Below are positions 1 through 32,556 of a stretch of 32,556 bases of DNA, piece by piece. The notes beneath the pieces are model-generated. The model worked only from the letters and a program-made list of their open reading frames with translations. It was not told the origin of the DNA and did not search any database. Position 1 is the first letter of the stretch, and each line of letters starts with the position of its first letter. Source of the DNA: Nitrospirota bacterium. Its GTDB lineage: Bacteria > Nitrospirota > UBA9217. Made by a program: the position numbers and the translations under genes. The stretch covers positions 1-32,556 of the forward strand of contig JAOUEV010000042.1 of NCBI GenBank assembly GCA_029858565.1. Direction: 5' to 3'.

Positions 1-288
1 AGGTCTATGCCAAACGCAAGAGCACGGTGGAGCCGGTCTTCGGCATCATCAAAGCGGTTATGGGCTTCCGGCAGTTCCTGCTGCGCGGTTTTGTAGCCGT
101 ACAAGGCGAATGGGACCTCGTTTGCATCGCCTGGAACTTAAAAAGGCTGCATACCTTGAGTTGAATCGATAAGAAAGAACAAATCAGAACCATATTTGAT
201 CAAAGAGAACTGATCATAAGGCTGATGATTCTAGAAATTGGTTCAAACAGTCATCGGATCAGATTGCTAAGTCCGACAGGCTCCTAGG
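1..288 (+). mobile_element. Right end of an IS1182-like insertion sequence (partial)
   Basis: The window opens inside a transposase reading frame that ends at 164. About 120 noncoding bases follow, ending in a tract (about 267-288) containing AAGTCCGACAGGCTCCTAG. That tract resembles terminal sequence I associate with IS1182-family elements. The left end lies outside the window, so the matching inverted repeat and target duplication cannot be checked and the exact end is approximate. Confidence 0.6.
3..164 (+). CDS. Transposase, C-terminal fragment (IS1182 family, DDE type)
   Basis: The frame is open from the window edge and stops with TGA at 162-164, giving 53 residues. The peptide begins VYAKRKSTVEPVFGIIK and continues with GFRQFLLRG and WDLVCIAWNLKRL. 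The E-P-V-F-G-x-I-K segment followed by a basic FRQFLLRG stretch and a C-terminal W-x-L-x-x-x-A-x-N-L-K-R-L is characteristic of the last part of IS1182/DDE_Tnp_1 transposases, where the Glu of the catalytic triad precedes VFG. It would cut and join DNA at the element ends. The N-terminal part is outside the window, so whether the full protein is intact is unknown. Confidence 0.75.
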   Translation, partial: VYAKRKSTVEPVFGIIKAVMGFRQFLLRGFVAVQGEWDLVCIAWNLKRLHTLS

Positions 289-308
289 ACAATGAACTGT
301 CCTGAGTC

Positions 309-599
309 TCATGCGTTCAGTTCGATGATCCGCAAAACCTTTGCATAATCCTTCCCATCGGGATCCTCAAAGGGAGCAATCAACACTCTGTCGCCTGTTT
401 GAAGCTCTATGCTGGTCTGCGCAAGAGCCCGGTCATCGATCACGTAGACCTGGCCGTCAGCAAGTGAACGAACCTTGCCTTTTTTCGTGTCGAAATTAAA
501 CTCCAGGATCATCCCCTCCTCTTTCGCCAGCATTTCGTCCCAGAAAATGTCCTGGCCCTCTTGCGAAAGTCCCGCGATCGGCTGGTCGTCATTCCCCAT
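309..599 (-). CDS. Small cold-shock-like (OB-fold) protein, hypothetical
   Basis: This is a 96-residue acidic protein. Residues 1-35 are a variable leader (MGNDDQPIAGLSQEG...). Residues about 38-95 resemble a cold-shock/OB-fold nucleic-acid-binding domain: a Lys-Gly-x-Val start (KKGKVRS), a central Tyr-Val-Ile-Asp strand, a LQTGDRVLI turn-strand and a closing YAKVLRII strand. The classical RNP1/RNP2 aromatic motifs (KGFGFI, VFVH) are not present, so nucleic-acid binding is inferred from the fold pattern only. The start is the ATG at 597-599, preceded on the minus strand by a GGGAGGG ribosome binding site. It lies just outside the left direct repeat of the tRNA-bounded island. No partner gene is adjacent. 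Confidence 0.6.
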   Translation of the reverse strand: MGNDDQPIAGLSQEGQDIFWDEMLAKEEGMILEFNFDTKKGKVRSLADGQVYVIDDRALAQTSIELQTGDRVLIAPFEDPDGKDYAKVLRIIELNA

Positions 600-643
600 G
601 GTACCCTCCCCTTTTTTCGGTAGCCGGGGCGCTTTTCAGCACT

Positions 644-674
644 GGCCCACAACCGGCCCATTACCGGCCCACTG
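644..674. repeat. 11-bp tandem repeat, left copy (GGCCCAYWACC units)
   Basis: Three consecutive units start at 644, 655 and 666: GGCCCACAACC, GGCCCATTACC, GGCCCACTG... The third is incomplete. The right repeat has the same arrangement with GTCCC in place of GGCCC (6540-6572). Short iterated sites beside a putative attachment core could be recombinase arm sites. That is inference. Confidence 0.6.
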
Positions 675-682
675 AGACGTCA

Positions 683-712
683 AAGGGGTTCCAGCATGTG
701 CTGGAACCCCTT
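683..712. terminator. Perfect 14-bp inverted repeat next to the tRNA-fMet remnant
   Basis: AAGGGGTTCCAGCA at 683-696 is perfectly complementary to 699-712, with only TG between. Folding would open a tetraloop and leave a 13-bp stem. A near-identical hairpin follows the intact tRNA-fMet at 6579-6608, so it is most simply the transcription terminator/3' processing hairpin of the tRNA. The T tract is short (TTT in tRNA orientation). Confidence 0.6.
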
Positions 713-720
713 GATTTATT

Positions 721-761
721 TGGTAGCGGGGGCCGGGAACCGACGACCTTCGGGTCATGAG
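721..761 (-). pseudogene. tRNA-fMet remnant (3' half, attachment-site scar)
   Basis: Read on the minus strand this matches the intact tRNA-fMet from the anticodon loop (CTCATGA) to the CCA end, including CCCGAAGGTCGTCGGTTC and CCCCCGCTACCA. Three bases of the T-arm are missing and one anticodon-loop base differs. The 5' half (acceptor 5' strand and D-arm) is absent. It cannot form a functional tRNA. A 3' tRNA fragment at the far end of a segment whose other end is the whole tRNA is the usual scar of site-specific integration into a tRNA gene. Confidence 0.8.
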
Positions 762-968
762 GCACAACATGCCAGCACGAGAACTTCCAGGTAATCGATA
801 CATTGCGGGACATATTGTTCAGCCTCTCCGTTTTATTACACCATAGAGAACCGTTTTAGACCTCTGATGAGCGACAGTCTACAATGATTTATTCAGATAA
901 GCTTTCTGAAGAGAACGTTTGACTACCGAGGAACTGTGATCCTGAAGAGAGGCAAACTTTCAGCTCAC

Positions 969-1979
969 TTAAATGAGCACATATTTACCCGTCTTATGTC
1001 CTCCCTTGCGGATCACGAGATTATGCTGAACAAGCGGCTTAATGATATGGTGTGCTCCGGCCCGCGTGGTAACGCTGAGTTCCTTCATGATCTCATTGAT
1101 GCCAAGAGGGGCATGGCGAAGCAGCGTCAGAAGCCTTTCCTGTTTCTGTGTCAGGATCAAACCCTCATCGGCCCCCTTCTGTTTGCTCTGTATAGCCTCG
1201 AGTCGTTTCCAGGCCTGCGACAACGCCGCGAAAACGGCTGCTGCGACATATTCCAGCCATTCGGTCATATCGCCCCCAGCCTCCTGCACCGACCGGATTG
1301 CGCCAAAATACTTTTCCCGTTCTTCCCAGAAGACTTCATCAATCGAGAAAATATGATTGGTATCGAAATTCCGGCGATAGAGTTCCCAGGTCGCAAGGAG
1401 CCTTCCGACCCTGCCGTTCCCGTCGCCGAAAGGATGAATATATTCGAATCGGTAATGCAGGATCGCCGACGACATGACCGGCGGCAGGTCCTTTGCCTTG
1501 GAATTGAGCCAATCGACCAGTTCGCCGACCAATCGGGGAACCTCCTGATATTTCGGGGGACGGTGCTGCCGGATAACGACTTGGTAGTCGCGAAAGGCGC
1601 CTATCGGATCCCGTTCGAGCGCATCGGCGCATACAATGCTGTGGAGACGAAGAATATCCTTTACGGTAATCTGTTTTTTCCCGGAATGGTCTGTGATGTA
1701 CCGCAGCGCGGCAAGATAGTTCAGGACCTCTTTCTTGTACCTGCGCTGGACCATCGGAAGGTCGCCACCCCGGGAAAGGATCTCGACGTCCTTCAGGGTA
1801 AGAGGATTGCCTTCGATTGCCGTCGAGGTATGAGCAAGCCTTTCGAAAGCGTCCCTCTCCAGCCGCGGCGTCCACTGCACGGAAATGGGTGACAACTCGA
1901 TTTCCGTCCGCAACTCGGCGATTCGTTCAAGTCTTCCCGCCAAGCGGGAAGTGATGGTGTATTTCGGTTCGTATCCCAC
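969..1979 (-). CDS. Fic domain protein (AMPylase/Fido family) with C-terminal winged helix
   Basis: The protein has 336 residues. The catalytic Fic motif HPFGDGNGRVGR lies at 182-193 and is complete (catalytic His182, phosphate-binding GNGR). Residues 51-58 read TSTAIEGN, matching the (S/T)xxxE(G/N) inhibitory helix at the N-terminal side, as in class II Fic enzymes that hold themselves inactive. Residues about 275-336 resemble a winged helix-turn-helix. Family members transfer AMP or other nucleotides to protein hydroxyl groups. The target here is unknown. The start is GTG at 1977-1979 with AGAGG eight bases upstream. A good sigma-70-type promoter and a palindromic operator lie directly upstream, so it is transcribed separately from the SWIM gene (140-bp gap) and may repress itself through its C-terminal domain. 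Confidence 0.93.
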   Translation of the reverse strand: MGYEPKYTITSRLAGRLERIAELRTEIELSPISVQWTPRLERDAFERLAHTSTAIEGNPLTLKDVEILSRGGDLPMVQRRYKKEVLNYLAALRYITDHSGKKQITVKDILRLHSIVCADALERDPIGAFRDYQVVIRQHRPPKYQEVPRLVGELVDWLNSKAKDLPPVMSSAILHYRFEYIHPFGDGNGRVGRLLATWELYRRNFDTNHIFSIDEVFWEEREKYFGAIRSVQEAGGDMTEWLEYVAAAVFAALSQAWKRLEAIQSKQKGADEGLILTQKQERLLTLLRHAPLGINEIMKELSVTTRAGAHHIIKPLVQHNLVIRKGGHKTGKYVLI

Positions 1980-1996
1980 GAAACAGCCTCTTTGTT

Positions 1997-2009
1997 CGTA
2001 TAGTATACG
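1997..2009. promoter_or_regulatory. 13-bp palindromic operator overlapping the fic -10 box
   Basis: CGTATAGTATACG is a perfect inverted repeat (CGTATA, centre G, TATACG). It overlaps the -10 element of the fic promoter (2002-2007). A protein bound here would block RNA polymerase. The Fic protein's own winged-helix domain is the obvious candidate, by inference from position. Confidence 0.6.
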
Positions 2010-2030
2010 TTAAGCAGTTCGTCAAGTCAA
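2002..2030 (-). promoter_or_regulatory. Promoter of the fic gene
   Basis: On the minus strand, TTGACT (2025-2030) is separated by exactly 17 bases from TATACT (2002-2007). This is close to the sigma-70 consensus at ideal spacing. It ends 22 bases before the GTG start of fic, giving a short leader. Confidence 0.65.
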
Positions 2031-2119
2031 TGTGATTATTTACAGGAAGGCAAAAAAAGCGCGATGTATTCTTGAATGGATAATGCGGATCCATGCCCTT
2101 CTGATTTCTTCATCGGGGC

Positions 2120-3031
2120 TTAAATTTGCTTTCTTCTTTTCTTTGCAGGAGTCCCCGGCTTCACTGCCGTTCCGCTTCGAACCGACTTCGGCGACTTTGC
2201 TTTCATTTTTTCAGGATTGCTCCGCAGTTTGTTTGCTTTCACGCTCTTTTTTCGAACGGCTTGTTTCTTGCGCTTATATTCACCGGGGATTGCCGCCTGT
2301 TTTTCTCCGGCTGAAAGATCGATGCCGAACAAAGCGGACAGGTCCGCATCTTGAATGACCCGGGAGCTTTTCTTTGAAGCCATTTCAAGCAGATTGTCAG
2401 CCTTTGATGAAACGGTCTTTCCGACAAGGTCGGCCATATCGACGCCCCGAAGCGTGAAAAGCAGCGTGGCGTCCTCATCCAGCCGCGCGCCGACGCCGTA
2501 CAGCGCGGCGGCCACATGCTTGCACATGCTCGCCCAGTCGGGACAGGAGCACGTGAAGTCGATTTCCTTCGGCGAGGGGAAAAGGCCGGCACCGCGCTGG
2601 AGAAACAATTCTCCCAGTTCCTTGGGGAATTTCCCTGAAACCAGTTCGGATACCGATTCAAGCATCCCGGAACAGGAGGTCGCGATGTGCTGCCAGATCT
2701 TTCTGTTCAGTTTCCCGATTTGGATGACGATCTCGTAGGGTTTGGACCTCGATCCCTGTACAAGGGCCGTGATCTTGCCTGGTTCGATCTGAAGGTCCAG
2801 GACCGCGCCGTGCCGGACATAACTGCGTCCCCTGCCGATGCGGTTGCTGTAATCGGCATAGGCTTCGAGGTTCTTGTTCCAGGATTTCCCCCACCAGGAG
2901 CGCGCAATCGCACTCCCTTGCAGAATGACCGGTTTGACATCCCGTTTTTTCTTGAGTCGTTCCAGCTTGTTCGCCGCGCGTGCCTGCTTTTCAGCCTTAC
3001 TTACGTATCTCGGAAAACCCCACCATGCCAT
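2120..3031 (-). CDS. SWIM zinc-finger protein
   Basis: The protein has 303 residues. The SWIM motif CxCx(n)CxH is at 161-172 (CSCPDWASMCKH), with Cys161, Cys163, Cys170 and His172 as zinc ligands. The N-terminus is Trp-rich and basic (MAWWGFPRY, then SWWGKSW at 45-51), as in the bacterial SWIM proteins usually found beside SNF2 helicases. The C-terminal 55 residues (about 249-303) are very Lys/Arg-rich and probably disordered and nucleic-acid binding. SWIM domains bind DNA or proteins. In bacteria the SWIM protein and SNF2 helicase are thought to act together on chromatin-like or damaged DNA. The start ATG (3029-3031) has GAGGGA upstream and lies 19 bases after the helicase stop, so the two are cotranscribed. 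Confidence 0.9.
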   Translation of the reverse strand: MAWWGFPRYVSKAEKQARAANKLERLKKKRDVKPVILQGSAIARSWWGKSWNKNLEAYADYSNRIGRGRSYVRHGAVLDLQIEPGKITALVQGSRSKPYEIVIQIGKLNRKIWQHIATSCSGMLESVSELVSGKFPKELGELFLQRGAGLFPSPKEIDFTCSCPDWASMCKHVAAALYGVGARLDEDATLLFTLRGVDMADLVGKTVSSKADNLLEMASKKSSRVIQDADLSALFGIDLSAGEKQAAIPGEYKRKKQAVRKKSVKANKLRSNPEKMKAKSPKSVRSGTAVKPGTPAKKRRKQI

Positions 3032-3050
3032 CGGTCATCCCTCGCTCATC

Positions 3051-5789
3051 CTAAAGTGTCAACGTGAACAGGTTCATCAGTTCCTCGTTATTCAGCTCCG
3101 TGATCCACGCCTCGCATCCGGACTGAATCACCTCGTTCGACAGTTTCAGTTTTCCCTCGATCATCTGGTCGATCTTTTCCTCGATCGTGCCTTTCGTGAT
3201 GAACTTGTGCACGACCACGTTCTTTTTCTGGCCTATCCGGAATGCGCGGTCCGTGGCCTGATTTTCAGCAGCCGGGTTCCACCACCGGTCGAAATGAACG
3301 ACGTGATTCGCGGCAGTGAGATTGAGCCCGACGCCGCCGGCTTTGAGCGATAAGACCATGAAGGGAACATAGTCTTCCCCCTGAAAACGATCCACCAGGT
3401 CCTTTCGTTTCCCCACGGACGTGCCTCCATGAAGCACCAGGCCCTCGCGGCCGAACAATCCGTTCAGGAAACCGGCTAGGGGATCGGTCATTTCACGGAA
3501 TTGCGTGAACACCAACACCCGCTCCCGCTTCTCATAAATGGTCTCACAGATTTCCCGAAGCCTGTCGAACTTGCCGCTTTCCTGGTCATCAAAGGTCCCT
3601 GAACCGAGATACTGGTCCGGATGATTGCATATTTGCTTGAATTTCATCAACGAACTCAGGATGATCCCTTTCCTCTGGATGCCTTCGGCGTCGGTAATCG
3701 TCCGCCGCAGTTCATCAACCAGCTTTTGATACAGCACCGCCTGTTTCTTGTGAAGCTGTGCATAGGTTTTCATCTCAACCTTGTCCGGCAGGTCGGAGAT
3801 AACGGATTTGTCGGTCTTGAGACGGCGAAGGACATAGGGTCCGATGACCTTTCTGAGCCGGCCGTATCCCTCGGGGTCCTTTGCGAGTTCCTTCGCATAC
3901 CGGCTGAACTCCTGACTGCTGCCGAGCAGACCGGGATTGATAAAATCGAAAATCGACCACAGGTCGGACAGCCGGTTCTCGACCGGAGTGCCGGTCATGG
4001 CGATGCGGTTCTCTGATTGCAGTATTTTAACCGCTTTCGTCTGTTTTGCTCCGGGGTTCTTGATCGCCTGTGCCTCATCGAGAATGACATACTTCCACTC
4101 GCATGCCTGCAGCCACAGGGTCTTTTGAACAAACCCATAGGTTGATATCACGAGATCCAGTGCCGCGACATCATCCTTTTTATTCGGCGTGCTCCCCTGT
4201 TTATTCTTCCACGATGGATGGACAATGGAAAACTTCAGTTTCGGGGTGAATTTTTCGATTTCCGCGGCCCAGTTCGCCAGTAATGACGCCGGGACAACGA
4301 GCAGGCTTGCCCCCCTATTCCAGGCTTGTGTCATATTCTGAAGAAGCGCCAGAACCTGCACGGTCTTTCCCAGCCCCATGTCATCGGCAAGGCACATGCC
4401 GAATCTCAGTGAGTGGAGGAAGGTCAGCCAGGCAACGCCTTTTTGCTGATATGGCCGCAATTTCGCCTTGAACGAGGAATCGAGTCTCACCGGCGCGATC
4501 TTCTCAGGCCGGGCCATGCGCGCCAGGACCGACTCCATCCACTGGCCGTTCGTGACGACGACGTTCGACGCTTCCCCGGGAATGTCCAGCACGGTCCCCG
4601 GATTCAGCTGAAGCCGGAGCGCATCGCGAAAGTTCAATCCGCCGCGCGTCGCAAGGGTGCGCGCCTTTTCATAGGCCGCGAGCGTCTGGCGAAGCTTTTC
4701 GTGGTCCACGACGACCCAGCGGTTCTTGATCAGGGCGAGACCTTCGGATGCATCGATGATCCCTTTTGCTTCTTCAAAGGATACCTGCGCGCCTTCCAGA
4801 TGCAGGCCTATGTCGAAATCAAGCAGAGCGTCCATGCCGACCGTTGAAGGCTGGCGGCCTCCCAGAGAGATGCTGACCTGCAGGCTTGAGGCGCCGCGCT
4901 TCCACCAGTCCGGAATGCGGCACAATATGCCCGCTTGTTCATACAACGGGATCTCCCGCAGGAAGGTGTATGCCTCTTTGGCCGTCCAGGCAAGCGGATG
5001 GAACAGTTCCCCGGTCTCGATGAGCCCGGCCACCAGAGCGCTTTCCCGGGCGGCGCGATGTACGGTGACGAGGAGGTCGAGCAGCTTTTTCCCGTCCTTA
5101 CCATACTCTTGCAGCGCATGTTTCAGGGGAAGATGCTGTGTTTTCCCCTGTTTATTCAAGCCCGGTGAATAGGTCGCGAGAAAAGCAAAGGGGGAATCGT
5201 CTTTTTTGCTCTCCACGAGGTGGAAGAAGACCCGGCCGACCAGGTGGACGTCGGGGCTGTATGTTCGTATAAACTCTTCAATGCTCGTTTTTGCCTGTTG
5301 AATTTCCTGCCTGAATTCGGAATGCAGCCGCTGCCAAAGACCGTCAAGAACCGCCTCGGTCAAGTATTCGGCGCCGGTCATCAGCGGCGCTGTTGCAAGA
5401 GCATAGTTCAGTTCATCTTCACTAAGTTCAACGATGACCTTGTGCCTGAGGATTTCCAGATCGGGAGTGTGAGTGAGCTTTTCGGCGAACTTGCCGCAGA
5501 CAGTACGCCAATAATCCAGAGGTGGTGAAAGGGGGACTGCTTTCGTGCAGAAGCCGAGGAAAAGAAAAGCACCGTCGGGGTTATTCTCGTATCGCCTGAA
5601 TATTTCCTGCTGGAGAAGCTCCTGGTCCTTGCTTATCTTCTCCCCTGTTTCAGCCCACTCCAGGCGGATAGAACCATGGGGCAGGATGACTGACTGCAAT
5701 TCCTTGTTCAAGATCGTGGACCCCGAAGGTGATGACTTAGAGAAGCGCAGGACTATGAATTCACAGCGAATAGGGTTATTGACGACCAA
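3051..5789 (-). CDS. SNF2-family DEAD/DEAH-box ATPase (helicase/translocase)
   Basis: The protein has 912 residues. The N-terminal ~430 residues form the SNF2-associated region of bacterial members. The ATPase core follows with Walker A at about 469-476 (DDMGLGKT), motif II DEAQ at about 571-574, motif III MTGTP at about 598-602, and the C-terminal RecA lobe with LSLKAGGVGLNL and motif VI QATDRAFRIGQ (about 844-854). All signature motifs are present, so it should be an active DNA-stimulated ATPase/translocase. The listed start is TTG at 5787-5789, with no clear ribosome binding site, so the exact N-terminus is uncertain and translation may be coupled to the TumE-like gene that ends 18 bases before it. 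The downstream partner is the SWIM protein. Confidence 0.93.
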   Translation of the reverse strand: MVVNNPIRCEFIVLRFSKSSPSGSTILNKELQSVILPHGSIRLEWAETGEKISKDQELLQQEIFRRYENNPDGAFLFLGFCTKAVPLSPPLDYWRTVCGKFAEKLTHTPDLEILRHKVIVELSEDELNYALATAPLMTGAEYLTEAVLDGLWQRLHSEFRQEIQQAKTSIEEFIRTYSPDVHLVGRVFFHLVESKKDDSPFAFLATYSPGLNKQGKTQHLPLKHALQEYGKDGKKLLDLLVTVHRAARESALVAGLIETGELFHPLAWTAKEAYTFLREIPLYEQAGILCRIPDWWKRGASSLQVSISLGGRQPSTVGMDALLDFDIGLHLEGAQVSFEEAKGIIDASEGLALIKNRWVVVDHEKLRQTLAAYEKARTLATRGGLNFRDALRLQLNPGTVLDIPGEASNVVVTNGQWMESVLARMARPEKIAPVRLDSSFKAKLRPYQQKGVAWLTFLHSLRFGMCLADDMGLGKTVQVLALLQNMTQAWNRGASLLVVPASLLANWAAEIEKFTPKLKFSIVHPSWKNKQGSTPNKKDDVAALDLVISTYGFVQKTLWLQACEWKYVILDEAQAIKNPGAKQTKAVKILQSENRIAMTGTPVENRLSDLWSIFDFINPGLLGSSQEFSRYAKELAKDPEGYGRLRKVIGPYVLRRLKTDKSVISDLPDKVEMKTYAQLHKKQAVLYQKLVDELRRTITDAEGIQRKGIILSSLMKFKQICNHPDQYLGSGTFDDQESGKFDRLREICETIYEKRERVLVFTQFREMTDPLAGFLNGLFGREGLVLHGGTSVGKRKDLVDRFQGEDYVPFMVLSLKAGGVGLNLTAANHVVHFDRWWNPAAENQATDRAFRIGQKKNVVVHKFITKGTIEEKIDQMIEGKLKLSNEVIQSGCEAWITELNNEELMNLFTLTL

Positions 5790-5807
5790 TCGTCATTGCC
5801 CGGCACG

Positions 5808-6197
5808 TTATTCCCCGGACTGCATCCCTTCAATTTCATCCAGAACCGTGGGCAAGTCGATCCGGCTGTCAGATTCGACGAGTTTTCCTGATGAGAGATG
5901 TTTATGATGCGGAAATGTCTTCAGCGAACGACCGCGCGGATCCGGGGAATTATCGTAGCGGAAAATGACCTCACTTCCCCGGCGATGATTGTATCCATAA
6001 AGATACTTATCAACAGCATCGCCCTTGCTCTCGATAAATTCCTTAAAATCGAGGACCGTTCCGTTTCGGAATTCTATGGCGCCGGAGATAAATGCGATGT
6101 CGCGGGTTTTTCTGTCGATGGTGAGCGAATACGAAGAAACGAAGGAATGAATTGAGATTGCGGTTTCGATATTGATGATGTACTTATCGATACTCAA
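5808..6197 (-). CDS. TumE-like toxin of a toxin-antitoxin pair (DUF6516 family)
   Basis: About 129 residues. The signature segments are YGYNHRRGSEVIFRYDNSPD followed by FPHHKHL, an SGKLVESD stretch and a C-terminal D-L-P-T-V-L-D-E-I helix. These match the family now called TumE (DUF6516), described as the toxin of type II-like pairs with an Xre-type antitoxin. The conserved YNH, RYDN and FPHHKH residues are intact. A TTG start at 6195-6197 is preferred because GAGGAG lies seven bases upstream. An in-frame TTG at 6210-6212 would add five residues. Either start overlaps the end of the upstream partner gene, implying translational coupling. The biochemical activity of the family is not evident from sequence. 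Confidence 0.75.
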   Translation of the reverse strand: MSIDKYIINIETAISIHSFVSSYSLTIDRKTRDIAFISGAIEFRNGTVLDFKEFIESKGDAVDKYLYGYNHRRGSEVIFRYDNSPDPRGRSLKTFPHHKHLSSGKLVESDSRIDLPTVLDEIEGMQSGE

Positions 6198-6459
6198 AAC
6201 TGATCTCCTCAAGCGATTTCAGTCTGCCCTGAACGCGTCGCAAGGATTCAGCCTCTCCCTCCCATTCCACAAGGATCATGTCATCTACCTTACCGTACAA
6301 TTTCCCCCGATCGAGCGGACCATGGGCATGTTCAAAGTCCTGTATTTTTCGGCTGATCTTCTCGACCGTTTTTTTCAGCAGGTGAATCTCGGTATCGATG
6401 GCGAACTTGATCTTTTCACGAGCCCAGGTGTCGTCGGTTTCAATAATCAATTTTGTCAT
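6184..6459 (-). CDS. Small coiled-coil partner of the TumE-like toxin (putative antitoxin)
   Basis: 91 residues, starting MTKLIIETDD. The ATG at 6457-6459 is preceded by GGGAGGTGA, a strong ribosome binding site that rules out the longer open frame. The protein is mostly charged helix, with repeated Leu/Ile spacing at about 25-45 (LLKKTVEKISRKIQDFE) and again at the C-terminus (LRRVQGRLKSLEEI). No helix-turn-helix is recognisable, unlike the Xre-type antitoxin usually paired with TumE. Its 3' end overlaps the start of the toxin gene, the classic antitoxin-first order. The antitoxin role is inferred from this arrangement. Confidence 0.65.
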   Translation of the reverse strand: MTKLIIETDDTWAREKIKFAIDTEIHLLKKTVEKISRKIQDFEHAHGPLDRGKLYGKVDDMILVEWEGEAESLRRVQGRLKSLEEISFEYR

Positions 6460-6539
6460 GGCACTCACCTCCCGACAGGTCAGAAGTCCATTTTCTCGGT
6501 CGTGGTTTTTTGGGTAGCGGGGGGCGGTGTCCGCAAACT

Positions 6540-6572
6540 GTCCCACTACCGTCCCATTACCGTCCTGTTGAG
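6540..6572. repeat. 11-bp tandem repeat, right copy (GTCCCAYTACC units)
   Basis: Units begin at 6540, 6551 and 6562: GTCCCACTACC, GTCCCATTACC, GTCCTGTTGAG. They sit at the same distance from the hairpin as the left-hand units but have drifted to GTCCC. The array is conserved in position and period across both copies even though the bases differ. Confidence 0.6.
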
Positions 6573-6578
6573 ACGTCA

Positions 6579-6608
6579 AAGGGGTTCCAGCATGTGCTGC
6601 AACCCCTT
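6579..6608 (-). terminator. Hairpin downstream of tRNA-fMet
   Basis: The inverted repeat AAGGGGTTCCAGCA / TGCTGCAACCCCTT starts eight bases after the CCA end of the tRNA. It has one mismatch relative to the perfect left copy (683-712). It is followed by a short T run in the tRNA direction. It is likely a terminator or 3' processing signal, separating the tRNA transcript from the antitoxin gene below it. Confidence 0.6.
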
Positions 6609-6616
6609 GATTTGTT

Positions 6617-6693
<77 letters not shown>

Positions 6694-6779
6694 ATGTGGA
6701 ATGCATACTAATCGACCAATGCTGCTAAGTCAAGCAAATAGTAACTACAGTGCCCTAAATACCGCATTCTGCGACGGAA

Positions 6780-8255
6780 TTACAGGATCTGCGGGGGTTT
6801 CGTGTCCAGGAACACGTTCACCACGGCAGATGACGCGCTCACGTTCCCTACAGCGTCCGATGCAACGGCCGAGAACGCGTTGTTGCCCTCGCGCAGCGGA
6901 ACTTTGAAGGAGAATGCGCCCTTTTCATCTGCCTTGACCGATCCCCGTGAGGCGCTATTCATGTACAACTCCACAAGGGAACCGGGTTCCGCCGTGCCCA
7001 CAACCGTCACCGACGCGTCCTTGGTCACAAAGGGCAGGTCCCCGAGCTTGGGCGCTGTTGGCGGCACGGTCTTCAGGACCACGGTAAGCGTGGCGGGCTT
7101 TGCCTGGTTCCCTGCGCGGTCCACTGCCGTTGCCGTTATGGTGTTGGCGCCTTCAGCCAGATTCACACCGGACAGGGTGAAGCTCCCGTTAGCGACCTGG
7201 ACCGGCGTATTGTTCACTTTCACCACTGCAGCGGAATCATCAACCGCCCCCATGACCGTGACCATTCGCTTATTCGTGACCGCCTGATCCTTCGGCGCGG
7301 TAAGCGTCACCCGGGGGGCCAGCGTATCCACGTTGATCCTGATCGTCGAGGTACCGGTATTCCCCGCGCTGCTCACGGCTTTGGCCGTGATGGTGTTCTG
7401 TCCTTCAGCGAGCGTCACATTGGCCGCGGTGAAGCTCCCGTTTGCAACAGCCGCGATAACGGGCTGAGTGCCTGCAGCGGTCGTAACGATCACCGAAGCA
7501 GCCCTGGAATCTGCAATACCCGATATGGTCGCTGTCCGGGTGTTCAGAAGGCTGTTAACGAGCGGAGATGTGATCTGGACCGTAGGAGGCTTGCTGTCAA
7601 GAATAACGGTTATCGTATCGTTCCCCGTGTTCCCGAAGGGATCGGTCGCGACAGCCATGATGGTATTGTTGCCTTCGACAATGTTCACCCTGGCGCTGAA
7701 CGCCCCGCGGTCCACGCCGGCCGCAATGCCGTTCACGACCACCCGGACCTTTTCGTTGTCCACGGTGCCCGTCACGAGAATGGGCGACTGGTTGATATAC
7801 TGGTCTGCCTTGTGGGACGTGATCTTGATCTTCGGCGGCTGGGTGTGGAGCGTGAACGACCAGGTCACCGAGGCGGGATTGCCGGCCTTGTCGTCAATGT
7901 CCACCTTTACCTTGTGCTGTCCTTCGCTCAAGGGCTGGGCCGGCGTCAGGACGACCTTGTTCGCAGTGGACTGCGCCTGACCGGTCACGTCAACGCCGTC
8001 GAGGTAGATCTTCGTGTCCGCGGGATTTATGCCGATCCCGTCGTCGATGTATTCAGCCGAGATCGTCGGCTTGGCATTGTTGATCAGGCTTCCGTCCTGG
8101 GGGATCAGGCTGGTGTAGATCCGGCCTGCCGCAAGCCGTTTCTCCGCAACCGGCTTCCTGGTTCCCACAGGCTTCTTTGCGTCAGCAGCGAACACTGGAG
8201 AAGCTGAGAAACAGAGTAGAAGTGTCAGAACGAATGCGATCATGCGTCGTACCAC
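6780..8255 (-). CDS. Exported protein with tandem bacterial Ig-like domains
   Basis: The protein has 491 residues. A Sec signal peptide covers about 1-23 (hydrophobic core FVLTLLLCFSASPVFA, likely cleaved before ADAKK). The remainder is a chain of about five Ig-like beta-sandwich repeats of 80-90 residues. Each repeat contains a variant of P-P-T-V/K-I-T-S-P, V-x-V-N-G, GSFTA and L-x-E-G-x-N-T-I-x-A-x-A-x-D-x-A-G-N. Such proteins are periplasmic or surface structural/adhesive proteins. No catalytic domain or anchoring motif is visible. The GTG start at 8253-8255 has GGAGG about eight bases upstream. An in-frame ATG at 8241-8243 would shorten the signal peptide. A promoter-like sequence lies about 40 bases upstream. 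Confidence 0.88.
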   Translation of the reverse strand: MVRRMIAFVLTLLLCFSASPVFAADAKKPVGTRKPVAEKRLAAGRIYTSLIPQDGSLINNAKPTISAEYIDDGIGINPADTKIYLDGVDVTGQAQSTANKVVLTPAQPLSEGQHKVKVDIDDKAGNPASVTWSFTLHTQPPKIKITSHKADQYINQSPILVTGTVDNEKVRVVVNGIAAGVDRGAFSARVNIVEGNNTIMAVATDPFGNTGNDTITVILDSKPPTVQITSPLVNSLLNTRTATISGIADSRAASVIVTTAAGTQPVIAAVANGSFTAANVTLAEGQNTITAKAVSSAGNTGTSTIRINVDTLAPRVTLTAPKDQAVTNKRMVTVMGAVDDSAAVVKVNNTPVQVANGSFTLSGVNLAEGANTITATAVDRAGNQAKPATLTVVLKTVPPTAPKLGDLPFVTKDASVTVVGTAEPGSLVELYMNSASRGSVKADEKGAFSFKVPLREGNNAFSAVASDAVGNVSASSAVVNVFLDTKPPQIL

Positions 8256-8296
8256 GGGCGTTTCCTCCTCAACTGATCGTTAATTAGACTCCGGAG

Positions 8297-8324
8297 ATTA
8301 ACAAAAAAACAGCGGTGTTGTCAA
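8297..8324 (-). promoter_or_regulatory. Candidate promoter of the Ig-domain protein gene
   Basis: On the minus strand a perfect TTGACA (8319-8324) is followed after 16 bases by GTTAAT (8297-8302), which matches four of six -10 positions. The spacer contains a run of seven T. Position relative to the GTG start at 8255 is appropriate. Confidence 0.45.
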
Positions 8325-8415
8325 TATTTATCGTTCTGGCGCGGCCATTTTTCACCTGATGTCCCTCACCGTCCCGCACACAGCGCAAGGTTTTCATTGA
8401 ATTTGCCCGGCGAAC

Positions 8416-8931
8416 ATGCTACTTATCCTCATGGGCCGGTATTTCTTCATGACATCCATCCTGATCGTCACCGGACTCTGCGCAGGTACCTATGGCCGCA
8501 ACGCCATATATGCAGACGATGTGACCCTGTACCAGGATACGATCATACGATCACCCAACAAGGCCAGGCCGTTCAACAATCTCGGCGACGCACTGAAAAA
8601 AGCAGGCAGGACCGGAGAGGCTGCGCCCTACCTTGAACGCGCGCTGGCGATCCAGCCGGAGTATCCCGATGCCCTGAACAACCTGGCCACGGTCTACAGC
8701 AGCATGGGCCGACGCGATGCTGCGCTCGACCTCCTGCTGACAGCGCTCAGGCTGAATCCTGACCATCTCGAGGCACGGCACAATCTCGCACTCGCCTACT
8801 ACGAGTCCGGCCTGATCGTTGAGGCAGAGGAGCAATACCGGCTGCTCATGCAGTTCGCCCCCGGGAGCCATGAAGCCGCCTTTGCCCGGGATATGCTGAA
8901 GATGATCGAGAACCGAAGGTCCAGCCCCTGA
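8416..8931 (+). CDS. TPR protein, apparently 5'-truncated membrane TPR family member
   Basis: 171 residues. Residues about 1-25 form one hydrophobic helix. The segment RNAIYADDVTLYQDTIIRSPNKAR follows, then three to four tetratricopeptide repeats (FNNLGDALKKAG, ALNNLATVYSSMGR, ARHNLALAYYESG). The RNxxWxD-LWxDTVxxSPxKAR-NNLG transition is typical of the boundary between the multi-pass membrane domain and the TPR domain in large bacterial TPR membrane proteins (TMTC/O-GlcNAc-transferase-like annotation). Here the whole multi-helix domain except the last helix is missing. The start is uncertain: the ATG at 8416 has no convincing ribosome binding site. It probably is a decayed or minimal scaffold protein. 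Confidence 0.7.
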   Translation: MLLILMGRYFFMTSILIVTGLCAGTYGRNAIYADDVTLYQDTIIRSPNKARPFNNLGDALKKAGRTGEAAPYLERALAIQPEYPDALNNLATVYSSMGRRDAALDLLLTALRLNPDHLEARHNLALAYYESGLIVEAEEQYRLLMQFAPGSHEAAFARDMLKMIENRRSSP

Positions 8932-8996
8932 ACCGGACAGCGCCTGAGACTATTTCAGCACTTCATCCTCGGCCCGACGCCTCCTCCATCCTCTTA

Positions 8997-9025
8997 TTGA
9001 CAAGCTCTTGTTACCGTGATAGTTA
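8997..9025 (+). promoter_or_regulatory. Candidate promoter of the marR-efflux locus
   Basis: TTGACA (8997-9002) is followed by a 17-base spacer and TAGTTA (9020-9025), preceded by TG one base upstream (extended -10 form). The -10 itself is weak. TTGTT at 9008-9013 and ACAACAA at 9029-9035 form a loose inverted pair that a MarR protein could recognise. That part is speculative. Confidence 0.4.
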
Positions 9026-9053
9026 TTACAACAACTTTTTACGGAGCGCTGCC

Positions 9054-9506
9054 ATGGCAAATGAGCCCTATTCACTGTTCTTCCCCCTTGAGAACTCGCC
9101 GGGATTCATCATCTACCGCACTGCCCTGCAAATGAAGTCATCGCTTCAGCGCACCTTCACGCAGCGCGGGTACGATATAACGACCGAGCAATGGAGCATC
9201 CTCCTGAGCCTCTGGGAAAAGGACGGACGGACCCAGCAGGAGATCGCTGACAAGACCTGCAAGGACAAGGCCAATATCACCCGGTTCATCGATGACCTTG
9301 AGCGGGCCGGCTATGTGTCGAGGAAACCGGACCACAAGGACCGGCGAAAGCATGCTGTTCACCTGACCTCCCGGGGCAAGGAACTCCGGAAGGAACTGAT
9401 GCCTATTGTTCGCGACCTGTGGAAATCCATCAACCGGGGCATTTCTCCCCGGGAACTGGCTACGACAACAAAAATCCTTACAAGTATCTTCAAGAACCTG
9501 TCATGA
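9054..9506 (+). CDS. MarR-family transcriptional regulator
   Basis: 150 residues from the ATG at 9054 (ACGGAG upstream). The order is an N-terminal dimerisation helix, then a winged helix with WSILLSLWEKDGRTQQEIADKTCKDKANITRFIDDLERAGYV (recognition helix around DKANITRFIDDLE), and a beta-wing with the MarR signature DHKDRRKHAVHLT. A C-terminal dimerisation helix follows. MarR proteins repress adjacent efflux or detoxification genes and release DNA on binding phenolic or other small ligands. It overlaps the next gene (TolC-like) by ATGA, and an MFS pump follows. It is therefore probably the local repressor of the efflux operon. An earlier in-frame ATG at 8997 is unlikely because it would contain the promoter. 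Confidence 0.92.
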   Translation: MANEPYSLFFPLENSPGFIIYRTALQMKSSLQRTFTQRGYDITTEQWSILLSLWEKDGRTQQEIADKTCKDKANITRFIDDLERAGYVSRKPDHKDRRKHAVHLTSRGKELRKELMPIVRDLWKSINRGISPRELATTTKILTSIFKNLS

Positions 9507-9886
9507 CAGCAGAGAAATCCACCCTGTTGATCGGATTATCGGGATTACCAACTATGATAAAAGAACTACTCAACCGTGTCTTACTTGCGGTGTCCTTGTT
9601 TACAGCGCTGAACCCCTGCCCGGCCGGTGCAGTGACGCTTCAGGAAGGGCTCACGATCGTAACAGAACAGGGACGGGATGCTTCCCTGGCCCGAGCGGAC
9701 GTTCAGGCGGCCCGGGAAGCGCTATCCCTGTCCCGATCGCCCTATCTGCCGACCGTGGACATCTACGCACGTGAGACCTGGCTCAAGGACCAGCCCGAGA
9801 CCAAGACACCCGGGGGTTCTTTTCCCATGTCCCAGGACCTGCTCCAGGCTATGGGACGGGACCTGGCGGGGGCGTACGGGAAATGA
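9503..9886 (+). CDS. TolC-like outer-membrane efflux protein, internally deleted remnant
   Basis: 127 residues, against about 420-480 for TolC-family proteins. A signal peptide is present (core LLNRVLLAVSLFTALNPCPAGA). The canonical mature N-terminus follows: VTLQEGLTIVTEQGRDASLARADVQAAREALSLSRSPYLPTVD, i.e. the first coiled-coil helix and the SPYLPTVD turn before the first beta strand. After TPGGSFPMSQ at about residue 112 the sequence jumps to DLLQAMGRDLAGAYGK, which looks like the extreme C-terminal helix of the same family (A-L-x-x-A-x-G). The frame is kept. Such a protein cannot form the trimeric channel. It starts ATGA-overlapped with marR and itself overlaps the MFS gene, so operon coupling survived the deletion. 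Confidence 0.7.
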   Translation: MTAEKSTLLIGLSGLPTMIKELLNRVLLAVSLFTALNPCPAGAVTLQEGLTIVTEQGRDASLARADVQAAREALSLSRSPYLPTVDIYARETWLKDQPETKTPGGSFPMSQDLLQAMGRDLAGAYGK

Positions 9887-11283
9887 GCCTGGAAGCCGAC
9901 CCGCGCGGAGGATTTACTCCGCAGACGACCATCACGGATACTTCAGTCCAGCGCAAGCTTACGATCGCGCTCAGCTCCATCATCTTCTTTTCCGTCCTGA
10001 ACGGTACGATGTTCAATGTATCCATCCCGGACATCGGCCGGGAGTTCAACCTTCTCCCGTCGCAGGTGAGCTGGGTCGTGAGCGGTTACATTATTCTTTT
10101 CGCGCTCGGCACGGTCATCTATGGAAAACTTGCCGACAACCTCCCGGTCAAAAACCTGATTACCTTCGGCCTCATCCTGTTCAGCACCGGCTCGCTCATC
10201 GGTTTTCTCGCCCGCTGGTACCCCATGCTCATTGCCGGCCGTATGGTGCAGGCATCCGGCGCAGGCGCCATCCCCGCCCTTGCCATGCTGGTGACCACAC
10301 GATATTTTCCGGCGGATATCAGGGGCAGGTCACTCGGGATCATTGCCTCGACCGTCGCTTCCGGCGCCGCTGTCGGCCCCCTCATCGGCGGGTTCATTAC
10401 AGGGACGTTCCACTGGCGCTACCTGTTCCTGATCTCCCTGCTCGCGCTGTTCGCGATACCGCACCTTCGCGGGCTCCTGCCGGACGAAGAAAAACATGCG
10501 GTCCGGTTCGACAAGAGCGGCGCGGTCCTCTTGAGCTTCACCGTCGCCGCGCTGCTCCTGTCCGTTACGCTCGGGGCATTGCCCGCCTTCGGCGCTGCAT
10601 GCGTCCTGGGAACCTGGTTCATTCTGCACATCAGACGGGCTGACGCGCCCTTCGTCCCCCCGGCGCTGTTCCGCAACCGGAAATACCGGATCGCCGTCAT
10701 CGCGACATTCTTCACCGTAGGCACCGTTTTCGGCATGATGTTCCTTGTGCCGCTCATGCTCCGGGCGCTCAATAACGCCGGTGCGAGGGAAATCGGGCTG
10801 GTCATGTTTCCGGGAGCACTATCTGCGGCAATCCTTGGGGTCGCGGCGGGGAAGCTTTCGGACAAACGAGGGAGTGTGCCGGTGGTGAGAATCGGCCAGG
10901 CACTGCTGATTGCGGGATTTTTCCTGCTCTCGGTTCTGGCGGGCAATGCACCATGGATCGTTGCCCTGAACCTGATTATCTGTTACGCAGGCTTTTCATT
11001 TCTCCAATCGTCCCTGGCCCATACCGTATCCGCGACACTGCCCCGGGAACAGATGGGCATCGGCATGGGCATCTACAATCTCGTGCTCTTCATGTCCGGC
11101 GGGTTCAGCGCCGCCCTGATTGGCAAACTGCTAGATCTCACAGGCGGCCGGGCGTCGGCGAATGCCGTTTCCGACCTGCCTGCGGCAAGCTCGTACAGCG
11201 TTATTTTTCTTCTTCTTGCCCTTGTGGTCCTGGCTGCGTCAGCATTGTTTCATACAGCGTTTCGCGCCAAAGACCGAAAGTAG
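9883..11283 (+). CDS. MFS drug efflux transporter (DHA2-like)
   Basis: 466 residues with 12-14 predicted membrane helices. MFS motif A is present between helices 2 and 3 (GKLADNLPVKN; variant of GxLaDrxGrr), and a second copy lies in the C-half (GKLSDKRGSVPVV). VSGYIILFALG and GAGAIPALAMLVTTRYF, with GPLIGGFI in helix 5 (motif C region), identify a proton-drug antiporter of the DHA2/TetA(L)-like type. It would export hydrophobic cations or tetracycline-like compounds from the cytoplasm. It overlaps the TolC remnant by ATGA. The membrane-fusion (HlyD/EmrA) gene expected for a tripartite pump is absent, so this MFS probably works alone. Confidence 0.9.
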   Translation: MSLEADPRGGFTPQTTITDTSVQRKLTIALSSIIFFSVLNGTMFNVSIPDIGREFNLLPSQVSWVVSGYIILFALGTVIYGKLADNLPVKNLITFGLILFSTGSLIGFLARWYPMLIAGRMVQASGAGAIPALAMLVTTRYFPADIRGRSLGIIASTVASGAAVGPLIGGFITGTFHWRYLFLISLLALFAIPHLRGLLPDEEKHAVRFDKSGAVLLSFTVAALLLSVTLGALPAFGAACVLGTWFILHIRRADAPFVPPALFRNRKYRIAVIATFFTVGTVFGMMFLVPLMLRALNNAGAREIGLVMFPGALSAAILGVAAGKLSDKRGSVPVVRIGQALLIAGFFLLSVLAGNAPWIVALNLIICYAGFSFLQSSLAHTVSATLPREQMGIGMGIYNLVLFMSGGFSAALIGKLLDLTGGRASANAVSDLPAASSYSVIFLLLALVVLAASALFHTAFRAKDRK

Positions 11284-11299
11284 AGAAAATCGCGACTAT

Positions 11300-11638
11300 C
11301 TATATCAGCTTTATGCACGTTGAAATCACTACTGAAACTAGCATAAGACCCGAGATTAGATAAAGCTGTTTTATCGCTTTATCAGTTGAAACCTCCTCCT
11401 TGAATAAGGCTCCGAGAAGAACAACTTTCGCATACAACGTCACGGCCAAGGTAAGAGCTGTGAATATCACGGCCGTTGGAAACAACCATTTCAAATTCGC
11501 TGATACATTTACTTTTTCTATTGCAGTCAGCAAGAAACCCAAAACTGCTATTTGCGCGGTAATCATAAACTTGAAATAATCAGCCAGCTTGTCGAATTTA
11601 AACGTATTTGAGTATTTTTCCTGATTCATTTCCTTCAT
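11300..11638 (-). CDS. Small three-helix membrane protein at the end of the Liv/polyprenyl operon
   Basis: 112 residues of unknown function. A charged N-terminus (MKEMNQEKYSNTFKFDKLADYF) is followed by three hydrophobic helices at about 26-41, 50-76 and 91-110, separated by the cytoplasmic-type segment FKEEVSTDKAIK. The ATG at 11636-11638 has AGGAGG nine bases upstream. The gene begins 12 bases after the livF stop and shares the operon's low GC, so it is the ninth gene of the transcript. It is convergent with the MFS gene (16 bases apart) and no clear hairpin terminator separates them. It might be an accessory subunit of the transporter. There is no family assignment. Confidence 0.6.
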   Translation of the reverse strand: MKEMNQEKYSNTFKFDKLADYFKFMITAQIAVLGFLLTAIEKVNVSANLKWLFPTAVIFTALTLAVTLYAKVVLLGALFKEEVSTDKAIKQLYLISGLMLVSVVISTCIKLI

Positions 11639-11650
11639 TATGTTTTCCTC

Positions 11651-12355
11651 CTATCCTCCAAGAAATGCTGATTTAACTTTTTCGTTCTCAATTAACATAT
11701 CCCCTTTATCTTCCATAAATATACCGCCTATTTTAAATACATATCCTCGCTGGGCTATTTCAAGTGCCATTCGTGCGTTTTGTTCAACGAGGAGAATGCT
11801 AGTTCCAGCTTTGTTGATTTCGATCAATTTATCGAAGATTACATCCACATAAACCGGAGACAAGCCGAGCGATGGTTCATCGGCAAGGAGAAGCTTTGGC
11901 TTCTGTATCAGTGCCCTCCCGAGTGCTAGAAGCTGCTGTTCTCCGGTCGAAAGTACACCTGCCTTCTGCTTTCTTTTTTCTTTAAGCGAAGGGAACATGT
12001 CGAGGATATTCTCGATATCAGCTTTAATATCGCCATTCTTCCGATTGAACGCGCCCATCTCAAGATTCTCTATGACCGTCATGGAATGAAACAATCTCCG
12101 GCCTTCTGGCACAAGCGAGATACCCAGAGGTACGTGCTCATCAGGCCTCAAGGCGCTGATGCTGCTGCCATCGAACAACATATCGCCTGAGTGCAAAGGG
12201 ACCATACCGAACACAGCTTTGAGGGCCGTTGACTTCCCCGCGCCATTCGGTCCGATCATAGCCACGATCTCGCCTTGATTGACGTTAAAAGAAACGTCCT
12301 CAATGGCCTTAACCGAACCATAGTAGACTGCTATGTTCATGGCTTCAAGAAGCAA
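11651..12355 (-). CDS. livF: Branched-chain amino acid-type ABC transporter ATPase, LivF family
   Basis: 234 residues from a TTG start at 12353-12355, giving the family-typical beginning MLLEAMNIAVYYGSVKAI. The longer open frame upstream is unlikely because it lies inside livG. Walker A is GPNGAGKST, the signature is LSTGEQQLLALGRAL, Walker B is LLLADEPSLGL, and a switch His region (EQNAR) is present. LivF hydrolyses ATP as a heterodimer with LivG to drive substrate import through LivH-LivM. The start overlaps the livG stop by 11 bases. The substrate may not be an amino acid, given the embedded peptide and polyprenyl-synthase genes upstream. Confidence 0.93.
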   Translation of the reverse strand: MLLEAMNIAVYYGSVKAIEDVSFNVNQGEIVAMIGPNGAGKSTALKAVFGMVPLHSGDMLFDGSSISALRPDEHVPLGISLVPEGRRLFHSMTVIENLEMGAFNRKNGDIKADIENILDMFPSLKEKRKQKAGVLSTGEQQLLALGRALIQKPKLLLADEPSLGLSPVYVDVIFDKLIEINKAGTSILLVEQNARMALEIAQRGYVFKIGGIFMEDKGDMLIENEKVKSAFLGG

Positions 12356-13118
12356 TCTTTCTTCCCTTTCCCATATATGCTTCCAATACAACGGGATTGT
12401 TCCGAATCTCCGTGGGGGTGCCTTCGGCTATTTTGCTTCCGTGATTCAACACAACGATGTGGTCGGATATATCCATCACGACCTTCATATTGTGTTCGAT
12501 AAAGAGGATGGTTTTACCTCTTGTCTTAAGATCTGCGATAATCGACATAAGTTTCGGTATCGTATTCGGAAAGACCCCCGCTGTGGGTTCATCGAAAAGA
12601 TAAAAATCGGAGTCAGTCCCGAGCGTTCGGGCGATTTCGAGAAGCCTTCGTTGGCCATGGGACAGATTCTCCGCACGGTCGTCAAATTTCTCCTCCAGAC
12701 CGACTGTTTTAAGCAACTCCATCGCCTTTTCAGTGTTCTCTTTTTCTTGTTGGATCAAAGATGGCGATCTCAGCAATGCAGCAAGGAGGGTCTCACCGCT
12801 ATTGTACTCAAGCCCGAGCATTACGTTTTCAAGCACAGTCATTTGAGGAAACAACCTAATGGCTTGAAAAGTTCGCCCCATCCCAAGGTGAAATATCTTG
12901 TTCGGGGAGAGATGAGTGATATCTCTATCATTGAACCTTACACTACCTGTTGTTGGGCGATAAAAGCCTGTAATAACATTGAATGATACTGTTTTCCCAG
13001 ACCCGTTCGGACCGATCAGAGCTGTTACGGCTCCCTTCTTAACGTTGAAAGACAGTTCGTTAACTGCCTGAATTCCGTCAAAGCGTTTCGACAGATTATG
13101 TACTTGAAGGATGTTCAT
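12345..13118 (-). CDS. livG: Branched-chain amino acid-type ABC transporter ATPase, LivG family
   Basis: 257 residues. Walker A IGPNGSGKT is at about 35-43, the signature LSHGQRRLLEIAR at about 152-164, Walker B FYLFDEPTAGV, and the LivG-specific C-terminus IEHNMKVVMDISD...EAYMGKG. Walker A is followed by Val instead of the common Thr/Ser. The ATG at 13116-13118 directly abuts the livM stop, so translation is coupled. It pairs with LivF in the cytoplasm. Confidence 0.94.
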   Translation of the reverse strand: MNILQVHNLSKRFDGIQAVNELSFNVKKGAVTALIGPNGSGKTVSFNVITGFYRPTTGSVRFNDRDITHLSPNKIFHLGMGRTFQAIRLFPQMTVLENVMLGLEYNSGETLLAALLRSPSLIQQEKENTEKAMELLKTVGLEEKFDDRAENLSHGQRRLLEIARTLGTDSDFYLFDEPTAGVFPNTIPKLMSIIADLKTRGKTILFIEHNMKVVMDISDHIVVLNHGSKIAEGTPTEIRNNPVVLEAYMGKGRKIAS

Positions 13119-13988
13119 CTACCTGAACCGGTAATCCCCGATTATCCCCTGCGGTCTCTTGAGCATCAGAAGCACTAATAGGCCGCCGTATATCATCTGC
13201 CTGAGCGGCGCGGCAACGGAGCTAGGCATTCCAAGGAACCTGAGCATTTCAGGTAATATCACAAGTGTCAACGCACCGACAAACGAGCCTTTAATGCTTC
13301 CCATTCCACCGAAAACAACCATCAACAGCACGGCTATGGACTCCATAACAGTAAAACTTGAAGGATCAATAAAAGTAATGTAATGAGCATACAGACTTCC
13401 GGCTATCCCGGCAAAAAAAGCGCCAATAACAAAGACCGTGATCTTATATCGGTTGACGTTTTTCCCTATTGAAAGGCTTGCAACTTCATCCTCCCTAATA
13501 CTTCGTAGGACCCTTCCAAAGGGAGAATCAACTACTCGATTAATGATAAAGGTTGTGAATACAATGAAGACTAACACGAAAATGAGATAAGCCCAAACAG
13601 GTTGAAGCTCGTAACTAAAAAAGGAAAACTTAGGAATCCCTGGGAGCCCCATCGGCCCCCTCGTGAGATCAATCCAGTTTTTCGATATTGAATAAACGAT
13701 GACGCCGAAGCCAAAAGTCGCAAGGGCGAGGTAATCCCCTTTGAGCCTTATAGACGGGAACGCGATAACAAAACCAAAGAAAGATGCCGCACAAGCCCCT
13801 ACAATCAAACCGATCCACGGAGATATGCCGAAGTTTAATGCCAGGATACCCGATGAATAGGCACCTATGCACGCAAAGGCGATATGACCGAGTGCAGGAA
13901 GTCCGGTATAGCCGATGATTAGATTGAGGCTAAGGGTAAGAATGATATAGATACCAGCGATTATTAGAATATGTAGCAGATATGCCAT
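13119..13988 (-). CDS. livM: Branched-chain amino acid-type ABC transporter permease, LivM family
   Basis: 289 residues with 8-9 membrane helices. Family segments visible are LSLNLIIGYTGLPALGHIAFACIGAYSSG near the N-terminus, SIRLKGDYLALATFGFG, and the coupling-loop segment SPFGRVLRSIREDEVASLSIGKNV that contacts the ATPases. GGMGSIKGSFVGA and a C-terminal LKRPQGIIG follow. It forms the inner-membrane pore with LivH. The ATG at 13986-13988 abuts the livH stop. All motifs are intact. It is shorter than the LivM of the second cluster because it lacks the N-terminal extension. Confidence 0.94.
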   Translation of the reverse strand: MAYLLHILIIAGIYIILTLSLNLIIGYTGLPALGHIAFACIGAYSSGILALNFGISPWIGLIVGACAASFFGFVIAFPSIRLKGDYLALATFGFGVIVYSISKNWIDLTRGPMGLPGIPKFSFFSYELQPVWAYLIFVLVFIVFTTFIINRVVDSPFGRVLRSIREDEVASLSIGKNVNRYKITVFVIGAFFAGIAGSLYAHYITFIDPSSFTVMESIAVLLMVVFGGMGSIKGSFVGALTLVILPEMLRFLGMPSSVAAPLRQMIYGGLLVLLMLKRPQGIIGDYRFR

Positions 13989-14840
13989 CTATAGATTCTC
14001 CCTATCCGTCCTCTTGCCTAAAATTCCCTCAGGTCTAAACAGAAGAAAAGCAATGAGCACAGCAAAGGATATGGTGTCCTTCCAGCCCGCCTGAATCTTC
14101 CATATACCAAGATTTTCTACGATGCCGAGAAAAAAGCCTCCTAGAACGGCCCCAGGTATGCTCCCGAGCCCACCAATGATAGAAGCAATTATCCCTTTAA
14201 GTATCAAGTTCAGCCCCATAGTCGGTTCAATACTTGATTCAAGGGAGATCAAGCCACCAGATAGCCCCGCAAGAGCAGAACCGATACCAAAGGAATAAAT
14301 GATTATCCGTTCAGGATTAATTCCGGAAATACTTGCGCCAAGAGGGTCGTCCGCAACAGCTCTGATAGCCTTGCCAATTCTTGTCTCTACGACAACTGAA
14401 CGAATAAGGACCAACAATAGACAACTTATAACTATTATCGATATCTGCACGTTCGTAATGGTGCCCCCCATTATCAAATGCCCCTCGCTAACAGGTCCTG
14501 TTTTGAGAGAAAGAATCTGGGCGCCATAGAGAATTTGAAAAAGGTTTTGTATGAAGATAAATATGCCGAAGGAAGTAATGGCTAATATTAGATTAGAAGA
14601 GCCTATCACTCTCAAATAAGAATATGTTGTTTTATAAATAACAATACCAAGAACGGTTGTTATTAAGGAAGAAACAACTATCGATAATAAAAGGGGAATA
14701 CCGACAAAGCATGAAAGGCTATACGCAATATAAGCACCTGCAACAATCACTGAGCCATGAGCAAAATGAAAGAAGCGAATAGTTTTATAAATTATTGCAA
14801 AACTCAGAGCCACTAGGGAATAGATGCCGCCTACTACCAA
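13989..14840 (-). CDS. livH: Branched-chain amino acid-type ABC transporter permease, LivH family
   Basis: 283 residues from a TTG at 14838-14840. Family signatures are GGIYSLVALSFAIIYK and FFHFAHGSVIVAGAY, the loop KAIRAVADDPLGASISGINPERII facing the ATPases, GGLGSIPGAVLGGFFLG and LLFRPEGILGKR. The reading frame stays open for nine more codons upstream (FTSILIFGL), which fits the usual first helix of LivH better. That frame begins with ATT at 14865-14867, immediately after the stop codon of the upstream gene and just downstream of a strong AGGAGGAG. Initiation at this rare ATT, or coupled re-initiation, is plausible. The true N-terminus is therefore uncertain. Confidence 0.9.
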   Translation of the reverse strand: MVVGGIYSLVALSFAIIYKTIRFFHFAHGSVIVAGAYIAYSLSCFVGIPLLLSIVVSSLITTVLGIVIYKTTYSYLRVIGSSNLILAITSFGIFIFIQNLFQILYGAQILSLKTGPVSEGHLIMGGTITNVQISIIVISCLLLVLIRSVVVETRIGKAIRAVADDPLGASISGINPERIIIYSFGIGSALAGLSGGLISLESSIEPTMGLNLILKGIIASIIGGLGSIPGAVLGGFFLGIVENLGIWKIQAGWKDTISFAVLIAFLLFRPEGILGKRTDRENL

Positions 14841-14867
14841 CCCAAATATAAGTATACTGGTAAAAAT

Positions 14868-15686
14868 TTACTCCTCCTGTTTATCTTTGTTATTGATTTC
14901 AGTCAGAATGAGGTTCACTCTTCCCATTAGAGGTTTATATGATATAAGAGGTAAAAGCCATGATGTTGCATAAAGTATTAATGATAAACTTAAAACTCCG
15001 AGAATAACGTGCAAAGGGAAAGAAGCTTGATGCAAATACAATTTTCTAATATCCTCTACGCCCAAAGCGGAACTATTCAGCATAAAATAATCAAATGAAA
15101 ACCTGGAAAGTATAATGACTAGATTTGCGGTAAACGCAATCCATATATTCCTATAACATTCAAAACCGCGAATTTTACCAGTCGACCAATACTTGATTAA
15201 TATCGTTTTTTGGTATGTATTAATTAGAAAATAAGATCCCAACGAAAACAGAGCATAAACGAATAACTCTAGAAATAAACATATGCTAGATGTAAGCCAA
15301 TATTTTTCCGGACTAAAGGAAGAAAGATATATAGTGATTCCGACAAATGCCGAAAAAATAACTAATGCCATACTCTGAGTAACTATAAAATCTACGACGT
15401 ATACGAACCTAGGAATGCTATCCTCTAAGCTATTAAATTTTTCCTCGATTTTTTTAAGCTTATTTTCGCTTTTTTCCTTTTCATCATCAGTTAGACTAGC
15501 ATCCTTCTGGATCTTCTTATTATCTTCTTTAGCCTTATCAAGCTCTTCATGAGATTGCTCCAGTTCATCGACCAGCTCTTTTACATATGAATACACCAGC
15601 GCTGGCAAAAATGCTGCCAAAGCCATCGCGATAGCCAAAAATTGAAAAGCCATTTGCGACATCAGGCTATTATCCAAATTATCCAC
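14868..15686 (-). CDS. Coiled-coil multi-pass membrane protein, unknown, inside Liv operon
   Basis: 272 residues. One membrane helix lies at about 12-34, then a long charged coiled coil at about 36-90 rich in Glu/Lys (ELVDELEQSHEELDKAKEDNKK), then four more hydrophobic helices at about 97-121, 131-157, 181-197 and 224-250. It ends in a charged tail. I recognise no family. The start is GTG at 15684-15686 with a strong GGGAGG seven bases upstream. The gene lies 10 bases after the polyprenyl-synthase stop and its TAA abuts livH. The order (binding protein, peptide, polyprenyl synthase, this protein, permeases) suggests a membrane partner for the enzyme, the peptide or the transporter. AT-rich like its neighbours. 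Confidence 0.75.
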   Translation of the reverse strand: MDNLDNSLMSQMAFQFLAIAMALAAFLPALVYSYVKELVDELEQSHEELDKAKEDNKKIQKDASLTDDEKEKSENKLKKIEEKFNSLEDSIPRFVYVVDFIVTQSMALVIFSAFVGITIYLSSFSPEKYWLTSSICLFLELFVYALFSLGSYFLINTYQKTILIKYWSTGKIRGFECYRNIWIAFTANLVIILSRFSFDYFMLNSSALGVEDIRKLYLHQASFPLHVILGVLSLSLILYATSWLLPLISYKPLMGRVNLILTEINNKDKQEE

Positions 15687-15696
15687 AAAACCTCCC

Positions 15697-16623
15697 TTAT
15701 TCTGGAATCAATAAAGCGGCAATATCTTTCAATGGTTGTTTGAGACGATCAATCTTCAACTGTTTGACGCTATTAATTGCCTTTAGGCAATAATATTTTG
15801 CTTTTCGCTTGCTATATTGAATTGATCCGATTTCATTTAGAACTGATATAACATCTTTTATATCGTTTTCGGTTACATCTTTTTTGCTATAAACAATCTT
15901 TATCTTATCTACTTGTTTTGCACTCCCAAAACGCAAAGCGTGAATAATCGGCAACCTGACTTTCTTTTCCTTGATATCACCGCCAACCAGTTTTCCCATG
16001 CTTACGGTATCTGAAATGAGATCCACGACGTCATCTTTAATCTGATACGCCATCCCGATATTCAGACCGTAGTTATTAAGGAGATTATATGTCGGCTTAT
16101 TAAAACCATTGATGATTGAACCGATAATCAGAGGGAGTTGAATAAAAGATGCTGTTGTCTTTTGAATCATCCCATAGTAACCTTTTTCAGTAAAACTCCA
16201 TTTATCAACATCTTTGGTTACTCGAATATCCTCCAATTGTCCTAAGCAAACGGTCCTGTAGGTATCTTCAAAAACCAACATGCACTTAATGCGAGTCTTG
16301 CTGTCAATTTCTGGTAGTTTCTCTAATGCTTGTATTGCGGCGATACTCGCTGATGATTTTAACAATTCGGCAATCAGAACCGTTTGTTCCTCACCGAATC
16401 GAGAAAGTAACGAGGGAATACCGTTACGGATAGGAGATTTATCTAAGAAATCATCCATAATTAGCGTGGATGATTTCATCAACTCAAAACACTTTGCCAA
16501 TTCCAAATGATGCTTACTTGTTTTTCTCGGCATGAGCACGCCGTAAAGTGTAGTTATAAGATGAATTTGCTCTTTTTCAAAACTGAGCTGCTCAGCTATC
16601 AACTCATCAACGATAGGCATCAT
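15697..16623 (-). CDS. Polyprenyl-diphosphate-synthase-like enzyme (isoprenoid synthase type I fold)
   Basis: 308 residues. The first aspartate-rich motif DDFLD is at 57-61 in the context LIMDDFLDKSPIRNGIPS. The second, AYQIKDDVVDL (DDVVD at 197-201), is followed by GGDIKEKKVRLPII, the K/R-rich loop of this family. GQLEDI and QKTTAS, which contact substrate, are also present. Typical members condense isopentenyl diphosphate with an allylic diphosphate. ComQ, which prenylates the ComX peptide, is a divergent member of similar length. The start is ATG at 16621-16623, overlapping the peptide gene's TGA. A GTG one codon earlier is the alternative. Its position between a 53-residue peptide gene and transporter genes, not among isoprenoid genes, argues for a dedicated product. 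Confidence 0.85.
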   Translation of the reverse strand: MMPIVDELIAEQLSFEKEQIHLITTLYGVLMPRKTSKHHLELAKCFELMKSSTLIMDDFLDKSPIRNGIPSLLSRFGEEQTVLIAELLKSSASIAAIQALEKLPEIDSKTRIKCMLVFEDTYRTVCLGQLEDIRVTKDVDKWSFTEKGYYGMIQKTTASFIQLPLIIGSIINGFNKPTYNLLNNYGLNIGMAYQIKDDVVDLISDTVSMGKLVGGDIKEKKVRLPIIHALRFGSAKQVDKIKIVYSKKDVTENDIKDVISVLNEIGSIQYSKRKAKYYCLKAINSVKQLKIDRLKQPLKDIAALLIPE

Positions 16624-16784
16624 CACTTTTTTCTATTTTTAAGAAAACTTCCTGTTCCTTTCAGTAGTTTTTTAACATCCCCGACGTTAAATGCTGCTTT
16701 TGAATAACCATTCTGCGCTACTGTGGTCAGCGACGCCGGCAAACCATTCTTCTTAATTCTTTCGTCAGGTGGAAACTGTCCCAT
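16623..16784 (-). CDS. 53-residue peptide, possible precursor peptide
   Basis: A short gene with an excellent ribosome binding site (GAGGAGGGATATT then ATG at 16782-16784). It stops in TGATG overlap with the polyprenyl-synthase start, so translation of the two is coupled. It begins 12 bases after the binding-protein stop. The peptide starts MGQFPPDERIKKNGLPAS, has a central AQNGYSKAAFNVGDV, and ends in a basic tail KKLLKGTGSFLKNRKK. It has no Cys and no Trp, one Tyr, and a net positive charge. There is no signal peptide and no membrane helix. The coupling to a prenyl-transferring fold suggests a modified peptide, but lack of Trp/Cys excludes the known ComX-type and CaaX-type prenylation. It could also be a small regulatory or structural subunit. 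Confidence 0.65.
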   Translation of the reverse strand: MGQFPPDERIKKNGLPASLTTVAQNGYSKAAFNVGDVKKLLKGTGSFLKNRKK

Positions 16785-16796
16785 AATATCCCTCCT

Positions 16797-17909
16797 CTAA
16801 TGTTTCAATAATTTAACTTCTATAGGCTTATGGACATCGCCATTCTTATCAAATTCAATTAAACCTGAAGCCCCATCATGTTTTTTGATATTCATTAAGC
16901 TTTTTCCGATACTTTCACCGTCGAGACCGCCGCCCATTTCAACAGCCTTTTTAAAAAGCATAACGGCATCATACCCCACATCTGCTAATGCAGGAGGCGC
17001 TTTCTTATATTTCAAGAGGAACTTATCCTTAAAATTCTTCGTTGATAACGTATCCGAAATAAATGGTACTGGATAGTATAATTCATAGTTATTCTTCTTT
17101 ATAACATCTGTCACGGTACCATCCAGCATCACTGTCGTCCCAAGCCAAATCCCTTTATATCTCATTTCCTTTGCCTGCTGAATAATTTTCACGCAATCCT
17201 TTGAATAACCAACGAGATAAATTGCCTCAGGCTTGTTAGAAAGTAATTTTGCTAATTGCGTGCGGTACTCAGGCGAACCCTGCTCAAAAGATTCAACATT
17301 TGCGGGTTTGAGGCCTCTCTCACTTAACTGAGATCGGAACACTTCTGATAGTCCAAGACCATAATCGTTATTTGCATATAAAACTCCGATATTTTTCAAC
17401 TTCAACTTATCGACGGCATATCTTGCTAATTCTTCGCCTTCTAAGGAGTCTGAATTCCATATTCTAAAAATATACTCACCTGCCTGAGAAATCTTAGGTG
17501 CTGTGGAGCCTGTAGACAATAAAACCACTTTGTTTTTCTCAGCTATTGGAGCCAGCGCCAGAGTCACCGAACTGATGCTATCATCTACCACATATGAAAC
17601 ATGATTAACATTGATGAGTTTATTAAGCGCTGAAACCGCATTTCGGGGATCGGCTTGTGTGTCTTCATAAACTATTCTGATCTTCTTGCCATCTAATCCT
17701 GACTGATTGATCTCACTTACAGCCAGTTCCATGCCTTCACGTGTGTTTATTCCTGCTATTGCAGCGTCGCCCGTCAATGGTAATACTGCCCCTATCTTTA
17801 TTTCTTTTTCATCCTTCTTCACACACCCCAAAGAAAAGACGACCAAAGCAGCCATGAGAATCAGGATTAGCTTGCGTAGTGATGTAAACATATTCTTGGA
17901 TATTTTCAT
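16797..17909 (-). CDS. Periplasmic substrate-binding lipoprotein of Liv-type ABC transporter
   Basis: 370 residues. It has a lipoprotein signal peptide with a hydrophobic core LILILMAALVVFSLG and lipobox ending in Cys29 (FSLGC), so it is anchored to a membrane lipid. The mature part is a type I periplasmic binding fold (Peripla_BP_6): EIKIGAVLPLTGDAAIAG, GMELAVSEIN, YEDTQADPRNAVSALNKLI, LLSTGSTAPKIS, GVLYANNDYGLGL and YDAVMLFKKAVE. These are the standard landmarks of the LivJ/LivK family. The ATG has GGAGG nine bases upstream. It is the first gene of the nine-gene operon. Family ligands include branched-chain amino acids, amides, urea and small peptides, and the ligand here cannot be read from sequence. 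Confidence 0.92.
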   Translation of the reverse strand: MKISKNMFTSLRKLILILMAALVVFSLGCVKKDEKEIKIGAVLPLTGDAAIAGINTREGMELAVSEINQSGLDGKKIRIVYEDTQADPRNAVSALNKLINVNHVSYVVDDSISSVTLALAPIAEKNKVVLLSTGSTAPKISQAGEYIFRIWNSDSLEGEELARYAVDKLKLKNIGVLYANNDYGLGLSEVFRSQLSERGLKPANVESFEQGSPEYRTQLAKLLSNKPEAIYLVGYSKDCVKIIQQAKEMRYKGIWLGTTVMLDGTVTDVIKKNNYELYYPVPFISDTLSTKNFKDKFLLKYKKAPPALADVGYDAVMLFKKAVEMGGGLDGESIGKSLMNIKKHDGASGLIEFDKNGDVHKPIEVKLLKH

Positions 17910-17982
17910 GGCCCATTCCTCCTACAATCTATTTGTCAAGCAAGTTGCAGCGCCTGCTTTTTCTCGTCAGTCATCTTGTCGC

Positions 17983-18417
17983 TTACGAATTCTCTTTTTT
18001 CAACGCTCGGAGTATTCTTCGTATACAACCTTCTTTGTTGCTCTTCAATTGATGCTGCCAAATGCGTATGACTTTCCAATCTCGTGCTCGAAGTTTTCTG
18101 ATATTTTGACGATCACGTCTTCTATTTTCTGTCAGTTTCTTTCGCCAGAACGCAGTTAATTTGTGTTCCCACGCTGGCAACCTCCATCCATGCCAAAAAT
18201 CACCATCCACGAACACCGCGAGCTGCTGCTTCATAAACACGATGTCCGGGCTGCCTGGCAGAGATCGAACATGCCGCTGAAATTTGTAGCCGCGTGACCG
18301 AAGCTCTTTTTGAACGATTATTTCAATAGAACCATCTTTGAGTTTTACGCTCTTCATCGCACGCGAGCGTTGCTCCGGCGTTAAGTGGTCTCGATCGCGA
18401 TATTTCCATTCCTTCAT
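17983..18417 (-). CDS. Vsr-type (very short patch repair) endonuclease
   Basis: 144 residues. The Vsr landmarks are present in order: TPEQRSRAMKSVKLKD, RGYKFQRHV, LPGSPDIVF (Asp58 corresponds to the catalytic metal-binding Asp), VFVDGDFWHGW, FWRKKLTENRRRD, and WKVIRIWQHQL. The family nicks DNA 5' of the T in T:G mismatches made by deamination of 5-methylcytosine, which matches the adjacent cytosine methyltransferase. The cysteines that bind structural zinc in E. coli Vsr are missing: GDFWHGW in place of GCFWH...C, and WQHQL in place of WECxL. It overlaps the GHKL-ATPase gene by ATGA, so the two are translationally coupled. Confidence 0.9.
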   Translation of the reverse strand: MKEWKYRDRDHLTPEQRSRAMKSVKLKDGSIEIIVQKELRSRGYKFQRHVRSLPGSPDIVFMKQQLAVFVDGDFWHGWRLPAWEHKLTAFWRKKLTENRRRDRQNIRKLRARDWKVIRIWQHQLKSNKEGCIRRILRALKKENS

Positions 18418-20375
18418 ATTTGATTGACGAGTTGTTGTATGCGTGAAATTTTCTGATTTTTATCGAGATAATCCGCGTAACTTTCCCGCGTCTGCCTGAT
18501 CAACTGCTCATAAGTGATATATCTGGCTCCCAAGACTTCCAACATTCTGCGGTTGTTATCATCGTAATCAGTCGGCTCGGGACGGTCTCCTAATATGCAA
18601 ATAGTCTCGATGCTGTGTCGCTTTACATCCGGATAAGCTTTGGCGAGACACTTTTCCAGGGCGGTCATGTACTTTCGAACTTGCGCTGTCAACTCTTCGA
18701 TCTGCACTTTTCTGTCGTATTTCTTAAGTTCTAAGATGATGTGTTTTCCAGCGGCGGTCCTATAACGAATGTCGATTCGACCACGCTTCTCTTCCTTCGT
18801 CAAGCCTGCATCCAACTTCTTCCAATCTTTTGTAACAGCCTCTTCCATTCGTTTGTCGGTCGACGCGCGCTCCCACGAGGGATCTAATAGCCACAAATGA
18901 GCGAAGATATAATCACGTATTACGGTCTCACGTTCTTTTGGTGCGATTTTCTCGAATTTCTGTAAAACGGCGACGCGCGTTTTCGTGATATGCCAGTAAT
19001 GCGCAGCTTCCAATTCGTCGATATCTTTGAAAATCTCTATTAAGCGTTGCAAATCCTCGTGACTCTCGAATTTGTCGAGTACGTCGAGATTGTCTTTTGC
19101 AGCCAGCGTCTCGAAGGCTAGAATGCCGTGCTGATAGAGCGTTTTTCGGAATTCCTGATCTTGAACTGGGAAAGACGCGATTTTTCCGAGTAGCTTCTTC
19201 GCAAATTTCTTATGACGTGGATTGAGGGTCTTGAACCACTCGTCGATCGCGGGGTTCTTGAGCGCCTCAGCGCCCTTATCCTCGTTCCGCCAATCCGTCC
19301 ATACATTCCCAATATGGTTGAGAATCATGTCCTTCACGAACGTCTTCAGTTGCCGGTACCGAGAGTCGCTTTCCTTGACGCTTTGACGGTCGCTCGTCGC
19401 GATATCCGCAAGATCATCACGATCCAAAAAATCCGCTCGTAATTCGCCGATCAGATACTTGCTGAATACCCGGCCCTCCTTGAGATCAGGCAGGATGTTT
19501 TCATGTATGACTTTACCGCGAGCGAGGATCACGATGCCGTTGTTTACTTCTTCGAGATTCTTGTGCTCGGCCATCGTCCCGACCCACCCAGATACCTCGT
19601 ACGCGTGCGTCCCGTCGACAGTTCCCGATAACGTTTCGTGCCTTAGCGTTTTTCCTTGCTTGAGGTACGTTTCGTTTTTTTCGCCAACGAACCAAATATA
19701 TTCGAGCTTACCGAAATAATCGCGGTCCTCGACGGTGATAGATTTATCGTTGATGCGAACGTTAAAACCAGTGCTTTTCCCTATGACGCTGAAACGCCGC
19801 GCAAGCCGTCTGCGTAGAAAAGACTCCGTAACATTCGCGTCGATCTTCAGGTCACGAAGCGTTAGGAGCGTACCCTTCTTGATTTTGATCCGATTTTCCG
19901 GCAGTGGATCGGGTTTGTATTCAGGCTGCCTGCCAGGCTGTTGTTTTCTGATCTCCGATTCAATGTCCGTGGCGCTCATGACGAAACCATTGCGCTCGAC
20001 GATTTTCCCGTGCTTGTCGAGCTTCACGCTATGAACTTCGATGGTATTTGCGATGGAGAAGAGGGCGAGTTTGCCGATTCCTTTTCGCCCCATCGGGAGA
20101 CGGCCTTTCGGTATCTGGGCATTTTTGTCTTCACGCTTCCGGTACCCGACTTTCAAAAAACGGTCGTTGATTTCCGCTTCAGTCATGCCCCAGCCGTCGT
20201 CCGAGACGGTTATAGTCGCGCTCGCAGTGTCGATGTTTATATCGACCACTTTGGCGTCGGCGTCCCATGCATTGGCAACAACTTCGGATAACACCGCTGG
20301 AATGTTGCTGTAAAGTCCGATGCCGAGATGTTCGAGCGTGGCGAGGTCTATGGTTAGCCTATATTCTTTTTTCAT
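18414..20375 (-). CDS. GHKL ATPase (MutL/MORC/HSP90-like) fused to PD-(D/E)XK-like domain
   Basis: 653 residues from the ATG at 20373-20375. An earlier start at 20396 would add seven residues. The ATP-binding Bergerat fold is at the N-terminus: Glu31 and Asn35 in SEVVANAWDADA, the DDGWGM motif at 59-64, and GRKGIGK at 96-102. The C-terminal region contains RGRIDIRYRT...KHIILELKKYD, with Asp535, Glu549 and Lys551 spaced as in PD-(D/E)XK nucleases. MutL/MORC-like ATPases next to cytosine methyltransferases and Vsr proteins are a known arrangement in restriction-modification-type loci. It probably is the ATP-dependent, DNA-cleaving or sensing component. Its start overlaps the methyltransferase by 17 bases and its stop overlaps vsr. 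Confidence 0.88.
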   Translation of the reverse strand: MKKEYRLTIDLATLEHLGIGLYSNIPAVLSEVVANAWDADAKVVDINIDTASATITVSDDGWGMTEAEINDRFLKVGYRKREDKNAQIPKGRLPMGRKGIGKLALFSIANTIEVHSVKLDKHGKIVERNGFVMSATDIESEIRKQQPGRQPEYKPDPLPENRIKIKKGTLLTLRDLKIDANVTESFLRRRLARRFSVIGKSTGFNVRINDKSITVEDRDYFGKLEYIWFVGEKNETYLKQGKTLRHETLSGTVDGTHAYEVSGWVGTMAEHKNLEEVNNGIVILARGKVIHENILPDLKEGRVFSKYLIGELRADFLDRDDLADIATSDRQSVKESDSRYRQLKTFVKDMILNHIGNVWTDWRNEDKGAEALKNPAIDEWFKTLNPRHKKFAKKLLGKIASFPVQDQEFRKTLYQHGILAFETLAAKDNLDVLDKFESHEDLQRLIEIFKDIDELEAAHYWHITKTRVAVLQKFEKIAPKERETVIRDYIFAHLWLLDPSWERASTDKRMEEAVTKDWKKLDAGLTKEEKRGRIDIRYRTAAGKHIILELKKYDRKVQIEELTAQVRKYMTALEKCLAKAYPDVKRHSIETICILGDRPEPTDYDDNNRRMLEVLGARYITYEQLIRQTRESYADYLDKNQKISRIQQLVNQI

Positions 20376-21447
20376 CGCTACACTCGGCCTCCACATGTCG
20401 CTTGATGGATTTGCCTACCACTGCACCTAGCCGGACGGGGACCGCATTGCCGATCATTCTACCAATCGTTTTAAAACTGATGTCTTCACCGCGCCGGACG
20501 AATTCGTAGCTTCGCGGGAACGACTGGAGTATCGCGCCCTCGCGCAGTGATATCGCTCGGTTTTGTTCAGGATGCCCAAATCTACCGTTGCCGAAACCGA
20601 AGAACTGTGTCGTGATCGTCGGGGCAGGCTCGTCCCATTTCATCCGGCCATAGACGCTTGGATAGGTTCTACCCTTCTTCTTGCGATGACATTTCGCGAC
20701 AAGCTCTTTGGGCCAATCTCGCCATGTGCCGCCTGGCTGCGAGTTACGAATTCGGCTTAGGTTCGTATCCGACAATGCGCTGCTGCGATGGAGTGGATCG
20801 GCCTGGCATGTTTCGCCGGCCTGGAGTCTAGGTAGATGATCAATCACGTCTTTGACGACGGCATATTTCTCTGGGTTGTGTGTGGGTGGGATGATCTGAA
20901 TGGGGCCGAGCAACGACGCGAACAAGACGAGCCGTGTCCGATGCTGAGGGATGCCATAGTCCGGGCAGAAAACTTCGTGCGTTGATACGTAATACCCGAG
21001 ATCTCGCAGCATCGCGAGAAATTCATCGTATATGGAATGCCGCTGTAACTGCGGTACATTCTCCATACTCACGACATGAGGCTTCAATTCACCGACCAGT
21101 CTTCCAAAATGTGCAAGGAGACCCCATTTCTCATCAGCTACAGTTTTAAGACCCTGAGTGTACTTAGAAAAAGGCTGACACGGTGCGCAACCGACGAGAA
21201 CGCACACAGCATCTGCCGGATAAAATGCCTTGAGTTGTTTCCCGCTGATATCAGTGACGCTTTTTTTCTTAAAGATTGCCGGTCGGTTGTTTTTTTCATA
21301 AGGATAGCGGCATGCCTCGTCTATGTCGAAACCTGCGACGACTCGAATGCCGGAGTCGAGCAGGCCACGTGTCAGTCCACCTGCGCCGCAAAATAAATCT
21401 GCGGCGACAATATTTCGATTGTCCAACTTAGGCTGTTGCATCTTCAT
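20359..21447 (-). CDS. DNA (cytosine-5-)-methyltransferase
   Basis: 362 residues with all key motifs: I (DLFCGAGGL, 17-25), IV with catalytic Cys90 (CAPCQPF), VI (ENV, 129-131), VIII (QHRTR, 168-172), a target-recognition region at about 190-275, and X (GNAVP, 333-337). It transfers a methyl group from S-adenosylmethionine to C5 of cytosine in a specific DNA sequence. The recognition site is not predictable by eye. It lacks an obvious strong ribosome binding site. It sits 100 bases after the ParB-like gene and overlaps the GHKL ATPase, so the four genes 22663-17983 are probably one operon. Confidence 0.96.
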   Translation of the reverse strand: MKMQQPKLDNRNIVAADLFCGAGGLTRGLLDSGIRVVAGFDIDEACRYPYEKNNRPAIFKKKSVTDISGKQLKAFYPADAVCVLVGCAPCQPFSKYTQGLKTVADEKWGLLAHFGRLVGELKPHVVSMENVPQLQRHSIYDEFLAMLRDLGYYVSTHEVFCPDYGIPQHRTRLVLFASLLGPIQIIPPTHNPEKYAVVKDVIDHLPRLQAGETCQADPLHRSSALSDTNLSRIRNSQPGGTWRDWPKELVAKCHRKKKGRTYPSVYGRMKWDEPAPTITTQFFGFGNGRFGHPEQNRAISLREGAILQSFPRSYEFVRRGEDISFKTIGRMIGNAVPVRLGAVVGKSIKRHVEAECSDEKRI

Positions 21448-21547
21448 AGCAGGATAGGTGAGTTTAATTTAGCGAAAAATGCAATCCTTCGGTAGCCATG
21501 GTTCATAAAGAGAATGAGACGCGGAGCGTTACATGCTTCTCGCATGC

Positions 21548-22663
21548 TCATGCCCGCGTCTTCTGGTACATTTCATCCGATATACTCTTGGCGATATCGA
21601 GCATGCCGTACATCATGCCGCACGTATCCGTGTCGCCTGCGAACCCCGTTGTGACTGTTGCTTTTGCAGCTTGGAGAGCACATTTTACCTGAATCAACGC
21701 TTCCTGAAAACGCCTCGCGTCACCCAAACTGATCTCGTGCGCCCGTTGCAGGCTTATGCCTGATCTGAGGGCATAGAGTGCCTGCTTGTTGCCGATAACT
21801 CGCTTGAGATAGCCCAAATGGGGATTTTGCTTCTCGACGACAGGCGATTTGGCTTCCGACTTGCTGCCGAATAGCCATACCATGAGTTCCTGAAGTTGCG
21901 GCAGGTGACTCTTGGGAACAGGGTCATCTTGTAATGACCGTTCAGGGTCGATATTCAGGAACTTCTGGAATTCCTTCTCAGCGGCCGCGGTATAAAGATG
22001 TGAAAAATGAAAACGGTTGGCGATCCGATCGTCCCGATCAAAATCTGTCTTCTTCTCCGCCTGCTCAAGCAAGACGAAACCACGATAGATTCGCGTGACC
22101 GTGCTGTGTTGGTCGCCGATCTTACGGGCTATCTCATCGAGTGGGATGTCCCATTCCCTGCGAACTTTGGCAATATAGGCTGCCTTGCTGAACGAATCCC
22201 ATTCTTTCGGGCCATTTACGTGGCGGAAGCCGAAGTACTCCCATAGTGACTTTTTGTCCGGATAGACCGAAACCGGCAATTGTTCCAGGTCCTTGCGCCG
22301 TTGAGCGCTGATTTTAGGAAGGTCTGTCGCTTTTACAGCACGACGCAGGTCCGCGTCTATCAGTAATTTAACTACTGCAAGGCGACGATTTCCTTCGACA
22401 ACGATATATTTCTGTTTCTTTTCGTCCTTCTCAAGTGGATGCTTTGGAACGACAAAGAGCGGTTCCTCTTCAAAATATCCGTTCGCCTCGATAGATAAAG
22501 CAACCTCGCTGACGGCCATTTCATCCCAGAGAACTTGAACAAGAGCATCTTGTGATTGTTTGTCACCGATTGCGCTGAGGCGCGGATTATCCTCATCGAA
22601 CAAAAGTCGATCTACGTCGATGGATTTTATTACTAGTTGCTTATGTTCGTATTTTAATGCCAT
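21548..22663 (-). CDS. ParB/Srx-fold N-terminal domain protein with HTH (defence-cluster member)
   Basis: 371 residues. The N-terminal ParB-like domain carries IDVDRLLFDEDNPR and the conserved box IVVEGNRRLAVVKLL (GNRR at 91-94), the nucleotide/phosphate-binding signature of the ParB/sulfiredoxin fold. A helical region around DIPLDEIARKIGDQHSTVTRIYRGFVLL (about 175-200) is a ParB-type helix-turn-helix. The C-terminal 120 residues are unassigned. Chromosomal ParB proteins bind parS and CTP. Isolated versions such as this, beside a methyltransferase and Vsr, are common in defence and mobile loci and may act as nuclease or DNA-binding specificity factors. There is no ParA partner here. Confidence 0.85.
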   Translation of the reverse strand: MALKYEHKQLVIKSIDVDRLLFDEDNPRLSAIGDKQSQDALVQVLWDEMAVSEVALSIEANGYFEEEPLFVVPKHPLEKDEKKQKYIVVEGNRRLAVVKLLIDADLRRAVKATDLPKISAQRRKDLEQLPVSVYPDKKSLWEYFGFRHVNGPKEWDSFSKAAYIAKVRREWDIPLDEIARKIGDQHSTVTRIYRGFVLLEQAEKKTDFDRDDRIANRFHFSHLYTAAAEKEFQKFLNIDPERSLQDDPVPKSHLPQLQELMVWLFGSKSEAKSPVVEKQNPHLGYLKRVIGNKQALYALRSGISLQRAHEISLGDARRFQEALIQVKCALQAAKATVTTGFAGDTDTCGMMYGMLDIAKSISDEMYQKTRA

Positions 22664-22888
22664 TGTTTTGTCTCCAGGTCATTATATGCGAACGCGGCCC
22701 AATTTAAGACGTAGTGAACACGTTGATACTTGACGTCTCGAATCTTCATGCCGTTTTATTGCTTTCATCTGATTTTTCCCTTGAATCAGTCCTGATTTTA
22801 GACTATTTTGCGATGTACCGCAAGCGGGAATTTCCATAACAGAAGAGTTAGCAATGCATTCCAATGCTTTTAAAATGGTACGCTCAAA

Positions 22889-23213
22889 GTGACCCTGCAG
22901 CACAAGACAACGAGCCGGGGCCTCATCGCCCTGACCGTGATGCTCCCGACCCTGATTGAGATCATCGACATGTCGATCGTGAACGTGTTGCTCTACCACA
23001 TCCGTGGTTCGCTTTCCACGGGCACTGACGAGGCGACCTGGACCATAACGGCCTACATTGTCTCGGTAATGGACCGGCGTACGAGTTCACGATACCATGG
23101 CCTTCACCGACGCGTTCTTCGTGATCTGCATCCTCATCCTCTGCATGCTGCCGCTCGTGGTGCTGATGCAGCGCGCCAAAGGACCGGACGGACCGCTCCC
23201 GGATGTACACTGA
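22889..23213 (+). pseudogene. EmrB-type MFS transporter remnant with internal deletion and frameshift
   Basis: From a GTG at 22889 the frame gives VMLPTLIEIIDMSIVNVLL and DEATWTITAYIVS, the hallmark first helix and the start of helix 2 of EmrB (DHA2, 14-helix) exporters. After position about 23065 the frame loses similarity. In another frame, 23089-23213 encodes TMAFTDAFFVICILILCMLPLVVLMQRAKG, matching the last helix and tail of the same family, and stops at TGA. About 430 middle residues are missing. It cannot be functional. Efflux remnants also lie at 9503-9886, on the far side of the AT-rich island. Confidence 0.8.
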
Positions 23214-23328
23214 AATCCGAACAAGGATGAGCGATGCACAGGAAGGACCAGGGAATAATCATAAAAGACGTTCAGGTATGCCTGAGTTCACCAGGATATC
23301 CGATATCTTCAGGCTCTGAACAAATAGG

Positions 23329-25557
23329 CTAATTCCTCTGCTTTCCAAAGGCCGCTGCCAGGGAATCGAGATCGGTCTTCGGCTTTTCCCTGTCCCGCGA
23401 TGGTCTTTCCCGCTTCTGTCCAGGGTTCTTCTTCATGGACAGCGCGATGCGCTTCCGTTGCACATCAACTTCTAGCACCGTGACCGTCACCTGCTGCTGG
23501 ACCTTCACCACTTCCGCGGGATCTTTCACGAACCGATCAGCGATCTCGCTCACATGCACAAGCCCATCCTGATGCACACCGATATCCACGAACGCCCCGA
23601 ATGCGGCGACATTCGTCACAATGCCGGGAAGCGTCATCCCCGGCCGCACATCCTCGATCTTCTCCACTCCTTCGGTGAACCGGAACTCCGCAAAGGTCTC
23701 GCGCGGGTCCCTTCCGGGCTTGGCAAGCTCCTTCATGATGTCCTTGAGCGTCGGTAATCCCACTGAATCGCTCACATACCGATTGAGATCAATCCTGCTC
23801 CTGAGCTTCTCGTCCTTCATCAGATCATGGACCGTGCATCCCAGATCGCGAGCCATAGCGTCCACCAAATCATACCGCTCGGGATGAACCGCGCTGCTAT
23901 CAAGCGGATTTTCAGCGCCCTGGATACGCAGGAATCCGGCTGCCTGCTCATAGGTCTTGGGGCCCAGTTTGGGAACGGCCAACAGGCCCTCACGGGAACG
24001 AAACGGTCCCTTTTCGTTCCGAAAAGAAACGATGTTCCCCGCGAGCTGCGGTCCAAGACCGGACACGTAGGTGAGCAATTGCTTGCTCGCGGTGTTCACT
24101 TCAACGCCAACGGCATTCACGCAGGACATGACCACGTCGTCGAGGCTCCGCTTGAGCGCTCCCTGGTCCACATCGTGCTGATACTGGCCGACACCTATCG
24201 ACTTGGGATCGATCTTCACCAGCTCGGCAAGCGGGTCCATGAGCCTTCTGCCGATGGAAACCGATCCTCGCACCGTGACATCGTGATCAGGAAATTCCTC
24301 GCGCGCCGCATCCGACGCCGAATAGACCGAAGCGCCGCTTTCGTTCACCATCACTATTGTGATAGTTTTCGGCAATTCCAGGCTTCGCACGAATGCTTCG
24401 GTCTCTCTGCCTGCAGTGCCGTTGCCGACAGCAATCGCTTCAATGCTGAAGCGTTCGCAGAGCTCCAACACGGTCTCCCCCGCCGCGGATGACCCTTTTC
24501 CGGTGAAATGGGGAAAGATCGTGTCATTGTGCAGAAGCTTGCCCTGTTGGTTCACACAGACAACCTTGCAGCCCGTACGGAAGCCGGGATCGATCGCCAG
24601 CACGTTCTTGCCGCCCAAAGGCGGCGCAAGCAGCAATTCCCGAAGGTTTCCGGCGAAAACCCGGATGGCTTCCTCGTCGGCGCGCTGTTTTGCCACAAGC
24701 CGCGCTTCGGTCTCTAGCGACACTGACAGCAACCGCTTATAACAGTCCTTCAGCGCCATTCGGACCTGTTCAGAAGCCGAACTTTTCCCCGTAACGAACA
24801 ATCTATCGAGACGATCCAGAGCTTCTTCCTCGGGGGGCGTTATGCGGAAAAATAGAAATCCTTCGCTTTCCCCCCTCCGGATCGCAAGTATCCTGTGGGA
24901 CGGAGCTTTAGTTGCCGGCTCTTCCCATTCGAAATAATCACGGTATTTCTGGCCTTCTTCCTCCTTGCCGACAACGACTTTAGAGCGCAGCATCCCCTTT
25001 TCCGCGAATAGAGCGCGCACTGTAGCGCGCGCCTGCTCATTTTCATTCACCATCTCCGCGATGATGTCCCGTGCGCCTGCGAGGGCATCGTCCGCTGTGG
25101 CAACCTCTTTTTCAGTGTTCACGAAGGCAGCGGCCTCCGCCTGAAGATCAAGAGCGCTGTCCTGCTCGAATATCTTCAGAGCCAGCGGTTCCAACCCCCG
25201 CTCCCGGGCGATCATGGCGCGGGTCCTTCGCTTGGGACGGAAAGGAAGGTAGAGGTCCTCGAGCACGTTCATATTTTCCGCTGCCAGGACCTTTTCCTTC
25301 AGTTCATCGGTCAGTTTGCCGGTCTCTTCAAGCGACTTCAGGATCGCCTCGCGCCGTTTGTCCAGCTCCCGGAGCTGCAGGATCCTGTCGCGAATGGCGG
25401 TAATGGCCACCTCATCAAGCGATCCTGTCGCCTCCTTGCGATAGCGGGCAATGAATGGCACGGTGGCGCCATCATCCAGCAGCGTGACTACAGAAATGAC
25501 CTGTTGGGAAGTGATCGACAGCTCTTTGGACAGGATCGAGATATGTTCGTTGGTCAT
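23329..25557 (-). CDS. tex: Tex-family transcription accessory protein with S1 RNA-binding domain
   Basis: 742 residues from the ATG at 25555-25557 (GGAAAGG upstream). A longer frame has no better site. The order is an N-terminal Tex helical region (QVISVVTLLDDGATVPFIARYRKEATGSLDE), a YqgF-like RNase H fold (VLAIDPGFRTGCKVV, AVGNGTAGRETEAFV), helix-hairpin-helix repeats (YVSGLGPQLAGNIVSFR, LLAVPKLGPKTYEQAAGFLRI), and an S1 OB-fold (GIVTNVAAFGAFVDIGVHQDGLVHVSEI) with a basic tail. Tex binds nucleic acid and is linked to transcription and stress tolerance. It is full length and intact, and stands as a single gene. A strong terminator for the next upstream operon lies behind it. Confidence 0.97.
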   Translation of the reverse strand: MTNEHISILSKELSITSQQVISVVTLLDDGATVPFIARYRKEATGSLDEVAITAIRDRILQLRELDKRREAILKSLEETGKLTDELKEKVLAAENMNVLEDLYLPFRPKRRTRAMIARERGLEPLALKIFEQDSALDLQAEAAAFVNTEKEVATADDALAGARDIIAEMVNENEQARATVRALFAEKGMLRSKVVVGKEEEGQKYRDYFEWEEPATKAPSHRILAIRRGESEGFLFFRITPPEEEALDRLDRLFVTGKSSASEQVRMALKDCYKRLLSVSLETEARLVAKQRADEEAIRVFAGNLRELLLAPPLGGKNVLAIDPGFRTGCKVVCVNQQGKLLHNDTIFPHFTGKGSSAAGETVLELCERFSIEAIAVGNGTAGRETEAFVRSLELPKTITIVMVNESGASVYSASDAAREEFPDHDVTVRGSVSIGRRLMDPLAELVKIDPKSIGVGQYQHDVDQGALKRSLDDVVMSCVNAVGVEVNTASKQLLTYVSGLGPQLAGNIVSFRNEKGPFRSREGLLAVPKLGPKTYEQAAGFLRIQGAENPLDSSAVHPERYDLVDAMARDLGCTVHDLMKDEKLRSRIDLNRYVSDSVGLPTLKDIMKELAKPGRDPRETFAEFRFTEGVEKIEDVRPGMTLPGIVTNVAAFGAFVDIGVHQDGLVHVSEIADRFVKDPAEVVKVQQQVTVTVLEVDVQRKRIALSMKKNPGQKRERPSRDREKPKTDLDSLAAAFGKQRN

Positions 25558-25645
25558 GGTTGTCCTTTCCGGAAGGGTAAGCAAGCGCGGCATAGTACCA
25601 TATCACCGGACACTACATCAATTTCTTGTTCTCTTGCGGCACAAT

Positions 25646-25673
25646 AAAAAAACGGCGGCCATAATGGCCGCCG
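25646..25673 (-). terminator. Rho-independent terminator of the cytochrome operon
   Basis: CGGCGGCCAT (25653-25662) and ATGGCCGCCG (25664-25673) form a perfect 10-bp GC-rich stem around one base. On the minus strand it is followed directly by seven T (25646-25652). It lies 40 bases after the cytochrome b stop and upstream of tex. Confidence 0.9.
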
Positions 25674-25712
25674 CTGCGCATATTACGTTATATTTTTTGG
25701 CTTAACAGGTAA

Positions 25713-26417
25713 TTACTTCTTTTTATCCTTGCCGTACAGATAATCATACTCTGCCGGATGATGGTGCTTCAGCTGTTCGATGGTCATCTTGCCGGTCAGC
25801 CACATCCAGTTCATCGGGAACACTTCGGACCGCAGGTGTTCGTTGTAGAAGTGGAAGATCAGGATGAACACGATGGCCAGAAGCGCTTCATCGCTGTGCA
25901 TGATGAAGAGGATGTCCCAGATCCACTGGGTCGTGAACGCCGGGAACAGCATGGAGGCCGTCACCGGGAACGCCAGGAAGAGCCCTGACGAGCCAATGAT
26001 GAACATGCCCCAGTACACGGCCCAGTAATCGAACTTCTGCATGTAATTGAACTTGCCGAAATAGGGCCGCTCTTTACGGAAGCCGAAGAAATACATGAAG
26101 TTGTGGAATGCGTCGATCACATCTTTGGGCATGGGGACGATCGTGAGCCGCAGATCCTTTTTCCGTGCCAGGTTCAACAGATAGAACTGGTGGTAGACGA
26201 AGTCCATCAGCATGATGATCCCTGCCACGCGGTGGATGATGCCCGCGACCTTGGCGCCGCCCCAGATCGTGATCCAGGCGCTGGACGGCTGAACATAAGC
26301 GTACTTGAGCCCCCATCCGGTAAAGGACAGAAGCAGGAACGTCGTGAACATGATGATATGCTGGATACGCACGGAGAGGTCGAACCGTTCGATCTCCTGT
26401 GGAATGTTCTTATCCAT
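25713..26417 (-). CDS. Cytochrome b/b6-domain membrane subunit (diheme quinol-cytochrome type)
   Basis: 234 residues with four to five membrane helices. Histidines suited to heme b ligation are His20 (RIQHIIMF), His62 (IIHRVAG), His76 (DFVYHQF), His174 (IMHSDEA) and His189 (IFHFYNEH). This is the pattern of the hydrogenase/formate-dehydrogenase gamma and thiosulfate-reductase-like cytochrome b family. It would exchange electrons between the quinone pool in the inner membrane and the multiheme cytochrome encoded directly upstream (TAATG overlap). No catalytic molybdenum or nickel enzyme is beside it, so the pair looks like a free-standing quinol oxidation or reduction module of the kind seen in metal- and sulfur-respiring bacteria. 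It ends in a Lys-rich tail. Confidence 0.9.
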   Translation of the reverse strand: MDKNIPQEIERFDLSVRIQHIIMFTTFLLLSFTGWGLKYAYVQPSSAWITIWGGAKVAGIIHRVAGIIMLMDFVYHQFYLLNLARKKDLRLTIVPMPKDVIDAFHNFMYFFGFRKERPYFGKFNYMQKFDYWAVYWGMFIIGSSGLFLAFPVTASMLFPAFTTQWIWDILFIMHSDEALLAIVFILIFHFYNEHLRSEVFPMNWMWLTGKMTIEQLKHHHPAEYDYLYGKDKKK

Positions 26418-27316
26418 TAGTGGTTCCCCCCCTTCCGAAACAGACGGTCGCGGATATCCGCATAGATGTCAAGCAGCACGTGGATGATAATGAAGATGAA
26501 CGTTCCGACCGTGAGCAGGATCAGCCCGATCTCCGACCAATGGGCGATCGGGTGGAGCGGCTTATGCGTGATCGCAGCGACGAACTTTTCGGTCGCGCCG
26601 GAATGGCACTCGCTGCAGGTCTTTTTCTTATTCTCCAGATTCCCGACGGGCGAGGACGGGTCCTTGGCGCTCTTGATGTCATGGGACCCGTGACAGCTCG
26701 CGCAGGAAGGCGCGCCGGCATGTCCCAGCTTCAGTTTGCGGCCGTGAAAGCTCTCGAGATAGCGTTCCATAACGAGCGGCGAAAAACCGTACTTCTCGGA
26801 CATGTGCTTTTCTTCATGACATTTGCCGCAGGATTCCACGACGTTAAAGAGATGGACCTTGGATTCAGCGCTGGGCCTCGCCTGGATGTAATGCGGAGAA
26901 CCGTGGCAATTCGTGCATACCGGGCCGTCCGTCGACTTTTTGGTTATGACGTTCTGGCCATGTACACTTTTCTTGTAGGCTTCGTACAGGTCGGGATGGC
27001 AGGTGATGCAGGCCGACTGTGCTATGGGGTCCTTGGTGCTCTTGTGCGCAAGCGATGCTGCCAGTTCCTTCACCGACTTATCAGGAGCTGCGCCTCCAAG
27101 ACCCTGGTGCTGGTCACCTTTCGGCGCCATGTGGCAGGTGACGCAATCAAAAGAGCCGTGGACCGACTTCGAATACTTCTCCTGTTCTACCTTGACATCC
27201 CCCTCCATTGATCCGTGGCAGCCAAAACAGGTGGCGCTATCGGTTGCCGCGCCGGCCCCAGGGACCAGAAGGAAGGTGAACAACAACAGCATAGCCGTGC
27301 TCAACCAAATCCTCAT
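26417..27316 (-). CDS. Seven-heme c-type cytochrome with C-terminal membrane anchor
   Basis: 299 residues. A signal peptide covers about 1-23 (LLLFTFLLVPGAGA). Seven CxxCH heme-attachment motifs lie at 30-34, 58-62, 103-107, 134-138, 163-167, 205-209 and 234-238, with many extra His residues available as distal ligands. A transmembrane helix lies at about 263-284, followed by a positively charged cytoplasmic tail. The heme domain is thus periplasmic and held at the inner membrane, ready to pass electrons between cytochrome b (next gene, overlapping TAATG) and periplasmic partners. The ATG is preceded by GGAGAG. The nearest described logic is the Cbc-type b/c modules of Geobacter, but the specific family is not assigned. 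Confidence 0.93.
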   Translation of the reverse strand: MRIWLSTAMLLLFTFLLVPGAGAATDSATCFGCHGSMEGDVKVEQEKYSKSVHGSFDCVTCHMAPKGDQHQGLGGAAPDKSVKELAASLAHKSTKDPIAQSACITCHPDLYEAYKKSVHGQNVITKKSTDGPVCTNCHGSPHYIQARPSAESKVHLFNVVESCGKCHEEKHMSEKYGFSPLVMERYLESFHGRKLKLGHAGAPSCASCHGSHDIKSAKDPSSPVGNLENKKKTCSECHSGATEKFVAAITHKPLHPIAHWSEIGLILLTVGTFIFIIIHVLLDIYADIRDRLFRKGGNH

Positions 27317-27514
27317 ACTCTCTCCTTTCCCCCCAACTGTGGAATATCGATCAAAATAACATGCGAGCGGTCTCGTAGTGCCGACCGTTGCACCCCCCCC
27401 GGGCGTTAAGACTGGTCAAACGACAGGCAGATTATCACATCGTGGTTAGTTAGGCAAGCAGATTTTGCAAAATTAAGACTTGAGGTTGTTATCAATATGC
27501 ATCATTCTGCTACA

Positions 27515-28291
27515 CTACCCGGTACCCTTTGATGCAATCATTTCATCAGGATAGTGAACTTCCTGGAGATAAAGCCCGCATGCAGGTGCGGTCTTTCCTG
27601 CTTTTGTCCTGTCCTTTGCTTTCAGAATCCTGCTGACGTCTGAAGCAGAGAACCGTCCCAATCCTGCCTCAACAAGTGTGCCTACGATATTCCTGGCCAT
27701 ATGCATCAAGAATGCATCAGCTTCAAGCCTGATCTCGACAAGATCCCCGTGCTTTGTGACAGAAAGGGTCTTTAGGGTGCGTATCGCGGTCTTGGCGCCG
27801 CATCCGGAACTGCGAAAGGAGCTGAAATCATGCCTGCCGATCAGCACCTCCGCCGCCCGCCGCATTGCCGAAACATTCAATTTCCGGTCAACGTTCCAGA
27901 CGCGGTCCCGATAGAGCGCCGACGGAGCTTTTCGGTTCAAAATACGATAGCAGTATATCTTTCCTTGCGCGCTGAATCGGGCATGAAAATCACCGGGAAC
28001 TTCCCCGGAGAAAAGGACGCGGATATCTGCAGGGAGTAGCCGGTTGAGCGCCGGTGCCCACGCAGATGGGGGCAATAAGCTCACAACGTTGAAATTCGCA
28101 ACATGGCCGAATGCATGGACACCTGCATCAGTACGGCCCGAGGAGGTTATTTTGACCTTCTCACCGCAAAGCTCGTGAAGCGCCTTTTCGATGGTCTGCT
28201 GGATGGTCGTTTTTCCGCTTCCTTCCTGCGATTGCCATCCATGATAGTTCGTGCCGTCATACTCGAGAACAATCTTGATATTGCGAAGCAT
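27515..28291 (-). CDS. truA: tRNA pseudouridine(38-40) synthase TruA
   Basis: 258 residues. The catalytic motif SSGRTDAGVHAFGHVANF carries the nucleophilic Asp. Other family landmarks are VLEYDGTNYHGWQSQ at the N-terminus, TIQQTIEKAL, DIRVLF...FHARFSAQGKIYCYRI, and FLMHMARNIVGTLVEAGLG near the C-terminus. TruA isomerises uridines 38-40 in the anticodon arm of many tRNAs. Full length with all motifs. It is the last gene of the minus-strand run LivM-LivG-LivF-unknown-TruA (10-base gap to the unknown gene). Confidence 0.97.
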   Translation of the reverse strand: MLRNIKIVLEYDGTNYHGWQSQEGSGKTTIQQTIEKALHELCGEKVKITSSGRTDAGVHAFGHVANFNVVSLLPPSAWAPALNRLLPADIRVLFSGEVPGDFHARFSAQGKIYCYRILNRKAPSALYRDRVWNVDRKLNVSAMRRAAEVLIGRHDFSSFRSSGCGAKTAIRTLKTLSVTKHGDLVEIRLEADAFLMHMARNIVGTLVEAGLGRFSASDVSRILKAKDRTKAGKTAPACGLYLQEVHYPDEMIASKGTG

Positions 28292-28301
28292 AGCGTTCTG
28301 T

Positions 28302-28589
28302 TTACCTCGACCAATCGCAGTGCCGCAACGCTGGATAATAGCCGATCAGGAGCAAATCACCTGATTTGCCCTGCCAATACACGGGCGTTTCCATGCGTAG
28401 TGCAGAGAGGATATGGCTAATATCAACTATTTGCTCTTTCGTATCCAACTGCATAAATAGATCGTATATGTATTGTATCTGTTGAGTTACATCCGCACAC
28501 TTTATGAAGAACTGGTAGTCTGAATTCGAAGTAACTGCAACCAGTTCCTTATCCACTCTCGATTCAGCAGTCAGGGATCCAAGGTACAT
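28302..28589 (-). CDS. Hypothetical protein between livF and truA
   Basis: 95 residues, no recognised family. It starts MYLGSLTAESRVDKELVAV, is mixed in charge, has two Cys, and a C-terminal DLLLIGYYPALRHCDW stretch that looks like a strand-turn. No signal peptide or membrane helix. The gene starts seven bases after the livF stop (ATG at 28587-28589, only a weak GGCGAG upstream) and ends 10 bases before truA, so it is probably cotranslated. Its base composition is lower in GC than both neighbours, so it may be a recent insertion. The open frame could also be chance, though the packing argues for a real gene. Confidence 0.5.
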   Translation of the reverse strand: MYLGSLTAESRVDKELVAVTSNSDYQFFIKCADVTQQIQYIYDLFMQLDTKEQIVDISHILSALRMETPVYWQGKSGDLLLIGYYPALRHCDWSR

Positions 28590-28596
28590 ATTCTAT

Positions 28597-29298
28597 TCAC
28601 TCGCCTAAGTAGGCTTTCTTTATCGCGGGATCGCTCTCGAGATCAACAGCTCTTCCCTCAAGCACGATCCTTCCGGTTTCCATCACATACCCCCGGTGGG
28701 CCAGGCGAAGGGCGGCCTTCGCGTTCTGCTCCACCAGCAGGACGGTCATCCCCTGCTGGTTGATCTCCTCAATGATCTTGAATATCCTGCTCACAATGAT
28801 AGGCGCCAACCCCAGGGATGGCTCGTCGAGCAGCAGCAAGGCCGGTCGGGACATGAGCGCCCGTGCTATGGCGAGCATCTGCTGTTCACCGCCGGACAAG
28901 GTCCCTCCCAGTTGCCGCCTGCGTTCCGCCAGCACGGGAAAGAGACCAAAGACACGGTCCAGGTCGATCTGGAGATCTTTGCCGTTTCCCAGGAACGCTC
29001 CCATTTCAAGATTTTCCAGCACGGTCATTCTCGGGAATATCCGCCGGCCTTCGGGTACCTGGGAGATTCCCTGGCTGACGATAATGTGCGGCGGCAGCCC
29101 GGAGATGACTCGTTCGCGATACGATATGGTCCCGGCAACAAGGTCGGTGACCCCGGAGATGGACATGAGCGTGGTGGATTTTCCCGCTCCATTCGCTCCG
29201 ATAAGCGCAACGATCTCTCCCTGCCCGACCGTGATACTCACGTCCTTGAGAGCGGAGATCATGCCATAGGAAACAGCTATGTTGGTTAGCTTTAGCAT
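28597..29298 (-). CDS. livF: Branched-chain amino acid ABC transporter ATPase, LivF family (second cluster)
   Basis: 233 residues. The N-terminus MLKLTNIAVSYGMISALKDV is followed by Walker A GANGAGKST, signature LSGGEQQMLAIARAL, Walker B LLLLDEPSLGL and the LivF tail ...KKAYLGE. It provides ATP hydrolysis for the LivH-LivM permease together with LivG (24 bases upstream). GC-rich and closer to family consensus than the copy at 11651, so the two clusters are not recent duplicates. Confidence 0.95.
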   Translation of the reverse strand: MLKLTNIAVSYGMISALKDVSITVGQGEIVALIGANGAGKSTTLMSISGVTDLVAGTISYRERVISGLPPHIIVSQGISQVPEGRRIFPRMTVLENLEMGAFLGNGKDLQIDLDRVFGLFPVLAERRRQLGGTLSGGEQQMLAIARALMSRPALLLLDEPSLGLAPIIVSRIFKIIEEINQQGMTVLLVEQNAKAALRLAHRGYVMETGRIVLEGRAVDLESDPAIKKAYLGE

Positions 29299-29322
29299 CA
29301 GATCATTCGAAATCGTGTATGG

Positions 29323-30093
29323 TTAATGGTGCGGGTGATCTTTCCCCAGGTATGCTTCGATCACCGCAGTATCTTCGCGGATTTCCCTTGGATGTCCCTC
29401 GGCGATCTTGACCCCGTGATCCAGCACGACCACGCGGTCCGAAATCCCCATGACCACTTTCATGTCATGTTCAATCAGGATGATCGCCACCCCGTTGTCC
29501 CTGATCTTCCTGATGAGGTCCATGAGCAACTGCGTTTCCAGCGGGTTCATGCCTGCAGCAGGTTCATCCAGCAGCAGCAGATGCGGTTCCGTGCCGAGCG
29601 CACGGGCGATCTCGAGCCTCCGCTGGTCTCCGTAGGAAAGGTTCGCAGCTATACCCTCCTGCTTTTCATCGAGCCCGACAAACCGCAGGATGTCCACAGC
29701 GCGATAGACCATGTCGCGCTCCTCGTTTCGGACCCGCGACGTCCTGGCCAGCGCTCCAAACACTCCCGCCTTTGTGCGGCAATGCGCCGCGATCATAACG
29801 TTTTCCCGGCAGGTCATTCCTCCAAAAAGACGTATGTTCTGGAATGTCCGCGCAATGCCGAGCGCTGTAATATCATGAGGCGCCATGCCGGTCACATCGC
29901 GGTCCTGAAAACGGATCGTTCCCTGCGTTGGCTGATAGATGCCGGTGACACAGTTGAAGAACGTAGTCTTCCCCGCGCCATTCGGGCCGATAACGCTGAC
30001 GATGCGCTCCCGTTCCACGCGCATATCCACCGCTTCGACGGCTTTCAATCCGCCGAAATGTTTGGACAGATTTTTGGTTTCCAAGAGAAGCAT
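29323..30093 (-). CDS. livG: Branched-chain amino acid ABC transporter ATPase, LivG family (second cluster)
   Basis: 256 residues from the ATG at 30091-30093, giving MLLLETKNLSKHFGGLKAV, the usual LivG start. The open frame continues upstream to 30327 but that part is antisense noise overlapping livM. Walker A GPNGAGKTT, signature LSYGDQRRLEIARAL, Walker B LLLLDEPAAGM, and the C-terminal IEHDMKVVMGISD...EAYLGK are all present. It pairs with LivF and drives the LivM permease encoded upstream (47-base gap). Confidence 0.95.
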   Translation of the reverse strand: MLLLETKNLSKHFGGLKAVEAVDMRVERERIVSVIGPNGAGKTTFFNCVTGIYQPTQGTIRFQDRDVTGMAPHDITALGIARTFQNIRLFGGMTCRENVMIAAHCRTKAGVFGALARTSRVRNEERDMVYRAVDILRFVGLDEKQEGIAANLSYGDQRRLEIARALGTEPHLLLLDEPAAGMNPLETQLLMDLIRKIRDNGVAIILIEHDMKVVMGISDRVVVLDHGVKIAEGHPREIREDTAVIEAYLGKDHPHH

Positions 30094-30140
30094 GGTGAAT
30101 AAATATCGATGCCTGTCATACAACCGTACTGGGCAACTGA

Positions 30141-31292
30141 TTACTGTCTTTTTCCCGCTCCCATCAGGCCCTGGGGCCGGAAGATCATCATGAGCACGAG
30201 CGCAATACCAAAGCCGATCATGCGATAGTCCTGAAAATCCCTGAAGATCTCCGGCAGCATGACCAGCAGGACCGCGCCAAGGATGATTCCCGGAATACTC
30301 CCCATTCCGCCGAGCACAACCATGCACAGGATCAGGACGGACTCAAAAAAGGTGAAGCTTTCAGGAGACACAAAGGCCATTTTGGCAGCGAAAAAGACCC
30401 CTACGCATCCTGCCAGGGCAGAGGCGATCACAAAGGCCAGAAGCTTGAGCTTGAACGTGTTGATTCCCATAGCCTCGGCAGCCACTTCGTCCTCCCGAAT
30501 GGCGATCCAGGCCCTGCCGATCCGCGATGCAATGATCCGCCGCATCGCGAAGACCGTTATGACCACCATCAGCAGGATCAAATAATAGAAATCCAGAGGG
30601 GTCTTGAGCACATATCCGGCAAGAGATGGCCGCGGGATACGGGAAATACCATTCGGCCCTCCGGTCACACTGTCCCAGTTGTTGAGAACAATGCGGGTTA
30701 TCTCTCCGAGGCCCAGCGTTACGATGGCGAAGTAGTCGCCCCGGAGCTTCAGGGTCGAGAGGCCTATCAGCAGCGCGGCCAGGGCGGCGACCGCGGCGCC
30801 GGCAGCCATGCCCGGCCAGAAAGGCAGGCCGAACCGGGTCGACGATATCGCGTAGGTATATGCGCCGACCGCATAGAAGGCAACATACCCCAGATTCAGC
30901 AGGCCGGCCTGGCCGACCACCAGATTGAGGCCCAGCGCGAGCACGACATACATTCCGGTGAGCGTGAGCACATCCCGATAGTAGTCATTTTGGAACAGCG
31001 GGATGACGCAGAGGGCGGCCAGGAAGAGAAACGCCGAGGGGGGAGCTGCCAGCAGGGCGACGAGACGTCGGCCTGCGCCCTGCATACGAGCGGACCCGGA
31101 GAACAGGGTATGCGCCAGACGGGTGATCGTGCCGGTCCTCAGCGCCGCTGCCAGCAGCACGCCTGCCGCCAGGACCAGCGCTATCCTCGTCGCAGCGGCA
31201 ATGCCGGTAAAAGGCGCGCAGAGGATCCCGGCCCAGAGGGGGACCAGGAAAAAGGACCCATGCCGCTTTATGGCCTGCCGAAGTGAGCTCAT
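30141..31292 (-). CDS. livM: Branched-chain amino acid ABC transporter permease, LivM family, N-terminally extended
   Basis: 383 residues. The core from about 90 onward matches LivM: LALGLNLVVGQAGLLNLGYVAFYAVGAYTYA, STLKLRGDYFAIVTLGLGE, the coupling-loop SRIGRAWIAIREDEVAAEAMGIN, GGMGSIPGIILGA, and a final FRPQGLMGAGKR. The first 90 residues add two hydrophobic helices, as in the longer LivM type. The ATG at 31290-31292 has no clear ribosome binding site. The livH gene normally found directly upstream is missing: the preceding 130 bases hold no permease sequence and then a frameshifted surface protein. The transporter must therefore get LivH and a binding protein from elsewhere, or the locus is rearranged. 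Confidence 0.92.
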   Translation of the reverse strand: MSSLRQAIKRHGSFFLVPLWAGILCAPFTGIAAATRIALVLAAGVLLAAALRTGTITRLAHTLFSGSARMQGAGRRLVALLAAPPSAFLFLAALCVIPLFQNDYYRDVLTLTGMYVVLALGLNLVVGQAGLLNLGYVAFYAVGAYTYAISSTRFGLPFWPGMAAGAAVAALAALLIGLSTLKLRGDYFAIVTLGLGEITRIVLNNWDSVTGGPNGISRIPRPSLAGYVLKTPLDFYYLILLMVVITVFAMRRIIASRIGRAWIAIREDEVAAEAMGINTFKLKLLAFVIASALAGCVGVFFAAKMAFVSPESFTFFESVLILCMVVLGGMGSIPGIILGAVLLVMLPEIFRDFQDYRMIGFGIALVLMMIFRPQGLMGAGKRQ

Positions 31293-31423
31293 CGTGCGGC
31301 AGGATTATCGCATACTTGCCAGGTGAATTCAAGGAGTTGTTCTCGGAGTGCTCTGAGAAGATTAAGGGTCACATTCACCAAGAAGCATACACGTACTCAA
31401 GCTGCAAACATGTCAACTCAGCA

Positions 31424-32469
31424 CTATCTCTTTCCTGAGGCCTCACTTGTATAAAGTGAATACTCACTCCCTGCCATTGCTCTGAGCTTGTAGTAATAGG
31501 TGGTTCCTGCGGATGCGGTAGCATCGTTGAACTTGAGCATCCCTGCGTTAACCGTCCCTATGGAGGAGAAAAGTCCGCCAGATGTCGTTGCACGCGATAT
31601 TTCGTAGCCAGTCACGCAGCCGGGATCGTTTGGTGATGCGGTCCAGGTCCGGTGGGTATGTTCGGGTCGTCTACCCACGTCCATTTGAGAATGGAGTACT
31701 TATCAGGTGTGCGCTTCCATGCATAAATGTCACCATTAGGAGCGATGATGGGAGAACCGTACTCCTCAAGAACGGTAATTTGAGGTTCCACTCGAGGACC
31801 CCATGATTTCTTGCTTGTTATGGTTTTCGGCATAGTAAGCGTTGCGAGCGTCTTTCCGCAGGCAGTATACCTAACAGCCTGCGTATCTCCATAACCATAG
31901 AGATTGCCATTTATGTCACGGAGATAGGCGGCCATAGGACCAACATCATTATATGACCACGTTTTATCCGGATACGTCACAGTAATTTTATATTGTCCAT
32001 TGCCAATACCATTCTCCGTCACCAACCCCAGTTCCACTGGCCTCTTTGTCGTGGTTTTGATTAGCTGCCCGCTGAGTGCGTATTGGTAACCAGCATTCTC
32101 ACCATTCCAAACATAAATACTATTACCGACAACAGCAACACTAGTCTTTCCGGATTCATAAACGTTATTCTTATCTATCCATAACCATATTGCTTGGGAC
32201 AAACTTAAAACTCCTATTCTCTCCTTTTTTGCAGTACTATCCCAACTAAAGCCAACAATCTTCTCTGAATCTATTGCATATAGTCTTAATCCTAATTCGG
32301 GTAAAGAATTCAAATATACTCCAGTCGCACTGTATACTTTCAAGCGGCTATTTATCCAGTCATCAACGACGATTCTACCATCGGACAGAATGAGTATGCT
32401 TTCAGGGAATTGATCTTTAATTTCACCCGATCTAGAGTTTCGAGCGAGCTGACCCGCTCGTCGCGATTT
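31424..32469 (-). pseudogene. Frameshifted, 5'-truncated beta-propeller-like/fibronectin-III protein
   Basis: Upstream part: a minus-strand frame open from 32469 to 31612 encodes propeller-like repeats (SILILSDGRIVVDDW, LKVYSATGVYLNSL, NGNLYGYGD, APNGDIYAWKRT) ending in DDPNIPTGP, a typical linker to a fibronectin type III domain. Downstream part: the fibronectin domain continues in another frame (TWTASPNDPGCVTGYEI, AGTTYYYKLRAMAG) and stops at 31424. The switch lies near 31640-31660. The upstream frame meets a stop at 32470 without a start or signal peptide, so the 5' end is also missing. The intact ancestor would have been a secreted or surface protein. A sequencing error at the switch cannot be excluded. 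Confidence 0.7.
32441..32460. other. Short hairpin at the break in the surface-protein remnant
   Basis: CGAGCG (32441-32446) pairs with CGCTCG (32455-32460) around an 8-base loop. It is followed on the plus strand by TCGCGATTTTT. It coincides with the point where the propeller-like frame is cut. It could be a weak terminator or the end of an inserted sequence running off the window. No gene is recognised from 32470 to the end. Confidence 0.3.
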
Positions 32470-32556
32470 TTACGACGATTTCAGCATTGCCCTATTGATC
32501 TTTCACATAGCATCTACGCGGCTTTTGGCAGTTTCCGCGTCGATGCGGCTGTTTCC

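Follow-up and report, generated by a model that had tools for sequence, protein, structure and literature searches.

Enzymes of the isoprenoid fold that modify peptides are known from the ComQXPA system of the Bacillota, where ComQ (286–309 aa; PMC4008528) acts on ComX, and from PalQ and ChrPC, two trans-isoprenyl-diphosphate-synthase-like (trans-IDS-like) Trp prenyltransferases. Every trans-IDS-like peptide prenyltransferase characterised so far has Trp as its target (PMC13290415), and PalQ rejects any other residue (PMC13290415, PMC10853753). The second motif (SARM) is treated differently by these enzymes: PalQ keeps its aspartates (PMC10853753), and a DDxx(D) second motif has been reported as unsuitable for Trp prenylation in ComQ (PMC5331326). 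In Rv2173 the IPP site comprises Lys43, Arg46, His77, Arg90, Thr195 and Phe232 (PMC12035560). Loss of the IPP contacts with retention of DDxxD is the mark of IDS-derived terpene synthases, and those of the LlTPS2 type ionise their substrate without elongating it (PMC12376265).

Here we describe a locus from a Nitrospirota bacterium, in a window of 32,556 nucleotides (the whole stretch of DNA that was analysed; contig JAOUEV010000042.1, assembly GCA_029858565.1). A three-gene insert, which starts with a small peptide gene and continues with an enzyme and a membrane protein, lies between the binding-protein gene and livH of a Liv-type importer operon. The features, in the order of the operon, are:

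16797..17909, minus strand: Liv-type (Peripla_BP_6) substrate-binding lipoprotein, 69% identical in the homologous locus and at most 34% identical to other matches
16789..16796, minus strand: ribosome-binding site GAGGAGGG of the peptide gene (CAGGAGG in the homologue)
16623..16784, minus strand: small basic protein of 53 aa, ATG start and TGA stop, with a 57-aa homologue (50% identical) in the same place, and under purifying selection
15697..16626, minus strand: trans-isoprenyl-diphosphate-synthase-fold enzyme, 309 aa, starting at GTG 16626 or, likelier, at ATG 16623
14868..15686, minus strand: membrane protein of 272 aa and no recognised family, with hydrophobic segments and a coiled coil
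13989..14840, minus strand: LivH-like permease
13119..13988, minus strand: LivM-like permease by sequence reading, with a homologue in locus L033
12345..13118, minus strand: LivG-like ATPase by sequence reading (Walker and signature motifs)
11651..12391, minus strand: LivF-like ATPase by sequence reading (Walker and signature motifs)

The operon may finish with the gene of a 112-aa small membrane protein that has no family match and lies directly after LivF (11300–11638, minus strand); the contig of the homologous locus stops short of the equivalent position. Directly before the operon lies a type II restriction-modification island (17983–22663, minus strand) with a Vsr endonuclease, a HATPase-type restriction enzyme (PADLOC REase_II), a cytosine methylase and a ParB-like protein, the last with a weak PD-Lambda-5_A match. 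The window also carries a second, ordinary Liv-type operon that is cut by the contig end (28597–31292, minus strand), and a TumE-like toxin frame (PF20126; 5808–6212, minus strand) beside an SNF2 helicase gene.

The peptide gene had been picked out in a preliminary description of this DNA as an unlisted 53-codon frame, marked by a strong ribosome site, a TGATG overlap with the enzyme start and a 12-base gap after the binding-protein gene, and all of these were confirmed in the sequence. Read on the minus strand from 16784 to 16623, it encodes MGQFPPDERIKKNGLPASLTTVAQNGYSKAAFNVGDVKKLLKGTGSFLKNRKK, followed by the stop codon. The ribosome site GAGGAGGG is followed by ATATT and then by the ATG, and the stop overlaps two candidate enzyme starts, GTG at 16626 (GTGA) and ATG at 16623 (TGATG), of which the second agrees better with the homologue when the two are aligned. 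When the 174-base stretch was shuffled 20,000 times with its composition preserved, just 188 shuffles gave an ATG frame of at least this length, so the frame is unlikely to have arisen by chance. As described, the peptide is basic (net charge +8) and has neither Cys nor Trp; it has a single Tyr, and no hydrophobic membrane stretch was found in its 53 residues. Comparison of the peptide with Pfam, NCBIfam, PHROGs, PADLOC and the PDB gave nothing beyond chance, and there is no Rfam RNA near the gene. The frame is a genuine small-protein gene that had previously gone unlisted.

A search for the enzyme in 99 related genomes revealed one true homologue (56% identical), on contig JAHFEP010000097.1, from a Nitrospirota of another class that is distantly related to the window organism. 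Two weaker enzyme matches in family f35 were rejected as ordinary synthases, which carry GGKRLRP. The gene order on JAHFEP010000097.1 is the same (binding protein, 57-aa peptide, enzyme, membrane protein, livH and livM), with identities of 69% for the binding protein and 50% each for the peptide and the membrane protein. The peptide pair aligned with a score of 110, compared to a maximum of 46 in 5,000 shuffles. Note that pN/pS is given here and not dN/dS, since synonymous sites are saturated: across the two loci it was 0.41 for the peptide (95% 0.26–0.62), 0.34 for the enzyme and 0.44 for the membrane protein. Judged from this comparison, the peptide gene is under purifying selection. Two observations had been named in advance as refuting the gene, namely absence of the frame from other loci with the enzyme and a synonymous to non-synonymous ratio near 1; neither occurred, and the frame is present in the sole other locus.

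Conservation is unevenly distributed along the peptide. Residues 1–7 (MGQFPPD) are identical at 7 of 7 positions and residues 29–45 at 12 of 17, the latter containing the central segment KAAFN-xxx-VK-x-LL-x-GTG, while 5 of 18 positions are identical in residues 8–28 and just one of the last eight aligned residues; with a family of two sequences, there is little to define the invariant positions. AlphaFold2 modelled the peptide with low confidence (mean pLDDT 65), the best-supported helix being residues 34–42. In the homologue, the C-terminal residues are an out-of-frame reading of the start of the enzyme gene, and are therefore unlikely to be a core peptide. This is the opposite of the pattern proposed for a precursor, a conserved C-terminal core with variable flanks.

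The peptide, the enzyme and the membrane protein were each found in the same 2 of 396 Nitrospirota genomes, and in none of the other genomes of either class; weak peptide matches in five other genomes (E 0.03–0.1) were at chance level and were discarded. A contig scan with the membrane protein (narrow patterns) returned JAHFEP010000097.1 alone again, viral contigs held no homologue of the membrane protein, the peptide or the enzyme, and plasmid and phage searches gave distant synthases only. Since identity to further binding proteins in the relatives does not exceed 34%, the whole operon behaves as a patchily distributed unit, and it has probably moved by horizontal transfer. The source genome (3.9 Mb) encodes two further, ordinary prenyl diphosphate synthases, and therefore the cassette enzyme is accessory.

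The membrane protein consists of an N-terminal hydrophobic segment, a coiled-coil stretch and three further hydrophobic segments. Family searches found no recognisable relatives, and its predicted structure, of low confidence, had no PDB match. In its first segment, FQFLAIAMALAAFLPALVYSYVKELVDELEQ, 31 residues are identical in the homologue; since the protein as a whole is 50% identical, this segment probably has a specific role.

The enzyme matches the polyprenyl synthetase family (PF00348, E 3e-45) and retains the motifs DDFLD (FARM) and DDVVD (SARM; DDMID in the homologue). The SARM-side Gln and the first Arg after the FARM are kept in both cassette enzymes. In both, the four basic residues of the IPP site, K/R/H/R, are replaced by E/H/K/N (E19, H22, K51 and N68). 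These K, R, H and R were present in 32/32 ordinary synthases compared, 31 of which had been chosen by their GGKRxRP motif, which introduces some circularity where the first two residues are concerned. At the N-terminus of the enzyme, 34 residues failed to align to the ordinary-synthase profile, which leaves the loss of the first K/R (E19/H22) weakly aligned; loss of the His and the second Arg (K51, N68) is secure in the alignment. Opposite the Lys of the KT motif of ordinary synthases stands a Thr, with a Lys one residue earlier, and given this Thr, donor binding may be different as well.

We compared these enzymes with ComQ and ComX controls, for which the annotated sequences of four plasmid records were used. 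The IPP-site pattern was lost in 4/4 ComQ, which kept the first DDxxD and the Gln before the second motif. The second motif, however, was intact in none of the four (GD or ND), and the pseudo-SARM (N/G)Dxxx of the ComQ type does not occur in the cassette enzymes. The latter match ordinary synthases with up to 118 bits and ComQ with up to 47 bits, and in the tree they form their own branch (99/97) outside the ComQ branch, with long branches that make the exact placement unsure. By the criterion of PMC12376265, the residue pattern fits a non-elongating IDS-type terpene synthase. Since the IPP site is lost, the second motif is intact and the sequence is nearer to ordinary synthases than to ComQ, the enzyme is probably a non-elongating prenyltransferase or a terpene synthase. 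The initial label of polyprenyl synthase is probably wrong as a description of function. A gene of an Acaryochloris plasmid (positions 2833–3780 of locus L072), located after a DUF4157 protein and annotated as polyprenyl synthetase, also lacks the IPP-site residues and possibly encodes another non-elongating enzyme.

A strong ribosome site precedes the peptide gene in both loci and none is clear before the enzyme gene in either, and therefore synthesis of the enzyme probably depends on translation of the peptide. The two genes overlap in both loci, in support of the earlier view that the peptide gene is real and is coupled to that of the enzyme, and on these signals translation of the enzyme appears to be coupled to that of the peptide. 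Our favoured reading, which we put forward tentatively and at somewhat less than even odds, is that the non-elongating enzyme has the peptide as its small cytosolic partner, co-made with it by coupled translation within the importer operon. The two proteins would be made from one mRNA and would assemble together, with MGQFPPD and the central conserved segment as the putative docking parts of the peptide. At the intact DDxxD sites of the enzyme, an allylic prenyl diphosphate would be bound and ionised but not extended with IPP; its prenyl group would instead be cyclised or go to a different acceptor. A compound brought in by the Liv-type importer is a candidate acceptor, and the membrane protein may hold the complex of peptide and enzyme at the membrane. 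What was observed directly is a conserved gene, its operon and the residue pattern of the enzyme; the partnership, the acceptor and the membrane placement are what we infer. The partnership is supported because the gene order and the coupled overlap are the same in both known loci, because the pN/pS of the peptide is close to that of the enzyme, and because peptide, enzyme and membrane protein were found in the same two of the 396 genomes only. It is weakened because two sequences make up the family, because the structural model of the peptide is of low confidence, and because coupling would also fit a purely regulatory role.

Such a role would make the frame a translational control element, perhaps slowed at Pro-Pro-Asp, that sets the amount of enzyme, with the peptide itself doing little. 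It would account both for the conserved Pro-Pro-Asp and for the position of the enzyme start, over the peptide stop and without a clear ribosome site of its own. However, a mere leader would not need the constraint seen at residues 29–45 and in the pN/pS, and the peptide has no run of a sensed amino acid, so we regard this explanation as unlikely. The same can be said of a peptide whose role lies with the importer, for instance in regulating the Liv-type ATPases, or with the membrane protein. Its gene follows the binding-protein gene by 12 bases, a full importer is present, and the two genomes share the whole operon beyond the insert; against this, the overlap is with the enzyme gene, and the peptide, the enzyme and the membrane protein were found only in each other's company. 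Moreover, we know of no ordinary Liv operon that carries such a peptide.

The preliminary description had considered a prenylated precursor like ComX as one option. In this scenario the peptide is the substrate of the enzyme, which prenylates it at some non-Trp residue; the product is then trimmed and exported, and may be taken up again through the Liv importer. The peptide is of ComX-like size, it adjoins an enzyme of 309 aa, within the range of ComQ, that has lost its IPP site as ComQ did, and a binding protein and importer are encoded in the same operon. The likeness to the ComX/ComQ pair stood as far as the IPP site of the enzyme is concerned, but failed for the Trp of the peptide and for the gene order. 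All 4 ComX controls have a Trp near the C-terminus, and neither cassette peptide has Trp or Cys; Tyr27, which had been suggested as a new acceptor, is a Phe in the homologue. The characterised enzymes are Trp-specific, PalQ rejecting other residues (PMC13290415, PMC10853753), and the SARM of the cassette enzyme is a DDxxD, reported as unsuitable for Trp prenylation (PMC5331326). The tail, identical at 1 of 8 positions and read out of frame from the enzyme gene in the homologue, also speaks against a precursor, since conservation is N-terminal and central. The order of the genes differs too: the controls have comQ-comX, and here the peptide gene precedes that of the enzyme, followed by the membrane protein and the Liv genes. 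The peptide had no match to PF05952 (ComX) in Pfam, and a PF05952 search of the genome gave none either, with a sensitivity so poor that B. subtilis itself fell below the cut-off. Membership of the ComX family was thus rejected on the profile, the C-terminal Trp (the prenyl acceptor of ComX, among its last 5–10 residues) and the gene order (comQ, comX, comP, comA). A precursor would need an acceptor residue of a new kind, and we consider a substrate role improbable. An independently evolved prenylation or signal system outside the Bacillota, in which the intact-SARM enzyme would modify the Trp-free peptide (at Lys, Ser, Thr or the N-terminus) and the Liv importer would recapture the product, seems to us quite improbable.

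Finally, it is very improbable that the peptide is a detached N-terminus of the enzyme that rejoins it through complex formation or ribosomal slippage: the enzyme is N-terminally short compared to ordinary synthases, and an in-phase dnaX-type slippery heptamer, A_AAA_AAG (16632–16626, minus strand), lies directly before the peptide stop, where a −1 shift would enter the enzyme frame, but ComQ is about equally short, profile searches with the peptide, the enzyme and the joined sequence gave no gain in synthase score, and the homologous enzyme lies in the +1 and not the −1 frame, so that slippage is not conserved and the heptamer is probably due to chance.

This locus adds an unlisted family of small proteins. 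IDS-fold enzymes without an IPP site, so far associated with the prenylation of peptides or tryptophan in the Bacillota and with terpene synthesis elsewhere, are also found in the Nitrospirota, here with a dedicated small protein and inside an operon for an amino-acid-type importer. Annotation pipelines would label the enzyme a polyprenyl synthase and overlook the peptide. If the enzyme needs the peptide, an isoprenoid-fold enzyme would have an obligate partner of very small size; if the enzyme modifies the peptide, the Trp-only rule for this class of enzymes would fall.

Compared with known systems, the cassette resembles ComX/ComQ in that the gene of a 51–58-aa protein adjoins that of an isoprenoid-fold enzyme of about 300 aa without an IPP site, but unlike ComQXPA it has no ComP or ComA and sits in a Liv importer operon. 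PalQ/PalX and ChrPC also place an isoprenoid-fold enzyme beside a small peptide gene, but the cassette peptide shows neither the nitrile-hydratase-like leader nor the C-terminal Trp of PalX. With the ordinary trans-polyprenyl and geranylgeranyl diphosphate synthases (PF00348) the cassette enzymes share the fold family and both DDxxD motifs, but they lack the four basic IPP contacts, and the N-terminal helix region is missing or diverged. The non-canonical IDS-type terpene synthases (LlTPS2, sandfly; PMC12376265) are likewise IDS-derived, with DDxxD kept and the IPP-binding residues substituted, but they are derivatives of insect FPPS and have no peptide partner. The importer has the binding protein, two permeases and two ATPases of Liv-type (HAAT) branched-chain amino acid ABC importers in the usual order, except that three additional genes separate the binding protein from livH. 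Neither the fold nor the importer is new, and a small protein beside an IDS-derived enzyme was already a known idea; what is new is the small-protein family and the cassette.
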